Below the pieces are notes generated by a model. The model ran no database searches. It was not told the DNA's origin and saw nothing but the letters and a program-made list of their open reading frames with translations. The translations under genes were made by a program, and so were the position numbers. From Frateuria flava (lineage in GTDB: Bacteria; Pseudomonadota; Gammaproteobacteria; Xanthomonadales; Rhodanobacteraceae): a stretch of 64,000 nucleotides of DNA. Every line of letters begins with the position of its first letter. The first letter of the stretch is position 1. The stretch lies in NCBI RefSeq assembly GCF_017837635.1, contig NZ_JAGJRS010000016.1:1-64000 (forward strand). The letters are read 5' to 3'. Shown one piece after another: positions 1 through 64,000 of this stretch.

Positions 1-44
1 GCTTCGATCCGGCCCTCCACAGCACTTGACCGGCAACACAGTTG

Positions 45-66
45 CTTCCCCCGTAAACGGGGGAAG
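45..66. repeat. CTTCCCCCGT palindrome (family C)
   Basis: Perfect inverted repeat with 10-bp arms, CTTCCCCCGT and ACGGGGGAAG, around an AA centre. The same palindrome recurs at 26974-26997 and 27047-27072, so it is a dispersed repeat of this genome. Confidence 0.7.
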
Positions 67-261
67 GATCACTTGGCGATTCCCGGTAGGCGACGCGCAA
101 GACGGCTTGGGAGCCTAGCCCAACCTCCACGCGACGATCCGTCCATGAGCCACCACGTACCGGAAGTTCGGTTTCGCCGAGGTGGGCGATCACGTGTTTG
201 CGGTGGGAAGCGATCCCCAACGGGACCTTGTGTTGGCGAGGCCGGTGACGGCCTCGCCGTG

Positions 262-283
262 AGGGTGGGCTGAAGCCCACCCT
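262..283. repeat. AGGGTGGGCT palindrome (family A)
   Basis: Perfect inverted repeat, AGGGTGGGCT then GA then AGCCCACCCT. Related copies lie at 17192-17209 and 17230-17251, with a degenerate one near 32672. It sits directly after a minus-strand gene end, a position compatible with a transcript-end hairpin. Confidence 0.7.
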
Positions 284-295
284 GCGGGCCCGGGC

Positions 296-1102
296 TCAGT
301 GCGGCAGGTGTTCCGAATTGCCGGCCGCGTGTCCCAGCGGGCAGCCGGTCGACGCACCGCCCTGCCCGCGCGTGAATCGCCATGGCAGCAGCATGGGTAC
401 GTCGCGCTGGTAGCTGCGGTAGGTGTCGCCGTACTGGGCGATGAGGTCGCGCTCCTCCAGGAACCTGACGGCGAGCAGGATGTAGCCGGTGGTCATCAGG
501 GCGAACAGCAGGTGCCCGGCGGTCATGTCCGGGGTCGACCAGAATGCGATCAGGAAGCCAAGCATCAGCGGGTGGCGCACGATGCGGTAGTAGGCGCGGG
601 TGACGAAGGGCGCATCGCGCTCAGGCCCGCGCCGGCGCGCGTAGGACCACACCTGGCGCAGGCCGAACAGGTCGAAGTGGTTGATCACGAAAGTGCCCGT
701 CAGCACCAGCAGCCAGCCGATCGCGGCCAGGGCGTAGAGCGCCCAGCGGGCCGGTGGGTTGTCGACCTGCCAGATCACCAGCGGCAGCGTGCGCCACTGC
801 CAGAACAGCAGGATCAGCGCCACGCTGCTGGCAAGCACATAGGTGCTGCGTTCGATCGGCGCGGGAACGTAGCCCGCCCACCAGCGCTTGAACGCCGGGC
901 GGGCCATGCCGCTGTGCTGAACAGCGAACAGGCCGAGCAGCAGCAGGTCGATCACCAGCGCGACGGCTGGCGTGTCTGTCAGGCCGTCGTCGATGGTGCG
1001 CGGCACGCCCAGGCCGCTGACGAAGCCGATGGCGTAGAGGAAAGTGAGCAGGAAGACCGCGTAGGCGACGGCACCGTATAGCAGGGCAAGCAGGCGTGAC
1101 AT
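296..1102 (-). CDS. MddA/NnrU-like membrane methyltransferase
   Basis: A 268-residue inner-membrane protein with about six hydrophobic segments and the late motif RIVRHPLMLGF, typical of the NnrU / isoprenylcysteine methyltransferase superfamily. The overall pattern (early LFAVQHSGMARPAFK, later FLEERDLIAQYGDTYRSYQ) fits the methanethiol S-methyltransferase (MddA) branch, which methylates methanethiol to dimethyl sulfide. I chose the ATG at 1102 because the longer frame adds 35 low-complexity Arg/Pro-rich residues before the first membrane segment. It lies 130 bp downstream of, and on the same strand as, a di-haem cytochrome c gene, so the two may be co-transcribed. The family is clear; the substrate is inferred from similarity only, and an NnrU-type role is the alternative. 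Confidence 0.75.
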   Translation of the reverse strand: MSRLLALLYGAVAYAVFLLTFLYAIGFVSGLGVPRTIDDGLTDTPAVALVIDLLLLGLFAVQHSGMARPAFKRWWAGYVPAPIERSTYVLASSVALILLFWQWRTLPLVIWQVDNPPARWALYALAAIGWLLVLTGTFVINHFDLFGLRQVWSYARRRGPERDAPFVTRAYYRIVRHPLMLGFLIAFWSTPDMTAGHLLFALMTTGYILLAVRFLEERDLIAQYGDTYRSYQRDVPMLLPWRFTRGQGGASTGCPLGHAAGNSEHLPH

Positions 1103-1232
1103 GGCGGAAATCTCGATGTGAGGGAGCCGGTGGTGGACGGAGGAACAGGGCCGATCGCCGGGATGACGGGATGGGCTCGGGGCGCGCCCCGTCCGGCTTT
1201 CGGGCACCTTTCCCCGGCGGGATGGTTGGCGC

Positions 1233-2663
1233 TCAGAGGGCCGACAGGAACGCCACCAGGTCGCGCTTCTGCTGCGCGCTCATGTGGATCTGGAAGCGGG
1301 TGTCGTAAAAGTTGACGACGTCGCCCAGGGTGGCGGCCGAGCCGTTGTGGAAGTAGGGCGCGCGCGCGGCCAGGCCGCGCAGGATCGGGCCCTTGAACTT
1401 GCCGATGTCGGACCATTTGCCGGTGATCATCGCCAGGCCCGGGTCGGTGGTCTGCACGCGCTTGCCGGTGGCAAGGTTGGTGAGCGTGTACAGCGGCAGG
1501 TCGGGTGTGCGCCGGCTGGCGTCGGCGATGCCGATGTTCACCGGCAACGCGACAGAGTGGTTGCCGATGTTGGGCGCGTTGTGGCAACTGCTGCAGCTGC
1601 CGCGGATGAGCGCCTTGCCGGTGACGTCATTCAAGCCCGCGACGCCGGTGATGTTCATGCGCATGGCATTGAACAGCTTCTCGCCGCGGGCGATGGCGGC
1701 ACGGGCGCGTCCGCGGCGGTCGCGGCCGGATCGACCGGGGTCGTCCCAGTTGTCGAACAGGTGCATGGCGTTCTCGTCGAACGCATCGCCGGTCGGGTCA
1801 TTGCCCAGCGTGTCGTTGATGCCGATCCAGAAGCGCTGCAGGGCGAGGATGGCCGGGCCACCCAGCGCATCGGCCTCGTTGAGTCGGCCGGCGGCCTTGT
1901 CGTCCATCTGCGCGGTAACCAGGTGCAGCTCGAACTCGACGATGCTGTCGATGATCGCGTCGGAGGGGGCGCGCGCGGCCTGTTCGTGGCCGAGGATGGC
2001 GTTGCGTGCCTGCTGGGCCAGGCTGCTGCGCAGGTCCTGCAAGTCGATGCCGGCGTCCATCGGTGGGTTGAACGGGGTGAAGGTCTCCCGCGCGTCCCAC
2101 ATCACGGCAGTGAGCCAGATCAGGTTGGTCGAGGGCAGTGGGCGGCGGAACAGCGACAGTTCGTGCGCGCTGGCGTAGCCGTACGGGTCGTCCACCCCGT
2201 CAAGGCGGAACTGCGCGTTGGGCGGGATCGGCATGCCGATGCGGATCAGGCCGCGGTTGAGCAGCAAGGCATAGGCGCTGCGGCGGGCTTCGACGGAAGA
2301 GACGTCGGCCAGCGGCGAGACCGCACCGTCGACCGGGGCGAAAATCGGATCCATGCCGCTGGTGCGGGCGAAGCGCTGGCGCAGCTCCTGCGGCGTCACC
2401 GACCAGCCCTGCGCCTGGCGATGGCAGGAATCGCAGGTGCGGCCGTTGCTGCCGAAGCCCTGGAAGAAGGCGTTGTTGTGGTCGATGCGCCCGGTGGGCG
2501 TGGTGGTCTGCACCCAGCCGGAATCGTCGGGCGATGCCAGCGGATTGCCGCGCGCGGGATTGGCCTGCTGGGCGTGGGCCGCGCTCGCGCCGAGCAGGAG
2601 CGCGGCAAGGGTGGCGGCCAGTCGCCGGGTGGCGGCGGGTCGAGTGGCGTAGAGGGTGGACAT
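1233..2663 (-). CDS. di-haem cytochrome c, peroxidase-like
   Basis: A 476-residue exported protein. The N-terminus is a Sec signal peptide (about residues 12-31, ending AHA-Q). Two haem c sites are visible, CDSCH at residues 77-81 and CSSCH at 357-361. The wide separation, with GEKLFNAMRMN before the second site and a final GDVVNFYDTRF region, resembles the di-haem cytochrome c peroxidase / MauG superfamily in the periplasm. It is longer than classical CcpA (about 320-350 residues), with extra sequence between the haem domains. The ATG at 2663 was chosen because it starts directly before the signal peptide. The electron donor and substrate are unknown; a peroxidase role is a family-level guess. 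The methyltransferase gene follows on the same strand. Confidence 0.75.
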   Translation of the reverse strand: MSTLYATRPAATRRLAATLAALLLGASAAHAQQANPARGNPLASPDDSGWVQTTTPTGRIDHNNAFFQGFGSNGRTCDSCHRQAQGWSVTPQELRQRFARTSGMDPIFAPVDGAVSPLADVSSVEARRSAYALLLNRGLIRIGMPIPPNAQFRLDGVDDPYGYASAHELSLFRRPLPSTNLIWLTAVMWDARETFTPFNPPMDAGIDLQDLRSSLAQQARNAILGHEQAARAPSDAIIDSIVEFELHLVTAQMDDKAAGRLNEADALGGPAILALQRFWIGINDTLGNDPTGDAFDENAMHLFDNWDDPGRSGRDRRGRARAAIARGEKLFNAMRMNITGVAGLNDVTGKALIRGSCSSCHNAPNIGNHSVALPVNIGIADASRRTPDLPLYTLTNLATGKRVQTTDPGLAMITGKWSDIGKFKGPILRGLAARAPYFHNGSAATLGDVVNFYDTRFQIHMSAQQKRDLVAFLSAL

Positions 2664-2794
2664 GTGGTGGTTCCCGTGTGTCGGTGGCGCCGGGTTGCAA
2701 AGGGCGTGGCACGACGGGGAACACTGGGCGGCGGGGAAGTGCGACATGGGGCGCGAGGGAGGTGTTCGAAGTCATCGCCACTCGAGCGGATCAG

Positions 2795-3515
2795 CTCCCT
2801 CTCCCCGCTGGGGAGAGGGTTGGGGTGAGGGGTCGCACTGGCGAGGAACCACCCCTCGTCCAAAGCTTCTGAAAAGCCGCCGTGCCGACACGTTTCCCGC
2901 GAGCCCCGGCCCCTCACCCTGCCCTCTCCCCGGAGGGGAGAGGGTTCAAGCGGCGGTGCGCCGGGTGTGCCGACGCACTCAACATTCGAGCGCAATCGGC
3001 TCCCTCTCCCCGCCGGGGAGAGGGTTGAGGTGAGGGGTCGCACTGCAGAGGACTCACCTCGTCCAAAGCTTCTGAAAAGCCGCCGCGCCGACTCGCTTCC
3101 CGCCAGCCCCGGCCCCTCACCCTGCCCTCTCCCCGGAGGGGAGAGGGTTCAAGCGGCGGTGCGCGGGGTGTGTCGACGCACTCGCCATTGGAGCGCAATC
3201 AGATCCCTTTCCCCGCAAGGCAGAGGGTTCAAGTGGCGGTGGGCAGGATCTGTCGACGCCATCGCCATGCGCGCCGGATCAGCTCCCTCTCCCCGCCGGG
3301 GAGAGGGTTGGGGTGAGGGGTCGCACTGGCGAGGAACCACCTCGTCCAAAGTTTGTGAAAAGCCGCCGCACCGACGCCCTCCCCGGCGAGCCCCGGCCCC
3401 TCACCCTGCCCTCTCCCCGGAGGGGAGAAGGTTCAAGTGTCGGTGCGCGGGATGTGTCGAGGGCCATCGCCATTCGAGCACGATCAGCGCCCTCTCCCCG
3501 CCGGGGAGAGGGTTC
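2795..3515. repeat. 205-bp tandem repeat block
   Basis: Units begin at 2795, 3000, about 3203, 3283 and 3488. Each full unit is about 205 bp and contains two head-to-head palindromes of the type CCCTCTCCCC-N-GGGGAGAGGG, separated by a conserved stretch that includes TCGTCCAAAG and GAAAAGCCGCC. The unit at 3203 is only 80 bp, as if its middle had been lost between the two internal palindromes. Most of the 860 bp between the cytochrome and kinase genes is this array, and I see no gene inside it. Single copies of the same palindrome are scattered elsewhere in the window. Confidence 0.9.
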
Positions 3516-3525
3516 AAGCGCGGGG

Positions 3526-6201
3526 TTACCTGGTGGCGTTCGCCTTGAGCCCGGCGCGCCACTGAGCCAGGCGGGCGCCGACCGGCCAGGCGTGGATGCG
3601 GCCGAGCGCAGTGTCGAATGCGCGGTTGTCGATCACGGCGACGCGGGGCGCTCCGGCCGCGGCGGCGGCGAGGGTGAGTTGCGCTTCCAGGCGCCAGGGA
3701 TGGCTGGGCGGGGCCTGCGCGCGATCCAGCGCGGCGAGCAGTTGCCGTGCGGTGCGTCCGGCGGCGGCATCGTGGCCCAGGGCGCTGGCCAGGCGGGTGG
3801 TGTCGATCAGGTACAGCGGCCATGACAAGGGGTCGTCGGCGTGCACGGGGGCGTTGAACGCGGCCGCCCTGGCGTAGGCCGCCTCGGCGCCGCTACGGTC
3901 GCCCGCGGCAGCCAGTGCGCGGCCGTGCTCGATGCCGGCCAGCGCCACGGTGACGGTGCGGGCGCGCTGGCAGGTGGCGCCGTCGGCCAATGCACGCGTC
4001 GCGGCGGCAACGGCCTCCTGCGGCTGGCGCAGAAGAAGCCGGGCGCGCGATTGCTGCAGTTCGCTCCATGCGATCGAGCAACGCGACGACTCGCGTGCGC
4101 GCTGCGTGTCGAGCAGCGCATGCACCTGGGCCAGCGCGTCGGTGGCGTTCTCGCGCGCGAGCAATACGTCGATGCGCTGCACGCGCGGCTCCAGCGGCTT
4201 GCGGTGCAGGCTGTCGCCGAGCGAATCGACCAGCGCCTGGGCCTTGACCGCGTCGGCCTCGGCAGCATCGAGTTGGCCGCGGTAGAGCGCGATCTTCGAC
4301 TCGAGCTCGACCGTGTTGGCCAGGCTCATGGGCGTGGCGTCACGCTGCTTGCGCGCCAGCGCCTCGTCGGCCAGCGCGCGCCCCTCGGCGATGCGGTCGG
4401 CATCGAGCAACACGCTGGCGAGGTCGTGGGTGGCGAAGCCGAGCTGGTCGCACCGCGTCCCGGCGGCGCAGTCGGCGCGATAGGCGGCGATCATCTGGCG
4501 GCCGTAGGCCACCGCCTGCACCATGTGGCCGCGGCCGTCCTCGACCGCCATGGCGATCTTCAGCAGCTCGGCGCGCGACACGTCCGAGGGCAGGCGCCGC
4601 GGCGCGATGGCGAGCAACGGGGCCAGGTGCCGCGCGGCTTCGTCGTACTTGCCTAGGCGGACCAGCGTGCGCACCAGGCCCATGCCGGTCTGCACGCGCA
4701 CGGAGGAGGCCTCGGGCAGCGTCGCGGCGTTGGCTTCGGCAGCCCGCAGCAACGTCTCCGAGCGCTCTGGGTCGCCCATGTCCCGCAGCACGTTGCCGAG
4801 TGTGTAGAGCAGTTCGGCGTGCAGGTCGGGCTGGTCGCGCAGTTTCTGTGGCAGGCTTTCGGCGGCGTTGTAGACCAGGGTCGGCACGTCGGGGCGCTGG
4901 CTGGCGGGCACGTCCGGCGCGGTGCTGCCGAGCAGGTCGACGACGAAGTCGCGGATCGCCTCGGCGCGCTGCGCTTCGTGCCGCGCCGCGCGCGCCTGCC
5001 ACAGCGCGGCCGAGAGCGAGACGAGGATGGCGAGCAGGAACGTGACGGTGATCGCCACGCCGCCGCGGTGCCTCGCGGCGAACTTGCCCGCCCGATACCA
5101 GCGCGAGGGTGGATGGGCCTGCACCGGTTGGCTGTCGAGGTGACGTTCGATGTCTTCGGCCAGCGCGCCGGCGGAGGTGTAGCGCCGCTCGGGCTCCGGG
5201 CACGCGGCCTTCAGCACGATGTTGTCCAGGTCGCCGCGCAGCTTGCGTCGCAGCGGCGCGACGGCGGCTGGCGAGGGCGTGAGGCCGTAGGCGCCGGCGA
5301 GGGTCGGGGTGTCGGTGCGCGACGGTGGCGTGGTGGCGGTGCTGGCGGCGCGGCGGCGACCACTGAGCAGCTCGTCCAGCAGGATGCCCAGGGCGTAGAC
5401 ATCGGTGGCGGTGGTGATCGGTTGCTGGGCGAATTGCTCCGGTGCGGCGTACGCCGGGGTGAGCGCGCAATGCTGCGTACGCGGAGCGGCATCGATCTCT
5501 TCGTCGAGCAGCTTGGCGATGCCGAAGTCCAGCAGCTTGACGTCGCCCTCGGGGGTGACCAGGACATTGGAGGGCTTGAGGTCGCGATGCACGATGAGCG
5601 CGCGATGGGCGGTCTCCACCGCGCGGCATACCATCAGAAACAGCACCAGCCGCTGGCGCAGGGCCAGCCGGCGCTCGCGCGCGTAGCCGGTGATCGGCTG
5701 GCCATCGACCAGTTCCAGCGCGATATAAGCCTGGCCGCCGTCGGTGATGCCGCCCTCGATCAGCCGCGCGATGCCAGGATGGCGCAGCCGCGCCAGTGCC
5801 TCGCGCTCGCGGCGGAACTGGTTTTGCGACTCGACGGTGTAGAGGCCGCGTGCGAGCAACTTGATCGCCACTTCTTGACGCACGCCTTCGCTCTCGCGGA
5901 AGGCGCGGAAGACGGTGGAGGAACCGCCCTCGCCCAGTACCTCGACCAGCTCGAACGGGCCAATCGTGCTGCCCGCCGGAAGCGCGTCGCTGACGCTGGC
6001 ATCGCCGATCGCCTGCGCGGCCCGCGCCGCGTCGCCCGTGGAGAGCAACTCACCCTCGGTGGCGTCGGCGGCCAGCATGCGTTCCAGTTGCGCGCGCTGG
6101 CCGGGGTCGGGGCAGCGTTCGGCGAGAAGGCGCGCGCGCGCGCGTTCCGGCAGCGGCAGGGCCGCTTCGAACAAGTCGCGCAACGACGGTATGGATGCCA
6201 C
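3526..6201 (-). CDS. Hanks-type Ser/Thr kinase with TPR sensor
   Basis: An 891-residue membrane kinase. After a short N-terminal helical region, the kinase domain runs from about residue 82 to 360. It has the glycine loop LGEGGSSTVF (89-98), the ATP lysine K114 (VAIK), the catalytic HRDLKPSN (205-212), DFG (225-227) and APE (253-255), so it should be active. A single membrane segment lies at about 380-401. The remaining 480 residues are alpha-helical TPR-like repeats, probably periplasmic and sensing or scaffolding. The start is GTG. The gene lies 156 bp downstream of an ECF sigma factor on the same strand, a pairing known in Xanthomonas (EcfK/PknS) and Vibrio (EcfP/PknT), where the kinase controls the sigma factor. 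Its signal is unknown. Confidence 0.92.
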   Translation of the reverse strand: MASIPSLRDLFEAALPLPERARARLLAERCPDPGQRAQLERMLAADATEGELLSTGDAARAAQAIGDASVSDALPAGSTIGPFELVEVLGEGGSSTVFRAFRESEGVRQEVAIKLLARGLYTVESQNQFRREREALARLRHPGIARLIEGGITDGGQAYIALELVDGQPITGYARERRLALRQRLVLFLMVCRAVETAHRALIVHRDLKPSNVLVTPEGDVKLLDFGIAKLLDEEIDAAPRTQHCALTPAYAAPEQFAQQPITTATDVYALGILLDELLSGRRRAASTATTPPSRTDTPTLAGAYGLTPSPAAVAPLRRKLRGDLDNIVLKAACPEPERRYTSAGALAEDIERHLDSQPVQAHPPSRWYRAGKFAARHRGGVAITVTFLLAILVSLSAALWQARAARHEAQRAEAIRDFVVDLLGSTAPDVPASQRPDVPTLVYNAAESLPQKLRDQPDLHAELLYTLGNVLRDMGDPERSETLLRAAEANAATLPEASSVRVQTGMGLVRTLVRLGKYDEAARHLAPLLAIAPRRLPSDVSRAELLKIAMAVEDGRGHMVQAVAYGRQMIAAYRADCAAGTRCDQLGFATHDLASVLLDADRIAEGRALADEALARKQRDATPMSLANTVELESKIALYRGQLDAAEADAVKAQALVDSLGDSLHRKPLEPRVQRIDVLLARENATDALAQVHALLDTQRARESSRCSIAWSELQQSRARLLLRQPQEAVAAATRALADGATCQRARTVTVALAGIEHGRALAAAGDRSGAEAAYARAAAFNAPVHADDPLSWPLYLIDTTRLASALGHDAAAGRTARQLLAALDRAQAPPSHPWRLEAQLTLAAAAAGAPRVAVIDNRAFDTALGRIHAWPVGARLAQWRAGLKANATR

Positions 6202-6357
6202 GGCGCCTCTCCTGACGGTTGGCCCTGCCCATCGATAAACCCCGGATGGGTGCGGTTTGCGACCTGTCGCCAGTCTCGCTCTTCTGCGGGCACATCGGCG
6301 GCAGAGGGTGGGGTCGCTTCGCCCCTTTGCGGCTTTCTTCGCGCTTCGCGTGGGGCC

Positions 6358-6882
6358 CTAATCCATGCGGGCCTTGATGAAGGCGCGGGCGAAGCGCCAG
6401 TCGCGGTCGATGGTGCGGCGGCACAGGCCCAGCGTTTCGCCGACCTGCTCCAGGCTCAGGCCGGCGAAGAAGCGAAGTTCGACGACCTGCGCGGCGCGCG
6501 CGTCGGCCTGCTCCAGCTCGTCCAGCGCGGCGTCCAGCGCGAGCGCCTGCTCGGCGGTGTCCAGCGCGAGCCTGAGCGACTGGTCGTCCAGCGTGACGCG
6601 CTGCCACTGGCCGCCGGCGCACAGCCGCAGGCGGTCGCGGGCGCGGTTGATCAGCAGGTGGCGCATGGCACGTGCGGCGTAGCTGAAGAACTGCGCCGGG
6701 TGCTCGAACTGCAGGCCCTCGCGCTGGCCCATGCGCAGGTAAAGCTCGTGCACCAGCTCGGTGGTGTCCAGGGTGGCGTTGCGGCGGCTGGCCAGTTGCT
6801 TGGCCGCCATCGCCTTCAGGCGCGCGTAGACCGTGACGAACAGCGCCTCGGCCGACTGGTCGAGCGACGTGGGCGTGGGCAT
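6358..6882 (-). CDS. ECF sigma factor paired with Ser/Thr kinase
   Basis: A 174-residue sigma-70 family protein of the ECF type. Region 2 covers about residues 10-85 (TTELVHELYLRM, then FFSYAARAMRHLLINRARDR). Region 4 covers about 115-170, with the helix-turn-helix LSLEQVGETLGLCRRTIDRDW. The acidic DAED motif of usual ECF sigma factors reads DTTE at residues 39-42, placing two threonines where a negative charge is normally needed to contact core polymerase. No anti-sigma gene is adjacent; a transmembrane Ser/Thr kinase gene follows instead. The ATG at 6882 was chosen over an upstream in-frame start because it fits the family N-terminus. This resembles the TIGR02999 / kinase-linked ECF group. 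Target genes are unknown. Confidence 0.9.
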   Translation of the reverse strand: MPTPTSLDQSAEALFVTVYARLKAMAAKQLASRRNATLDTTELVHELYLRMGQREGLQFEHPAQFFSYAARAMRHLLINRARDRLRLCAGGQWQRVTLDDQSLRLALDTAEQALALDAALDELEQADARAAQVVELRFFAGLSLEQVGETLGLCRRTIDRDWRFARAFIKARMD

Positions 6883-7262
6883 CGCGAAGCACCCCGCTGT
6901 GGCAGGTCTCAACGGGGGGATGGTACGCCTTTGGGGGTGGGGAAGCCGTTGGCTCGCCAAGCAGACTCACCCATGCCGGTCAGGCTCTGCTGGTCGGAGC
7001 CCGGTCGGCGTTCCGTCCCGGCATGGGGACCTGGACTCCCCCATTCCCCGGCGTCATTGCCGCGAAAGCGGGAGACGCTTTTCAACCGCGAATGCCAGTC
7101 ATTCCATCCCGCCTGGATGAACCGGAACGGACTTTCGCGTGCGCGGTAAGGACATCCGGTTGAAGCGGCCCGCGCTGCTCCGAGACCGGCGTTGATCAGG
7201 CACGTGCGGGAGGTCTGGGGTGACGCGATGCACTCCTCCGGCAAAGCGCAAAGGTCGGTTGT
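6883..7262. other. 380-bp intergenic region, no gene seen
   Basis: Between the ECF gene start and the end of the haem operon I find no credible gene. Around 7050-7085 there is a short GCCGCGAAAGCGGGAGACG stretch that looks like a degenerate palindromic repeat of a kind common between xanthomonad genes. The sigma-factor promoter should lie in the first 150 bp upstream of 6882, but no clear -35/-10 pair could be assigned. Confidence 0.5.
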
Positions 7263-7754
7263 TCACCAGGCCGGTGGCGGCGGCGGCGCCTCCGCCGACG
7301 GGAAAGCCGATAGCTGCTGCAGCGTCCTGCCATCGAACCTGAGCGCGACGGCGCAGGGAACATAGCGTGCCGGGGGTGGCGGGAAAGCGAGCCCTGCCAC
7401 GGCGCGAGCGAAACAGATGCCCAGCTCGTCGGCCGGCGCCACTTGCGTGTTGACCATGCGCCCGTCCTGCAGCACGAAACCGACAAGCAGGTATTCGGCG
7501 GCCGCTGGTTGCGGGTGCTGCCGTACGCAGGCCTTGAACATTGCTGCGAGCGTGTCTGCCGTTCGGCCCTCGCGCAGCGATTGGTCGTAGGCACCGCCAA
7601 GCGTGGTGGCATGGCCTATCTGGGCGCGCGCGTAGGTCTCCTGGAACGCGCTGTGCAGGTACCCGCTGCTGTCGGAAGCCGCGGCAGCCGTACCGAGGCC
7701 GCAGACGAGCATGGCAACGCCCAGCAATGGCCGCAGACTCCCGCGCACGTTCAC
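7263..7754 (-). CDS. small secreted protein, TonB-C-like fold
   Basis: A 163-residue protein with a signal peptide (about residues 1-26, ending TAAAA-S). The C-terminal half has the pattern of TonB_C/AgmX-type domains: YLLVGFVLQDGRMVN, a lone cysteine before ARAVAGLAFPPPP, then CAVALRF. I therefore describe it as TonB-C-like without claiming an energy-transducing role, since there is no proline-rich membrane-anchored spacer. The GTG start at 7754 overlaps the hemY stop as GTGA, so it is translationally coupled to hemY and is the last gene of the haem operon. No family name is certain. Confidence 0.7.
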   Translation of the reverse strand: MNVRGSLRPLLGVAMLVCGLGTAAAASDSSGYLHSAFQETYARAQIGHATTLGGAYDQSLREGRTADTLAAMFKACVRQHPQPAAAEYLLVGFVLQDGRMVNTQVAPADELGICFARAVAGLAFPPPPARYVPCAVALRFDGRTLQQLSAFPSAEAPPPPPAW

Positions 7755-9007
7755 TTCCGCAATCGCGGGATCCCGTGCTCGTCGCGCTCTTCCACTGCCA
7801 GCGAGCGCGTGTCCGGATGGGACAGCCGGCCGTCCCGCGGCAGGTCGAGCGTGGCATCGCCGCGGGTGAGCGCCAGCGCGTTGCGGTAACAGCGCTGGGC
7901 CAGCGGAATGTCGCCCTGGCCGATGCAGGCGTCGCCCATCGCTTCCCAGGCGCCGGGGCTGGGTGCGATGGCGAGCGAGCGTTCGAGGTAGGTGCGCGCC
8001 TTGCCCCACAGTTGCTGGCGCACGCACATGCGGCCGAGTGCGAGCAGCAGACCCGGGTCGTTCGGATGGGCGTCGAGCCAGGCTTCGGCGCGGCGCAGAC
8101 GGGTGTCCAGGTCGTCGCCCTCGAGCGTGCCCCAGGTTTCGGCCAGCTGCGGCGACCACTCGCGGCGCAGGGCCGATTCGAGTTCGTCCATCGCGGGCAG
8201 CGCCAGGCCGAAGGCGGCGGCGCGGCGGGCATAAGCGTCGATCACCGCGGGCGCGCGGCGCTGGCCCTTGGGCAGTTGCGACCACAGCGCATTGAGCGCC
8301 TGGCCGTCGGGCGCGGCGAGGAGGGCAGCGACCAGTACCTGGGTTTCCAGCGCAGCGTAGCGCTGCGTGCCGAGCGCGCCGCTCTTCTGCAGCGGCTCCA
8401 GCGCGGCCAGCGCGCGTCGCGGTTCGCCGGCGGCCAGCGCCGCCAGCGCCAGTTCGTGCCAGCCACCGGGGGTGAGGCTGCCGCTGTCGGCTTCCGGGCC
8501 GAGCAGCGCCAGCGCCTCGGCGGGTTTGCCGTCACGGCGCAGCACCCGCGCGCGTACCACGCGCGCTGCCTGCGGCGCGACTTGGCCGGCCCGGTTGAGT
8601 GTTTCCAGCGCGCGCGCCGGTTCACCGCGGCGCGAGGCAGCCTCGGCGGCCGCGACCAGCGCCGGGCCGCGCAATTCATCCAGGCGGGCGGCCCGCTCCA
8701 GGTCGCGCTCGGCTTCGCCATGACGACCTTCCATCAGCGCGACCAGGCCGCCACCCAGGCGTTGGCGGCTGACCCGGCGATGCCGCCGCGACATCGCGCC
8801 GAACGGCCAGCGCGCCAGCCGCCACAGGCCGGCCAGGAGCGCCCAGGCCAGCACCACGATCGCCAGCGCGACGACCACGGTGGTTTCCACGCGCCAGCCG
8901 CGCAGGCGCACCAGCACGTAACCCGGGTCCTCGGCGACCCAGTGCCAGCCGAACGCGGCCAGCGCCGCGACCACGATCAGCAGCAACAGCCAGCGCCAGA
9001 GCTTCAC
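7751..9007 (-). CDS. hemY: HemY, haem-biosynthesis-associated TPR protein
   Basis: A 418-residue inner-membrane protein. Two hydrophobic segments near the N-terminus (about residues 4-22 and 42-64) flank the conserved EDPGYVLVRLRGWRVETT sequence of the HemY N-terminal domain; TPR-like helices fill the rest. HemY homologues are encoded after hemX in many gammaproteobacteria. Their exact step is not settled, but they are associated with porphyrin metabolism. This is the TPR protein of E. coli type, not the Bacillus HemY oxidase. The start is GTG, and the first bases overlap the end of hemX (GTGA). The length is near the usual 390-420. Confidence 0.92.
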   Translation of the reverse strand: MKLWRWLLLLIVVAALAAFGWHWVAEDPGYVLVRLRGWRVETTVVVALAIVVLAWALLAGLWRLARWPFGAMSRRHRRVSRQRLGGGLVALMEGRHGEAERDLERAARLDELRGPALVAAAEAASRRGEPARALETLNRAGQVAPQAARVVRARVLRRDGKPAEALALLGPEADSGSLTPGGWHELALAALAAGEPRRALAALEPLQKSGALGTQRYAALETQVLVAALLAAPDGQALNALWSQLPKGQRRAPAVIDAYARRAAAFGLALPAMDELESALRREWSPQLAETWGTLEGDDLDTRLRRAEAWLDAHPNDPGLLLALGRMCVRQQLWGKARTYLERSLAIAPSPGAWEAMGDACIGQGDIPLAQRCYRNALALTRGDATLDLPRDGRLSHPDTRSLAVEERDEHGIPRLRK

Positions 9008-10083
9008 GGCCGCTGCCCCGTGCTGGCCGCGCGTGCCGGCGTGGCATCGACCGCCTTGAGCGCGTGCACCGCGCGCAGGTTGCGCAGTTCGGCCAGCGCG
9101 GCGCCCAACTGCACCGGCGTGGCGGGTTTGAGCGTCGAGGCGAGATTCGCCAGCTCGGCCTGGACGTGCGCGACGGACGGCTCGGCGGTGTCGAACTGCG
9201 CGGCAATGCTTGCCTGCGCGCGAACGATGGCGGCGTGCACGGCGTCGACGTCGGCGGCCAGCAGCGCGGCCTGCGCCTGGGCCAGGTCGAGCGCGGTCAG
9301 CTCACGCGCGAAGCGCGCATCGGCCACCGCCAGCGGTGCGCCGTTGTCGCGCTGCACGTTGACCACGCTGCCCAGCGCATGGCGGATGCGCGCCCAGGCA
9401 CCGGGGTTGGCCGGTACCGTGGCGGTGTCCTCGCGCTTGAGCGGGAGCGTCCCGACGGCACCACGGAGCTGTTGCAGGGTGTCGATCGCACGGGTGCGCG
9501 GCACGCTCTGCTCCAGCGCCTCGCGCTCGGCGGCGAGGCTCTGGCGCACGCCGGAGAAGGCACCGTCGTTCACCGCGGCGAGTGCCTGGTCGGCCAGTGC
9601 GTAGGCGGTCGCCGCGCCCTGTGCGTCATGGAACAACGCGTAGCGTTGCTGGCCCATGCGCAGCAGGGTTTCGGTTTCGTCCAGCAGCATCGCGTCGTGG
9701 CCCGACAGGCTCTTTTCCGACAGCTTGGCGACCGCGTCCTCCAGGTTTCGCAGGCGCTCGGACTGGCCGAGCATTTCCTCGCGCAGGCTGCGGTTGACCT
9801 GCTCCGCGTCGCCCAGGCGCTGGCGCAGCGAGGAGCGCTCGTCGCCCAGCGTGGTGAGGGTGTCTTCCAGGTGGCCCACGCGCTGGTCGAGGTGGTCGCT
9901 GGCCGCGCCCTGCATCTGCTGCCACTGGCGCCAGGCCACGTAGCCGGCCAGGACCAGCGCGAGCAGGCCGATCAGCAGCGCGAGGGCGAGCGTGCCACCG
10001 CGGCGTGGGGCGGGCGCGGGACGCGGGGCGGCGGCCGGAACCGGCGCGGCGGGACGATCGAAAGCGAGGTCGTCTTGGTTCAT
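9004..10083 (-). CDS. hemX: HemX family membrane protein
   Basis: A 359-residue protein with a proline/alanine-rich cytoplasmic start (residues 10-30), one membrane segment at about 33-52 (TLALALLIGLLALVLAGYVA), and then a coiled-coil and helical periplasmic region rich in Gln, Glu and Arg. It is typical of HemX, annotated in many genomes as a uroporphyrinogen-III methyltransferase-like protein although no methyltransferase domain is visible. The ATG at 10083 removes an upstream Arg-rich extension. It overlaps hemY by four bases. hemD lies 159 bp upstream, separated by a palindromic repeat remnant. Confidence 0.9.
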   Translation of the reverse strand: MNQDDLAFDRPAAPVPAAAPRPAPAPRRGGTLALALLIGLLALVLAGYVAWRQWQQMQGAASDHLDQRVGHLEDTLTTLGDERSSLRQRLGDAEQVNRSLREEMLGQSERLRNLEDAVAKLSEKSLSGHDAMLLDETETLLRMGQQRYALFHDAQGAATAYALADQALAAVNDGAFSGVRQSLAAEREALEQSVPRTRAIDTLQQLRGAVGTLPLKREDTATVPANPGAWARIRHALGSVVNVQRDNGAPLAVADARFARELTALDLAQAQAALLAADVDAVHAAIVRAQASIAAQFDTAEPSVAHVQAELANLASTLKPATPVQLGAALAELRNLRAVHALKAVDATPARAASTGQRP

Positions 10084-10148
10084 GCGCGCCATGCTAGCAG
10101 GCCGCTTGGCGGGGTTCGCATGACCCGTGTGAAGCCGTCGGCGGCCAG

Positions 10149-10242
10149 GGCTGGAGCGCACTCGGCGCGCGACCGCGACGCGCGGCAGGCCGGCTCCGGG
10201 CCCTGTGCATGGCGGTCGCGCACAGGGTTCGCTCCTGCAGGG
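10149..10242. repeat. REP-type element, degenerate copy
   Basis: The right arm (about 10211-10242) contains GGTCGCGCACAGGG followed by GCTCCTGCA. A degenerate left arm at about 10149-10178 carries CTGGAGCGCA and GCGCGACCGC. It matches the perfect inverted repeats at 15880-15964 and 59694-59756. Here it fills most of the hemD-hemX gap. Confidence 0.65.
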
Positions 10243-10995
10243 TCAGCGGGAGGCGCTGAGGAGATCGGCGGGCATCGCCGAGGGGGCGCGACGGATGTGG
10301 CGGAAGCCCGCCTCGCGCGCGGCGGCCTGCAGGCGCTCGCTGCTGACCACGGCGACGGCGTGGCACAGACGCGCCCACGCATCCGGCGGCAGGCCCGCAT
10401 GCAGGTTCGCAAGCGCCTGCGCGCTGGACAGCAGCACGCGGGCGCCCGGGCGCAGTTGCCGTACCGCCTCGACGTGCCGGCGGTCCAGCCGCGGCGCGGT
10501 GCGCCGATAGACCCACACTTCGCGCAGCCGCGCGCCGCCATCGAGCAGACGTTGCTGCAACAGGCCGCGGCCGCCGGAGGCGCCGATCAGCGCCACGCCG
10601 CGACCCTGCACATCACGCAGCGCGGGCAGGTCGAGCAGGCCTTCGCTGTCCTGCTGCCGCGTGGGCGCCTGCACGGCAAGGCCATGGCGCCGCAACGCGG
10701 CGGCGGTGCCCTGCCCGACCGCCAGCACCGAAGCGCGCGTGCGCAACGGCGCCAGCGCGGCAGCGAAGCGCACCGCGGCGGGGCTGGTGAACAGCAGCAG
10801 GTCGTCCTGGCGCAGGGCCTCGCGCAACGCCGCGCGCGCGCCGTCCTCGCCCGCGCGCAACGCCAGCCCGGGCAGCAGCAGCGGCACCCCGCCGCGTGCG
10901 CGCACCTGGCGCGCGAAGGCCGAGGCGGTGCCGGCAGGACGGGTGATCACGATCACGCGGCCGTCGAGCCCGCCGGAGGAGGAAGCGTGTGGCAC
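10243..10995 (-). CDS. hemD: uroporphyrinogen-III synthase
   Basis: A 250-residue cytoplasmic enzyme that cyclises hydroxymethylbilane to uroporphyrinogen III. It has the two-domain HemD pattern: RVIVITRPAGTASAFARQV near the N-terminus, LLLFTSPAAVRFAAA (the region of the conserved TSxxAV motif), a VLAVGQGTAAALRRHG motif and VYRRTAP in the second half. HemD is poorly conserved, so the identification rests on these motifs, the length and its place before hemX and hemY. The GTG at 10995 was chosen because the only longer starts give an atypical extension; the divergent thioesterase gene begins 81 bp away. Confidence 0.88.
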   Translation of the reverse strand: MPHASSSGGLDGRVIVITRPAGTASAFARQVRARGGVPLLLPGLALRAGEDGARAALREALRQDDLLLFTSPAAVRFAAALAPLRTRASVLAVGQGTAAALRRHGLAVQAPTRQQDSEGLLDLPALRDVQGRGVALIGASGGRGLLQQRLLDGGARLREVWVYRRTAPRLDRRHVEAVRQLRPGARVLLSSAQALANLHAGLPPDAWARLCHAVAVVSSERLQAAAREAGFRHIRRAPSAMPADLLSASR

Positions 10996-11076
10996 CGCGT
11001 GGGCCCATGCAGCCGGAACAGGCGGGCAGTGTAAGCCGCTCGCTACACTTGCCGCTTTCCCTCCCCGTGTCGAACC

Positions 11077-11553
11077 GTGACTGCCGATTCCCGACTGCTT
11101 GCCGACGAACTGATTAGCTTCATCCGCGACAAGATCCCGCTTGCCCGCGCCATGGACCTGCGCCTGCACCGCTACGACGCGGAGCGCCTCGCGCTGGCCG
11201 CGCCGCTGGCGCCCAACGTGAACGACAAGGGCTGCGCCTTCGGCGGCAGCCTGGCCAGCGTGATGACACTCGCCGGCTGGGCACTGGTGGAGCTCGAACT
11301 GAAGCGGCGCGGCGAGGACTGCGACGTGTTCGTCGGCGACTCGCAGGTGCGCTACCTGGAGCCGGTGTGGGACGACTTCCGCGCCGAGGCGCGACTGGCC
11401 GAGGATGCGGACTTCGCGACGTTCTTCGCCACGCTCGCCGAGCGCGGCAAGGCGCGCATCGACGTGCGCTGCGAAGTACCCGGCAGTGGCGCTCGCCCGG
11501 CTGCCACGCTGCAGGCCCGCTTCGTCGCCAAGCGGCGCGCTGGGGCACAATGA
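11077..11553 (+). CDS. YiiD C-terminal-type hotdog thioesterase
   Basis: A 158-residue protein of the hotdog fold, resembling the C-terminal thioesterase domain of E. coli YiiD (TIGR02447). Signature pieces are IPLARAMDLRL at about residue 20, the central NDKGCAFGGSLASVM (the hotdog helix), and VGDSQVRYLEPV. It probably hydrolyses an acyl-CoA or acyl-carrier thioester; the substrate is unknown. It has only the thioesterase domain, without the YiiD acetyltransferase half. The start is GTG. It is divergent from hemD and is followed after 27 bp by a lipoprotein gene, so the two may form a short operon. Confidence 0.85.
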   Translation: MTADSRLLADELISFIRDKIPLARAMDLRLHRYDAERLALAAPLAPNVNDKGCAFGGSLASVMTLAGWALVELELKRRGEDCDVFVGDSQVRYLEPVWDDFRAEARLAEDADFATFFATLAERGKARIDVRCEVPGSGARPAATLQARFVAKRRAGAQ

Positions 11554-11580
11554 CATCCTGTTTCCGTAAGGGGATCGTCC

Positions 11581-11994
11581 ATGCGTCGCTATCTGTTCCC
11601 GCTGCTCGCGCTCGTCGCGATGCTCTGCGCCGGCTGCGCCACCGACCAGCGCAACCAGGCGCTGGTCACCACGCTCAATGCCTACGCCAGCACGTTGCGC
11701 TGGGGCGACTTCCGGAGCGCGCAACAGTTCATCGACCCGAAGGTGCGCGAGGCCAATCCGGTCAGTTCGCTGGATCTGGCGCGTTACGAGCAGGTGCGCG
11801 TGACCGGTTACGACGAGGGCGCCGGTCCCGTGCCCGACGGCGAGAACCAGGTGCGGCAGGTGGTGCAGATCAGCCTGGTCAACGTGAACACACAGTCCGA
11901 GCGGACCGTGGTCGATCGGCAGAGCTGGCGTTACGACGCGCAGAAGAAGCGCTGGTGGCTGATGAGCGGGTTGCCGGATATCACGCGGGAATAG
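11581..11994 (+). CDS. small lipoprotein, unknown function
   Basis: A 137-residue predicted lipoprotein. The signal peptide ends in the lipobox LCAGC with the lipid cysteine at residue 19. The mature part contains TLNAYASTLRWGDF and ends with RYDAQKKRWWLMSGLPDI, reminiscent of small conserved lipoproteins of the Xanthomonadales but with no function I can name. An AAGGGGA ribosome-binding site precedes the ATG. It follows the thioesterase gene closely. Confidence 0.8.
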   Translation: MRRYLFPLLALVAMLCAGCATDQRNQALVTTLNAYASTLRWGDFRSAQQFIDPKVREANPVSSLDLARYEQVRVTGYDEGAGPVPDGENQVRQVVQISLVNVNTQSERTVVDRQSWRYDAQKKRWWLMSGLPDITRE

Positions 11995-12006
11995 GTGTTC
12001 GGCGGC

Positions 12007-12071
12007 CTCTCCCGGTCATGACCGGGGGAGAGCTCTGGAGTGGGGGGCCTTAGCGGAGCCCCCCCAGAGCT
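12007..12071. other. two strong hairpins after lipoprotein gene
   Basis: The first hairpin, 12007-12032, is CTCtCCCGGTCATGACCGGG with near-perfect symmetry. The second, 12031-12071, pairs AGCTCTGG with CCAGAGCT outside and GGGGGC with GCCCCC inside, around a short loop. They follow the lipoprotein stop at 11994 and may end its transcript, but no T-run follows, so this is not a classical intrinsic terminator. Confidence 0.55.
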
Positions 12072-12106
12072 GTCGCTCCACCGACCTTCCCCGCGAGCCC
12101 CGGCCC

Positions 12107-12140
12107 CTCACCCAAACCCTCTCCCCGGCGGGGAGAGGGC
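12107..12140. repeat. CCCTCTCCCC palindrome (family B), single copy
   Basis: A single dispersed copy of the palindrome forming the tandem block at 2795-3515: a CCCCTCACCC lead followed by CCCTCTCCCCGG and CGGGGAGAGGG. It lies between the lipoprotein and the rhodanese-fold gene. Confidence 0.75.
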
Positions 12141-12162
12141 TTCAGAGCGCGAGGGGCGACCT

Positions 12163-12191
12163 TTGCGCCTGCTCGTGCAGTCCCGGATAAT
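12163..12191 (+). promoter_or_regulatory. putative sigma-70 promoter
   Basis: TTGCGC (12163-12168), a 17-bp spacer, and GATAAT (12186-12191) lie 30 bp before the ATG at 12222. The -10 box is good and the -35 moderate. Prediction by eye only. Confidence 0.45.
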
Positions 12192-12221
12192 CGCCGGTTT
12201 GCGCATCCGGCCAGACCCGCC

Positions 12222-12665
12222 ATGAACGACTTCCTGCACAAGCTCCCCACCTTCGTGGGCAACCACCTCGCGCTGTCGGCGTTGTTCGTGATCATCCTGC
12301 TCGCGCTGGTGGCGATGGAGTTCGGTCGCCTGCTGCGCAAGTACAAGGAGCTGACCCCGGGCGGGCTGACCCTGCTGATCAACCGCGAGACCCCCCTGCT
12401 GGTGGACCTGTCCGCCCGCGCCGATTTCGAGAAGATGCACGTGCCCGGCGCGCGCCACGTGCTGCCCAGCCAGTTCGACCCCGAACACAAGGACCTGGCC
12501 AAGGCCAGGGACCTTCCGGTGGTGGTGATGGACAAGGACGGCCGCGGCTCCGACAAGGCCGCGCAGCGGCTGGTCAAGGCCGGCTTCACCAGGGTCTACA
12601 CCCTCGGTGGCGGCGTGCTGGCCTGGCAGCAGGCGCAGCTGCCGCTGGCCAAGGGCAACAAGTAA
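12222..12665 (+). CDS. membrane-anchored rhodanese-fold protein (YibN-like)
   Basis: A 147-residue protein with one N-terminal membrane segment (about residues 17-34) and a rhodanese-like domain (about 48-142): LLVDLSARADFEKMHVPGARHV, then the VVMDKDGRGS loop. The loop position that holds the sulfur-carrying cysteine in active rhodaneses is aspartate here, and there is no cysteine in the loop, so sulfurtransferase activity is unlikely. Size and layout match E. coli YibN, which also lacks a typical active-site loop. Its biological role is unknown. It stands alone, not next to secB or grxC. Confidence 0.85.
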   Translation: MNDFLHKLPTFVGNHLALSALFVIILLALVAMEFGRLLRKYKELTPGGLTLLINRETPLLVDLSARADFEKMHVPGARHVLPSQFDPEHKDLAKARDLPVVVMDKDGRGSDKAAQRLVKAGFTRVYTLGGGVLAWQQAQLPLAKGNK

Positions 12666-12683
12666 CCCGGGACGGCTGGCCGT

Positions 12684-13739
12684 CTATCCGCCGATCCCGG
12701 CGCGGCCGGCCAGGATCTGCGCCAGCACATCGGGCGCGTATTCGAACGAATCGAAATAGAGCCGCTCGTCGGGCAGCCCGGCCTCGGCGAAGGTCTGCCG
12801 GCCGGCGTCGATCATCGCCGGCGGACCGCTCATGTAAACCTCGTGGCCGGACAGGTCCGGCTGGTCCTCCAGCACCGCCTCGTGCACCAGGCCGGCGCGC
12901 ACGCCCGAGGCGGCGGCCTGCTCGGGGTCGGACAGGACCGGGTGGAAGGCAAGGTTCGGCGCCTCGCGCGCCCAGCGCTCGGCGAGTCCGCGCAGGTACA
13001 GGTCACCGGCGCTGCGCGCGCCCCAGTACAACGCCATCGGCCGGCGCGTGGGCAGCGCCAGGAAATGCTCGACGATCGCCTTGACCGGCGCGAAGCCGGT
13101 GCCGCCGGCCATGAACACCATCGGCCGCTCCGAGTCCTCGCGCGGCACGAAGGTGCCCAGTGGCCCCTCGACGTGCAGCCGCGCGCCGATCGCCAGGCCC
13201 TCGTGCACCCAGGACGTGAAGCCGCCGCCGGCGACGTGCCGCACGTGCAGCTCGATGCTGCCGTCCGGCTTCGGTCCGCTGGCGATCGAGAACGGCCGGC
13301 GCCTGCGCTCCTCCAGCAGCACGTCCAGGTACTGGCCCGGCAGCCAGTTGAGCGGTTTCTGGCCGGCCACGGGACGCAGCACCAGACCGGTGACGTCCGG
13401 CGCCAGCGATTGCTTGCCGGTCACCTCGACGGTGAGGCGGCGGCGCGCGATGTCTTCCACCGAAGTGACCTCGCGCGCGGCGATGGTCAGGTCGCTGGCC
13501 GGCACCGCCTGGCACAGCAGGATCGCGTGGCGCGCCATCGCGCTGCCGCTCAGCGCGACCGGCGGATTGCGCGGATAGCCGCACTCGCCGGCCAGCAGGG
13601 TGGCCTTGCAACTGCCGCAGACGCCGGCGCGACATGAATACGGCAGCGCGATGCCGGCGCGCTGCGCCGCTTCGAGCACGGTTTCGCCCGGCGCGGCGGG
13701 AAAGGTGCGGCCGGAGTTCTGGAGGGTGATGGTGAACAC
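12684..13739 (-). CDS. 2Fe-2S ferredoxin / FAD reductase fusion
   Basis: A 351-residue electron-transfer protein. An N-terminal plant-type ferredoxin domain (about 1-90) carries the cluster motif CRAGVCGSC plus a later single Cys (ILLCQ). It is followed by an FAD-binding barrel with RPFSIAS (RxYS-type) at about 140 and an NAD(P)-binding lobe with GGTGFAPVKAI and a late YMSGPPAMI. This order matches CDP-6-deoxy-delta-3,4-glucoseen reductase (AscD/RfbI) and oxygenase reductases (BenC-like). With no sugar-modification or oxygenase genes nearby, the partner is unknown. I favour a GTG start at 13739, which gives the usual ferredoxin N-terminus; a TTG at 13775 is possible. It is divergent from the thioesterase gene. 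Confidence 0.85.
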   Translation of the reverse strand: MFTITLQNSGRTFPAAPGETVLEAAQRAGIALPYSCRAGVCGSCKATLLAGECGYPRNPPVALSGSAMARHAILLCQAVPASDLTIAAREVTSVEDIARRRLTVEVTGKQSLAPDVTGLVLRPVAGQKPLNWLPGQYLDVLLEERRRRPFSIASGPKPDGSIELHVRHVAGGGFTSWVHEGLAIGARLHVEGPLGTFVPREDSERPMVFMAGGTGFAPVKAIVEHFLALPTRRPMALYWGARSAGDLYLRGLAERWAREAPNLAFHPVLSDPEQAAASGVRAGLVHEAVLEDQPDLSGHEVYMSGPPAMIDAGRQTFAEAGLPDERLYFDSFEYAPDVLAQILAGRAGIGG

Positions 13740-13805
13740 CCGCGCATTGTCGCCGCGAGGGCCGTGGACGGACAATGCATGCTTTCCCTGGCGCGGCACG
13801 TTCCC

Positions 13806-14243
13806 ATGGCGATCTGGAAGCAGGCACCCGACCTCGAGCGCATCAACGCGTGGAGCGACAACACGCTGATGCAGGTGCTCGGCATCCGCTTCACGGCGAT
13901 CGGCGAGGACTGGCTCGCCGGCACGATGCCGGTGGATGCGCGCACGCACCAGCCGTTCGGGCTGCTGCACGGTGGCGCCTCGGTGGCGCTGGCCGAGACG
14001 CTGGGCAGCACCGGGGCGCTGCTGACGCTCGACCCGGAGCGGGAGGTGGCGGTCGGGCTGGACATCAATGCCAACCACGTGCGCGGCGCGCGTTCGGGCG
14101 TGGTCACCGGGACGGCAAAGGCGCTCCACCTGGGCCGCTCGACGCAGGTGTGGGAGATTCGCATCGCGAACGAGGAAGGCGCGCTGGTGTGCATCTCGCG
14201 GTTGACCATGGCGGTGGTGCCGCGGCGGGCGGTGGTGCGGTGA
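13806..14243 (+). CDS. hotdog acyl-CoA thioesterase, YdiI/MenI-like
   Basis: A 145-residue hotdog thioesterase closely resembling E. coli YdiI (MenI) and EntH. Shared stretches include TMPVDARTHQPFGLLHGGAS and GLDINANHVRGAR, with HGG at about 55-57 and the catalytic-type Glu at residue 64. YdiI hydrolyses 1,4-dihydroxy-2-naphthoyl-CoA; no menaquinone genes are nearby, and most Xanthomonadales use ubiquinone, so the substrate here is more likely another aromatic or acyl CoA. The ATG at 13806 matches the family start MxIWK. It is transcribed away from the ferredoxin-reductase gene across a 66-bp gap. Confidence 0.9.
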   Translation: MAIWKQAPDLERINAWSDNTLMQVLGIRFTAIGEDWLAGTMPVDARTHQPFGLLHGGASVALAETLGSTGALLTLDPEREVAVGLDINANHVRGARSGVVTGTAKALHLGRSTQVWEIRIANEEGALVCISRLTMAVVPRRAVVR

Positions 14244-14269
14244 GCTGCGGACCGGCCCACACGCGCTTT

Positions 14270-14305
14270 GCTCCCTCTCCCCTGCGGGCGCAGGGTCGGG
14301 GTGAG
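14270..14305. repeat. family B palindrome, single copy
   Basis: A degenerate copy of the CCCTCTCCCC repeat with the typical TCGGGGTGAGGGG tail, directly after the thioesterase stop. Confidence 0.6.
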
Positions 14306-14424
14306 GGGCCGTGGCTCGCCGGGAAAGCCTCCCGACGCGTGCAAAGCAAGACCTCGCCCTTGCGGAGCCTTTCCGCCGGGACGGCCCCCGACCCTCGCAC
14401 CGGCCGGAAGAGCGGGCCAGGCGC

Positions 14425-15369
14425 ATGATCGCGGCCCCCTACGCCAACCTCACCCCCGACCTCGTGCTCGACGCCGTCGGCGCCTGCGGCCTGTGGCCGG
14501 ATGGCCGGCTGCTGGCGCTCAACAGCTACGAGAACCGTGTCTGGCAGGTCGGCATCGAGGACCAGGCGCCGGTGATCGCCAAGTTCTACCGGCCCGGGCG
14601 CTGGAGCGACCAAGCCATCGCCGAGGAGCACTCCTTCGCGCTGGAACTGGCCGCCGACGAACTGCCGGTGGTCGCGCCACTCATCTTCGACGGCCGCACC
14701 CTGCTCGATCACGCCGGCTACCGCTACGCGCTCTACCCGCGCCGTGGCGGCCGCGCGCCCTCGCTGGAATCAGCCGAGCAGCTGGAGTGGCTGGGGCGCC
14801 TGATCGCGCGCCTGCATGCGGTCGGCTCACGTTCGCCATTCGACCACCGCGAGCGTATCGACCGGGCCACGCTGATCGAGCGCCCCGCGCAGGCGGTGCT
14901 GGCCTCGCCCCTGCTGCCGTCCCACCTCGCCGAGGCCTACCGCACCGCCGTGCGCCAGCTCGACGAAGCGGTGGCCGCCCGCCAGGACGCGGTCGGTCCC
15001 GTACGCGCCCTACGGCTGCATGGCGACTGCCATCCGGGCAACCTGCTGTGGACCGATGCCGGCCCGCACTTCGTCGACCTGGACGACGCCCGCACCGGTC
15101 CGGCGGTGCAGGACCTGTGGATGCTCGCGCACGACGATGCGGCGATGGATGCGCTGCTGGCGGGCTACACGGCCATGCGCGATTTCGACCCCGCCGAGCT
15201 CGCGCTGGTCCCCGCCCTGCGCGCCATGCGCCAGGTGCACCATGCCGGCTGGATCGCGCAGCGCTGGGCCGACCCGGCGTTCCCGGCCGCGTTCCCGTTC
15301 GCGGCCGAACCACGCTGGTGGGAGCAACACGTCGCCGACCTGCACGAACTGATCGACACGCTGGACTGA
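14425..15369 (+). CDS. srkA: stress response kinase A (SrkA/YihE)
   Basis: A 314-residue Ser/Thr kinase of the phosphotransferase (APH/HSR) fold. The N-lobe has NSYENRVWQVG and VIAKFYRPGRWS, the ATP-binding region. The catalytic loop is LHGDCHPGNLLW, followed by the metal site FVDLDDA. SrkA in E. coli (beside dsbA) counteracts programmed death under stress. The ATG at 14425 was chosen because it fits the family start; the longer frame only adds Arg-rich residues. Its neighbours are unrelated, and no dsbA is adjacent here. Confidence 0.9.
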   Translation: MIAAPYANLTPDLVLDAVGACGLWPDGRLLALNSYENRVWQVGIEDQAPVIAKFYRPGRWSDQAIAEEHSFALELAADELPVVAPLIFDGRTLLDHAGYRYALYPRRGGRAPSLESAEQLEWLGRLIARLHAVGSRSPFDHRERIDRATLIERPAQAVLASPLLPSHLAEAYRTAVRQLDEAVAARQDAVGPVRALRLHGDCHPGNLLWTDAGPHFVDLDDARTGPAVQDLWMLAHDDAAMDALLAGYTAMRDFDPAELALVPALRAMRQVHHAGWIAQRWADPAFPAAFPFAAEPRWWEQHVADLHELIDTLD

Positions 15370-15438
15370 AGTCGCACACGCTGCGCCGCAAACACGGCAC
15401 ACTCCGCGCTTTCGTCCACGGTGCACGGAACCTCTTCA

Positions 15439-15873
15439 ATGCGCAGTTTCCTCTTCCGCCTGATCGGCATCCTCGAAATCGCCGGTGGCCTGTACGGCGC
15501 CGCGGGCGCGCTGCGCCGCCTGCTGGGGATGGGCTCGACCTTCGACATGCTGCACGCGCTGCTGGCGCTGATCGCCTTCGGCTTCGTGCTGCTGGCAGGC
15601 GTGTGGCTGGTCGAGGGGAGCGATCGCGGCGTGGCGTTTTCGCGCGTGGCGCAACTGCTGCAGCTGCCGCTGATCGCCACGCCGGTGTTCAGCTATGCGT
15701 TGCACGCGGGGGCCTTCCTCAACATCCACACCACCTTCCACCTGGCGCGGCCGTGGCTGGACTGGCACTTCGGCACGCAGGGCTTCGTGCTGGCGGTGGC
15801 CGGGCCGTCGGTGTCGCGCATCGGCGTGAACCTGCTGGCGGTGGTGTCCTGGCTGATCCTCAAGCTGCGCTAG
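15439..15873 (+). CDS. small four-helix membrane protein, unknown
   Basis: A 144-residue, mostly hydrophobic protein with about four membrane segments (residues roughly 5-30, 37-58, 68-92 and 108-140). No catalytic motif is visible. The ATG at 15439 was preferred to a GTG six codons upstream because it starts directly before the first helix. It lies 70 bp after srkA on the same strand. I cannot assign a function. Confidence 0.65.
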   Translation: MRSFLFRLIGILEIAGGLYGAAGALRRLLGMGSTFDMLHALLALIAFGFVLLAGVWLVEGSDRGVAFSRVAQLLQLPLIATPVFSYALHAGAFLNIHTTFHLARPWLDWHFGTQGFVLAVAGPSVSRIGVNLLAVVSWLILKLR

Positions 15874-15879
15874 CCGGAT

Positions 15880-15964
15880 TGCAGGAGCGCCCTTGGGCGC
15901 GACCGCCATGTCCGGCGGCAACGCAACTTGCCGCATGGCGGTCGCGCCCAAGGGCGCTCCTGCA
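15880..15964. repeat. REP-type inverted repeat, perfect 31-bp arms
   Basis: The left arm (15880-15910) starts TGCAGGAGCGCCCTTGGGCG and the right arm (15934-15964) is its exact reverse complement. The 23-bp loop contains a smaller nested stem, CGGCAA with TTGCCG. It lies just after a stop codon and before an rRNA methyltransferase gene. It is the same family as 59694-59756 and 10149-10242. Confidence 0.9.
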
Positions 15965-15996
15965 GGTGTCGTGGGCGGTGCCGGTATCATGGCCGG

Positions 15997-17184
15997 ATGA
16001 ACACCCCCATCCCGCACGACTCCACCGCGCTGCCGCGCATCCGCCTCAAATCCGACCGCGCGCCGGGCCATCCATGGGTGTGGTCGGCGCAGGTGTACAA
16101 GCCCGAGCAGCGGCTGCCGCCGGGCAGCGTGGTCGAGGTGGTGGACAGCAAGGACCGTTTCGTCGGCCGCGGTTTCTGGAACGGCCATGCGCGCATCGCG
16201 CTGCGCCTGCTCGCCAGCGCCCAGTCCGAAGCGATCGACGCGAACTGGATCGCCGCCCGCATCGCCCGCGCCGTGCAGCTGCGTCGCGACCTGCTTCAGC
16301 TGGATCAGGCCAGCGATGCCTGGCGCGTCGTGCACAGCGAGGGCGACGGCCTGTCCGGCCTGGTGGTCGACCGCTACGCCGACATCCTGGTGATCGAGTA
16401 CTTCGCCGCCGGCATGTGGAAGTTCCGCGAGGCGATCCATGCCGCGCTGCTCGAGCACTTCCCCGGCGCGCGGCTGTACTGGTTTGCCGAAAACCACGTG
16501 CAGAAGCAGGAATCCTTCGACTGCCGCAGTCCCGAACCGCCGGCGCCAGTCCAGGTACACGAGCACGGACTCGCCTTCCACGCGGCCCCGGGGCTGGGCC
16601 ACAAGACCGGCTTCTTCGCCGACCAGCGCGAGAACCGCCGCCGCTTCGCCGAGTTCGCGCGCGGCCGTCGCGTGCTCGACCTGTGCTGCAACGCCGGCGG
16701 CTTCGCTGTGCATGCGATGGCCGCCGGTGCGCGCGAGGCGGTCGGCGTGGACATGGACGCGGGCATCCTCGAGATCGCGCGCGCCAATGCCGCGGCCAAT
16801 CACTTGGCGATCGATTTCCAGCAGGCGGACATCTTCGAGTGGCTGCGCGAGGCGGCCGCGCGTGGCGAGCAGTACGACGCGGTGATCCTCGACCCGGCCA
16901 AGCTCACGCGCGACCGCAACAAGGTGTTCGACGCGCTGAAGAAGTACTTCGCGATGAACCGCCTGGCGCTGGACGTGATCCCGCCCGGCGGCCTGCTGCT
17001 GACCTGCTCGTGCACCGGCCTGGTGGCCGAGGCGGATTTCCTGGAGATGCTGCGCCGCGTGGCGCTCAACGCCGGCCGCGAGATCCAGGTGCTGCAGGTG
17101 GCCGGCGCCGGCGCCGACCACCCGGTGCGTGCCGACGTGCTGGAGGGCCGCTACCTCAAGGCAGTGTTCTGCCGCGTCGAGTGA
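15997..17184 (+). CDS. RlmI-family rRNA cytosine-C5 methyltransferase
   Basis: A 395-residue class I SAM-dependent methyltransferase with an N-terminal PUA-like domain (about 10-85, with PWVWSAQV) and a Rossmann domain from about 200. Motif I is VLDLCCNAGGFAVHAM, the acidic residue follows in VGVDMD, and the catalytic region contains AVILDPAKLT and TCSCTG. RlmI makes m5C1962 in 23S rRNA in E. coli (396 residues, the same length). The ATG at 15997 was chosen to match that length. It is convergent with the pga operon, with two palindromes in the 74-bp gap. Confidence 0.88.
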   Translation: MNTPIPHDSTALPRIRLKSDRAPGHPWVWSAQVYKPEQRLPPGSVVEVVDSKDRFVGRGFWNGHARIALRLLASAQSEAIDANWIAARIARAVQLRRDLLQLDQASDAWRVVHSEGDGLSGLVVDRYADILVIEYFAAGMWKFREAIHAALLEHFPGARLYWFAENHVQKQESFDCRSPEPPAPVQVHEHGLAFHAAPGLGHKTGFFADQRENRRRFAEFARGRRVLDLCCNAGGFAVHAMAAGAREAVGVDMDAGILEIARANAAANHLAIDFQQADIFEWLREAAARGEQYDAVILDPAKLTRDRNKVFDALKKYFAMNRLALDVIPPGGLLLTCSCTGLVAEADFLEMLRRVALNAGREIQVLQVAGAGADHPVRADVLEGRYLKAVFCRVE

Positions 17185-17191
17185 TGCGTAG

Positions 17192-17251
17192 GGTGGGCTT
17201 CAGCCCACCGCTGTATCGCCGCCGATCCGAGGGTGGGCTCGAGCCCACCCT
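17192..17251. terminator. two tandem hairpins between convergent genes
   Basis: The palindromes GGTGGGCT-TC-AGCCCACC (17192-17209) and AGGGTGGGCT-CG-AGCCCACCCT (17230-17251) fill the gap between the stops at 17184 and 17259. Position and symmetry suggest a two-way transcript end or 3-prime stabiliser. Neither has a T-tract, so the termination role is inferred. They are copies of repeat family A. Confidence 0.5.
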
Positions 17252-17258
17252 GTGCCTG

Positions 17259-17726
17259 TCAGGCGATCTCCGGTTCGCGGTCCGCCGAGCGGCGCACGAT
17301 CGGCCGCGCATGTTTGTCGAACACCAGCGTGCTGTGCTGCTGGTTGCGCAGGGCCTGGGCCTCGCGCGGGTCGACGTCCAGCGCCATCGCTTCCTCGACG
17401 AGCGTCACCGCGGCCGGCCCCTGCCGGCGGCGGGTCCGGTGCGCGAAGCGGGCCTGGTTGTAGTAGGCCCAGCCGGCGAATACCACGGCACTGACCAGTG
17501 CATAGCCGAGGATCGCCAGCAGGTCGCTGGTCTGGTTCGCGTAGGCCTCGGCCGACAGCTCGATCCAGGCCGTGCGCACGCCGGCCAGCCAGGCGACCAG
17601 CGTGATCACCGGCAGCCACAGGTAGAACCACAGCATCCACGCCACCAGCGTGACCAGCGAGGACAGCGCGCGTTGCGTCGGCGTGCGGCGGCGCTCGTTC
17701 TGGATCAGGAAGCCTTCGGCTTTCAT
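17259..17726 (-). CDS. pgaD: PgaD, PGA synthase regulatory subunit
   Basis: A 155-residue inner-membrane protein with two membrane segments (about 23-47 and 71-90) and a charged cytoplasmic tail, matching PgaD in size and layout. PgaD pairs with the PgaC glycosyltransferase; in E. coli the complex is stabilised by cyclic di-GMP. Its ATG overlaps the pgaC stop as ATGA. Sequence conservation in PgaD is low, so its identity rests on topology and operon position. Confidence 0.85.
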   Translation of the reverse strand: MKAEGFLIQNERRRTPTQRALSSLVTLVAWMLWFYLWLPVITLVAWLAGVRTAWIELSAEAYANQTSDLLAILGYALVSAVVFAGWAYYNQARFAHRTRRRQGPAAVTLVEEAMALDVDPREAQALRNQQHSTLVFDKHARPIVRRSADREPEIA

Positions 17727-18979
17727 CGCAGCCCCCGGTCCGGGCTGACCCATACCGCGCGCACGCCGCGGCGCTTGAGCAGCGCCTTGGGGAACGCGAC
17801 GACGGTGGTCAGCGTGTTGATCATCCAGTAGGCGATCGGGTACCAGATCATCCAGTAGTAGTTGCGCCCGATGCGCGTTTCGTAGCGCCGGTCGATGACC
17901 AGGCTGAGCATGAATTGCGTAAGGCAGGTCAGGCCGAGGATGACGCCGTGCCAGCGTGGCAGCAGGCTCGGCACCGCGATCTCGGGCGGCAGCGGAACAA
18001 ATTTCCCCACCGCCCACACCGCGACTACCACCAGCATCAGGTAGGCCCAGACCAGGCTGAGCAGGTATTCCAGCGCCACCGGCCACATGCGCCGGCGGCG
18101 CCAGTTGAACAGGCCACTGGCGTAGCGCAGCAGCACCTCGCTGCCGCCCTGCGCCCAGCGCAGCCGCTGGCGCCACAGGCCATGCACGGTTTCGGGGGTG
18201 AGCAGCCAGCACAGCGCGTTAGGCTCGTAGCGCACGTCCCAGTGGCGCATCTGCAGGCGCCAGCTGACGTCGATGTCCTCGGTGACCATGTCGACGTTCC
18301 AGTAGCCCACGTCCAGCAGCGCGCGCTTGCGGAACGCCGCGATCACGCCCGATACGGTGAAGATGCGCCCGTAAACACGCTGGGCGCGCTTGATCAGGCC
18401 GATGATCGAGGAGAACTCGCCGACCTGCAGTTTCCCCAGCAACGTGGAGCGATTGCGGATGCGCGGGTTGCCGGTGACCGCGCCCACGCGCGAGCTGTCC
18501 AGCAGGTGGCGCATCATCCAGTGCGCGGCGTTTTCGTCCAGCAGGGTGTCGCCGTCGATGCACACCAGGAACTCGTGGCGCGCCGCGAGCGCCGCCATGC
18601 GCAGGCCCATCGCCTTGCCCTGGTTGGCGGCGAAGTGGATCACGCGCAGCTGGGGCACTTCCTTCGCCAGCGCATCGAGTTGCTCGCCGGTGTCGTCGGT
18701 GGAACCGTCGTTGACTGCGATGATCTCGAATTCCGGCCAGCGCTGGCGCGCCAGCTGCCCGATCGTCTCGCGGATGTGCGTGCCCTCGTTGTGGCAGGGC
18801 ACCAGGATGCTGATCGGCGGCTGCTCGGGCAGCGGCTGGGGCTCGGTGCGTGGCGGCTGCCGTCGCTCCCAGCGCAGGAAGTAGAGGATGCTGCCGCTCA
18901 TCCACAGCATCGACATCACCAGCGGGTAGTAGAAGGCGAAGTCGAGCAGCACGGACAGGGTGTGGTTTGTCGTTTCCAC
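17723..18979 (-). CDS. pgaC: PgaC, poly-N-acetylglucosamine synthase
   Basis: A 418-residue processive family-2 glycosyltransferase that polymerises UDP-GlcNAc into beta-1,6-linked poly-GlcNAc. An N-terminal membrane segment is followed by a GT-A domain with ISILVPCHNEG, VNDGSTDDT, the DGDT metal site, the acid ED pair in VTEDIDVSWR and the QRLRW motif (RQRLRWAQGG). C-terminal membrane helices follow. E. coli PgaC is 441 residues. The start is a GTG two bases after the pgaB stop, which implies coupled translation. Confidence 0.95.
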   Translation of the reverse strand: METTNHTLSVLLDFAFYYPLVMSMLWMSGSILYFLRWERRQPPRTEPQPLPEQPPISILVPCHNEGTHIRETIGQLARQRWPEFEIIAVNDGSTDDTGEQLDALAKEVPQLRVIHFAANQGKAMGLRMAALAARHEFLVCIDGDTLLDENAAHWMMRHLLDSSRVGAVTGNPRIRNRSTLLGKLQVGEFSSIIGLIKRAQRVYGRIFTVSGVIAAFRKRALLDVGYWNVDMVTEDIDVSWRLQMRHWDVRYEPNALCWLLTPETVHGLWRQRLRWAQGGSEVLLRYASGLFNWRRRRMWPVALEYLLSLVWAYLMLVVVAVWAVGKFVPLPPEIAVPSLLPRWHGVILGLTCLTQFMLSLVIDRRYETRIGRNYYWMIWYPIAYWMINTLTTVVAFPKALLKRRGVRAVWVSPDRGLR

Positions 18980-18981
18980 GA

Positions 18982-20817
18982 TCAGCGCCCCCTGTATGGA
19001 TAGGTAGCCGAGGAGATGCCCGGGCGGATGCGTTCCAGCTGCGGGTGGTCGGCCGGGAAGTCGTCCGGGTAGTAGCCCAGGTGCAGTGCGCCGTGGACCT
19101 GCAGCAGGCGCATGCGGGCAAGCACCGTCGCGGTGGCGATCGGTTGGCGTGTGCGCCAGTCCCGGGTAGCCAGTTCGAACATGGTCTTCTCGCGCGCACC
19201 CGGCACCGCGGCAACGGCCCCGGCGAGGCGTTCGAACCATCCCTTGTCGGGTCGGGCGCGATCCAGTTGCGGCATCGCCATCAGACCCACCTCGTCATAA
19301 CCGGCCACGAACGCGGGCAGCGACTGCGCGAACCACGCTTCGGTCTTGCCATCGAGCACGGGCGCGGCAAACAGGTTGCGCGCGGTGCGCAGCTGTGGCC
19401 GCCAGCGGCGCGCGCGCTCGACCAGTTCGTGGGTGTAATCGACCAGCCATGCCGTGCGCGCGGGGCCGGGTGGTGGCGCATCGTGCAGGCGGTCGGTGTC
19501 GCGCAGCAATGTGTCGTCGGAGAACAGCAGTCCGGCGAAGGCCGCATGGCCGGCAAGATCCTCGTAGAGGTCACCGACCCACGCGCGCACGGCCGGCTGC
19601 GAGGGGTCCAGCCGTGCCACGTCCTTGCCCTTGCCGGGCAACCCCCATGCCGCGACCGGGTCATCCGCGCGCGGGCGCAACGCCAGCGACGGCATCCAGG
19701 CATAGACCTGCACGCCGGCCCGGGTCCGCAGCTGCCAGGCCACGCGCCCGAACAGGTCCGCGCGCATGGGCAGGTGGCGATTGGGGAAGTACAGCGCGTC
19801 GGCCACGCCATCGCCGTCGGGATCGGCGTAGGCCTGCAACCACACCTGGTCGACGTCCATGCGCTTGATGCGGTCGAGCAGTTTCGAAAGATTGCGCTCG
19901 CGCTGCGCCGGGTCCGGATCGTAGACATAGTCGAGGTCGACCTGGACCACGCGCCGCGGTTCGACCGGATGGCTCGGCAGCAGCTGCCAGGCCAGGTCCG
20001 CCACGCCCGGATCGCCACCCATCAACAAGCGATCCAGCGTGTGGTCGCGCACCGGGTCGGGCACGGCGTTGCCCAAGGTCAGCGACATCTCCATGCCCAG
20101 CGCCGCGGCGATCTCGCGTCCCGGCCGATTGAACGCGCCGTAGGGCCAGACGATCGCCTGTGGCGCCACCCCGGTGTGCTCGCGGATCGCCGCCACGCTG
20201 CGCGTGAGGTCGCCGGTGATGCGATCGTGCCAGGCCGCTTCGCTTTCGTAGCTTCCACGGGACGGGTCATAACGGCGCGTCACCGCCGAGGGCAGCAGGT
20301 TGCCCTGCGGATTGCCCAGGATGCCCTCGTGCAGGGCGTGGGTATGCGAGGCGATCTCGACCAGGCCGGAGCGCTGCATCTGCCGCACCTGCGCCCAGGT
20401 GACGAAACACGAGGCGTCGCAGTCGCGGCCGTTGTAGTTCAGGCGGTCACCCGGCGCAGTCTCGATCCAGCCGGTGACCAGCGCCAGCAGCGCCGGATAG
20501 TGGTAGGCCTGCAGCAGCGGGTAGACGCGCGTGTAGAAGCTTTCCAGTCCGTCGTCGAAGGTCAGCAGGAAGGCCTTGTCCGGCAGTGCCGGACCGCCCT
20601 GCCCGGCGGCGCGCACCTGCGAGGCGCTGACCGCGGTCCAGCCGTTGGCGTGCAGGTACTCCAGATGCGCGACCAGGTGGTCCAGGCTGGTCGCATCCGG
20701 ATCGGTGGTCGGCCCCTGCGCGGCGTCGTGGATGTCGTGGTAGCTCAGGATCACCAGCCGTCCGGCGTGCACGGGAATGGCCAGCAGGAGCAGCAGGGCG
20801 AGCATCAGGTAGCGCAT
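18982..20817 (-). CDS. pgaB: PgaB, PGA N-deacetylase / glycoside hydrolase
   Basis: A 611-residue periplasmic protein. The signal peptide (residues 1-18, ending VHA-G) has no lipobox cysteine, unlike E. coli PgaB, which is a lipoprotein. A NodB-type deacetylase domain follows (about 20-290) with LVILSYHDIHD, LLTFDDGLES and the metal histidines in EIASHTHALHEG. A C-terminal hydrolase-like domain (about 300-600) includes DQVWLQAYADPDGDGVAD. PgaB partly deacetylates the polymer for export through PgaA. It lies one base after pgaA and two before pgaC. Confidence 0.95.
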   Translation of the reverse strand: MRYLMLALLLLLAIPVHAGRLVILSYHDIHDAAQGPTTDPDATSLDHLVAHLEYLHANGWTAVSASQVRAAGQGGPALPDKAFLLTFDDGLESFYTRVYPLLQAYHYPALLALVTGWIETAPGDRLNYNGRDCDASCFVTWAQVRQMQRSGLVEIASHTHALHEGILGNPQGNLLPSAVTRRYDPSRGSYESEAAWHDRITGDLTRSVAAIREHTGVAPQAIVWPYGAFNRPGREIAAALGMEMSLTLGNAVPDPVRDHTLDRLLMGGDPGVADLAWQLLPSHPVEPRRVVQVDLDYVYDPDPAQRERNLSKLLDRIKRMDVDQVWLQAYADPDGDGVADALYFPNRHLPMRADLFGRVAWQLRTRAGVQVYAWMPSLALRPRADDPVAAWGLPGKGKDVARLDPSQPAVRAWVGDLYEDLAGHAAFAGLLFSDDTLLRDTDRLHDAPPPGPARTAWLVDYTHELVERARRWRPQLRTARNLFAAPVLDGKTEAWFAQSLPAFVAGYDEVGLMAMPQLDRARPDKGWFERLAGAVAAVPGAREKTMFELATRDWRTRQPIATATVLARMRLLQVHGALHLGYYPDDFPADHPQLERIRPGISSATYPYRGR

Positions 20818-20818
20818 G

Positions 20819-22873
20819 TCACTCCCCCCAGTGCAGGGTCAGTTCGAGCGTAGCGCGCGTTTCGCGCCGCCCGTCGTAGGGCTGGCTGTGCCAGCCCAGA
20901 CGCCAGCCGAAGCCGAGCCCTTCGTGCGGCTGCCAGGCCTGTCCGTAGCCGACGTCCGCGACCCAGCCGGGCGACTGGCCCTGCTGTGCGTAGCTGCCGA
21001 TCGCCACGTCGACCAGCTGGTGCCAGGTACGCCCGTAACGGGCCGCCAGCACGTGGTCCAGGTGGGCGCTCACGGTGGCGGCGCCATCGCGTGCGGGGTT
21101 GAAATAGGCGGCCTCATCCAGCGTGTTGTGCGAGGCATACAGGTCCGCGCCCAGGTCCAGCTGCAGCCCCGGGCGGGTCAGTACGCGCCCGCTGACGCCC
21201 AGGTCCGCCGCACGGCGGCGGTTGCCGTCGCTGAAGTTGGCCGCCTGCACGCCCAGGCGAGCGGCAAGCCGTTCGCTCGCGCGCCATTGGACCGTGCTGT
21301 CCAGCGTGCTGCCGTGGATGCCGTAGTAGCGGGCGCGCAGCGGAATATCCGCGCCGGAGCTGCTGGCGTCGGTGCTCCAGGCCCAGTGGTCGCTGATCGA
21401 CCAGTCGAAACCCGCTTCCACGGCCATCGGATCGCTGCCGGTGCCGCGCGACGGCAGCGCCTGCAGGTACGCCTGCAGGCCGCGCCACTGGCCCCGCACA
21501 CCCAGTCCCGCGTCCGTGCGGTGGGCGTCGCCTTCGGGCAGCGAGGCCTGTGCACGGCGGGCGACGGCGTAGACACGCCAGTGATCGGCTAGCAACGGCG
21601 AGGCCAGCGAAGCGAACGTGTTCTGGTCGCGGTCGCCGTAGTCGATGGTGTTGCCATGACCAAAGGTCTGCGCCGCATCGAACTGCCAGCCGCGCTGGCG
21701 ATCCCAGGCGCGACGCGCGCGCTGCACCTGGGCGTTGCGCGGGTAGCGTGCCTCGAGCGCTTCCAGGCCCGGTTCGACACCGGCGAAATCGCCCAGGTCG
21801 CGCTGCGTTTCCAGTTGGCCCAGGCGCACGCCGATGTCCTGCGGGTCCAGCCCGTGCGCGATCGCCAGGTCCGCTTCCGCGCGGCGCGGCCAGCCACGGC
21901 TGCGCTCATTGTTGGCCAGCTCGCGGCGCCAGGCCCCGTTGGCCGGCGCCTCGCGCACGCCCGCGGCCAGGCGCGCATGGGCCTGGGCCAGCAGGCCGGC
22001 ATAGCCGCGCAGCAACGCCGCGTGGAGGTCGTCCTCGCTGCGGTGCGGATTGGCCACCGGCGCGGACTGCCCCGGCTTGCGCAGCCACACCGGTTGCGCT
22101 GCGGCGGCCGCATCGATGGCCTGCTCCGCCCTGGCGTACTGGCCGGCTTCGCTGTAGGCGTACATCAATACGATGGCCGGATCGGACTCGCTGTCGGAGA
22201 GGCTGCCCGGGTTCGCCGGACCGGCGCGTTCGAGCAGGCGCGCGGCTTCCTCCGGCCGCTGACGGTCGAGCAGCGCCTCGGCGAGCGGCCGCAGCACGTA
22301 GCTCGGCAGGGCCTCGCGCTGCGCCGGGCGCATGGCGTCGTAGGCCGCCACCACCTCGACCGGGCGGCCCGCCGCCTGCAACGCCACCAGCCGGTCGAGC
22401 TGGCCGCGGCGCACGATCACCGGGTCGTCGGCGTGGCGCGCGATCAGGCTGTCGAGCTCGCGCACCGCCGCATCCGCGGCGGCATAGGGATCGGCACCCG
22501 GTGCCAGCGGATCGCGTGCCGCGCGACGCGCGCGTTGCGCGGCGACATCGGCATCGAGTCGTGCGAGCAACGCGGGATCGGCCGGCATCGCCTGCGCCAG
22601 CTCGCGTGCGCGGCCGACGGCGCCGGCGTCGACCAGGATCAGCACCTGGCGGCGCAGCAGTTGCGCATCCCCGGGGTGCCCACGCAGCGCGTCCTCGCAC
22701 ACCGCCAGTGCGCCGGTCCAGTTTCCGGCCTGACGCAGGCGGTCGATCGTCGCGACGGCCTCGGCCGGATCGGCTGCGCCGGCGCGGGCAGGCGCGGCCA
22801 GCAACGCCGCCCACACGGCGACGGCGAGCGCAACACGCCGTCGGCCCACCCACATGGGGCCTTGAATGGCCAT
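20819..22873 (-). CDS. pgaA: PgaA, outer-membrane PGA export porin
   Basis: A 684-residue protein, first gene of pgaABCD. The signal peptide spans residues 9-32. An N-terminal TPR superhelix (about 35-390) binds deacetylated polymer, and a C-terminal beta-barrel (about 400-684) alternates polar and hydrophobic residues and ends in LELTLHWGE. E. coli PgaA is 807 residues, so the TPR part is somewhat shorter here. The ATG at 22873 was chosen; a later ATG (codon 7) also precedes the signal peptide. The 180 bp upstream should contain the operon promoter, but no clear boxes were found. Confidence 0.92.
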   Translation of the reverse strand: MAIQGPMWVGRRRVALAVAVWAALLAAPARAGAADPAEAVATIDRLRQAGNWTGALAVCEDALRGHPGDAQLLRRQVLILVDAGAVGRARELAQAMPADPALLARLDADVAAQRARRAARDPLAPGADPYAAADAAVRELDSLIARHADDPVIVRRGQLDRLVALQAAGRPVEVVAAYDAMRPAQREALPSYVLRPLAEALLDRQRPEEAARLLERAGPANPGSLSDSESDPAIVLMYAYSEAGQYARAEQAIDAAAAAQPVWLRKPGQSAPVANPHRSEDDLHAALLRGYAGLLAQAHARLAAGVREAPANGAWRRELANNERSRGWPRRAEADLAIAHGLDPQDIGVRLGQLETQRDLGDFAGVEPGLEALEARYPRNAQVQRARRAWDRQRGWQFDAAQTFGHGNTIDYGDRDQNTFASLASPLLADHWRVYAVARRAQASLPEGDAHRTDAGLGVRGQWRGLQAYLQALPSRGTGSDPMAVEAGFDWSISDHWAWSTDASSSGADIPLRARYYGIHGSTLDSTVQWRASERLAARLGVQAANFSDGNRRRAADLGVSGRVLTRPGLQLDLGADLYASHNTLDEAAYFNPARDGAATVSAHLDHVLAARYGRTWHQLVDVAIGSYAQQGQSPGWVADVGYGQAWQPHEGLGFGWRLGWHSQPYDGRRETRATLELTLHWGE

Positions 22874-23053
22874 GCCGTTTTCCCCCTGTCCTGTCCGTTC
22901 TGGCCGGGTCGGCTACCGGAAGACGGACGGTCGATCGGCGCGCGAGCGCGTTTTTGTGAACTCTATCACAGCGCCTTTTACGGCTTGCCAGCTGTCGACT
23001 GGCCATCCAGACGTCCTTCCCGTCGCGCCGGACGCTGGCCGGACGGCATGCCC

Positions 23054-24247
23054 TCAGCCGTCGTGCGGGATGCGTCCACGCAGCGAGGCGGGTTGCCAAG
23101 GGCCTGCCTGCGCGATGAGTTCACGCGCCGCGTCCACCTGGCCCCACACGTTCCACAGCAGTACGCCACGCACGCGGCCATCGTCCAGGTAATAGACCAC
23201 GCCCTTGCGGTGCGGCTCGCTCCAGTCCTCCACCACCTGCAGGCGCGCATCGAGCAGGCCGACTGCTTCGTAGCCGAGGTCGAACAGGTCGGAGTAGAAG
23301 TACGGCAGGGTGGTGAAGTCGCCGCCGGCGCCGGCCATCGCGCGGCCGGCATGCGCGCCCATCTCGACGGCCGCGTTCTCGTGCTCCACGCGCAACCGGC
23401 GGCCGAGCGACGGGTTGAAGAAGTTGGCCATGTCGCCGGCGGCCCAGATGTGCGGGTCGCTGGTGCGCAGTTGCCCATCGACCACTACGCCATCGGCGAT
23501 CTCAAGGCCCGCCTGCGCGGCCAATGCCGTATCGGGCGTCACGCCCAGGCCCGCGGCGACGGCATCCACACGCAGGCGCCGGTCGTCGGAGAGAACCAGT
23601 TCGACGCCGTCGTGGCTTTCCTTGCCATCGACCGCTTTGACGCCCGACAACAGTTCCACGCCGCGCTCGCGGTAGTAGTCGTCCAGGAACGCGGACAGCG
23701 CCGGCGGGTAGCGCCCGCTGCCGATCGACGCGCCCGGGAACAGCAGGGTCACCTTGCAGCCGACGCCGCGGAGCGAGGCGGCCAGCTCGCTGCCGATGAA
23801 GCCGCCGCCGACCACGGCGACGTGCGCACCCGCCACGGCATGGCGACGCAGGCGCCGGTAGTCGTCGAGCGTGCGGAAGGCGATCGCCCGGTCGCCCCCG
23901 GCAAAGGGCAACGGCCGCGGTGTGGCGCCGGTGGCCAGCAGCAGGCGACCGTAGCGGTAGCCGTCGCCGTGGTCATCGCCGACGCGGCGACTGGCCCGGT
24001 CCAGCGACTGCACGCGCCGCCCCAGGTGCAGCGTCGCGCCCGTGGCGGCGGTGCCCAGGTCGATCGCTTCGGGCGTCTTGTCGCCCTTCCACAGCGCCTT
24101 CGACAACGGCGGCCGCTCGTAGGGCGGTGAGGTCTCCACACTGACCAGGCCGATGCTGGCCGCCGCATCCGCCGCGCGGATCGCCTTGGCCGCCGCATCG
24201 CCCGCCATGCCGCCGCCGATGATCAGGTAGTCGTACGCGTGTTCCAT
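23054..24247 (-). CDS. FAD-dependent pyridine-nucleotide reductase
   Basis: A 397-residue FAD/NAD(P) oxidoreductase with two Rossmann motifs, YLIIGGGMAGDAAAKAI at the N-terminus (FAD) and HVAVVGGGFIGSELAA at about 150 (NAD(P)H). IWAAGDMANFF marks the second FAD contact, near residue 285. The closest pattern is the AIF / ferredoxin reductase group (FNR-like, rubredoxin reductase). No ferredoxin or oxygenase gene adjoins it, so the acceptor is unknown. It is divergent from topoisomerase IB with 121 bp between starts. The ATG at 24247 gives the family start EHAYDYLIIGGG. Confidence 0.85.
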   Translation of the reverse strand: MEHAYDYLIIGGGMAGDAAAKAIRAADAAASIGLVSVETSPPYERPPLSKALWKGDKTPEAIDLGTAATGATLHLGRRVQSLDRASRRVGDDHGDGYRYGRLLLATGATPRPLPFAGGDRAIAFRTLDDYRRLRRHAVAGAHVAVVGGGFIGSELAASLRGVGCKVTLLFPGASIGSGRYPPALSAFLDDYYRERGVELLSGVKAVDGKESHDGVELVLSDDRRLRVDAVAAGLGVTPDTALAAQAGLEIADGVVVDGQLRTSDPHIWAAGDMANFFNPSLGRRLRVEHENAAVEMGAHAGRAMAGAGGDFTTLPYFYSDLFDLGYEAVGLLDARLQVVEDWSEPHRKGVVYYLDDGRVRGVLLWNVWGQVDAARELIAQAGPWQPASLRGRIPHDG

Positions 24248-24368
24248 GTCCCGCTCCCGTGGCCTGCCCTCCGGCCATGATGCGCCCGTTCCACTGGCAC
24301 GGGGGACGACGCGGTGCAAAGCCGGCCTGCACACGGCCTTGATCGCCGCGCCCGCCACACTGCCGGCG

Positions 24369-25439
24369 ATGAACACCCGCCCGAGCGATCCCGACCCGGC
24401 CCTGCGCGCGCAGGTACGCAAGGCTGGCCTGGTCTACGTCAGCGACACGCAGCCGGGCATCCGCCGGCTGCGGCGGGGCAAGGGCTTCGGCTACCGCGAT
24501 GCCGACGGCCGGCCGGTCACCGACAAGGCCGAACTGGCGCGCATCCGTGCGCTGGCCATCCCGCCGGCCTACGAGGATGTGTGGATCTGCGCCAACCCGG
24601 ACGGCCACCTGCAGGCCACCGGGCGCGATGCGCGCGGGCGCAAGCAGTACCGCTACCACCCGGACTGGCGTGAACTGCGCGACCACGGCAAGTTCGACCG
24701 CATCCTCGCCTTTGGCGCCGCGCTGCCGACGTTGCGCCGGCGCACCCGCAAGGACCTCGCCTTGGCCGGCCTGCCGCGCGAGAAGGTGCTGGCGCTGCTG
24801 GTCCGCCTGCTGGACGAGACGCTGATCCGCGTCGGCAACGAAAGCTACGCGCGCGCCAACAGGAGCTACGGCCTGACCACGCTGCGCTCGCGCCACGTGC
24901 GCGTGGCACGCGGCCGGCTGCGCTTCTGCTTCAAGGGCAAGAGCGGCCAGGAGCAGGACGTCGAACTGGACGACTCGCGCCTGACGCGGATCGTGCGCCG
25001 CGTGCAGCACCTGCCCGGCCAGCGGCTGTTCCAGTACCTGGACGATGCGGGCGAGCGCCAGCCGGTCGACTCGGGCATGGTCAACGACTACCTGCACGAG
25101 GCCTGCGGCGAGGCGTTCAGCGCCAAGGATTTCCGCACCTGGGGCGGCACCGCCCATGCCGCCGGCGTGCTGGCCTGCACGCCGCTGCCGGAAAAGGGTG
25201 GCGAACGCGCCCGCCGCCACGCGCTGGTCGACGCGGTCAAGCAGGTGGCCGAGGTGCTGGGCAACACGCCGGCGGTCTGCCGCAAGTCCTACATCCATCC
25301 GGAAGTGTTCGAGGGCTGGCGCGACGGCAGCCTGCAGCGGGCGATCACCCAGGCCTGCGCGGGCAAGCCGCGGGAGCTGGAAAAAGCCACGCTGCGCTTC
25401 CTGCGGCAACGCCTCAAGCCGACGCGTCGCGGCCGTTGA
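24369..25439 (+). CDS. DNA topoisomerase IB (poxvirus/bacterial type)
   Basis: A 356-residue type IB topoisomerase that relaxes supercoils by transient 3-prime phosphotyrosine nicking. Conserved parts are RGKGFGYRD near residue 35, the core KQYRYHPDW, DETLIRVGNESYARANRSYG, FRTWGGTAHAA and the active-site region RKSYIHP, with the nucleophile Tyr308. Bacterial TopIB proteins are about 340-360 residues. The ATG at 24369 drops an unlikely 41-residue extension. rmuC follows after 46 bp on the same strand, giving a DNA-maintenance pair. Confidence 0.92.
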   Translation: MNTRPSDPDPALRAQVRKAGLVYVSDTQPGIRRLRRGKGFGYRDADGRPVTDKAELARIRALAIPPAYEDVWICANPDGHLQATGRDARGRKQYRYHPDWRELRDHGKFDRILAFGAALPTLRRRTRKDLALAGLPREKVLALLVRLLDETLIRVGNESYARANRSYGLTTLRSRHVRVARGRLRFCFKGKSGQEQDVELDDSRLTRIVRRVQHLPGQRLFQYLDDAGERQPVDSGMVNDYLHEACGEAFSAKDFRTWGGTAHAAGVLACTPLPEKGGERARRHALVDAVKQVAEVLGNTPAVCRKSYIHPEVFEGWRDGSLQRAITQACAGKPRELEKATLRFLRQRLKPTRRGR

Positions 25440-25485
25440 GACGGGTGCGCGTAAACTCCGGTCCTGTAGCTTGCCGGAACCTGCC

Positions 25486-26931
25486 ATGCCCCTCGCCAAC
25501 GTACTGCTCGCCCTCCTGCTCCTGGTCGCCCTCGCCATCCTCGTGTTGCAGCTGGTGCTGCTGCGCCGTGGCCGTGCCGACGACGGCCTGGCCATCCGTC
25601 TGGACGCCTTGAAGAGCGACGGCGAGCGCCTCGAACGCACGCTGCGCGAGGAGCAGCGCGCCGGTCGCGAGGAACTGCAGCAGGGTTTCGACCGCTTCCG
25701 CACCCACGTCGCCGAGCAGCTGGGCGGCATGTCGCGCCAGCAGGCTGAGCGCATCGACGGCTTCGGCCAGCGCCTGGATGGTCTTACCACGCGCACCGAC
25801 GCCGGGCTGCAGGGCCTTGCCCAGCGCCTTGCCGACGATGCACGCAAGAGTCGCGAGGAAATGGTCCTCACCCTAACCCGCGCCAGCGATCAGCAGCGCC
25901 AGCAGCTGGCCGCGCTCACCGCCGACAACGAAAAGCGCATGGGCGAAGTGCGCGCCACCCTGGAGGCCAAACTCAAGGCGCTGCAGGACGACAATGCGGC
26001 CAAGCTCGAGCAGATGCGCGCCACCGTCGACGAGAAGCTGCAGAGCACGCTGGAAACGCGCCTGGGCCAGTCCTTCCAGCTGGTGTCCGAGCGGCTCGAA
26101 GCCGTGCAGCGCGGGCTGGGCGAGATGCAGAGCCTGGCCAACGGGGTGGGTGACCTGAAGCGCGTGCTGTCCAACGTGAAGAGCCGCGGCATCCTGGGCG
26201 AAGTGCAACTCGGTGCGCTGCTGGAGCAACTGCTCACGCCCGAGCAGTACGAATCCAACGTGGTCACCGTACCCGGCTCCAACGAGCGAGTGGAATTCGC
26301 CATCCGCATGCCCGGCCAGGGCGACGTCGCCCAGCTCTACCTGCCGATCGACGCGAAATTCCCGGTCGAGGATTACCAGCGTCTGCTCGAAGCCCAGGAA
26401 CTGGCCGACGCCGAAGCGGCCGCCGTCGCCGGTCGCGCGCTGGAGGTGCGCGTGCGCGAGGAGGCCAAGCGCATCAGGACCAAGTACGTCGCGGCCCCGC
26501 ACACCACCGACTTTGCCGTGCTGTTCCTGCCTACCGAGGGCCTCTACGCCGAGGTGATCCGCCGCCCCGGCCTGTTCGAGCTGCTGCAACGCGACCATCG
26601 CGTCGTGGTGGCCGGTCCGACCACGCTGAGCGCCCTGCTCAACAGCCTGCAGATGGGCTTCCGCACGCTGGCCATCGCCCAGCGCAGCTCCGAGGTGTGG
26701 AACATCCTGGGCGCGGTGAAGACCGAATTCGGCAAGTTCGGCGACGTGCTGGACAAGGTCAAGAAAAAGCTCGACGAGGCCGGCAAGCACATCGATGCGA
26801 CCGGCGTGCGCACGCGGGCGATCGAGCGCAAGCTGCGCGGCGTGGAGACGCTCTCGGGCGAGGTCACCCAGCAATTGCTGGGCGTAGTGCCGGAACTCGA
26901 TGACGACGTCGAGGAAAGCACGCTCGAGTGA
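25486..26931 (+). CDS. rmuC: RmuC family DNA recombination protein
   Basis: A 481-residue protein with an N-terminal membrane anchor (residues 4-23), a long coiled-coil (about 30-210) and a C-terminal RmuC nuclease-like domain. Family pieces include NVKSRGILGEVQLGALLEQL, LPIDAKFPVEDYQRLL and GPTTLSALLNSLQMGF. In E. coli, rmuC limits inversions at short inverted repeats. That is notable in a genome with so many palindromic repeats, but no direct link is shown. Confidence 0.92.
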   Translation: MPLANVLLALLLLVALAILVLQLVLLRRGRADDGLAIRLDALKSDGERLERTLREEQRAGREELQQGFDRFRTHVAEQLGGMSRQQAERIDGFGQRLDGLTTRTDAGLQGLAQRLADDARKSREEMVLTLTRASDQQRQQLAALTADNEKRMGEVRATLEAKLKALQDDNAAKLEQMRATVDEKLQSTLETRLGQSFQLVSERLEAVQRGLGEMQSLANGVGDLKRVLSNVKSRGILGEVQLGALLEQLLTPEQYESNVVTVPGSNERVEFAIRMPGQGDVAQLYLPIDAKFPVEDYQRLLEAQELADAEAAAVAGRALEVRVREEAKRIRTKYVAAPHTTDFAVLFLPTEGLYAEVIRRPGLFELLQRDHRVVVAGPTTLSALLNSLQMGFRTLAIAQRSSEVWNILGAVKTEFGKFGDVLDKVKKKLDEAGKHIDATGVRTRAIERKLRGVETLSGEVTQQLLGVVPELDDDVEESTLE

Positions 26932-26951
26932 GGGTGGTTTCCCGCAAGGCT

Positions 26952-27092
26952 TCCCCCATCCGCCCTTCGGGCACCTTCCCCCGCGGGCGGGGGAAGGATC
27001 CGCCGCCTCGCCCTAAACGGGGGCGCCGTAGCGCCACCCTCGCGAGCCTTCCCCCGCAAACGCGGGGGAAGGTGCCGACAGGCGGATGGGGG
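26952..27092. repeat. composite inverted repeat of family C palindromes
   Basis: Two palindromes, CCTTCCCCC/GGGGGAAGG at 26974-26997 and CCTTCCCCCGC/GCGGGGGAAGG at 27047-27072. They are flanked outside by CCCCCATCCGCC and the matching GGCGGATGGGGG, so the whole 140 bp reads as one larger, imperfect inverted repeat. It fills the convergent gap between rmuC and the HTH gene. Confidence 0.75.
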
Positions 27093-27111
27093 CGCGCCGT
27101 GCGGGGAGGGC

Positions 27112-27330
27112 TCACGCCTTCCACTCGAACACGTCCTCCACGCCCACGCCGAACGTGCGCGCGATGCGGAAGGCCAGCTCCAGCGACGGCGCGTACTTGC
27201 CCGCCTCCAGCGCGATCACCGTCTGCCGCGTGATGCCGCAGGCGTCGGCCAGTGCCTGCTGGGTCATCTCGCCATGCTCGAAGCGCAGCCGGCGGATGAC
27301 GTTGCCGATCGGGGTGCCCGGAGCGCTCAA
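27112..27330 (-). CDS. small HTH (Xre-type) transcriptional regulator
   Basis: A 72-residue protein that is almost only a helix-turn-helix domain: MTQQALADACGITRQTVIAL, then KYAPSLELAFRIARTFGVGV and a typical ending VEDVFEW. The likely start is a TTG that overlaps the stop of the upstream membrane-protein gene (TTGA); no ATG or GTG gives the complete first helix. Such mini-regulators are often paired with small multi-span membrane proteins of DUF2178-like type, as here. It probably represses its own operon. Confidence 0.8.
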   Translation of the reverse strand: MSAPGTPIGNVIRRLRFEHGEMTQQALADACGITRQTVIALEAGKYAPSLELAFRIARTFGVGVEDVFEWKA

Positions 27331-27959
27331 CGCCGGTCGCGCCAGTAGGCCAGCCCGGTGACCAGGTATTCGAGCAGGCAGGAGCCGATCAGCCCGGCCA
27401 TCAGCATGTTCGAAAGTGTCATCGGCCGCGCCCAGGCCAGCCTGTCGGGCGGCGTGAAGGCGAACAGCACGGCGAGCGCGACGACGAGAACCACCAGGCT
27501 GCCGCGTGCCCAGCCGGCGGCGCGCGCCTCGATCGCGCGGTCGCGCTCGTCTGCTTGCACCTTGTCGCGCCAGCGTCGGGCAAGCACCTGCATCACGACC
27601 AGCCAGGCCACCACCATCATGCCGATGTGCCTGCCGATGGCCGTGGCCTCGGGCGCGCGACCGCCATCCGTGCCGACCATCTGCGACGCGCGCAACCCGA
27701 AATAAAGCAGGATCGCCAAGGTGAACAGCAGGCCGATCCAGGCCCGTTGCTCGCCCGGCGAAACGGCGGCCACGGCCTCCCCCAGCGAGGTGCCCGACGC
27801 CGTCCAGGTAGCCCACAGCAGATACCAGACCAGCCAGGCACCCCCGATCAGGGCCAGACCGCCGGGCCAGCCCAGGTCCACATCCGGCAGGACGAACAGC
27901 ACGTAGAACGCCAGTATGGACAGCGGTATCAGCACCGCGTAGCGCAACGAACGGCTCAT
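27327..27959 (-). CDS. membrane protein partner of HTH regulator
   Basis: A 210-residue protein with about six membrane segments (near residues 7-25, 33-50, 72-92, 110-128, 150-168 and 183-202). It has no catalytic motif that I recognise. It precedes and overlaps the HTH regulator gene, an arrangement seen for DUF2178-type proteins; the family label is a guess from context. A GGGAGGG ribosome-binding site precedes the ATG at 27959, and a promoter-like stretch lies 30-57 bp upstream. Confidence 0.7.
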   Translation of the reverse strand: MSRSLRYAVLIPLSILAFYVLFVLPDVDLGWPGGLALIGGAWLVWYLLWATWTASGTSLGEAVAAVSPGEQRAWIGLLFTLAILLYFGLRASQMVGTDGGRAPEATAIGRHIGMMVVAWLVVMQVLARRWRDKVQADERDRAIEARAAGWARGSLVVLVVALAVLFAFTPPDRLAWARPMTLSNMLMAGLIGSCLLEYLVTGLAYWRDRR

Positions 27960-27984
27960 GGCACAACCCTCCCTCAAAGTGGGA

Positions 27985-28016
27985 TGTACGTTAAATGTTA
28001 CATTTTGTCGCGTCAA
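27985..28016 (-). promoter_or_regulatory. promoter and dyad upstream of HTH operon
   Basis: On the minus strand, TTGACG (28016-28011), a 17-bp spacer and TAACGT (27993-27988) form a plausible promoter. The AT-rich dyad TGTA-N10-TACA (27985-28002) overlaps the -10 box, as an operator for the operon's own HTH repressor would. The base composition is markedly lower in GC than the surroundings. Operator function is inference. Confidence 0.45.
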
Positions 28017-28147
28017 CCATACTTTCGCTCTATCCGGCGGCCTTTGCACACCCTTCGAACCGGTTTGCTTGACACGGTCGCTACACTGGAACGCTGCCAG
28101 CGCCGCGGTCCTGGCAAGCCACTCATTCTCAAGCCCGAGGCACCCGC

Positions 28148-28747
28148 ATGAGCGACCCGAGCAACTCCAACGACGTCACCCAGGCGCAGGCCGAGGAAGC
28201 GGTGCGCACGCTGCTGCGCTGGGCTGGCGACGATCCCTCGCGCGAGGGCCTGCTGGACACGCCGCGCCGCGTGGTCAAGGCCTATCGCGACTGGTTCTGC
28301 GGCTACGCCGAAGACCCGTCGGAGTACCTCAAGCGCACCTTCAAGGAGGTCGAGGGCTACGACGAAATGGTGGTGCTGCGCGACATCGAGTTCGAGAGCC
28401 ACTGCGAGCACCACATGGCGCCGATCATCGGCCGCGCCCATGTGGGTTACCTGCCGACCAACCGCGTGGTCGGCATCAGCAAGCTCGCCCGCGTGGTCGA
28501 AGGCTACGCGCGCCGCTTCCAGGTGCAGGAGAAGCTCACCGCGCAGATCGCCCATTGCATCCAGGAACACCTGAAGCCCGCCGGCGTGGCGGTGGTGGTC
28601 GACGCCAGCCACGAGTGCATGACCACCCGTGGCGTGCACAAGCGCGGCGTGTCGATGGTGACCAGCCAGATGCTCGGCGCCTTCCGCGAGGACGCGCGCA
28701 CCCGCGCGGAGTTCCTGCAGTTCATCGGTATCCACGGCGCACGCTGA
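28148..28747 (+). CDS. folE: GTP cyclohydrolase I
   Basis: A 199-residue enzyme converting GTP to 7,8-dihydroneopterin triphosphate, the first step of folate and pterin synthesis. Zinc ligands are visible in SHCEHH (Cys86, His89) and HECMTTRG (Cys157). The catalytic region [11 protein letters not shown] and [10 protein letters not shown] are conserved. The length is normal for the type IA enzyme. A TACACT box lies about 60 bp upstream, but no matching -35 was found. A diguanylate cyclase gene follows after 52 bp. Confidence 0.96.
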
Positions 28748-28799
28748 AGTTTCGCGGCGCTCGGCCGCTACAGGGCGCGATTACAACGACCCCTGCCCC

Positions 28800-29957
28800 G
28801 TGCATCTGGACCTTGCCACCCTGAGCCTGCTCGGCGCCCTGCAGGCGCTTCTGATCGCGCCGCTGCTGCTGCTGGCCACGCGCGCCTATACCGGCCGCGC
28901 ACGCACCAGCCTGCGCATCTGGGGCACGGTACTGGTGTTGCAGTCGCTGGGCTGGCTGCTGGCGGCACTGCGCGGACAGGTCAGTGACTGGTGGTCGATC
29001 GTGCTGGCCAACGGCGTGCTGATCGTGTCCTACGCCGAGACCGCGCGGGCATTGCGCCTGCTGCTGGAGGTGCCGCAGCGGCGCGGCTGGCTGGCCGCGA
29101 TCGGCCTGGCGGCATGGCTGGGCATCGTCTGGTTCGGCGTCGTCCAACCGGACTACCGCACGCGTGTGTGCATCGCCGCGGCGATGCTGGGCTGCTACCT
29201 GGGCATGCTGCTGTGGCCGCTACGCCACGCGCTGCGTCGCGGCGGCTCGACCGCGCAGCGGGTGATGCTGCTGGTGCTGGCCGGTGCCGCGGTCGCCTGG
29301 GGCCTGCGCTTGCACGAGCTGGCCACGCTGCCGCAGGTCGGGCTGCTGCGGCCTACCCCCGGCAACATCGCCAACATGGTGTACGGCACGCTGGAGCCGG
29401 TGTTCGCCACGCTCGGCTTCCTGCTGATGTACAACGAGGCCGCGCAGGCCGAGCTGCGCCGCCTGGCCCGCACCGACCCGCTGACCGGCACGTTCAACCG
29501 CCTGGCGCTCGACGAGGAAGGCGCGCGGATGTTCGGCACGGGCGCCGGGCTCGCGGTGCTGATGCTGGACGCCGACCACTTCAAGGCGATCAACGACCGC
29601 TTCGGCCACGCCGTCGGCGATCGCGTGCTCGCCACACTGGCCCATGGCATGGGCACCCTGCTCCGCCCGGGCGACATCCTGGGCCGCGTCGGCGGTGAGG
29701 AATTCCTGCTGTTGCTGCCACGCAGCGACCTGGACGACGCTCGCGCGCTGGCGGAGGCCTTGCGGGCCCATGTCGCGACCATGTCGCTGGAACTGGACGG
29801 CGAGGTCCAGCCGATCAGCGTCTCGATCGGCGTGGCCGTGCGAACGCCGGCCGACCGGGATGCCGCCGCCCTCGTGCGCCGCGCGGACCGCGCCCTGTAC
29901 GAGGCCAAGCGCGCCGGCCGCAATCGCGTCGTGGCCGCGGACGAGGCACCGGCCTGA
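28800..29957 (+). CDS. membrane diguanylate cyclase (GGDEF)
   Basis: A 385-residue protein with about seven N-terminal membrane segments (residues 5-205), an unnamed membrane-sensor arrangement, and a C-terminal GGDEF domain (about 222-380). LARTDPLTGTFNR starts the domain and GRVGGEEFLLLLP is the active site (GGEEF, intact). It should make cyclic di-GMP from two GTP. GTG start. No RxxD inhibitory site is obvious just before the motif. With pgaCD in the window, PGA production is a reasonable but unproven output. Confidence 0.92.
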   Translation: MHLDLATLSLLGALQALLIAPLLLLATRAYTGRARTSLRIWGTVLVLQSLGWLLAALRGQVSDWWSIVLANGVLIVSYAETARALRLLLEVPQRRGWLAAIGLAAWLGIVWFGVVQPDYRTRVCIAAAMLGCYLGMLLWPLRHALRRGGSTAQRVMLLVLAGAAVAWGLRLHELATLPQVGLLRPTPGNIANMVYGTLEPVFATLGFLLMYNEAAQAELRRLARTDPLTGTFNRLALDEEGARMFGTGAGLAVLMLDADHFKAINDRFGHAVGDRVLATLAHGMGTLLRPGDILGRVGGEEFLLLLPRSDLDDARALAEALRAHVATMSLELDGEVQPISVSIGVAVRTPADRDAAALVRRADRALYEAKRAGRNRVVAADEAPA

Positions 29958-29998
29958 GACGCTTGCCGCTGCGGCAGGCGGCCTGCTCCAATGCGCCG

Positions 29999-30334
29999 AT
30001 GCGCCATCTGCTTCCGCTGCTGGCCCTGCTCTGCGGGCCGGTCCACGCCAACGACTATCCGACCGCGGTTTCCGCCTACCTGGCGCTGTTCGACCGCGAC
30101 GGCGACGGACGCATCGCGCCGCAGGAATACGTCGATTACCTGAGCGCCGGCTTCCACGCGATGGACGCCAACGACGACGGCGTGCTCGAGGCCGACGAGC
30201 TGCCGCCCGGGTCCCGCCGTGTGCCGCGTTCGCTGGCCGCCTTCCAGGCCGACCTGCGCGCGCAGTTCCGCCGCTCCGACCGCAACCACGACGGCTTTCT
30301 CAGCGCGCGGGAACTGGCGCAACCGCCAGGCTAG
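29999..30334 (+). CDS. secreted EF-hand protein
   Basis: A 111-residue protein with a signal peptide (residues 1-17, ending VHA-N) and three canonical 12-residue EF-hand loops: DRDGDGRIAPQE (32-43), DANDDGVLEADE (56-67) and DRNHDGFLSARE (94-105). All keep D at 1, 3 and/or 5, G at 6 and E at 12, so calcium binding in the periplasm is likely. Its role is unknown. It lies 41 bp after the diguanylate cyclase gene on the same strand and may share its transcript. Confidence 0.85.
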   Translation: MRHLLPLLALLCGPVHANDYPTAVSAYLALFDRDGDGRIAPQEYVDYLSAGFHAMDANDDGVLEADELPPGSRRVPRSLAAFQADLRAQFRRSDRNHDGFLSARELAQPPG

Positions 30335-30441
30335 GGGACACCTGACCCTGCATCCGCCGCACGCCATCCGTGCCGCGCACGCAGCAATCCGGCCGCAACG
30401 ATGCGCTATCGTGCGCGCTTCGTTCGCCGGTGACCTGCCGC

Positions 30442-31752
30442 ATGGATTCGAGCCACACCGCACTCAGCGACACACGCCGCCGCGCGGCAGTGATCTTCAT
30501 CTTCGTCACCGTACTGCTGGACATGCTGGCGTTCGGCATCGTCATCCCGGTATTGCCGCACCTGATCGAACAACTGGCTGGCGGCGGCATCGCCCGGGCT
30601 GCGTGGTGGGTCGGCGTGTTCTCCACCGTGTTCGCGGTGGTGCAGTTCGCCTTCTCGCCAGTGCAGGGCGCGTTGTCGGACCGTTTTGGCCGGCGGCCGG
30701 TGATCCTGATCTCCAACCTCGGGCTGGCGATCGACTTCGTGATCCTGGCGCTGGCGCCAACGCTGTGGCTGCTGTTCGTCAGCCGCGCGCTGCTGGGCAT
30801 GACCGCGGCAAGCTTCACCACCGCCAACGCTTACATCGCCGACATCACCCCGAAGGAAAAGCGCGCGGCCGCCTACGGCATGCTTGGCGGCGCGTTCGGG
30901 CTGGGCTTCATCGTGGGACCGGGGCTGGGCGGCTTCCTCGGCGACATCTCGCTGCGGCTGCCGTTCTGGGTGGCCGGCGGCCTGGCGCTGTGCAACTTCC
31001 TGTACGGCTATTTCATCCTGCCCGAGTCGCTGCCGAAGGAACGACGCACACCGCGCTTCGAGCTGCACAGCGCGCATCCGCTCGGTTCGCTGAAACTGCT
31101 CCGTCGCCACCCGCAGGTGCTGGGACTGGGCGTGGTGATGTTCCTGGTGTACCTGGCCCATTACGTCCTGCAGACCACCTTCGTGCTGTACGCGGACTAC
31201 CGCTATGACTGGGGTCCGCAGGCGGTGGGTTTCGTGCTGATGCTGGTCGGCGCCTGCGACGGCTCGGTGCAGGCTTTCCTCACCGGCCGGCTGACGCCGC
31301 GCTTCGGCGAGCGGCGGGTGCTGCTGGCCGGCCTGGTCTGCGGCATCGGTGCATTCGCGCTGATGGGCGTGGCGAAACAGGGCTGGCTGTTCCTCGCCGG
31401 CATTCCGTTGATGGCGCTGTGGAGCCTGTCCGGGCCACCTATCCAGGCGCTCATGACGCACCAGGTCGATCCGTCCGAGCAGGGCCGCCTGCAGGGCGCG
31501 ATCACCAGTCTGGGCAGCTTTGCCGGCATCTTCGGGCCGTACCTGTTCGCGCAGGTGTTCGCCTTCTCCATCGCGCCCACCTCGCCCGTGCATCTGCCAG
31601 GCCTGGCCTTCGTGCTGGCCGCGTTGCTGCTGCTGGCCGGCACGATCATCGCGGCGCGCGTGACCGCGCATACCGCACCGTTGGCCGGCAACGATCCCAC
31701 CCACCATGCGGCGGACGCCCCGGACGCGCTGCCGCACGATTCCTCCCACTGA
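30442..31752 (+). CDS. MFS transporter, TetA/TCR-like
   Basis: A 436-residue 12-span major facilitator. The loop 2-3 motif reads [12 protein letters not shown], and [14 protein letters not shown] in helix 1 matches the tetracycline-efflux (DHA1, TCR/Tet) group. The C-terminal tail is His/Asp/Ala-rich ([16 protein letters not shown]), which is unusual. It is probably a proton-driven drug or metabolite exporter; resistance to a given compound cannot be read from sequence. DUF1993 follows 14 bp later, so the two are likely one operon. Confidence 0.88.
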
Positions 31753-31766
31753 CACTGGAGTTCTCC

Positions 31767-32279
31767 ATGACGCTTTCGATGTACCAGGCTTCCGTTCCCG
31801 TGTTCGTGCGTGCACTGACCAACCTTGCCCACGTGTTGAAGAAGGGCGAGGCGCACGCCAGGGCCAAGGGCGTGACCGACGAGGTGCTGCTGAACACCCG
31901 CCTGATCCCCGACATGCTGCCGCTGGTCAAGCAGGTGCAGATCGCCTGCGACATGGCCACGCGCGGCGCTGCCCGGCTGGCCGGCGTGGAACCGGCCTCG
32001 TTCGAGGACAACGAAACCACGCTGGAGCAGGTCCAGGCGCGCATCCAGCGCGCGATCGAGTACGTGCAGGGTTTCGGCGCGAGCCAGATCGACGGCAGCG
32101 AAGGCCGCGACATCCACCTGAAGATGCGCAACGGCGAGATGGATTTCAAAGGCCAGGATTACCTGTTCGGCTTCGTCATGCCGAACCTCTATTTCCACTG
32201 CACGACGACCTACGTGATCCTGCGCGAGGCCGGCGCGGAACTGGGCAAGACCGACTTCATCGCCGGCGCCCAGCAGTAG
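31767..32279 (+). CDS. DUF1993 family protein
   Basis: A 170-residue soluble protein of the DUF1993 family (DinB-like four-helix fold), recognised by the start MTLSMYQASVPVFVRALTNL, RLIPDMLPLVKQVQIACD and the ending FHCTTTYVILREAGAELGKTDF. A metal-binding DinB-like function is possible but unproven. A CTGGAG ribosome-binding site precedes the ATG, 14 bp after the MFS gene. Confidence 0.85.
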   Translation: MTLSMYQASVPVFVRALTNLAHVLKKGEAHARAKGVTDEVLLNTRLIPDMLPLVKQVQIACDMATRGAARLAGVEPASFEDNETTLEQVQARIQRAIEYVQGFGASQIDGSEGRDIHLKMRNGEMDFKGQDYLFGFVMPNLYFHCTTTYVILREAGAELGKTDFIAGAQQ

Positions 32280-32439
32280 TTGCCCGAAGGGCGCGACGGT
32301 CAGCCGTCGCGCCTGGCTGAACGAAAGCGATGTGCCGGTTTTCCGGCATCTCCCGAAGCGTGATCGTGCTCACACTCGCCGCCGCTCCATGGCGCGAGCC
32401 CTGCTTGTCCCTGCGCGAATTTCCTCCATCGAGCAGATC

Positions 32440-32652
32440 ATGGACAGCTTCTACGAATGCGTCATTTGTGGCGGCCCGCAGCACGGGTTGGTCTACAAGC
32501 GGCCGCTGAACTCCCGCCATCCCACGCCGCTGGCGGTCGTCACCGACGATGGCCAGCTGTGCACGCCGGCCGCGCGCAAGTTCGGCTCGCGCGTGGTGCT
32601 GTTGCACCCGCAGGCCACTGGCGAGCAGTTCCGGACCATTCTTGCGGCGTAA
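32440..32652 (+). CDS. small CxxC protein, unknown
   Basis: A 70-residue hypothetical protein starting MDSFYECVICGGPQHG, with one CxxC pair and another Cys at about residue 41. A zinc knuckle is possible but only one full pair is present. The ATG at 32440 was preferred because an upstream start adds arginine-rich, non-conserved residues. I do not recognise a family. Confidence 0.45.
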   Translation: MDSFYECVICGGPQHGLVYKRPLNSRHPTPLAVVTDDGQLCTPAARKFGSRVVLLHPQATGEQFRTILAA

Positions 32653-32821
32653 GTGGCGCCCTGCGTCAGTAGGGCGGGCTTCAGCCTGCCATTGCGCAGG
32701 CCGCGGCGGCTGAATCCGCCGTGCGAGTCGGCCTCCCTGCTTGTTCCGGCACCGTCGCGGCCGGGACAATAGGCGACCCGGCGTAGCGCGCTCGCCACGC
32801 CAGCCGACGTGCTCCCCGCCC

Positions 32822-34477
32822 ATGCTGCGACTGACTGACCTCAAGCTCCCGCTCGACCACCCGCCCGAAGCCCTGGCAGGCGCGATCCTCGCGCGCCTGG
32901 CGCTTCCGGCGTCGGCGCTGCGCGGTTTCGCCGTGTTCCGCCGTGGCTACGACGCCCGCAAGCGCGGCGCGATTGCGCTGGTCTACACGCTGGACGTGGA
33001 GCTGGTCGACGAGGCGTCGGTGCTGGCCCGCTTCGCCGACGACCGCCACGTGCAGCCCACGCCCGACACCGGCTATCACCCGGTCGCGCAGGCGCCGGCG
33101 CGGCTGGAACACCGGCCGATCGTGATCGGTTTCGGTCCGTGCGGCATCTTCGCGGCACTGATCCTGGCGCAGATGGGCTTCCGACCCATCGTGCTCGACC
33201 GCGGCAAGGCCGTGCGCGAACGCACCCGCGACACCTGGGACCTGTGGCGCAAGCGCAACCTGCATCCGGAATCCAACGTGCAATTCGGCGAGGGCGGCGC
33301 CGGCACGTTTTCCGATGGAAAGCTCTACAGCCAGATCTCCGACCCGCACCACCACGGGCGCAAGGTGCTGACCGAATTCGTCAAGGCCGGCGCACCGGAG
33401 GAAATCCTCTACGTCAGCAAGCCGCACATCGGCACCTTCCGCCTGGTGACCATGGTGGAGAACATGCGCGGCACGATCCAGGCGCTCGGCGGCGAGATCC
33501 GCTTCGACCAGCGCGTGGAGGATCTGCGGGTCGAAACCGCCGCCGACGGCTTGCGCCATGTGCGCAGCGTGCGGCTGGCGGACGGCAGCGAGCTGCGCTC
33601 GGACCACGTGGTGCTGGCCGTCGGCCACAGCGCGCGCGACACCTTCGAGATGCTGCACGCGCGTGGCGTCCATCTGGAGGCCAAGCCGTTCTCGATCGGC
33701 TTCCGCATCGAGCATCCGCAGTCGGTGATCGACCGCGCGCGCTTCGGCCCGCAGGCCGGTCATCCGATTCTCGGCGCGGCCGACTACAAGCTGGTCCACC
33801 ACGGCAACAAACCCGGCCAGAGCGGCCGCTCGGTGTACAGCTTCTGCATGTGTCCGGGCGGCACCGTGGTGGCGGCCGCGTCCGAACCCGGGCGGGTGGT
33901 CACCAACGGCATGAGCCAGTACTCGCGCAACGAGCGCAACGCCAACGCGGCGATCGTCTGCGGCATCACGCCGGAAGACTTCGCGCCCTACGGCGAGGGG
34001 CCGCTGGCGGGCATTGCGCTGCAGCGTCACTGGGAGTCACACGCGTTTGCGATGGGTGGCGGCGACTACAGCGCGCCCGGCCAACGCGTGGGCGACTTCC
34101 TCGCCGGCCGCGCATCGCGTGAACTCGGCGACGTGCTGCCTTCGTACAAGCCGGGCGTGCACCTGACCGATCTCTCCGCCGCCCTCCCCGGCTACGCCAT
34201 CGGCGCGATCCGCGAGGCGCTGCCGCTATTCGACCGGCAGATCCGCGGCTTCGCCATGCACGACGCGATGCTGACTGGCGTGGAGACGCGCACCTCCTCG
34301 CCGGTGCGGGTCAGGCGCAACGAAGGCGACTACCAGAGCCTCAACACGCGCGGGTTGTTTCCGGCCGGCGAGGGCGCGGGCTACGCCGGCGGGATCCTGT
34401 CGGCGGCGGTCGATGGCATCCGCGTGGCCGAAGCGGTGGCGTTGGCGATCACCGGGTCGGAACCACGGGCGATCTGA
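32822..34477 (+). CDS. FAD-dependent dehydrogenase (COG2509-like)
   Basis: A 551-residue flavoprotein. An N-terminal module of about 90 residues precedes the FAD Rossmann motif VIGFGPCGIFAALILAQMG (about 101-119). Further on are NVQFGEGGAGTFSDGKL, a FSIGFRIEHPQSVID segment, and a C-terminal LFPAGEGAGYAGGI flavin contact. This order fits the uncharacterised FAD-dependent dehydrogenases of COG2509. The substrate is unknown. The gene ends 5 bp from the convergent GGDEF-EAL gene. Confidence 0.85.
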   Translation: MLRLTDLKLPLDHPPEALAGAILARLALPASALRGFAVFRRGYDARKRGAIALVYTLDVELVDEASVLARFADDRHVQPTPDTGYHPVAQAPARLEHRPIVIGFGPCGIFAALILAQMGFRPIVLDRGKAVRERTRDTWDLWRKRNLHPESNVQFGEGGAGTFSDGKLYSQISDPHHHGRKVLTEFVKAGAPEEILYVSKPHIGTFRLVTMVENMRGTIQALGGEIRFDQRVEDLRVETAADGLRHVRSVRLADGSELRSDHVVLAVGHSARDTFEMLHARGVHLEAKPFSIGFRIEHPQSVIDRARFGPQAGHPILGAADYKLVHHGNKPGQSGRSVYSFCMCPGGTVVAAASEPGRVVTNGMSQYSRNERNANAAIVCGITPEDFAPYGEGPLAGIALQRHWESHAFAMGGGDYSAPGQRVGDFLAGRASRELGDVLPSYKPGVHLTDLSAALPGYAIGAIREALPLFDRQIRGFAMHDAMLTGVETRTSSPVRVRRNEGDYQSLNTRGLFPAGEGAGYAGGILSAAVDGIRVAEAVALAITGSEPRAI

Positions 34478-34482
34478 AGGCC

Positions 34483-37431
34483 TCAGTCGGCGCGGCCCTC
34501 GCGCCCCAGCCACCTCCCGATCGGCGCCGGGTGCCCGAGCAGATAGCCTTGCCCCAATTCGCAGCCCATGCCGAGCAGCGCCTCGCGTTGGGTGGGCGTT
34601 TCGATGCCCTCGGCGATCACCTGGATATCGAGCGCGCGCGCCAGCGCCAGGATCGCCGCAACGACGGTGGTCGCGGTGGTGTGTTCGTCCGCGCCCAGCG
34701 CATGCACGAAGGCGCGGTCGATCTTGAGCATGCGCAGCGGCAGCGAGTGCAGGTAGCTCAGCGAGGAATAGCCGGTGCCGAAGTCGTCCAGCGCCGCGCC
34801 CACACCGATCGCGCGCAGGCGTTCGAGCATCGTGCGGACCTGTTCCGGATTGTCCAGCAGCGAGCCTTCGGTAACCTCCACGATCAGCCGCCAGGGCGGC
34901 AGGCCGGTGCGTTCGAGCAGGTGCACCAGGCGCGCATCGAAGTCGCGGTGGCGCAGATGCAGCGCGGATACGTTGAAGGTCAGGAAAGTGTTCTGGTCGG
35001 CCAGCTGCAGGAAGCGTTCGCAGCCGCGCTCGAACAGCCGCCAGTCGATCGATTCGATGTGCCCGCTGTCATGCGCCACCTTGAGGAAATCGGCCGGCCC
35101 GAGCACGCCCAGCTTCGGATGGTTCCAGCGCAGCAGCGCTTCGTAGCCCACCACCGCGCCATCCTCCAGCCGGCAGAACGGTTGCAGGTAAGGCTCGAAT
35201 TCGTCGCGCGCCAGCGCCTGGCGCAGTTCGCCTTCCATGGTCAGCACGTCGATGACGTTCTTGGCGAGCGTCTCGTCGAACAGCTCGTAGCGCTTGCGGC
35301 CCTCCTCCTTGGCACGGTACAGCGCGATGTCGGCATCGCGCAGCACTTCGTCGGCGGTGGTGTAGGTGCTGTCGCCGATGGCGATGCCCATGCTGGCCGA
35401 GGGCGCCAGCTCGCGACCGGCGATCTGCATCGGCACACTCAGCGCATCGAGCACGCGCTGGGCCACCGCCACCGCGGCGGCGGGGATGTCGATGTCCTCC
35501 AGCAGGATCGCGAACTCGTCGCCGGACAGCCGCGCGACCACGTCCGGCTCGCGCACACAGTCGTGCAATCGACGGGCGATCTCCTTCAGGAAGGCGTCGC
35601 CGGCCAGGTGGCCGAGGCTGTCGTTGATCACCTTGAAGCGGTCCACGTCCAGGTACAGTAGCGCACAGCGGCGGCCCGGCTCACGCTGCAGGATGGCCAG
35701 CACGCGCTCGAGCCGGTCGCGCAGGAAGCCGCGGTTGGGCAGGCCGGTGAGCGCGTCGTGCATCACCTCGTGCTTGAGCTGGCTCTGCACGCGCTCGCGC
35801 TCGGCGATCTCCTGGCGCAGCTCGAACGTGCGCTCGGCCACGCGCTGTTCCAGCTCGGCATAGGCGCGCTGCAGCGACACGGCGGCACGGCGGCGGTGGA
35901 TGCTGTTGGCGATCTGCAGCGCCGCGAAGGTAAGTAGCTCCTGGTCGGCCTGGTCGTAGTCGATCGAGGGCGTGTAGCTCTGCACCGCGACCAGGCCGAT
36001 CGCCTGCTCGTCGACCCGCAGCGGCACGCCCAGCCAGCACACCGCCGGGCGGCCCACGCGAACCAGGTCGACCTCATGGCGGCGCGCGAGCTCCAAGGTG
36101 TCTTCCTGGAAGGCCAGCAAGGGCTGCCCCCTGCGCAGCACGTATTCGGACAGGCCGCGGCCGAGCGGGCGCTCCTGCGCCTTGCGCATGCCGGCATCGA
36201 CGTAATAGGGAAACACCAGTTTCTGGCGGTCGTCCGAGAGCAGCGCGATGAAGAAGTTCTCCGCGTTGATAAGCTCGCCGACCACCGCGTGCGTGCGCTC
36301 GTAGAACTCGTTCTCGTCGATGTCGGCAGTGGCCAGCTGCGCCAGGTGGAACAACGCCGCCTGCAGCCGTTCGGCGCGCTGGCGCTCGTGCACTTCCTGC
36401 TGCAGCCCGCGGTTGGCCTCGGCCAGTTCCTGCGTGCGCAGGCGCACGCGTTCCTCCAGCTCGTCCTTGCTCTGCTTGCGCTCCAGCGCGGTGAGCACGT
36501 GGCTGCCGACGAATTCCAGCAGCGCGCGGTCGTCCTCGGAAAAGCCGATGCCGGCCTGGTAGCTCTGCACCACCAGCGCGCCGTACACCTGGCCATCGCG
36601 CAGCATCGGCACGCCCAGCCAGTCCACCGCCTCCGGTCCGGAGGGGGCGAAGGTTCCCGACACCTGTCGGCTGATCTGCTCCAGGCTTCCCATCAGCGCT
36701 TTGCCGCCGGTGAGCAGGTGCCAGGTCATGGAGTTGCGCAGGCTTTCCAGCGGCACGTCGTGGCTGGTGTCCGGCGCGTCGGTGTCTTCGATGTCGGCGT
36801 AGTAGAGGAAGCGCATCGTGCCGCGCTGCGGGTCGCTGCGCACGATGAAGAAATTCTCCGCGTACATCAGCGTGCTGATGATGCCGTGGATGCGCTTGAG
36901 CATCTCGGGCATGTCCAGGTCCGAGCCGGCCAGGTCGGCGATGGCGAACAACGCGCGCTGCAGAACTTCCGAACGCGCCAGCTGCCTGTGCGAATCTTCC
37001 AGGTCGGCCAGTTTCAGCGCGCGCTGCAGGTACGGGCCGGCCAGTTCCAGAAAGGGTTCAAGCTGACCCAGCAGGGATTCCGGGGTCTGGCCGCGCTCCA
37101 TGTCGAGCATCAGGAACGCGCGCTCCTGCGGCAGCAGGCGCAACAGCAGCTCCTGCCCCTGGCGCACGCAGCCCTGGCCGTTCGATGCCAGCAAGGCCCG
37201 GGCGCGGTCGAGGCGTCCGTAGTCGGGCAGCCGGCCACAACTGCTGTAGGCGCGCGGCAACCCGCTGCCCGCCCAGGCCACGACGGCGTGGCGACAACCG
37301 GCCTGCTCCTGTACGAAGGCCGCGACTACCGCGGCGACCTCGCCCGGCGTGGTCGCCACCACCAGGCGGGCCAGCCAGGCGGCCTCACCCCCCTGCGTGG
37401 GCTCGGGCGGCATGGCGTGCGGAGCGCTCAT
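34483..37431 (-). CDS. GAF-GAF-GGDEF-EAL cyclic-di-GMP protein
   Basis: A 982-residue cytoplasmic protein. Two GAF-type sensor domains (about 150-330 and 365-520) are joined by a coiled coil (ELEERVRLRTQELAEANRGL). A GGDEF domain follows (about 560-730) and then an EAL domain (about 742-975). The GGDEF signature is SGDEF (residue about 637), slightly degenerate. The EAL side keeps YEALLRW, DDFGTGYSSLSYL and AEGIET, so phosphodiesterase activity is likely. No membrane segment is seen. It could reset cyclic di-GMP made by the cyclase at 28800. ATG start at 37431; dinG is divergent. Confidence 0.92.
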   Translation of the reverse strand: MSAPHAMPPEPTQGGEAAWLARLVVATTPGEVAAVVAAFVQEQAGCRHAVVAWAGSGLPRAYSSCGRLPDYGRLDRARALLASNGQGCVRQGQELLLRLLPQERAFLMLDMERGQTPESLLGQLEPFLELAGPYLQRALKLADLEDSHRQLARSEVLQRALFAIADLAGSDLDMPEMLKRIHGIISTLMYAENFFIVRSDPQRGTMRFLYYADIEDTDAPDTSHDVPLESLRNSMTWHLLTGGKALMGSLEQISRQVSGTFAPSGPEAVDWLGVPMLRDGQVYGALVVQSYQAGIGFSEDDRALLEFVGSHVLTALERKQSKDELEERVRLRTQELAEANRGLQQEVHERQRAERLQAALFHLAQLATADIDENEFYERTHAVVGELINAENFFIALLSDDRQKLVFPYYVDAGMRKAQERPLGRGLSEYVLRRGQPLLAFQEDTLELARRHEVDLVRVGRPAVCWLGVPLRVDEQAIGLVAVQSYTPSIDYDQADQELLTFAALQIANSIHRRRAAVSLQRAYAELEQRVAERTFELRQEIAERERVQSQLKHEVMHDALTGLPNRGFLRDRLERVLAILQREPGRRCALLYLDVDRFKVINDSLGHLAGDAFLKEIARRLHDCVREPDVVARLSGDEFAILLEDIDIPAAAVAVAQRVLDALSVPMQIAGRELAPSASMGIAIGDSTYTTADEVLRDADIALYRAKEEGRKRYELFDETLAKNVIDVLTMEGELRQALARDEFEPYLQPFCRLEDGAVVGYEALLRWNHPKLGVLGPADFLKVAHDSGHIESIDWRLFERGCERFLQLADQNTFLTFNVSALHLRHRDFDARLVHLLERTGLPPWRLIVEVTEGSLLDNPEQVRTMLERLRAIGVGAALDDFGTGYSSLSYLHSLPLRMLKIDRAFVHALGADEHTTATTVVAAILALARALDIQVIAEGIETPTQREALLGMGCELGQGYLLGHPAPIGRWLGREGRAD

Positions 37432-37652
37432 GCAAACACCCTGCGACAGCGGAGCCTGTCACCGCAACCGCTGGCCCGCTCATGCCCCCCTGCCCTGCGA
37501 CAGTGCCGATTCATGGAGTTCCTATCGCGCGCCCCGGTTTCAGCCCGTTCGTGATCCATACCACAAGATCGGCTGCCGCGAACCTATCTTGAGCCGCGTG
37601 CAAGCAGCGCAACGCCACGGCGGCGGCGACCTGCGCGGGCTAGAATCACGCA

Positions 37653-39758
37653 ATGCTCACCGATGCCACCAAGGACGCGATCCGCGCCGCCTACGCACGC
37701 CTGAAGGAAGGCCTGCCCGGCTTCCGGCCGCGCGCTGCGCAGGGGCGGATGATCGCCGAAGTGGCCAAGGCGCTGGCCACCGAAGGCGGTGCCGCGGTGG
37801 TCGAGGCACCGACCGGCACGGGCAAGTCGATGGCCTATCTGATCGCCGGCATGGAAGTGGCCCGCGCGCAGAAGAAGAAGCTGCTGATCGCCACCGCGAC
37901 CGTGGCACTTCAGGAGCAGCTGGTCGAGCGCGACATTCCGCTCTATCTGAAGCTCGACGGCAGCGAAGCGAAGGTCGCGCTGGCCAAGGGCCGCGGCCGC
38001 TACCTGTGCCCGCGCAACCTGGTGATGGCCCGCCAGAGCATGGGCGCCGATGCCGGCCAGCTGGGCCTGGGTTTCGATGCGGATCTGGCGTTGTGGTCGA
38101 AGCCGCCGGCCGAGCGCGACAAGCAGACGCTGTCCAAGCTCGCCGGTGCATTCGAGCGCGGGGAATGGAACGGCGACATGGACGCCGCGCCGGAGCCGGT
38201 GGGCGATTTCCTCAAGCCCATGCTCACCACCAGCGCCGGCGGCTGTACCGGGCGCAAGTGCATCCATTTCATGCAATGCCCGTTCTTCGCCGCCCGCCGC
38301 GCCGTGGCGGACGCCGAGCTCATCGTCGCCAACCAGGACCTGGTGCTGGCCGACCTGACCATGCCCGGCGAGGACGAAGGCTGGGGTGGCGTGATCCTGC
38401 CCAAGCCGAGCGAGACGCTGTACGTGTTCGACGAGGCGCATCACGTGCCGGCCAAGGCGATCGACCGCGGTGCGGCCGAGGTCTACCTTGGGGCCAGCGT
38501 GCGCCAGCTGAGCCGACTGGCGCGACAGGTGCACGCAGCCTACTCGCTGACCGACAAGGAGTCGCTCGGCAAGCTTGCGCTCGACGCAGGCGACGCAAAA
38601 TTGCAGGAACTCTCCGACGGACTGGAGGAACTGGAAAAGGCCATCCGTCTGTCCTGGTTGCCCGATCCGGCCGAGAACGAGCCGATGTACCGCGGCTCGC
38701 TCGGCCAGTTGCCCGAGGACTGGGTACTGCAGGCGCAGGCACTGCACATACAGACGGCCGAGATCCAGCGCTGGCTCACCGCCGTGCGTCGCGCGGTGGT
38801 GGAGATGACCGACGGCGGCCCGACCCAGGAAGCATTGGCACGCGAGCTGGGCATGGCGCTCGAACGGCTGGACCGGCAGGAACGCACCTGGCGCGCCTGG
38901 GCCGGCGACGATGCCGACAACGCACCGCCGCTGGCGCGTTGGGTGACCCTCGCCGGCGACCAGCAACTGGTCTGTCACGCCTCGTCCGTCTCCGCTGGCG
39001 GCCTGCTGCGGCACGTGCTGTGGAACAACGCCAGCGGCGTGGTGCTGACCTCGGCCACGCTGAGCGCGGGCGGCAACTTCCGGGGCTTTGCCGATGCGGT
39101 CGGGCTGCCCGACGACGCGATCACGCTGAGCCTGCCTTCGCCGTTCGACCTGGCCGCGCAGGCGCGGTTGGAAGTGCCGGCGATCGACGTACTGCCCGAC
39201 GCGCGCGAAGCCCATGCGCAGGCGATCTGCGACTGGCTCGCCGGCCATCTGGACTGGAACGCCGGCAACCTGGTGCTGTTCACCTCGCGCGCCAAGCTCG
39301 ACCGCGTGCTGCAGCGGCTGCCGATCGACAAGGTGCGCAAGGTTCGCGCGCAAGGTTCGCTCGGCAAGGCACAGCTGATCGCCGAACACATCGCCGACGT
39401 CGAGTCGGGCAAGGGCAGCACGCTGTTCGGCCTGGCTTCCTTCGGCGAAGGCCTGGATCTGCCCGGCAAGCTGTGCGAGACGGTGGTGATCACCCAGTTG
39501 CCGTTCGCGGTGCCGACCGACCCGGTCGGCGCGACCTACGCCGAGTGGCTGGAATCGCGCGGCCGCAACCCGTTCCTCGAAGTGAGCATTCCGGAGGCGA
39601 CCCGCCTGCTCACGCAGTACTGCGGTCGCCTGATCCGCAGCGAAACCGACCGCGGCCGTATCGTCCTGCTGGATCGGCGCGTGGTAACCAAGCGCTACGG
39701 CGCGGGAATGCTGCGTGCGCTGCCGCCGTTCCAGCGGGTGATCGAGCGCGTCGCGTAG
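37653..39758 (+). CDS. dinG: ATP-dependent DNA helicase DinG
   Basis: A 701-residue XPD-like superfamily 2 helicase. Walker A is EAPTGTGKS (51-59) and Walker B contains DEAHH. The four cluster cysteines are present at about 119, 198, 203 and 209 (RYLCPRNL, GGCTGRKC, QCPFF), so a 4Fe-4S cluster is expected. DinG unwinds 5-prime to 3-prime, including R-loops, and is SOS-linked in E. coli; I see no LexA box near this start. TAGAAT at 37641 is a possible -10. Confidence 0.94.
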   Translation: MLTDATKDAIRAAYARLKEGLPGFRPRAAQGRMIAEVAKALATEGGAAVVEAPTGTGKSMAYLIAGMEVARAQKKKLLIATATVALQEQLVERDIPLYLKLDGSEAKVALAKGRGRYLCPRNLVMARQSMGADAGQLGLGFDADLALWSKPPAERDKQTLSKLAGAFERGEWNGDMDAAPEPVGDFLKPMLTTSAGGCTGRKCIHFMQCPFFAARRAVADAELIVANQDLVLADLTMPGEDEGWGGVILPKPSETLYVFDEAHHVPAKAIDRGAAEVYLGASVRQLSRLARQVHAAYSLTDKESLGKLALDAGDAKLQELSDGLEELEKAIRLSWLPDPAENEPMYRGSLGQLPEDWVLQAQALHIQTAEIQRWLTAVRRAVVEMTDGGPTQEALARELGMALERLDRQERTWRAWAGDDADNAPPLARWVTLAGDQQLVCHASSVSAGGLLRHVLWNNASGVVLTSATLSAGGNFRGFADAVGLPDDAITLSLPSPFDLAAQARLEVPAIDVLPDAREAHAQAICDWLAGHLDWNAGNLVLFTSRAKLDRVLQRLPIDKVRKVRAQGSLGKAQLIAEHIADVESGKGSTLFGLASFGEGLDLPGKLCETVVITQLPFAVPTDPVGATYAEWLESRGRNPFLEVSIPEATRLLTQYCGRLIRSETDRGRIVLLDRRVVTKRYGAGMLRALPPFQRVIERVA

Positions 39759-39934
39759 CGCGGGCGAGCCACCGGCTCCGGCCCTTGCCTGCGAAGTTGT
39801 CCCAAGGCTGCGTGCAGGCACGCCTTCGCCCAGCGGCATGGCCCCGACACCATGGCGGCGTGGAATGGCCGTGCGCGGATGATGCCTTCTCTCGACCGGG
39901 AGAAGGTTGCGGTGAGCGAAGAGCCCACAAAGCA

Positions 39935-39958
39935 AAAGCGGCCCGAAAGGGCCGCTTT
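39935..39958 (-). terminator. intrinsic terminator of rpoH
   Basis: Perfect 10-bp stem AAAGCGGCCC / GGGCCGCTTT with a GAAA loop, 24 bp after the rpoH stop. On the minus strand it is followed by TTGCTTT, a weak T-tract. It could also stop dinG transcripts read from the other side. Confidence 0.85.
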
Positions 39959-39981
39959 GCCATTGGCTGCCTTGGCTACGC

Positions 39982-40833
<852 letters not shown>

Positions 40834-40861
40834 GTGGAACCTCCGGCAAGTAAATCGCAGC

Positions 40862-40888
40862 TTAGCACTCGTCTGCTGAGAGTGCTAA
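40862..40888 (-). promoter_or_regulatory. CIRCE operator (HrcA site) before rpoH
   Basis: TTAGCACTC at 40862-40870, a 9-bp spacer and GAGTGCTAA at 40880-40888: a perfect match to the CIRCE consensus TTAGCACTC-N9-GAGTGCTAA bound by the HrcA repressor. It lies 29-55 bp before the rpoH ATG. If transcription begins from the TACAAT box, it falls inside the transcribed leader, the usual position for CIRCE. Confidence 0.92.
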
Positions 40889-40917
40889 AGGGGCGAAAAG
40901 TTTCAGCTGCGGGATTT

Positions 40918-40923
40918 ATTGTA
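40918..40923 (-). promoter_or_regulatory. putative -10 box of rpoH promoter
   Basis: TACAAT on the minus strand (40923-40918), about 85 bp before the rpoH start and upstream of CIRCE. The -35 is weak (CTTCCA at 16-bp spacing). Assignment by eye. Confidence 0.5.
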
Positions 40924-41038
40924 CCGAATCGTACAGCAATGGAAGCGGCCTGGCCAGCCCCTCGCCGCACGGTCATGCCGCCATTGTTCATAGCGGCGAT
41001 CTATCGACCGTGAACGGGTAACCGGGCCCGGCAGCCGC

Positions 41039-41755
41039 TCAGGCGGCGCGTTCCGAACGCGGCGGCAGCGACCAGTCGATCGGCGGCTGGCCGTGGCCTT
41101 CCAGGTAGCGGTTGGCGGCCGAGAAATGGCCATTGCCGATAAAGCCCCGGTGCGCCGACAGCGGCGAGGGGTGCACCGAGCTCAGCACCAGATGCCGGCG
41201 TGGGTCCACCAGCCGTCCCTTGCGCTGCGCGTAGGCGCCCCAGAGCAGGAACACGAGGCCTTCGCGCTCGCGGTTCAAGGCCTCGATGGCGGCGTCGGTG
41301 AAGCCTTCCCAGCCCTTGTTCTGGTGCGCGCCGGCACGGCCCTGCTCGACTGTCAGAACGCTGTTGAGCAGCAGCACGCCCTGGTCGGCCCAGGAGGTGA
41401 GGCAGCCATGGCCGGGCCGCGGAATGCCGAGGTCGCGTTCGATCTCGGCGAAGATGTTGTTGAGCGAGGGCGGCACCGGCACGCCCGGGCGTACCGAGAA
41501 ACAGAGCCCGTGCGCCTGGCCGGGGCCGTGGTAGGGGTCCTGGCCCAGGATCACCACGCGCACCTTGTCGAACGGCGTGTGCGCGAAGGCGTTGAAGATC
41601 TCCGGGCGGGGCGGATAGAGCACCTTGCCGGCACGCTTCTGTGCACGCAGAAATTCCGCCAGTTCGCGCATCTCCGGGCGCTCCAGGTAATCGCCCAGAT
41701 GCGCCTTCCAGGACGGCTCCAGGCGGACGCGTTCGGCGTCGGCCGTTTCGCTCAC
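41039..41755 (-). CDS. ung: uracil-DNA glycosylase
   Basis: A 238-residue family-1 UDG that removes uracil from DNA in base-excision repair. The water-activating motif GQDPYHG (71-77, catalytic Asp73), LLLNSVLTV, and the DNA-intercalation motif HPSPLS (195-200) are all intact. The start is a GTG overlapping the stop of the preceding receiver-protein gene (GTGA), so translation is coupled to it. The length is normal. Confidence 0.97.
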
Positions 41756-42585
41756 GCGTCTTGCGCCCGCGCGCGCAGGTGCTTGGCCACCCGCAGCTGG
41801 AACAGGAGTTTGGTCACCAGCAGCTTTTCCTCGACCGGTTTCTCGACCAGGTCGTTGGCACCGGCCTTGAGCAGCGCGGCCTGGTTGGCCGGGTTTTCAT
41901 CGCCGGTCATCACCAGTACGGGAAGCTCGCCTTTGCCATAGCCGAAATGGCTGCGGATACGCTCCAGCAGGTCGCCGCCGGTCAGCTCGCCCTTCAGGCT
42001 GACGTCCGTGAGCACCACGTCGGCGCCGATCTGGCCTTGCGCGCGATCGGTTTCCAGCATGGCGAGGGCATCCTCCACGCTGACCACGTGGCGCACGGTC
42101 AGGCCGATCTTTTCGAGCATGCGGCGGGTGGCCAGCGCCACCACGCGGCTGTCTTCCACGTACAGCACGGTGCCTTCGGCGGTCGCCTCCGGGCGCACAT
42201 AGCCACGGATGAAATCGGCCAGCGCCTGGAAGCCGAGCGACTTGTCGAAGTAGTCGGTGACGTCGCCCAGTTCGCGCTTGTGCAGGCGAGCATCGACATC
42301 ACCGGAAACCACCACGATCGGCACATAGGCCTGCGCCGACTCACGCACGTGGCGGGCCAGTTCCAGCCCGTCCATGTCGGGCAGGCGCAGGGCGATGGTG
42401 ATGAAGTCGAACGGGCCTTGCTCGATCAGCGCGCGCGCCTCCGCGCCGCTACCGCAATCGACCAGTTCGGCTTCCGGCAACTCGGCCTTGAGCACGCGCG
42501 TGATCAGCTGGCGCACCACCTTGGAGCCGTCGACCACCAGCACCCGCGGTGCGGTGTCGGCGCGGCTGCCAACCTCTGCATTCAT
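41752..42585 (-). CDS. double-receiver response regulator
   Basis: A 277-residue protein of two response-regulator receiver domains and no output domain. The second (about 140-265) is complete: acidic pair in YVEDS, phospho-Asp in [15 protein letters not shown], and the lysine in VEKPV. The first (about 14-130) has VVDGS with only one acidic residue, and [12 protein letters not shown] with alanine in place of the phospho-acceptor Asp, so it is a pseudo-receiver. The ATG at 42585 starts close to the first beta-strand. No histidine kinase gene is nearby. Confidence 0.88.
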
Positions 42586-42704
42586 GCCCCACCCATCCAC
42601 ATCGAACCCTTGTGTGCGCCCCGCGCGCACCCGAGGCTATCTTGCATCATCGCGCCTTGCACGGGTGCGAAGGCGATCACTAAGGCGCCTGGCGCCCAAG
42701 GCTC

Positions 42705-43676
42705 CTACGCAGCCTTGCGCAGCTGCCGGGCGCTGACCAGCCGCGCACCGATCCAGCCCAGCGACGCCGACGCCAGCGGCACGGCCAGCAGCAGCCACCA
42801 TGGCAATGCACCAAGGCTGAGGCTGCCCCCGTAAGCTCGGTCCAGTTCGGCCGCCGGGCCGGCCAGCGCCAGTTCGATCGCCAATGCCAGCAGCGAAGCC
42901 AGCACGCCGCCGAACAGGCCGTACCAGATGCCGGCATAAAGATACGGGCGGCGCACGAAGGCGCGACTCGCGCCCAGCAGCATCAGCACGCCGATTTCCT
43001 CACTGCGGCTGGCGATATCGGTACGCACGGTGTTGCCCACCACCAGCAACGCCGCCAGGGCGAGCAGTGCGGCCAACACCAGCACCACGCGATGGCCGAC
43101 ACCCAGCAGTGCGTCCAGCCGCAGTCGCCACTGGCTGCTGTCCTGCACCAGATCGACCGCACGCTCGCCGCGCAGCGCTTCGACCAGCGCGTTCACCGCG
43201 GGAGCATCCAGTCCGGCCTTCGGTTGCACCACCAGCACCCACGGCAACGGATTGGCGTCGTCCAGCGCGTGCACGGCGCCGGAGAAGCCCTGCAGGTTGG
43301 CCAGTTCGTCCAGGCCTTGTTGCGGCGTCTTTATGGTCACGCCGGCGACGTCGGACCGGTTGCGCAGTTCGCCGGCCAGCAGGTTGGCCTGCGGACCGGT
43401 CTGGTCGGCTTTCAGGAACACGCTGACCGCCGGATTCTGGCCCAGCGCGCCGCCCATCGATTGCAGGTTGGCCAGCAACAGGTAGAAGGCCAGCGGCAGC
43501 GCCAGCGCCAGGCCGAGCACGGCCACGGTCATCAGGGTGCCGAGCGGGCGTCCGCCGAGCCGGCGCAGGCTGGTCGCCGCGCTCCACCCGTGGTGCTCCC
43601 GCCAGCCAGCGAAGCGCCGGGACTGGCTGCGCTCGCTGCGCGGCGCGGCCTTCTCGGTGACGGCAGGCGCGTTCAC
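42705..43676 (-). CDS. ftsX: cell division protein FtsX
   Basis: A 323-residue inner-membrane protein that with FtsE forms an ABC-type complex regulating septal peptidoglycan hydrolases. One membrane segment lies near residues 45-68, a periplasmic loop with VSVFLK to about 190, and then three C-terminal membrane segments (FtsX domain) including RSEEIGVLMLLGASRAFVRR. GTG start, overlapping the ftsE stop as GTGA. The length is near the E. coli 352. Confidence 0.95.
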   Translation of the reverse strand: MNAPAVTEKAAPRSERSQSRRFAGWREHHGWSAATSLRRLGGRPLGTLMTVAVLGLALALPLAFYLLLANLQSMGGALGQNPAVSVFLKADQTGPQANLLAGELRNRSDVAGVTIKTPQQGLDELANLQGFSGAVHALDDANPLPWVLVVQPKAGLDAPAVNALVEALRGERAVDLVQDSSQWRLRLDALLGVGHRVVLVLAALLALAALLVVGNTVRTDIASRSEEIGVLMLLGASRAFVRRPYLYAGIWYGLFGGVLASLLALAIELALAGPAAELDRAYGGSLSLGALPWWLLLAVPLASASLGWIGARLVSARQLRKAA

Positions 43677-44350
43677 AGCACCTCCTCGCCGGGAATGTCG
43701 GCCACCAGCCGGCCGTGGTCGAGCACCACCACGCGCTTGTGCATGCGCTTGATCAGCGGCAGGTCGTGGCTGGCTACCAGCACGGTGGTGCCGATGTCCT
43801 GGAACTCGGCGAACAGGCCCATGATCTCCACCGCCAGTTGCGGGTCGAGGTTGCCGGTCGGCTCGTCGGCGATCAGCACCGCCGGGCGCGCCACGATGGC
43901 GCGGGCGATGCCCACGCGCTGCTGCTCGCCGGTGGAGAGCGAGTCGGGCAACTGCCGCTCGTAGGAAAGCAGGCCGACCTTTTCCAGCGCCGCGCGCACG
44001 CGACGGCTGCGTTCGGCCGGCGCGATGCCGCCGATCAGCAATGGCAGCTCCACGTTGGCGAATACCGTGCGGTCCATCAGCAGGCGGTGATCCTGGAACA
44101 CCATGCCCAGCCGGCGCCGCAGCTTGGGAATGCCGCCCCGGCCGACCTTGGCCAGGGCCTGGCCGTCGACCACGATCTGCCCGTGCGAGGGCCGCTCGAT
44201 CAGCGCGATCAGCTTGAGCAGGGTGCTCTTGCCGGCACCGGAATGGCCGGTGACGAAGGCCATCTCGCCGGCCGCCACCTCGAAGGACAATTGCGAGAGC
44301 GCCTCATGGCCGCCCTCGTAGCGCTTGCTCACCTGGTCGAAGCGGATCAC
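43673..44350 (-). CDS. ftsE: cell division ATP-binding protein FtsE
   Basis: A 225-residue ABC ATPase. Walker A is GHSGAGKST near residue 37, the Q-loop is in MVFQDHR, the signature is LSTGEQQR (in place of LSGGEQQR), Walker B is VLIADEPTGNLD and the switch is SHD. The N-terminus MIRFDQVSKRYEGG matches E. coli FtsE with a GTG start at 44350. It is the first gene of ftsE-ftsX; ftsY is not in the window. Confidence 0.95.
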   Translation of the reverse strand: MIRFDQVSKRYEGGHEALSQLSFEVAAGEMAFVTGHSGAGKSTLLKLIALIERPSHGQIVVDGQALAKVGRGGIPKLRRRLGMVFQDHRLLMDRTVFANVELPLLIGGIAPAERSRRVRAALEKVGLLSYERQLPDSLSTGEQQRVGIARAIVARPAVLIADEPTGNLDPQLAVEIMGLFAEFQDIGTTVLVASHDLPLIKRMHKRVVVLDHGRLVADIPGEEVL

Positions 44351-44474
44351 CGCGTGTGGTTCCTTGTCCCGCACCAGGGGCAAAGGATACGGGAATGCCT
44401 GGTGCGGTTGGTGCCTGTCGCGCGCGGAAGAAGCCCCGCTTCCTCGAGGATCACCAGGTTGCCACGGACCAAGC

Positions 44475-44612
44475 CGCTCTCCCCGCGGGGAGAGGGTTGG
44501 GGTGAGGGGCCACTCTTGCGGCACGGTTACGTCGAAGCCTGGCTTTGATGGAGCCCATCGCGAGCCCCGGCCCCTCATCCGCCCCTTCGGGGCACCTTCT
44601 CCCCGGAAGGGA
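44475..44612. repeat. family B palindromes between ftsE and rhlB
   Basis: Two copies of the CCCTCTCCCC family repeat, one near 44478-44510 (CTCTCCCCGCGGGGAGAGGG) and one near 44570-44612 (CTTCTCCCCGGAAGGGAGAAGG), in opposite orientation within the 275-bp gap. I see no gene in the gap. Confidence 0.75.
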
Positions 44613-44625
44613 GAAGGATCAACGC

Positions 44626-46332
44626 TCAGCGCCCGGTGAACAGGCGCGTCAGGCGACGGAAGAAGCCCGGCTTCTTGCCGGTCGACTCCACGCCCGACTG
44701 CACGGTCACCTGGCGCGACGGACGGGACGGGCCGGCGCTACGCTCGCGCGGCGGCTTGCGCTCGCCGTGCGGCGGACGATTCTCGGTCGTTGCCTGGGCC
44801 TGCGGCGCGGCATTCTCGCCACCCTCGCGGCGACGGCCACGTCCACCGCGGCGGCGCCGGCGCTTGCGTGCGCCCTCGCCATCCGCCGCCGGGGTGGCGT
44901 CCGGTGCGGCCGGCCCCGTCGCCACGACACCCGGCTGCGGCTCGGTCGCCACGGCAGCCTCGCCCTCTGCCCGCGGCGGACGCGGTGCGCGTGGCGGGCG
45001 ACCCTCACGGGAGCCACGCTCGCCGCTGCGCCCGCCACGACGCGAGCCGTCGCGGGCTCCCTTGCGCTCGTCCCCGCGCGCCTCGACCTTGTCGCCGAAC
45101 TGCGCGCTGTCGGCCGCCGCCTGCGCGGCGAACTGCGGGTCGATCTCGCGCGGCTTGGGCATCACCAGCAGGTCCGCCTCGACCGTTGCCACCGGGATCT
45201 TCTGCCCGATGTAGGTTTCGATGTCCGGCAGGCTCATCGCGTACAGGTCGCAGGCGAAGCTGACCGCATCGCCCTCGGCGCCCAGGCGCGCGGTACGGCC
45301 GATGCGGTGCACGTAGTCCTCGGCGTCCTGCGGCAGGTCGTAGTTGAAGACGTGGCTGACCGCCGGGATGTGCAGGCCGCGCGCGGCGACGTCGGTGCAC
45401 ACCAGCATGTCGAGCTGGCCTTCCTGGAAGCGCTGCAGCAGCTTCTGGCGCTTCAGCTGCGGCACGTCGCCGGAGAGCGCGCCGACGCGGTAGCCCTGGC
45501 GCTTGACGCGATCGGTGATGCGCTCGGCGGCGGCCTTGGTGTTGACGAAGATGATGCTGCGACTGGGCTTCTCGCGCTCCAGCAGGTTGAGCAGCAGCGG
45601 CATCTTCTCTTCCTTGGCCGGGAAGTAGACGACCTGGCGCACCTTGTCGGCGGTGACGTTGTCGGTCTCCACCACCAGCTTCTCGGCCTCGTGCATGTGC
45701 TCGTACGCGAGCTCCAGCACGCGGTGGCTCAAGGTGGCCGAGTACAGCAGCACCTGGCGCTGCTCGCGCGCCGGCAGGCGGCGGAAGATGAAGCGCACGT
45801 CCTTGATGAAGCCCAGGTCGAACATGCGGTCGGCCTCGTCGATGACCATCACCTCGACGCCGTTGAAGCCGAATACCTGCTGCTTGTAGTAGTCGAGCAG
45901 GCGGCCGGGCGTGGCGATGATGATGTCGCAGCCGTCCTTCAGCTGCTGGCGCTGCTTGTCGTAGTCGACGCCGCCGTAGATCAGCGCGGTCTTCAGGCCG
46001 GTGTGGCGGCCGATGCTGCGCGCATCCTTGTCGATCTGGATGGCCAGCTCGCGGGTCGGCGCGATGATCAGCGCGCGCGGATCGGAATCCTTGCGCTCGG
46101 CGACCGCGGGCCGGGTCAACAGGCGGTTCATCAGCGCGACCAGGAACGCGCAGGTCTTGCCGGTACCGGTCTGCGCCTGGCCGGCGACGTCGCGGCCAGT
46201 CAGCGCCAGCGGCAAGGTCAACGCCTGGATCGGCGTGCAGCGGGTGAAACCGGCCTCGGCGAGGCCCTGCTGCAGTAGCGGGTGAAGGTCGAAATTGGTG
46301 AAAAAGGTGTCAGTCAGTACGGTTTGGGACAT
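44626..46332 (-). CDS. rhlB: ATP-dependent RNA helicase RhlB
   Basis: A 568-residue DEAD-box helicase, the degradosome helicase in E. coli. The core covers about residues 10-390: AQTGTGKT (53-60), DEAD (165-168), SAT motif III and [10 protein letters not shown] (motif VI). The C-terminal 170 residues are a disordered, Arg/Gly/Pro-rich tail ([11 protein letters not shown]-type), longer than the E. coli tail (421 residues in total), likely an RNA or protein contact region. It is divergent from trxA and next to rho, the same layout as in E. coli. Confidence 0.93.
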
Positions 46333-46725
46333 GGGTCACTGGAATGAATGCGGGCGGCCGCACGGCGGGCCCGGCTCCGCTGCCATGCAGGCGCGGGGCG
46401 GTTGAGGTTGCGGGCAGGTCGACCGCGCGCCAGTCTGGTGCGCGCACCGTCGCTCATCCCCGCCGGTGGAGGGCGTGCGACCGACGGTTCCGCTGGCATA
46501 GGCGAACGGGCCCGCTTTCCGACCGGCTCGCCTATGACAACGGAACCCTCCGTCGCCGCCCTTGAATCGCTTGAATCGCGACCCGAGTTACGCTGGAATG
46601 GAGGCCTGCCGCAATGGCAATCCTGCAGTATTCCCGTTGGAACCCGCGCAACATGGGCGCTCCAGTGTAGCCGATGCCGGCCGCGCGGTCCCAAACCCCC
46701 TTTCCACGCAACCATGGAGACCCTG
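46333..46725. other. 393-bp divergent region rhlB/trxA, no gene
   Basis: No convincing gene is seen. The region holds an interrupted long hairpin (46485-46546), a direct repeat TTGAATCGC twice near 46563-46580, and must hold promoters for both genes; no strong -35/-10 pair was identified. Confidence 0.6.
46485..46546. other. two-stage hairpin between rhlB and trxA
   Basis: GGTTCCG (46485-46491) and CATAGGCGA (46496-46504) pair exactly with TCGCCTATG (46527-46535) and CGGAACC (46540-46546). Symmetric 4-base internal loops separate the two stems, and the apical loop is 22 bases. The symmetry is the same on both strands. It does not match the repeat families in this window. It could be a structured leader or an operator. 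Confidence 0.7.
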
Positions 46726-47052
46726 GTGAGCGACCTGATTACCCACGTCAACGACGATGCCTTCCAGAAGGACGTGCTCGAGTCCGACACCCCCGTGCTG
46801 CTCGATTTCTGGGCCGAATGGTGCGGTCCGTGCAAGGCCATTGCGCCGATGCTCGACGAGTTGGCCAAGCAGTACGAAGGCAAACTGAAAATCGTCAAGC
46901 TCAACATCGACGAGAACCAGAAGACCCCCCGCACCTACGGCGTGCGCGGCATCCCGACCCTGATGGTGTTCAAGCACGGCAAGGTCGAGGCGACGCAGAT
47001 CGGCGCCGTCAGCAAGGGCCAGCTCTCCCAGATGATCGACAAGACGCTCTGA
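46726..47052 (+). CDS. trxA: thioredoxin 1
   Basis: A 108-residue thioredoxin with the active site WCGPC (32-36) and the cis-proline in GIPTLMVF. It reduces protein disulfides using thioredoxin reductase. The GTG at 46726 was chosen over the ATG four codons earlier because MSDLITHVNDDAF matches the usual TrxA start and a GGAG ribosome-binding site lies 5 bases upstream. rho follows. Confidence 0.95.
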   Translation: MSDLITHVNDDAFQKDVLESDTPVLLDFWAEWCGPCKAIAPMLDELAKQYEGKLKIVKLNIDENQKTPRTYGVRGIPTLMVFKHGKVEATQIGAVSKGQLSQMIDKTL

Positions 47053-47210
47053 TGCGCTTTTCCCGCCGCGCGCGCTTTACGGCGCCGCGCGGCGGATGCT
47101 AGATTGCCTTTCACGGCCGAAAGGGGCGGTCCGCTTCGCCCCTCCCGCGCGTTCCGCGCGACGCCCGTCCTCCCTCCTGTTCTTCCAACGGCGCCCCACG
47201 AGGTTTGCCC

Positions 47211-49010
<1,800 letters not shown>

Positions 49011-49029
49011 TCCAGAGGGCTGCGAAAAA

Positions 49030-49057
49030 AAACAGGCCGGCGTCCGCCGGCCTGTTT
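49030..49057 (+). terminator. strong two-way terminator after rho
   Basis: Perfect 12-bp stem AAACAGGCCGGC / GCCGGCCTGTTT with a GTCC loop. A-rich sequence lies on the left and T-rich on the right, so it works in both directions. It separates rho from the convergent PNGase A-like gene. Confidence 0.92.
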
Positions 49058-49068
49058 CGTTTTGCAGG

Positions 49069-50943
49069 TTACGGACGCTGCCAGCTCAACCCATCGGCTG
49101 AACCGTCCGGGTGCGCGTACCAGCGCACGTGGTTGGTGTCATTGGGGCAACCCATGCCGGTGGCCGTGTCATCCAGCAATCCGTTCCGGGTCAGCACCGC
49201 CTTCTGGTAGCAACTGCCACGGTTGTCGGTGAAGACGTAGGTGTGCGCCGCATGCCAGTTGCTGTCCGCGTCGCTATCCGGATCGACCCGGTGGTTGCCC
49301 TCGAACTCCTCGCGCACCTGCGTGGTGTAAGGCGACAGGCCGTGCCGCGAGTGGGTCACGTCCAGCCGGCGCTGCTGGTGCACGTTGACCGAACCGCCAA
49401 ACAGGTCGACGTCGAGCGTGCCCTCCTCGCTGTACCAGTCAGTCAGTCGGCCGGCGCCGATGTAGTGCAGTTCCAGCGGGTAGCTGGCCTGGAGCTGGTC
49501 CTCGCTGAGCAGCGTGCCGTTGCGCGTGCGACGGCTGGTGCTCTGGGTCGTGCTCTGCAGCCACAGGTCCTCGCGGTAGTAGGGCTGGTCGTTGTCGTCG
49601 GCCGGATCATCCTTGACGTGGAACTGGCGCACGTTCTGGAAGCTGGACTGCTGGGTCACCGACGATTCGACACGGCCGCGCGAGGTGTCGAGGTAGCCGC
49701 GGATCTCGAAGTTGCGATCCAGTCGCGTACCAACCCGTCCGTCCAGCAGGTTGCCGTCCTGCACGAGCCCGTCGGTGACCGCCGGCACCGGCAACCCGGC
49801 GGGCAACGAGTTGAAGGTCACCGCACCGGCCAGGCGGGTCTTGCCCGGATCGAGGTAGACCAGCAGGTTGGCCGTGCTCGGGGCAAGGAACCACTGCTCG
49901 TTGATGTCCGAATGCGCCGTCATGTTCAGCGCGACCTGATGGGTACCCGCCTCGTTCAGGATGGCAGCGAACGGGGTGATGTCCACGCGATAGGGAACGA
50001 AGTCCAGCGACTGGGCGCTGTCGGTCGGTGTATCCACCACATTCCAGAACGGCGATCGCCGCGGTCCGGAGTTGATGCTGAAGTGGGTCGGCAGCCACGG
50101 GAACACGGGCGCGACGCCCGCCGGCGTGCCATCGACGGTCACCAGTACGTCCGAATAGCTGTGCGGCAGGCAACCCTGCTCGGCGGGATAGATCCCGCGC
50201 TGGCTCAGGCCGAGCGCGACGGGGCTGATCAGGGTCGGGTGCGCCTGCGCCATGGCGGGCGTGATGCAGTTGTACCAGAACGTTTCGGCATTGGCGGTCA
50301 CGTCCAGATAGGCGCGCTCGATGTTGTGCGGCAGCGAGGCGAGGTCCTTCACCCCGGGCGGCCCGCCGAGCTGGTTGGCGTAGGCCGGGAACACGGCGTC
50401 GGGGACCCGCGGCGCCGGGTTGCCGGCCCTCGGCGGATAGAAGCGCAGGGTCGCGCTGCCGGTCACGTGGGAACTGCTCCCGCCGGTGTCGCGGAACGCG
50501 CGCAGCGCGGTCAGCGCGCCGTTGCCCGGCTGCTTGAAAAGCACGCTGTAATCGGTCAGGTCGCGCTCCACGTGCCACTGCGCGGGTTGCGCGGTGTCCG
50601 GCGTGGGACCGACGAACAGCGTCACGTCGTCCAGCGCCAGGGCGATCCCGCGGGTCCGGGCGTCGCGTGAACCACTCAGGTCCACGCTCAGCACCACCCT
50701 GGCCCACGGGCCCGGGCAGTTGGCAGGAGGGGTGAACACGAAACCGGTGGCCGGGGTATCGAACGGCGCGTTGCTGAACAGCTGCACCTCGCACGGCTGG
50801 GTGTGCGGCGTGGGGACCGGGGGACCTGCGCGTTCGATCGCCTCCTGCCGCGAAGCCGCAGCGATACAGGGGGCAAGCAGGGCGAATGCCGCGACCGGGA
50901 ACGTCGCTTGCGTCAGTCGTTGACGCGCCGTCTCGATAGACAT
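49069..50943 (-). CDS. secreted PNGase A-like amidase (copy 1)
   Basis: A 624-residue exported protein with a signal peptide (about 1-30, ending AAA-S). The mature part matches plant-type peptide-N-glycosidase A (PF12222-type). Markers are CPGPWARVVLSVDLSGS, WHVERDLTDYSVL, the HNIERAYLDVTANAETFWYN segment corresponding to the FWYSN region of almond PNGase A, and SYSDVLVTVDGTPAGVAPVF followed by FVPYRVDITPFAAIL. PNGase A cleaves N-glycans from asparagine of glycopeptides. No bacterial N-glycosylation genes are nearby, so an external eukaryotic substrate is plausible. A GAGGAGG site precedes the ATG. Confidence 0.85.
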   Translation of the reverse strand: MSIETARQRLTQATFPVAAFALLAPCIAAASRQEAIERAGPPVPTPHTQPCEVQLFSNAPFDTPATGFVFTPPANCPGPWARVVLSVDLSGSRDARTRGIALALDDVTLFVGPTPDTAQPAQWHVERDLTDYSVLFKQPGNGALTALRAFRDTGGSSSHVTGSATLRFYPPRAGNPAPRVPDAVFPAYANQLGGPPGVKDLASLPHNIERAYLDVTANAETFWYNCITPAMAQAHPTLISPVALGLSQRGIYPAEQGCLPHSYSDVLVTVDGTPAGVAPVFPWLPTHFSINSGPRRSPFWNVVDTPTDSAQSLDFVPYRVDITPFAAILNEAGTHQVALNMTAHSDINEQWFLAPSTANLLVYLDPGKTRLAGAVTFNSLPAGLPVPAVTDGLVQDGNLLDGRVGTRLDRNFEIRGYLDTSRGRVESSVTQQSSFQNVRQFHVKDDPADDNDQPYYREDLWLQSTTQSTSRRTRNGTLLSEDQLQASYPLELHYIGAGRLTDWYSEEGTLDVDLFGGSVNVHQQRRLDVTHSRHGLSPYTTQVREEFEGNHRVDPDSDADSNWHAAHTYVFTDNRGSCYQKAVLTRNGLLDDTATGMGCPNDTNHVRWYAHPDGSADGLSWQRP

Positions 50944-51248
50944 CGTGATGGTTCCTCCTCTGATGTCCCCTGCCCGCCTATCGTGCGGGCGAGCGCATCA
51001 AGAGAACGTCCTTACGAAAAACTAACAGCTCAGTTCGCTCCCGTTTATCGACCTGTCTGCCGGGCAAACCGGACCTTTCGGTGCAACTCGCCTGCGCAAG
51101 CGCCACCGGCCTCGCCGCGAAGCGTCAGGCGCCGGACAACCCACGCCGACGCGCATGCCCGGCCCGGCGGTGGCACACGATCGCTCCTCGACCACGGCCC
51201 GCCACTGGCACGAGGCCGGCGCCACCGGCCCCGTGCCTTCGGGCGCGC
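50944..51248. other. 305-bp gap between PNGase-like genes
   Basis: Nothing recognisable apart from the GAGGAGG ribosome-binding site of the downstream gene. No terminator or repeat stands out, so the two genes may share a transcript or each have a promoter. Confidence 0.5.
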
Positions 51249-52991
51249 CTACGGCCGCCAGGTGATCGCATCAGGCGAGCCATCCGCATGCGCGTACCAG
51301 CGCACGTGGTTGCTCCCGCCCGGGCATCCGCTGCCGAAGGTCGAACCGGTCAGCACACCGCTGTCGCTGGTGCGCACCGCCTTGTAGCAACTGCCAAAGC
51401 TGTCCTTGAAGCCATAACGGCGCAGGCTGTTCCAGTGGCTGTGCGTGCTCTCGTCCATGGCGTGGCTGGCGACGAAGCGGTCGTTCAACACGGTGGCGTA
51501 CCAGGGCATGCCGGGGCGCCGGTGCCATCCCTCCACGTGCCGCTTCTGGTCGACCGCGAACTTGTAGCCGGTCAGGTTGACGATCGGACCGTCGCCGCCA
51601 TCGGGGTCGTATTCGCCGAACGTGGCGTAGTGAAGCGTCAACGGATACGCGACGATCTCGTGATCGCGGCTCAGCACCTTGCTGCCGCGAGTGCGACGGC
51701 TGCGGCGATCCACGGTGCTCTGCAGCCATACGGTCTGCCGATACGACTGAAGCTCCTCGTAGACCAGGCCTTCCAGACGGAAACCCTGGAGGTTGCGGAA
51801 CCCGAGCTTCTCCTTCACCGCCGAGTCGATCCGCCCGCCAGAAGTGTTGACGAAGCCACGGATCTCGAACTGGCGCTTCACCTCGGTACCGACATTGCCC
51901 TCCAGCACCGCGCCGGAGGCGGACAGCGAGTTGGTCACGACCGGCGTCGGCACGCCGCCGGTCAGCGTGTTGAGGGTGACCGCACCGGTGACGTGCGTAC
52001 TGCCGTGGTCGAGATAGAGCAGCAGCTGCGCGTCCGTCCAAGCGCCACCAGAGAGCGCCACCGTGTGCGGGCCGGCGTCGCTGAGAATCGCCGCGAACGG
52101 CGTGAGGTCGACGCGGTAGGGCACCAGGTTGAGCACCTGCACGCCCGGCATCGGCGTATCCAGCGCATTGTGGAATACGCCGTTCAGGTCGCTCGGCAGC
52201 CACGGGAACACCGGCACCACGCCAGCCGGCGAGCCGTCGACGCTCACCTCCACCTCGCGGAAACTGCCGCCGGTGCACCCCTGCGGCTGCGGGAAGATGC
52301 CGGGCTGGTTGATGCCCGGGGCCAGCACGCTGAGCAGCGCCGGATAGCTCACCGCCGAAGCGTCCGGCACGCAGGTGTACCAGAGCGGCTCGGCGCGCGC
52401 TGTCACATCAAGGTAGGCGCGCACGATGTTGTGCGGCAGGTCCTGCGGACCGCCGCTGGTCTGCACCACCCGGTCCGGCACGCGGTGCGCCGGCGTGCTG
52501 GCGGTGGAGCGGTAGAACACCAGCTTCGCGCTACCGGTCACCCGGCTGCCGTCGCCGTAGGGCGTGCCCAGGTCCAGGTAGTTGAGCGTGCCGACGCGCG
52601 GCGCGTGCAGCAGCGCGGCGTAGTCGGTCAGATCGCGTTCGACGTGCCAGTTGTCCACCTCGTCGGTCTGCGACAGCGACCCGTTGAACAGGCTCACCCC
52701 GCCAAGGCTCAGGTTGACCTGCGCGGTATTGGCGGCGCGCGAGCCGCCGAGGTTGAGCTTCAGCACCACCTTCGACCACGGGCCGGGACACCCCGGCGGT
52801 GGTGCATAGCTGTAGCTGGTGAATTCGTCGAACAGTTGATGGGTGAACAGGTTCACCACGCACGGGGCGCCTGCGGCGCTCGATACGCGGGGTTCCACCG
52901 TGGGCACCGCCGGTGCCGCCAGGACGGCCACCGCGGGAAGCAGGCAAAGCGTCACAGCAGCCACGCTGCGACGCGCGAACTTGGTAAACAT
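51249..52991 (-). CDS. secreted PNGase A-like amidase (copy 2)
   Basis: A 580-residue paralogue of the gene at 49069, with the same order of motifs: CPGPWSKVVLKLNLGGS, WHVERDLTDYAALL, HNIVRAYLDVTARAEPLWY, a VEVSVDGSPAGVVPVFPWLP segment, LVPYRVDLTPFAAIL, and a shared C-terminal CPGGSNHVRWYAHADGS. The signal peptide covers about 8-32. The ATG at 52991 has a GGGAGA site 5 bases upstream, which decides against the earlier TTG. Almond PNGase A is of comparable length. The tandem copies have diverged clearly, so the duplication is not recent. Confidence 0.85.
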   Translation of the reverse strand: MFTKFARRSVAAVTLCLLPAVAVLAAPAVPTVEPRVSSAAGAPCVVNLFTHQLFDEFTSYSYAPPPGCPGPWSKVVLKLNLGGSRAANTAQVNLSLGGVSLFNGSLSQTDEVDNWHVERDLTDYAALLHAPRVGTLNYLDLGTPYGDGSRVTGSAKLVFYRSTASTPAHRVPDRVVQTSGGPQDLPHNIVRAYLDVTARAEPLWYTCVPDASAVSYPALLSVLAPGINQPGIFPQPQGCTGGSFREVEVSVDGSPAGVVPVFPWLPSDLNGVFHNALDTPMPGVQVLNLVPYRVDLTPFAAILSDAGPHTVALSGGAWTDAQLLLYLDHGSTHVTGAVTLNTLTGGVPTPVVTNSLSASGAVLEGNVGTEVKRQFEIRGFVNTSGGRIDSAVKEKLGFRNLQGFRLEGLVYEELQSYRQTVWLQSTVDRRSRRTRGSKVLSRDHEIVAYPLTLHYATFGEYDPDGGDGPIVNLTGYKFAVDQKRHVEGWHRRPGMPWYATVLNDRFVASHAMDESTHSHWNSLRRYGFKDSFGSCYKAVRTSDSGVLTGSTFGSGCPGGSNHVRWYAHADGSPDAITWRP

Positions 52992-53243
52992 AGGCTTCTC
53001 CCTACGCAAGATGCCACCCCGAGGCCGCGCGATCTTGCGCCCTGTCCCGTCAAGGGTGATTTCACGCTTTCCTCACAGCCGAGGCCGGTTCACGAACGCG
53101 CTGTTTTTGCTTGCGAATCAAGCGGGCGCAGCCTTTCACGGCGGTTATCCAGAACCTCGGCGTACACTATTTCGACGTCCGCCCCTTTCAAGGCCCGGGC
53201 GCCATCCCCATAGTGGCCGCTCCTCCGAAGCAAGGCATCGCCT

Positions 53244-54611
53244 GTGTCCATCCCCAGTGCCGTAAAGAGCACCCCGATCGAAAGCCGCCAGCAGCTCACC
53301 GACTACCTCGCCGCCGGCGAGAAGCCGCGCGAGGACTGGCGCATCGGCACCGAGCACGAGAAGTTCGGCTTCCGCACGGACGACCTGGCGCCGCCGACGT
53401 TCGAGGGCGAGCGCGGCATCCGCGCGCTGCTTGAAGGGCTGGCCTCGCGCTACGGCTGGGAGATTGCCCGCGAGGGCGAGACGCCGGTAGCGCTCACACG
53501 CGGCAAGGCCAACATCACGCTGGAGCCGGCCGGCCAGCTCGAACTTTCCGGCGCACCGGTGGAGAACATCCACCAGACCTGTTGCGAAGTGAACGCGCAC
53601 CTGGAGGAGGTCCGCTCGGTCGCCGACGGGCTCGGGCTGGGCTTCCTCGGCATGGGCTTCCAGCCCAAGTGGCGCCGCGACCAAATGCCCTGGATGCCCA
53701 AGGGCCGCTACAAGATCATGCGCGAATACATGCCCAAGGTCGGCAATCTGGGGCTGGACATGATGACCCGCACCTGCACCGTGCAGGTCAACCTGGATTT
53801 CTCCTCCGAAGCGGACATGATCAAGAAGTTCCGCGCGAGCCTGGCGCTGCAACCGGTCGCCACCGCGCTCTTCGCCGATTCGCCGTTCACCGAAGGGCGG
53901 CCCAACGGCTTCCTCTCCTACCGTTCGCACGTGTGGACCGACACCGACCCGCACCGCACCGGCATGCTCGATTTCGTGTTCGAAGACGGCTTCGGCTACG
54001 AGCGCTACGTCGATTACATCCTCAGCGTGCCGATGTACTTCAGCTACCAGGACGGCCGCTACATCGACCTGGCCGGGCAGGATTTCCGCCGCTTCCTGGA
54101 CGGTCGGCTGGATGCCGCGCCGGGCACGCGCGCCACGATGAAGGACTGGGCCGATCACCTCACCACGGCCTTCCCCGAGGTGCGCCTGAAGCAGTACCTG
54201 GAAATGCGCGGTGCCGATGGTGGCCCGTGGAACCGCCTGTGTGCGTTGCCGGCGCTGTGGGTGGGCCTGCTGTACGACGATGAGGCGCTGGACGCGGCCT
54301 GGGACCTGGTGAAGGACTTCACCATGGAAGAACGCCACGCCCTGCGCGACGGCGTGCCGCGGCAGGCGCTCAAGCTGCCCTTCCGGGGTGGCAGCGTGCG
54401 CGACCTGGCCGCCCAGACGCTGAAGATCGCCACGCACGGGCTCAAGCGTCGTGCGCGACTGAACCGCAACGGCGCCGACGAGAGCATCTTCCTTGAGCCG
54501 ATGATCGAGATCGTCGAGGCCAACCAGACACCGGCCGAGCGCAAGCTGGAGCTGTTTCACGGGCCGTGGGGCGGCAGCGTGGATCCGGTGTTCCGCGAAT
54601 TCGCCTATTGA
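53244..54611 (+). CDS. gshA: glutamate-cysteine ligase, plant type
   Basis: A 455-residue enzyme for the first step of glutathione synthesis. It belongs to the plant/alphaproteobacterial/xanthomonad class of ligases rather than the E. coli class: [46 protein letters not shown] and [16 protein letters not shown] are typical. GTG start at 53244. A TACACT box lies about 80 bp upstream. gshB is not in the window. Its orientation is opposite to the PNGase-like genes. Confidence 0.95.
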
Positions 54612-54639
54612 GTACCCTGCGCCCCTCTGCCCCCGGGGT

Positions 54640-54740
54640 GAGGGGCCGGGGCTCGCGGGTTTGTCGATCAGAGCCACGCTCTGATGGCGGCTTGCCGCAA
54701 GCGTGTCCCCTCACCCCAGCCCTCTCCCCGGCGGACCCAC
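54640..54740. repeat. family B repeat remnants
   Basis: GGGGTGAGGGGCCGGGGCTC near 54640-54656 and CCCCTCACCCCAGCCCTCTC near 54708-54728 are half-copies of the same dispersed repeat in opposite orientation, between gshA and the peptidase gene. Confidence 0.65.
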
Positions 54741-54832
54741 CCCATACGGCGGTGGCATAGCCCCAGTAGCCGGCGCATACGCCTGCAGAGTGGATTTCGG
54801 TTCCTCTGCCCCGCAAGGAAGACACCAAAAAG

Positions 54833-54856
54833 AAAGGCCGGCTTGCGCCGACCCTT
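54833..54856 (-). terminator. terminator of M3 peptidase gene
   Basis: A 10-bp stem AAAGGCCGGC / GCCGACCCTT with a TTGC loop. On the minus-strand RNA two pairs are G-U wobbles, and TCTTTTT follows, making a good intrinsic terminator right after the stop at 54862. Confidence 0.8.
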
Positions 54857-54861
54857 CTTGC

Positions 54862-57051
54862 TTACTTCTCGTTGCCCTCGGGCGCATCCTTCAGCCCGCG
54901 ATCGATCAGCATCGGTTCCACGCTCGGTTCCTTGCCGCGCCAGGCCTTGTACATCTGCGCCAGGTCTTCGGTGTTGCCGCGCGAGAGCACCATCTTGCGG
55001 AAGCGGTCGCCGTTGGCGCGGGTCATGCCGCCGTTCTCCTTGAACCATTCGAAGCCGTCGTCGGCCAGCATCTGCGTCCACAGGTAGGCGTAGTAGCCAG
55101 CGGCGTAGCCGTTGCCCCAGATGTGCTGGAAGTAGCTGGAGCGGTAGCGCGGCGGCACGTAGGGGAGGTTGATCTTGTCCTTGGTGAGGACCTCCTGCTC
55201 GAACTTGTCGGCGTCCTTCTTCGGCGCGTCGGCCGGCAGCGTGTGCCAGCCCATGTCGAGCAGCGCCGCGGCGACCAGCTCGGTCATGTCGTAGCCGCTA
55301 TTGAAATGGCGCGCCTGCTTGATCTTGTCGACCAGCGCCTGCGGCATCGGCTCGTGGGTCTTGTAGTTGATCGCGTAGTGCGCGAACACCTTCGGGTTGG
55401 TTGCCCAGTGCTCGTTGAACTGCGAGGGGAACTCGACGAAGTCACGCGCGGTGTTGGCGCCCGACAGCGACGGGTACTTGGTGTCGGCGAACATGCCGTG
55501 CAGCGCGTGGCCGAACTCGTGGAACATCGTGATCACGTCGTCGAACGACAGCAATGCGGGCTGGCCCGGCGCCGGCTTGGTGAAGTTGGCCACGTTGTAG
55601 ACCACCGGCTTGGTGCCGAGCAGGGTCGACTCTTCCACCAGGTTGCTCATCCAGGCGCCGCCGCCCTTGTTGTCGCGCTTGAAGTAGTCGCAATAGAACA
55701 GCGCCATCGAGGTGCCGTCCTTGTCGAATACCTCGAACACGCGCACGTCCGGCTGCCACACCGGGATGTCGTGGCGCTCCTTGAAGGTCAGGCCGTAGAG
55801 CTGGTTGGCGGCGTAGAACACGCCGTTCTGCAGCACGTTGTCCAGCTCGAAGTACGGCTTGATCTGGTTTTCGTCCAGGTCGTACTTGGCCTTGCGCACC
55901 TGCTCGGCGTAGTGCTGCCAGTCCCACGCGGCGAGCTTGAAGCCGCCGTGCTGGCTGTCGATCACCGCCTGGATGTCCTTCGCCTCGCGCTCGGCCCGGC
56001 CGGTGGCCGCCGGCACCAGGTTGTGCATGAAGTCCAGCGCGCGCTCGGGCGTCTTGGCCATCTGGTCCTCGAGCTTCCAGGCGGCGAAGGTCGAATAGCC
56101 CAGCAGCTTGGCCTGCTCGGCGCGGATCTGCGCGATGCGCTCGATGGTGGCGCGGGTGTCGTTGTCGCCGCCGTGTTCGGCGCGGTCCCAGGAGGCCTTG
56201 AACAGCGCTTCGCGGGTGGCACGGTCGTCGAGGTCCTTCAGCGCCGGCTGCTGGGTCGTGTTCTGCAGCGTGAGTGTCCACTTGCCATCGAGGTCGCGGC
56301 TCTTGGCGGCCTGCGCGGCGGCGGCGAGGTCGCCCTCGGACAGGCCCTTGAGCTTGGCCGCGTCATCGACCGTCAACGCACCGGCCTTGGTGGCGGCCAG
56401 CAGCTTGTTGGTGAATTGCGTGCTGAGCGTGGACTCTTCCTTGTTGAGCTCCTTCAGCTTGGCCTTGTCGGCGGCCGAGAGCTTGGCGCCGTTGTGCACG
56501 AAGTCTTTGTAGGTGACTTCAACCAGGCGCAGCGACTCCGGATCGAGATTCAGCTTGTCGCGCTGGTTGTAGATCGTCTCTACGCGCTGGAACAGCTTGT
56601 CGTTGAGATAGATCGCGTCCCGGTGCGCGGCGAGCTTGGGCGCTTCCTCTTCCTGCACCTTCTGCAGCGCGTCGGAGGTGTTGGCGCCGGTGACCGTGTC
56701 GAAGGCGGTCATCGCACGCTTGAGCAGCGCCCCGGACTTCTCCATCGGGATGAAGGTGTTGTCGAAGGTCGGCGGCTCGGGATTGTTGGCGATCTTTTCA
56801 ATCTCGGCCAGGTGCTGGCGCATGCCCTCTTCGATCGCTGGCTGGTAGTCGCTCTCCTGGATCTTGTCGAATGGCGGCGCCTGGAACGGCAGCGTGCTGG
56901 CGGCGAAGAACGGATTGGCCTGCGCCGTGCCGGCATCGGCCGCCGGCGCGCTCGCGGTGGGCGCGGGCGTGGCTTGGTTGTCGGTGGACGATTGCGAGCA
57001 GGCGGCCATGGCGATCGAAGTGGCGATCACGAGCAGGCGAAGACGAGGCAT
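54862..57051 (-). CDS. dcp: M3 family peptidase (Dcp-like) lipoprotein
   Basis: A 729-residue zinc oligopeptidase with the catalytic motif HEFGHALHG (near residue 510) and the distal NEHWATNPKVFAHYA region typical of M3 peptidyl-dipeptidase Dcp. The N-terminus is a lipoprotein signal with cysteine in MAACSQ (residue 18), followed by an Ala/Pro/Thr linker; E. coli Dcp lacks such a signal and is partly cytoplasmic. It should release dipeptides from short peptides in the periplasm. The ATG at 57051 was chosen to begin the lipoprotein signal. Confidence 0.9.
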   Translation of the reverse strand: MPRLRLLVIATSIAMAACSQSSTDNQATPAPTASAPAADAGTAQANPFFAASTLPFQAPPFDKIQESDYQPAIEEGMRQHLAEIEKIANNPEPPTFDNTFIPMEKSGALLKRAMTAFDTVTGANTSDALQKVQEEEAPKLAAHRDAIYLNDKLFQRVETIYNQRDKLNLDPESLRLVEVTYKDFVHNGAKLSAADKAKLKELNKEESTLSTQFTNKLLAATKAGALTVDDAAKLKGLSEGDLAAAAQAAKSRDLDGKWTLTLQNTTQQPALKDLDDRATREALFKASWDRAEHGGDNDTRATIERIAQIRAEQAKLLGYSTFAAWKLEDQMAKTPERALDFMHNLVPAATGRAEREAKDIQAVIDSQHGGFKLAAWDWQHYAEQVRKAKYDLDENQIKPYFELDNVLQNGVFYAANQLYGLTFKERHDIPVWQPDVRVFEVFDKDGTSMALFYCDYFKRDNKGGGAWMSNLVEESTLLGTKPVVYNVANFTKPAPGQPALLSFDDVITMFHEFGHALHGMFADTKYPSLSGANTARDFVEFPSQFNEHWATNPKVFAHYAINYKTHEPMPQALVDKIKQARHFNSGYDMTELVAAALLDMGWHTLPADAPKKDADKFEQEVLTKDKINLPYVPPRYRSSYFQHIWGNGYAAGYYAYLWTQMLADDGFEWFKENGGMTRANGDRFRKMVLSRGNTEDLAQMYKAWRGKEPSVEPMLIDRGLKDAPEGNEK

Positions 57052-57168
57052 CGATTTTCCCCAGAAGTGGCGTCCGCGGTGCGGAACGGATGAGTCAAAG
57101 CGTTCGACTCTAACCACACTGGGGCGCGACTTCCAAGGGCCGCAAGTGCCTCGCCGTCGCTTGGACGC

Positions 57169-57519
57169 TCAGGCGGCTCGCATGTCGCGCAGCTGCCAGC
57201 TCGAACCGATCAGCCAGTTGAGCCGTGGCCGCACTACGCGCATGGGCAGGTCGGTGACCACGTCCAGGTCCACGTGCAGGTCGGCGACCCTGGCGCTGGC
57301 GGTGGCCTGCGGGTCGGTGGCGGCCAGGCTCATGTCGACCTCATCGGGGTCCGGCTGCAGGGTGCGCCAGCGCTCGAACAGGCCGGTGCCGCGCAGCGAT
57401 TCCTGCAGCGCGGCGGCCAGGTCGTCCGGGCTGGCACCCTGCCAGGCCAGCGCCGGATCGGCGCCGCGCGCGTGGCGGATGTCGTCGACCGAAAGGTAAT
57501 AGTGATTGCGGTTGCTCAT
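57169..57519 (-). CDS. hypothetical protein
   Basis: A 116-residue soluble protein starting MSNRNHYYLSVDDIRHARG. It contains LHVDLDVVTDLPMRVVRPRL in the C-terminal half, but no signal, membrane segment or motif. An adjacent second ATG two codons earlier is possible. It may be a conserved protein of the family, but I do not recognise it. Confidence 0.6.
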   Translation of the reverse strand: MSNRNHYYLSVDDIRHARGADPALAWQGASPDDLAAALQESLRGTGLFERWRTLQPDPDEVDMSLAATDPQATASARVADLHVDLDVVTDLPMRVVRPRLNWLIGSSWQLRDMRAA

Positions 57520-57647
57520 GCGCACTCCTGCGTTGGGCGTGGAAGAATCGAATCATGCTAGGCGTGAAGCGGTCGCCACGCGGCGAGGGCGATGCAGGCG
57601 CACCCGGGTGCGCCCGCCATGACAGGCGGTCGCGCATTGGTGCGTCC

Positions 57648-58358
57648 CTACCGGGCCGCGGCCTGGTGTTCGAACAACGGCGCCAGTTCCAGCCGCCCTG
57701 CGGCCTGGGCGGGGTCCAGGCCGTAGGGCAGCACACCCAGGCAGGGTGCGGGGAGCATCTCGCGCAGGGTCTCCAGGTTGTCCTCCACCGCGGCCATCGC
57801 CGGGTCGATGCGGTTGCCGATCCAGCCGGCCAGGCGGCAGCCGTCGGCGAGGATCGCACGGGCGCTGAGCAGCGCGTGGTTGAGGCAACCCAGCCGCAGG
57901 CCGACCACCAGCACCACCGGCAGGTCCCACTGTCGAGGCATGGCCGAGGCGAGCAGGCCGGGCGCGAGCGGCACCATCCAGCCCCCCACGCCCTCGACCA
58001 CCACCATCGCATGCGCGGCGCGCAATCGGTCGAAGGCAGCCCGTAGCGGCGCCATCGCCACCGTCCTGTGTTCGAAGCGCGCGGCCAGGTGCGGCGAGAG
58101 CGGCTCGCGCAGCGCGACAGGGTTGATCGCGTCGTAGTCGAGCGGGCGGCTGCCTGCGGCCTGCAGTGCCAGCGCATCCTCGTTGCGCCGCCCGTCGGGC
58201 GTTTGCAGGCAGCCGCTGGCGACCGGCTTCATGCCGCACGTTGCAAGCCCGCGCGCGCGCAGCGCATGGATCAGTGTGCAGGCGGCGTGGGTCTTGCCGA
58301 TGCCGGTGTCTGTGCCGGCGACAAACATGGCGCTGCCTGCGTTCGATGTGTTCTGCAT
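57648..58358 (-). CDS. bioD: dethiobiotin synthetase
   Basis: A 236-residue enzyme that closes the ureido ring of dethiobiotin from diaminopelargonic acid, CO2 and ATP. The P-loop-like GTDTGIGKT lies at 15-23, CGMKPVASG follows, and VEGVGGWMVPL is the conserved acidic/glycine loop. No other bio gene is adjacent, so bioD stands apart from the rest of the biotin pathway. The ATG at 58358 was kept; Met11 is an alternative. Confidence 0.94.
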   Translation of the reverse strand: MQNTSNAGSAMFVAGTDTGIGKTHAACTLIHALRARGLATCGMKPVASGCLQTPDGRRNEDALALQAAGSRPLDYDAINPVALREPLSPHLAARFEHRTVAMAPLRAAFDRLRAAHAMVVVEGVGGWMVPLAPGLLASAMPRQWDLPVVLVVGLRLGCLNHALLSARAILADGCRLAGWIGNRIDPAMAAVEDNLETLREMLPAPCLGVLPYGLDPAQAAGRLELAPLFEHQAAAR

Positions 58359-58429
58359 TGCGGTCCCGGAACGTCACGCGGACCGGACATGTTCCGCGCC
58401 GCGACGGTCATGGGCAAGCAAGACGGGTT

Positions 58430-59113
58430 TCAGGCAAGGCCGTGGCGCCGACGGAAGCGCGTGGTGAGCGGACCGATCAGGAACATCAGCACGTAGAGGA
58501 AACCGGGCAACGACCACAGCGCCGGCGGCGCGGACAGCGGCAGCAGCAGCGCCGCCAGCGCCGAAGCCAGGCCCAGCACGGCCGGAACGATCCACACCAG
58601 CTGCTCGCGCTGCGCCTCCAGCGGCGAGAAGCCCTGGCGCCGCGCGCGCCTGGCCGCGTGGCCGAACAGCAGCGTGAGCGTGCCGGCCATGCAAGTGAAG
58701 GCGATCCCGTAGACCACCAGCAGCGTGCGGATCTCGCTGGCGCCCATCAGCTTGAAGCGGCTGGGCAGCCGGCCGCCGCTGAACATGTTGAACAGGCTGG
58801 CGAACATCATGTGCAGCGGGTAGACGAAGATCAGCGCGAAGAACACCAGCAGCAGCGACAGCCACAGCCCGGCGCCGTCCGCGTGCGGGCAGCGCCGGCG
58901 CCAGCGCACGTGGCCGTGCCAGAAGAAGGCGATCATCCAGAAGCACACGGCGAAGGCGGGGATACCGCCGAGCATCGCCAGCAGCGCACCCGCGCTGTCG
59001 GGCACCACGTCGCCACCGATCACCAGCAGGGTGAGCGTGAAGGCGAATGCGCCGTCAACGAACATGTCCAGCCGCCCTGCCTCGATGCCCTCGCGCTGCT
59101 CGGTCAGGCTCAT
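58430..59113 (-). CDS. TMEM175-like (DUF1211) membrane protein
   Basis: A 227-residue protein with about six membrane segments. Residues 14-32, RLDMFVDGAFAFTLTLLVI, match the pore-helix signature of the TMEM175 potassium-channel family (usually RLEAFSDGVFAIAITLLVL). The conserved FSD is FVD here, so the serine thought to stabilise the gate region is changed. Channel function is a family-level inference. Confidence 0.8.
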   Translation of the reverse strand: MSLTEQREGIEAGRLDMFVDGAFAFTLTLLVIGGDVVPDSAGALLAMLGGIPAFAVCFWMIAFFWHGHVRWRRRCPHADGAGLWLSLLLVFFALIFVYPLHMMFASLFNMFSGGRLPSRFKLMGASEIRTLLVVYGIAFTCMAGTLTLLFGHAARRARRQGFSPLEAQREQLVWIVPAVLGLASALAALLLPLSAPPALWSLPGFLYVLMFLIGPLTTRFRRRHGLA

Positions 59114-59175
59114 CGCACGGTTCCCCCACCGGATGTCGGGCGCATAATACGGGCTTTGCCGCCGGAAACGCGCCG

Positions 59176-59664
59176 ATGTTCCACCTCGCCGAAACCACCT
59201 ACGCCAGCAAGCGCGAGCACTACGCGGACCTGGCCAGCCAGGCGCGCGGCCTGCTCGCCGACGAACACGACCTGATCGCCAACGCGGCCAACTTCAGCGC
59301 GCTGGTGTTCAACAGCCTGCCCGACCTCAACTGGGCCGGCTTCTATTTGTTCGACGGCACCGAGCTGGTGGTCGGCCCGTTCCAGGGCAAGCCCGCCTGC
59401 GTGCGCATCGCGCTGGGCCGCGGTGTCTGCGGCGCCGCGGCGCGCACGCGGCAGATCCAGCTGGTGCACGACGTCAACGCGTTCGAAGACCACATCGCCT
59501 GCGACGCCGCTTCGCAATCGGAAATCGTGGTGCCGCTGGTCAGGCCGGACGGCTCGCTGCTCGGCGTGTGGGATGTCGACAGCCCGCGGGTGGGCCGCTT
59601 CGATGAGGACGACCGCGAAGGCATGGCGGCGCTGTGCGCGGTGTTCATGGCATCGCTGGGCTGA
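59176..59664 (+). CDS. msrC: free methionine-(R)-sulfoxide reductase
   Basis: A 162-residue GAF-fold enzyme (fRMsr, YebR) reducing free Met-R-sulfoxide with thioredoxin. The three catalytic or resolving cysteines are at 75, 85 and 109; their spacing is the same as in E. coli (84, 94, 118). LNWAGFYLFDG and SEIVVPLVRPDGSLLGVWDVDS are typical. The ATG at 59176 was chosen. CATAAT near 59143 is a possible -10. Confidence 0.95.
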   Translation: MFHLAETTYASKREHYADLASQARGLLADEHDLIANAANFSALVFNSLPDLNWAGFYLFDGTELVVGPFQGKPACVRIALGRGVCGAAARTRQIQLVHDVNAFEDHIACDAASQSEIVVPLVRPDGSLLGVWDVDSPRVGRFDEDDREGMAALCAVFMASLG

Positions 59665-59693
59665 ACTGGCTCGTCGCAGCCACCACCGTATCC

Positions 59694-59756
59694 CGCAGGA
59701 GCGCACCCTGTGCGCGACCGGGTGCATGGTGGTCGCGCACAGGGTGCGCTCCTGCG
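59694..59756. repeat. REP-type inverted repeat, perfect 26-bp arms
   Basis: The left arm (59694-59719) begins CGCAGGAGCGCACCCTGTGC and the right arm (59731-59756) is its exact reverse complement; the loop is 11 bp. It lies in the convergent gap between msrC and engB. Same family as 15880-15964. Confidence 0.9.
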
Positions 59757-59781
59757 CAGGCCCCGTCCGGGACTGGGGAAG

Positions 59782-60414
59782 CTAGCCGCGCGGCGTGCGC
59801 AACAGCGCCAGCACCGCCTCGCGCGCCGCTTCCACGCCGGTGCCGTCGGCCGAGGAGAACACCTGCGCGCTGGCCTGCACGCCGTCGCCGAAGCCCTTGC
59901 GCACGGCCGCCAGCGCCTGCATCGCCTGGTTGCGCGAGAGCTTGTCCGCCTTGGTCAGCAGCAGATGGCAGGGCAGGTTCGTCTCGAAGCAGAACTGCAG
60001 CATCATCCGGTCGAACTCCTTCAGCGGATGGCGGATGTCGGCGATCAGCACCACGCCACGCAGGCTGCGCCGGCGGTGCAGGTAGGCATCGATCTCCTGC
60101 TTCCAGTGCGCGCGCAGCTCCTCCGGCACCTTGGCGTAGCCGTAGCCGGGCAGGTCGATCAGGCGCGCCTCCAACGGCGGCGCGTATTCGCCCTGCGCGA
60201 GCGGCGGCAGCGAGAAGGCGACCATCTGCTGCGTGCGCCCGGGCGTCTTGGAGGTGCGCGCCAGGCCCTTGTGCCCGGTCAGGGTATTGAGCGCGCTGGA
60301 CTTGCCTGCGTTGGAGCGCCCGGCAAAGGCCACTTCGGCGCCCTGGTCGGCGGGCAACTGGCTGATACGGTGGGCGGCCAGCACGAACTGCGCGCCGTTG
60401 AGCGGATTGGGCAT
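59782..60414 (-). CDS. engB: ribosome-biogenesis GTPase EngB (YihA/YsxC)
   Basis: A 210-residue GTPase needed for large-subunit assembly. The G motifs are present: GRSNAGKS (32-39), TPGRT (57-61), DLPG (87-90), TKAD and SSA. The length is normal. It is divergent from cytochrome c4, as often seen in gammaproteobacteria; the c4 promoter lies within 40 bp of its start. Confidence 0.96.
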   Translation of the reverse strand: MPNPLNGAQFVLAAHRISQLPADQGAEVAFAGRSNAGKSSALNTLTGHKGLARTSKTPGRTQQMVAFSLPPLAQGEYAPPLEARLIDLPGYGYAKVPEELRAHWKQEIDAYLHRRRSLRGVVLIADIRHPLKEFDRMMLQFCFETNLPCHLLLTKADKLSRNQAMQALAAVRKGFGDGVQASAQVFSSADGTGVEAAREAVLALLRTPRG

Positions 60415-60423
60415 GGGAACGGT

Positions 60424-60453
60424 TTGACCGGAATGCGGTGGCGCGGGGATAAT
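60424..60453 (+). promoter_or_regulatory. sigma-70 promoter of cytochrome c4 gene
   Basis: TTGACC (60424-60429), an 18-bp spacer and GATAAT (60448-60453). Good matches to both boxes, about 78 bp before the ATG at 60531. Confidence 0.6.
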
Positions 60454-60530
60454 TCGGCGGTTTCTGCCTGCCGCAGGCCATGTTGGCAGCGGTCCACGGC
60501 GGATTGAGCCGTCTTTCGGGAGACAAGTGT

Positions 60531-61403
60531 ATGAGTTTTCGGTCCGCCGGTTTCCGGCCCGCTGCCCTCGGCGGCATGATCGCCCTGGTGTTTGCGCTCT
60601 CTGCCAGCGTGGTCATGGCGCAGGACGCCAAGCCCGCGGAAGCTGCGCCGGCCAATGCCACCACCGCCGCGCAGAAGAGCTCGGCCGGTGCGCCCGGCGT
60701 CGACGCCCTGCCCTCCGCGCCGGCCGACAGCGGCAAGCAGGCGAGCGCGGAGCCGTCGGCCGCCGCCTCCGCCGCCCAGCCGGCCGCGCCGGCTGAAGTG
60801 GCGGCCGTGGCCAAGCCCGGTGATGCGGCTGCCGGCCAGGGCAAGGCGGCCGCCTGCGGCGCCTGCCATGGCATGGACGGCAACTCCACCGACGCGCAGT
60901 ACCCGAAGCTCGCCGGCCAGCACGAGTCCTACATCGTCCGCCAGCTGACCCACTTCAAGGCGGGTCAGCGGCAGAACCCGATCATGATGGGTATGGCCGC
61001 ACCGCTGTCCGAGCAGGACATGCACGATCTGGGCGCCTACTTCGCCAGCAAGCAGTCGCTGCCGGGCGTGGCCGATGCCGCGCTGGTGCAGCAGGGCGAG
61101 ACGCTGTTCCGCCAGGGCGACGTCGAGCGCGGCATCCCCGCCTGCATGGCGTGCCACAGCATCGACGGCCGCGGCAACCCGGGCGCGGCCTATCCGCAGC
61201 TGACCAGCCAGCACGCGCAGTACGTGGAGAAGACCCTCAAGGCCTGGCGCGACGGCACCACCTGGGGCGAGGACGCGCAGGCCAAGATCATGCCGGCGAT
61301 CGCCAAGAAGCTTGACGACAAGGACATCGCGGCCCTGTCCAGCTACGTCGAAGGCCTGCACGTGAACGACGCGGCGGGCCCCAACAAGCCGGCCACGCCC
61401 TGA
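60531..61403 (+). CDS. di-haem cytochrome c4
   Basis: A 290-residue exported cytochrome with two haem c domains: CGACH (109-113) and CMACH (205-209). GNSTDAQYPKLAGQ and the repeat QYPKLAGQH/AYPQLTSQH are characteristic of c4. The signal peptide ends near residue 30. Between it and the first haem domain is a ~75-residue Ala/Pro/Ser linker, longer than in typical c4. It passes electrons to terminal oxidases. A GGGAGA site precedes the ATG, a terminator follows, and dsbA genes are next. Confidence 0.92.
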   Translation: MSFRSAGFRPAALGGMIALVFALSASVVMAQDAKPAEAAPANATTAAQKSSAGAPGVDALPSAPADSGKQASAEPSAAASAAQPAAPAEVAAVAKPGDAAAGQGKAAACGACHGMDGNSTDAQYPKLAGQHESYIVRQLTHFKAGQRQNPIMMGMAAPLSEQDMHDLGAYFASKQSLPGVADAALVQQGETLFRQGDVERGIPACMACHSIDGRGNPGAAYPQLTSQHAQYVEKTLKAWRDGTTWGEDAQAKIMPAIAKKLDDKDIAALSSYVEGLHVNDAAGPNKPATP

Positions 61404-61411
61404 TCGATCCC

Positions 61412-61434
61412 ACACGCCGGCCCCGCCGGCGTGT
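61412..61434 (+). terminator. terminator after cytochrome c4
   Basis: Perfect 10-bp stem ACACGCCGGC / GCCGGCGTGT with a CCC loop, followed by CCGTTTTC. It lies 9 bp after the c4 stop. Confidence 0.85.
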
Positions 61435-61489
61435 CCGTTTTCAGACCACGGGGATGCCGCCGCCTCCCCGCCCCAGCTCCGAGGTTCCC

Positions 61490-62365
61490 ATGCTCAAGCG
61501 CCTGCCGATCCTGTGTGCCGCCCTGCTCGCCCTTGCCGGCTGCAGCCATGACAGCGACACCGGCAGCGCGCCCGCATCGCCGCCCCCGAGCAGCACCACG
61601 GCCACCGCGCCCGACGCCAACACCGCGCCAGCCGCGAGCAGCACCAGCGCTCCGGTGTCCGCCGCCAGTGCACCGGCGAGCACCGCGACCACCACCACGA
61701 GCGCGCCGACGCCGACCGCGCCGCCGGCCGCGCCGTTCGTCGACAACGGCAAGTGGGTCGAAGGCAAGAACTACTTCCGCATCGAGCCGGCCCAGTCCAA
61801 GGCCACCTCCACCGACAAGATCGAGGTGACCGAGGTGTTCTCCTACGGCTGCCCGGCCTGCAACCAGTTCCACCCGGTGGTCACCCGGCTCGCCGCAAGC
61901 CTGCCGTCCGACGCCGTGATGGCCTACCTGCCGGCCTCGTTCATCCCGCAGGAGAACTGGCCGATGCTCCAGCGCGCCTACTTCACCGCCAAGGCGCTGG
62001 GCGTGGCCGACAAGTGCAACGACGCGATGTACGACGCGGTGTGGAAGAGCGGCGAGCTGTCGGCCATGAACCAGGCGGGCAACGGCCTGAAGCCGCGTGA
62101 CGCGCTGCCGACCATCGCCGACGCCGCCAAGGTCTACGCCAAGTGCGGCGCCGATCCGAAGGAATTCGTGGCGGTCGCCAACTCCTTCAGCATCAACACG
62201 CAGATGAAGCGCGCCGACGACCTGATCAAGGCCTACGGCGTCACCGGCACGCCAACGCTGATCGTCAACGGCAAGTACCGCTTCGACGTCGGCGATGCCG
62301 GCGGCTACCCGCAGACCATCGAGCTGGCCAACTGGCTGGTGTCGAAGGAAGCGGCCGGGAAGTAA
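61490..62365 (+). CDS. DsbA-like thiol oxidoreductase lipoprotein
   Basis: A 291-residue thioredoxin-fold protein of the DsbA family with active site CPAC (121-124, in FSYGCPACNQFHP) and the cis-proline in GTPTLIV. The N-terminus has a clear lipobox (LAGC, lipid Cys18), then a ~65-residue Ser/Thr/Ala/Pro linker before the fold. CPAC differs from E. coli CPHC, so the redox potential may differ. It acts in the periplasm, membrane-anchored. A second DsbA gene follows after 217 bp. Confidence 0.9.
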   Translation: MLKRLPILCAALLALAGCSHDSDTGSAPASPPPSSTTATAPDANTAPAASSTSAPVSAASAPASTATTTTSAPTPTAPPAAPFVDNGKWVEGKNYFRIEPAQSKATSTDKIEVTEVFSYGCPACNQFHPVVTRLAASLPSDAVMAYLPASFIPQENWPMLQRAYFTAKALGVADKCNDAMYDAVWKSGELSAMNQAGNGLKPRDALPTIADAAKVYAKCGADPKEFVAVANSFSINTQMKRADDLIKAYGVTGTPTLIVNGKYRFDVGDAGGYPQTIELANWLVSKEAAGK

Positions 62366-62582
62366 TCCGGTCACGGCAGGGTTGCCGCGGTCCCCGTCCG
62401 GCCGATGCCTTTTCGGCGCTGCGCCCGTCGCCCGCGGCCGTGAAACTCGCCGCGGCGATCTGCGGGTCCAAGGTCGCGTTTCCGCGAGCGGGTTCTACGC
62501 CGGATCGGTGCAGCGGTGGTTCAATGCATGCCGATCCGCGCGGTACGCGCGCGCCGCACGCTTCCATTCCACGGAGACCTCC
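62366..62582. other. 217-bp gap between the DsbA genes
   Basis: No gene or strong hairpin is seen. The CACGGAGACC ribosome-binding stretch precedes the ATG at 62583. Confidence 0.5.
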
Positions 62583-63233
62583 ATGATCAAGTACCTCGCC
62601 CGCCTGCGCCTGCTGACCCTGCTCGGCGGCCTGCTGCTGGCCAGCGCCTGCACCGCGTCGCCCGAGACGCCCGCGCCCTTCACCGAGGGCGACCAGTACG
62701 TGACGCTGCCGGCGCCGCATGAGCGCCTGAGCCCCGCGGGCAAGGTCGAAGTGGTGGAGGTGTTCTCCTACGGCTGCGTGCACTGCGCGCATTTCGCGCC
62801 GACCGCCGAGGAGCTGCGCAAGTCGCTGCCCAAGGGCGTCGAATTCAAGCTGCTGCCGGCGCCCTTCAACGACGCCTGGATGCCATTCGCCCGCGCCTAC
62901 TACGCGGCCAGGCAACTGGGCGTCGCTGACCGCACCCACCTGGCGCTGTTCAAGGCCAAGTTCGACGACCACTATCCGATCAACACGCTCGACGAGCTGG
63001 CCGACTTCTACGCGCGCCAGGGCGTGGACCGCGCGAAGTTCCTCCAGATCGCCAACTCCGACGCCGCGACCGCGCAGATGAAAAAGGATTTCGACCTGCT
63101 GCAGAAATGGCAGATCGACGGTACCCCGACCATCGTGGTGGACGGCAAGTACCGCAGCGCCCACGTCAAGACGCTGGACGAACTGGTCAAGCTCACCCGC
63201 TGGCTGGTCGACCGGGAACTGGCCGGAAAGTAA
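62583..63233 (+). CDS. dsbA: DsbA-like thiol:disulfide interchange protein
   Basis: A 216-residue DsbA. The active site is CVHC (65-68, in FSYGCVHCAHF), with cis-proline in GTPTIVV. The fold occupies residues ~38-212, closest to the main periplasmic DsbA in length. The N-terminus has a hydrophobic signal ending ASAC (Cys23), so it may be a lipoprotein, but the -3 position is not the usual leucine. It oxidises cysteines of exported proteins; DsbB is not in the window. Confidence 0.93.
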   Translation: MIKYLARLRLLTLLGGLLLASACTASPETPAPFTEGDQYVTLPAPHERLSPAGKVEVVEVFSYGCVHCAHFAPTAEELRKSLPKGVEFKLLPAPFNDAWMPFARAYYAARQLGVADRTHLALFKAKFDDHYPINTLDELADFYARQGVDRAKFLQIANSDAATAQMKKDFDLLQKWQIDGTPTIVVDGKYRSAHVKTLDELVKLTRWLVDRELAGK

Positions 63234-63366
63234 CCGGGCGCGCTTCGCGTTCACACATGGGGGGCGATGCTGCTGCCGTGACCGTTGCCCCGGGCCGCGG
63301 GCCTGCGGCGGAATCGAGCGACCTTTCGACTCCGTTGCGCCACGCCCAGGGCAAACGTTCCAGGGA

Positions 63367-64000
63367 ATGATCGTCCACCACGCCCCTTCCTCATCCGCCT
63401 CGATGACCAGCGCCGCCAAAGCCCTCCCCGACAAGGCTCCCGCCGAACGCCGCCTGCGCCTGCTCAGCTGCAACATCCTGGCTGGCGCCAGCGTGCAGCG
63501 TTACAGCGAGTACGTCACCCGCAGCATCAATGCGGTGCTGCCCGGCCGCAGCAAACTGGAGAACCTTGACCGCCTGGCCGAGGTGCTGCCGCAATTCGAC
63601 GTGATCGGCCTGCAGGAGGCCGACGCCGGCAGCCTGCGTTCGGGTTTCCTCAACCAGACCCGCTACCTGGCCGAGGCGTCCGGCCTGCCGTTCTGGAGCC
63701 ACCAGCCGAACCGGCCGATGGCGCGCCTGGCGCACTCGGCCAACGGCCTGATCAGCCGGATGGAGCCGCACAGCGTCTACGACTACCCGCTGCCCAGCCG
63801 CATTCCCGGCCGCGGCGCGCTGCTGGTGCGCTACGGCGCCGAGGCCGAGGCGCTGACCGTGATGATCGCCCACCTTTCGCTGTCGGCGCAGGCGCGCGCG
63901 CGCCAGCTCGCCTTCATCGCCGAGGTGCTGCACGGCTATCGCAACGTGGTGCTGATGGGCGACCTCAACACCGAGGCGCACAGCGCCGAGATGCGCCACC
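63367..64000 (+). CDS. endonuclease/exonuclease/phosphatase-family protein, 5-prime part
   Basis: An open frame from an ATG at 63367 (or 63403) runs off the right edge. The first ~210 residues show the EEP fold: RLRLLSCNILAG, FDVIGLQEADAGS (metal Glu), MIAHLSLS and the terminal VVLMGDLNTEAHS (GDLN/GDFN metal site). No signal peptide is evident. The substrate (DNA or phospholipid-type) cannot be told from this part. Confidence 0.85.
   Translation, partial: MIVHHAPSSSASMTSAAKALPDKAPAERRLRLLSCNILAGASVQRYSEYVTRSINAVLPGRSKLENLDRLAEVLPQFDVIGLQEADAGSLRSGFLNQTRYLAEASGLPFWSHQPNRPMARLAHSANGLISRMEPHSVYDYPLPSRIPGRGALLVRYGAEAEALTVMIAHLSLSAQARARQLAFIAEVLHGYRNVVLMGDLNTEAHSAEMRH

Follow-up and report, generated by a model that had tools for sequence, protein, structure and literature searches.

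A perfect CIRCE element before rpoH in Frateuria flava and its predicted overlap with a sigma-E-type promoter

Introduction

Teaching usually presents sigma-32 and HrcA as alternatives, each with a heat-shock circuit of its own. Sigma-32, encoded by rpoH, drives groESL, and the HrcA repressor of Bacillus subtilis needs GroEL to remain active. Escherichia coli rpoH has a sigma-E-dependent promoter, P3; sequences of the form GGAACTT-N16-TCTAA, with a −10 of the TCnnA type, resemble the sigma-E consensus.

A sigma-E-dependent P3 promoter is also described for rpoH of Pseudomonas aeruginosa (PMC9866376). For the rpoH leader of Geobacter sulfurreducens, comparison led in 2004 to the prediction of a perfect CIRCE at −51 relative to the gene start (PMC545781, Table 8), so that CIRCE at rpoH is not new in itself. 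Like the genome studied here, that species also carries CIRCE before groESL; it belongs, however, to another class, has a further element at hrcA-grpE-dnaKJ, where hrcA of Frateuria flava lacks one within 3 mismatches, and no sigma-E promoter at rpoH is mentioned in the consulted parts of the same paper (PMC545781). Control of groESL by CIRCE and HrcA involves the same operator and repressor as are proposed here for rpoH. A CIRCE joined with a sigma-E-like promoter at rpoH was not found described in the passages of open-access literature examined, whilst earlier surveys beyond these may list rpoH sites.

Results

The rpoH leader of Frateuria flava

The window, by which we mean the whole 64,000-nucleotide stretch of DNA analysed, contains rpoH on the minus strand, with dinG on the plus strand past its end and ung, a two-receiver-domain protein, ftsX and ftsE upstream on the minus strand; the nearest named RpoH is that of Dyella flagellata (90% identical). 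The protein between ung and ftsX (41752-42630, minus strand) has two response-regulator receiver domains and no output domain by NCBIfam. The 205 bp gap between ung and rpoH contains the regulatory region, and the features of the locus are as follows.

39982..40833, minus strand: rpoH, heat-shock sigma factor sigma-32, 283 aa (TIGR02392, 411.7 bits, cut-off 323.1)
40840..40844, minus strand: GGAGG, likely rpoH ribosome-binding site (from sequence; conserved in the alignment)
40862..40888, minus strand: CIRCE (HrcA operator), perfect; along rpoH, left arm 40888-40880, loop 40879-40871, right arm 40870-40862
40877..40881, minus strand: TCTCA as candidate sigma-E −10, its TC closing the left arm of CIRCE and its other three bases opening the loop
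40898..40904, minus strand: GAAACTT as candidate sigma-E −35 (consensus GGAACTT), separated from TCTCA by 16 nt
40918..40923, minus strand: TACAAT box
40928..40933, minus strand: candidate housekeeping promoter P1 −10, TACGAT (TACnAT in alignment A1), 17 nt from the −35
40951..40956, minus strand: candidate P1 −35, TGGCCA (consensus TGGACA in alignment A1, 14 leaders)
41039..41755, minus strand: ung, uracil-DNA glycosylase, upstream neighbour

The original prediction, a perfect CIRCE ahead of rpoH, is confirmed: TTAGCACTC-N9-GAGTGCTAA at 40862-40888 of the minus strand has 0 mismatches in 18 arm positions and is the sole match in the window with ≤3 mismatches. Dinucleotide shuffles of the window gave CIRCE matches in 0/100, which together with the perfect match excludes a chance origin. 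Between the operator and the rpoH ATG (40833) we measure 28 nt, in agreement with the distance first reported. A scan of the whole assembly at ≤3 mismatches yielded two sites, one at rpoH and one, with one mismatch, in the groES leader, the latter answering the proposal that other CIRCE elements be sought in the genome; a reversed control pattern gave 0 matches across the assembly. The same scan found no CIRCE of its own at hrcA within 3 mismatches.

The presence of hrcA, on which the prediction had been made to depend beforehand, was also established: the gene (C28:142385) scores 304.7 bits against TIGR00331, over the cut-off of 197.2, and adjoins grpE on a contig other than that of rpoH. The genome likewise encodes rpoE (C17:17365; TIGR02939, 315 bits, cut-off 236.15).

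The CIRCE had further been placed downstream of a TACAAT box. This box is present at 40923-40918, but its assignment as a promoter is not supported: TACGAT, which begins 10 nt upstream of TACAAT, is the better conserved across alignment A1 (14 leaders; its T, A, C and last T are invariant, its A nearly so) and has a TGGACA-like −35 in place 17 nt before it, so that TACAAT is probably not the −10. The housekeeping promoter of rpoH in the window is more likely this TGGACA-like box with TACnAT. A strict sigma-70 scan of 40800-41060 found no promoter, and a search by eye for a sigma-32 promoter before rpoH (CTTGAA-N12..15-CCCC) gave only CTGAAAC 6 nt from CCCC. Across the likely P1 −10 runs an inverted repeat, TGTAC-N6-GTACA (40920-40935). 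All 14 leaders of A1 share its TGTAC half, and the other half is variable.

Conservation in the family and the sister family

Conservation in the rpoH leaders of close relatives, the other point on which the original proposal hung, is clear. The window's family was identified as Rhodanobacteraceae from the match to RpoH of Dyella flagellata. From 41 genomes of this family searched, the best-matching 30 of 41 leaders were read, and 29 of these carry CIRCE with ≤2 mismatches, the single leader lacking a recognisable element being L384. The loop and flanks vary among these leaders while the arms hold at 0-2 mismatches, and the element in the window occupies, 28 nt before rpoH, a conserved leader position of a heat-shock gene. 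Across the order, some CIRCE with ≤2 mismatches, before whichever gene, occurs in 106/200 genomes, and in 52/52 of the window's family.

The sister family is presumed to be the Lysobacteraceae, to which Xanthomonas belongs, on the near identity of some of its leaders with the Xanthomonas pisi leader (L005). Of its 60 rpoH loci 30 were read, and 23/30 have CIRCE within 3 mismatches whilst 7/30 exceed this limit; when C or G is allowed at arm position 7 and its mirror, 24/30 fall within 4 mismatches, and the rest of the 30 are without a site. Conservation at rpoH is accordingly looser there than in the window's family. Both arms have switched to the CAGTC/GACTG form in 15 of the 24 rpoH sites, for which reason strict searches under-count this family.

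This switch concerns CIRCE base pair 7/21, which at rpoH (L304-L333) has gone from C/G to G/C in 15/24 sites; in the groESL leaders of the same family (L334-L363) the pair is C/G in 17, C/C in 7, G/C in 4 and G/G in 1 of 29. HrcA of the sister family may tolerate, or prefer, another base at this pair. Ahead of the sigma-E-like −35, some rpoH leaders of this family (e.g. L305, L314, L318) also have the inverted repeat GTTCC-N6-GGAAC; it is exact in 3/30 and within one mismatch in 14/30.

Co-occurrence of CIRCE at rpoH with hrcA

A class sample of 140 genomes, one per family (Gammaproteobacteria, betas included), yielded rpoH in 130/140 and hrcA in 105/140; ten genomes gave no rpoH match at the cut-off, and a second rpoH of G278 was left out. 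All 130 leaders were read, with CIRCE scored at ≤3 mismatches. The element stands before rpoH in 90/98 genomes with hrcA vs 5/32 without (Fisher p = 5e-16, which overstates the certainty because the families share kinship and are not independent). It is unrecognisable at rpoH in the remaining 8/98 with hrcA and lacking in 27/32 without.

Genomes in which hrcA was not found and CIRCE (0-3 mismatches) nevertheless precedes rpoH are G366, G329, G359, G262 and G313, together with L012, L044 and L058; these cases may reflect assembly gaps, a recent loss of hrcA or a different protein that recognises the site.

A second set, which agrees with this result, comprised 80 rpoH loci from named genomes, possibly overlapping with the class sample, and CIRCE was found at 42/80, two loci holding little or no leader (L059, L075) being counted as lacking it. 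Fifty of these genomes were searched for hrcA, which was found in 26/29 with CIRCE vs 5/21 without, the 26 including on a weak match Pseudoalteromonas luteoviolacea (L027, genome G032), whose rpoH has a perfect CIRCE and whose only HrcA match scores 46.6 bits. In other classes of the phylum 88 genomes had an rpoH match, and 40 leaders, hand-picked for family spread, were read: CIRCE within 3 mismatches occurs in 2/40 and with 4 mismatches in 1/40.

The placement of CIRCE at rpoH had been put forward as unusual. That view is not supported, in light of the 90/98 class genomes with hrcA and the 2004 prediction in Geobacter sulfurreducens; judged from genome sequence, CIRCE at rpoH is common among relatives owning hrcA and far more general than first thought.

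A predicted sigma-E-like promoter fused with CIRCE

The 95 CIRCE-bearing class leaders share a second signal. GAAC ends 10-12 nt upstream of CIRCE in 62/95 (at exactly 11 in 51) and occurs at any other offset within 60 nt in ≤3/95; the commonest bases around it give GGAACTT. Read with the loop bases that follow it, the TC at the end of the left arm gives TCTAA in 23/95, TCTCA in 17/95 and TCTTA in 7/95, and the resulting layout is GAACTT-N16-TCTAA/TCTCA, with a −10 composed of left-arm TC and loop. When a sigma-E-like pattern (GAAC-N17..19-TCnnA) was compared with 200 rounds of shuffled upstream bases, matches with the −10 inside CIRCE were found in 57/95 leaders (shuffles mean 0.7, maximum 4), 46 of the 57 with a spacer of 16, and matches wholly upstream of CIRCE in 9/95 (shuffles mean 0.4, maximum 3). 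The −35 and −10 boxes go together, loop base 3 being A in 57/62 leaders with GAAC vs 15/33 without (p = 1e-6). Operator and promoter are separable, since 29/95 leaders, the window included, have no sigma-E-like match near CIRCE and the 9/95 have theirs wholly upstream.

The groES leaders provide a control. In the class, where the best-matching 30 of 138 genomes were read and 4 over-limit sites left out, 26 CIRCEs with ≤3 mismatches have GAAC at the rpoH position in 0/26 and no sigma-E-like match; in the sister family, with the best-matching 30 of 60 read and one over-limit site left out, GAAC is in position at 20/24 rpoH sites vs 0/29 groESL sites. Loop base 3 is A in 72/95 rpoH vs 6/26 groESL CIRCEs, by which a loop bias general to CIRCE was rejected. 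Unlike the rpoH elements, groESL CIRCEs directly follow a −10-like hexamer (CTATTA in 8/26), with TTGA upstream in 23/26.

T stands three bases past the end of CIRCE in 84/95 rpoH vs 4/26 groESL leaders, and TAA[AT]AT follows in 56/95 vs 1/26; this could be a sigma-70 −10 with the CIRCE left arm as its −35. The corresponding region of the window (GCTAAGCTGCG) has no TAA[AT]AT box.

The P3 type of rpoH promoter offers a comparison, as 9 of 24 named loci devoid of CIRCE have a sigma-E-like match, e.g. GAACTT-N16-TCTGA in Lelliottia (L056, L063); these 24 differ in having no CIRCE, and hrcA was not found in 12/12 of their genomes tested.

The sigma-E-like elements of the window

In the family (best 30 of 41 leaders) an AAC core lies 10-12 nt before CIRCE in 29/30 and GAAC in 26/30, and TCTCA or TCCAA takes the −10 position in 22/30. 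The window reads GAAACTT-N16-TCTCA, in which the AACTT core and the spacing of 16 are kept and the second G of GGAACTT is lost; it and two same-genus relatives are without GAAC, and it fails the strict GAAC pattern. Its −35 is the best-scoring of the region, at 5.2 bits vs 12.2 for the consensus. The complete GGAACTT occurs, for instance, in the leader of Dyella flagellata (L004). Given the lost G and the failed strict pattern, the sigma-E promoter of rpoH in this genome is likely weak, and this loss counts against the composite reading for the window genome.

HrcA might on that account repress rpoH only via the upstream housekeeping promoter, the sigma-E promoter being dead in the genus and AACTT/TCTCA a relic. 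All three leaders from the genus have A or C where GGAAC has its second G, against GAAC in 26/30 of the family. This would fit, as would a −35 scoring 5.2 of 12.2 bits and the conserved P1 elements (TGGACA-like and TACnAT, 14 leaders). We nevertheless consider it possible but somewhat unlikely, as the window keeps the AAC core, the 16-nt spacing and TCTCA, and only 0.2% of shuffled versions of its leader show AACTT at either gap.

The inverted repeat as RNA

The inverted repeat might instead work chiefly at the RNA level, as a hairpin of the rpoH leader that controls stability or, by temperature, translation. The leader does fold better than all 200 shuffles (z −3.84), and in the genus CIRCE is enclosed by an outer GCAGC/GCTGC stem. 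By eye, however, other genera show no such stem, the presence of CIRCE goes with hrcA, and sigma-E transcripts would begin inside the repeat, lacking its left arm. GGAGG has at least 4/5 bases paired in 27/30 family folds, yet the partners change (by eye), and no Rfam family reaches threshold. We regard this explanation as very improbable.

In the window genus the strong fold spans 40852-40917, with GCAGC before and GCTGC after CIRCE. An RNA thermometer at the rpoH start, with the GGAGG of the window paired to early codons, was rejected, as the partners shift across the 30 family leaders, and an Rfam rsmX hit was likewise discarded (18.8 vs a threshold of 56 bits, in the coding region, on the other strand).

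Relics of CIRCE may exist, because five class genomes without hrcA keep the element, but the notion that the element at rpoH is an inherited remnant without function there is likewise very improbable, given 18/18 intact arm bases in the window, 0-2 mismatches in 29/30 family leaders though loop and flanks differ, and 27/32 genomes without hrcA that are also without the site.

Discussion

We hold with good confidence that the site at 40862-40888 is a working HrcA operator which represses rpoH, overlapping a sigma-E-type −10 and obstructing the housekeeping promoter. The data behind this reading are the layout of the leader, hrcA and rpoE in the genome along with another CIRCE at groESL, the conservation of the element, its co-occurrence with hrcA and the fixed spacing of the −35. 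The original prediction had made rpoH an HrcA target that joins the two heat-shock systems. Its genomic part is upheld by the presence of hrcA, the 29/30 family leaders and the 90/98 vs 5/32 genomes of the class; the joining itself we infer, and with it HrcA binding, repression, GroEL dependence, sigma-E use and the transcription starts at rpoH.

Bound to CIRCE, HrcA would mask the sigma-E −10 of rpoH and so compete with sigma-E polymerase, and, with CIRCE predicted to lie about 35 nt inside the P1 transcript, it would also block P1 as an obstacle. If GroEL keeps HrcA active, as in other bacteria, rpoH would be held low; misfolded proteins occupying GroEL would cause HrcA to release, whereupon rpoH could be read by both sigma-70 and sigma-E polymerase, and loss of active HrcA would mean more sigma-32. 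Since groESL has its own CIRCE, HrcA would control groESL both directly and through sigma-32, in a feed-forward loop closed by GroEL.

One published time course counts against this scheme. In Xylella fastidiosa under nitrogen starvation, a four-fold rise of hrcA at 2 h is followed by a two-fold rise of rpoH at 8 and 12 h (PMC3224663), which is not as simple repression would predict if rpoH carries a CIRCE there. In Cupriavidus metallidurans, a mutation upstream of rpoH is reported to have no reporter effect (PMC13192273).

For the class as a whole, we lean towards an ancestral rpoH promoter of Gammaproteobacteria (betas included) in which a sigma-E promoter and an HrcA operator were fused and competed; Escherichia coli would then be derived, having lost hrcA and the operator and kept P3. 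Where operator and sigma-E −10 overlap, envelope stress would meet cytoplasmic folding stress in a testable junction at the level of single bases. Should HrcA target rpoH in most hrcA-bearing families, sigma-32 and HrcA would form one hierarchical circuit, and the Escherichia coli model would miss a layer present in much of its class.
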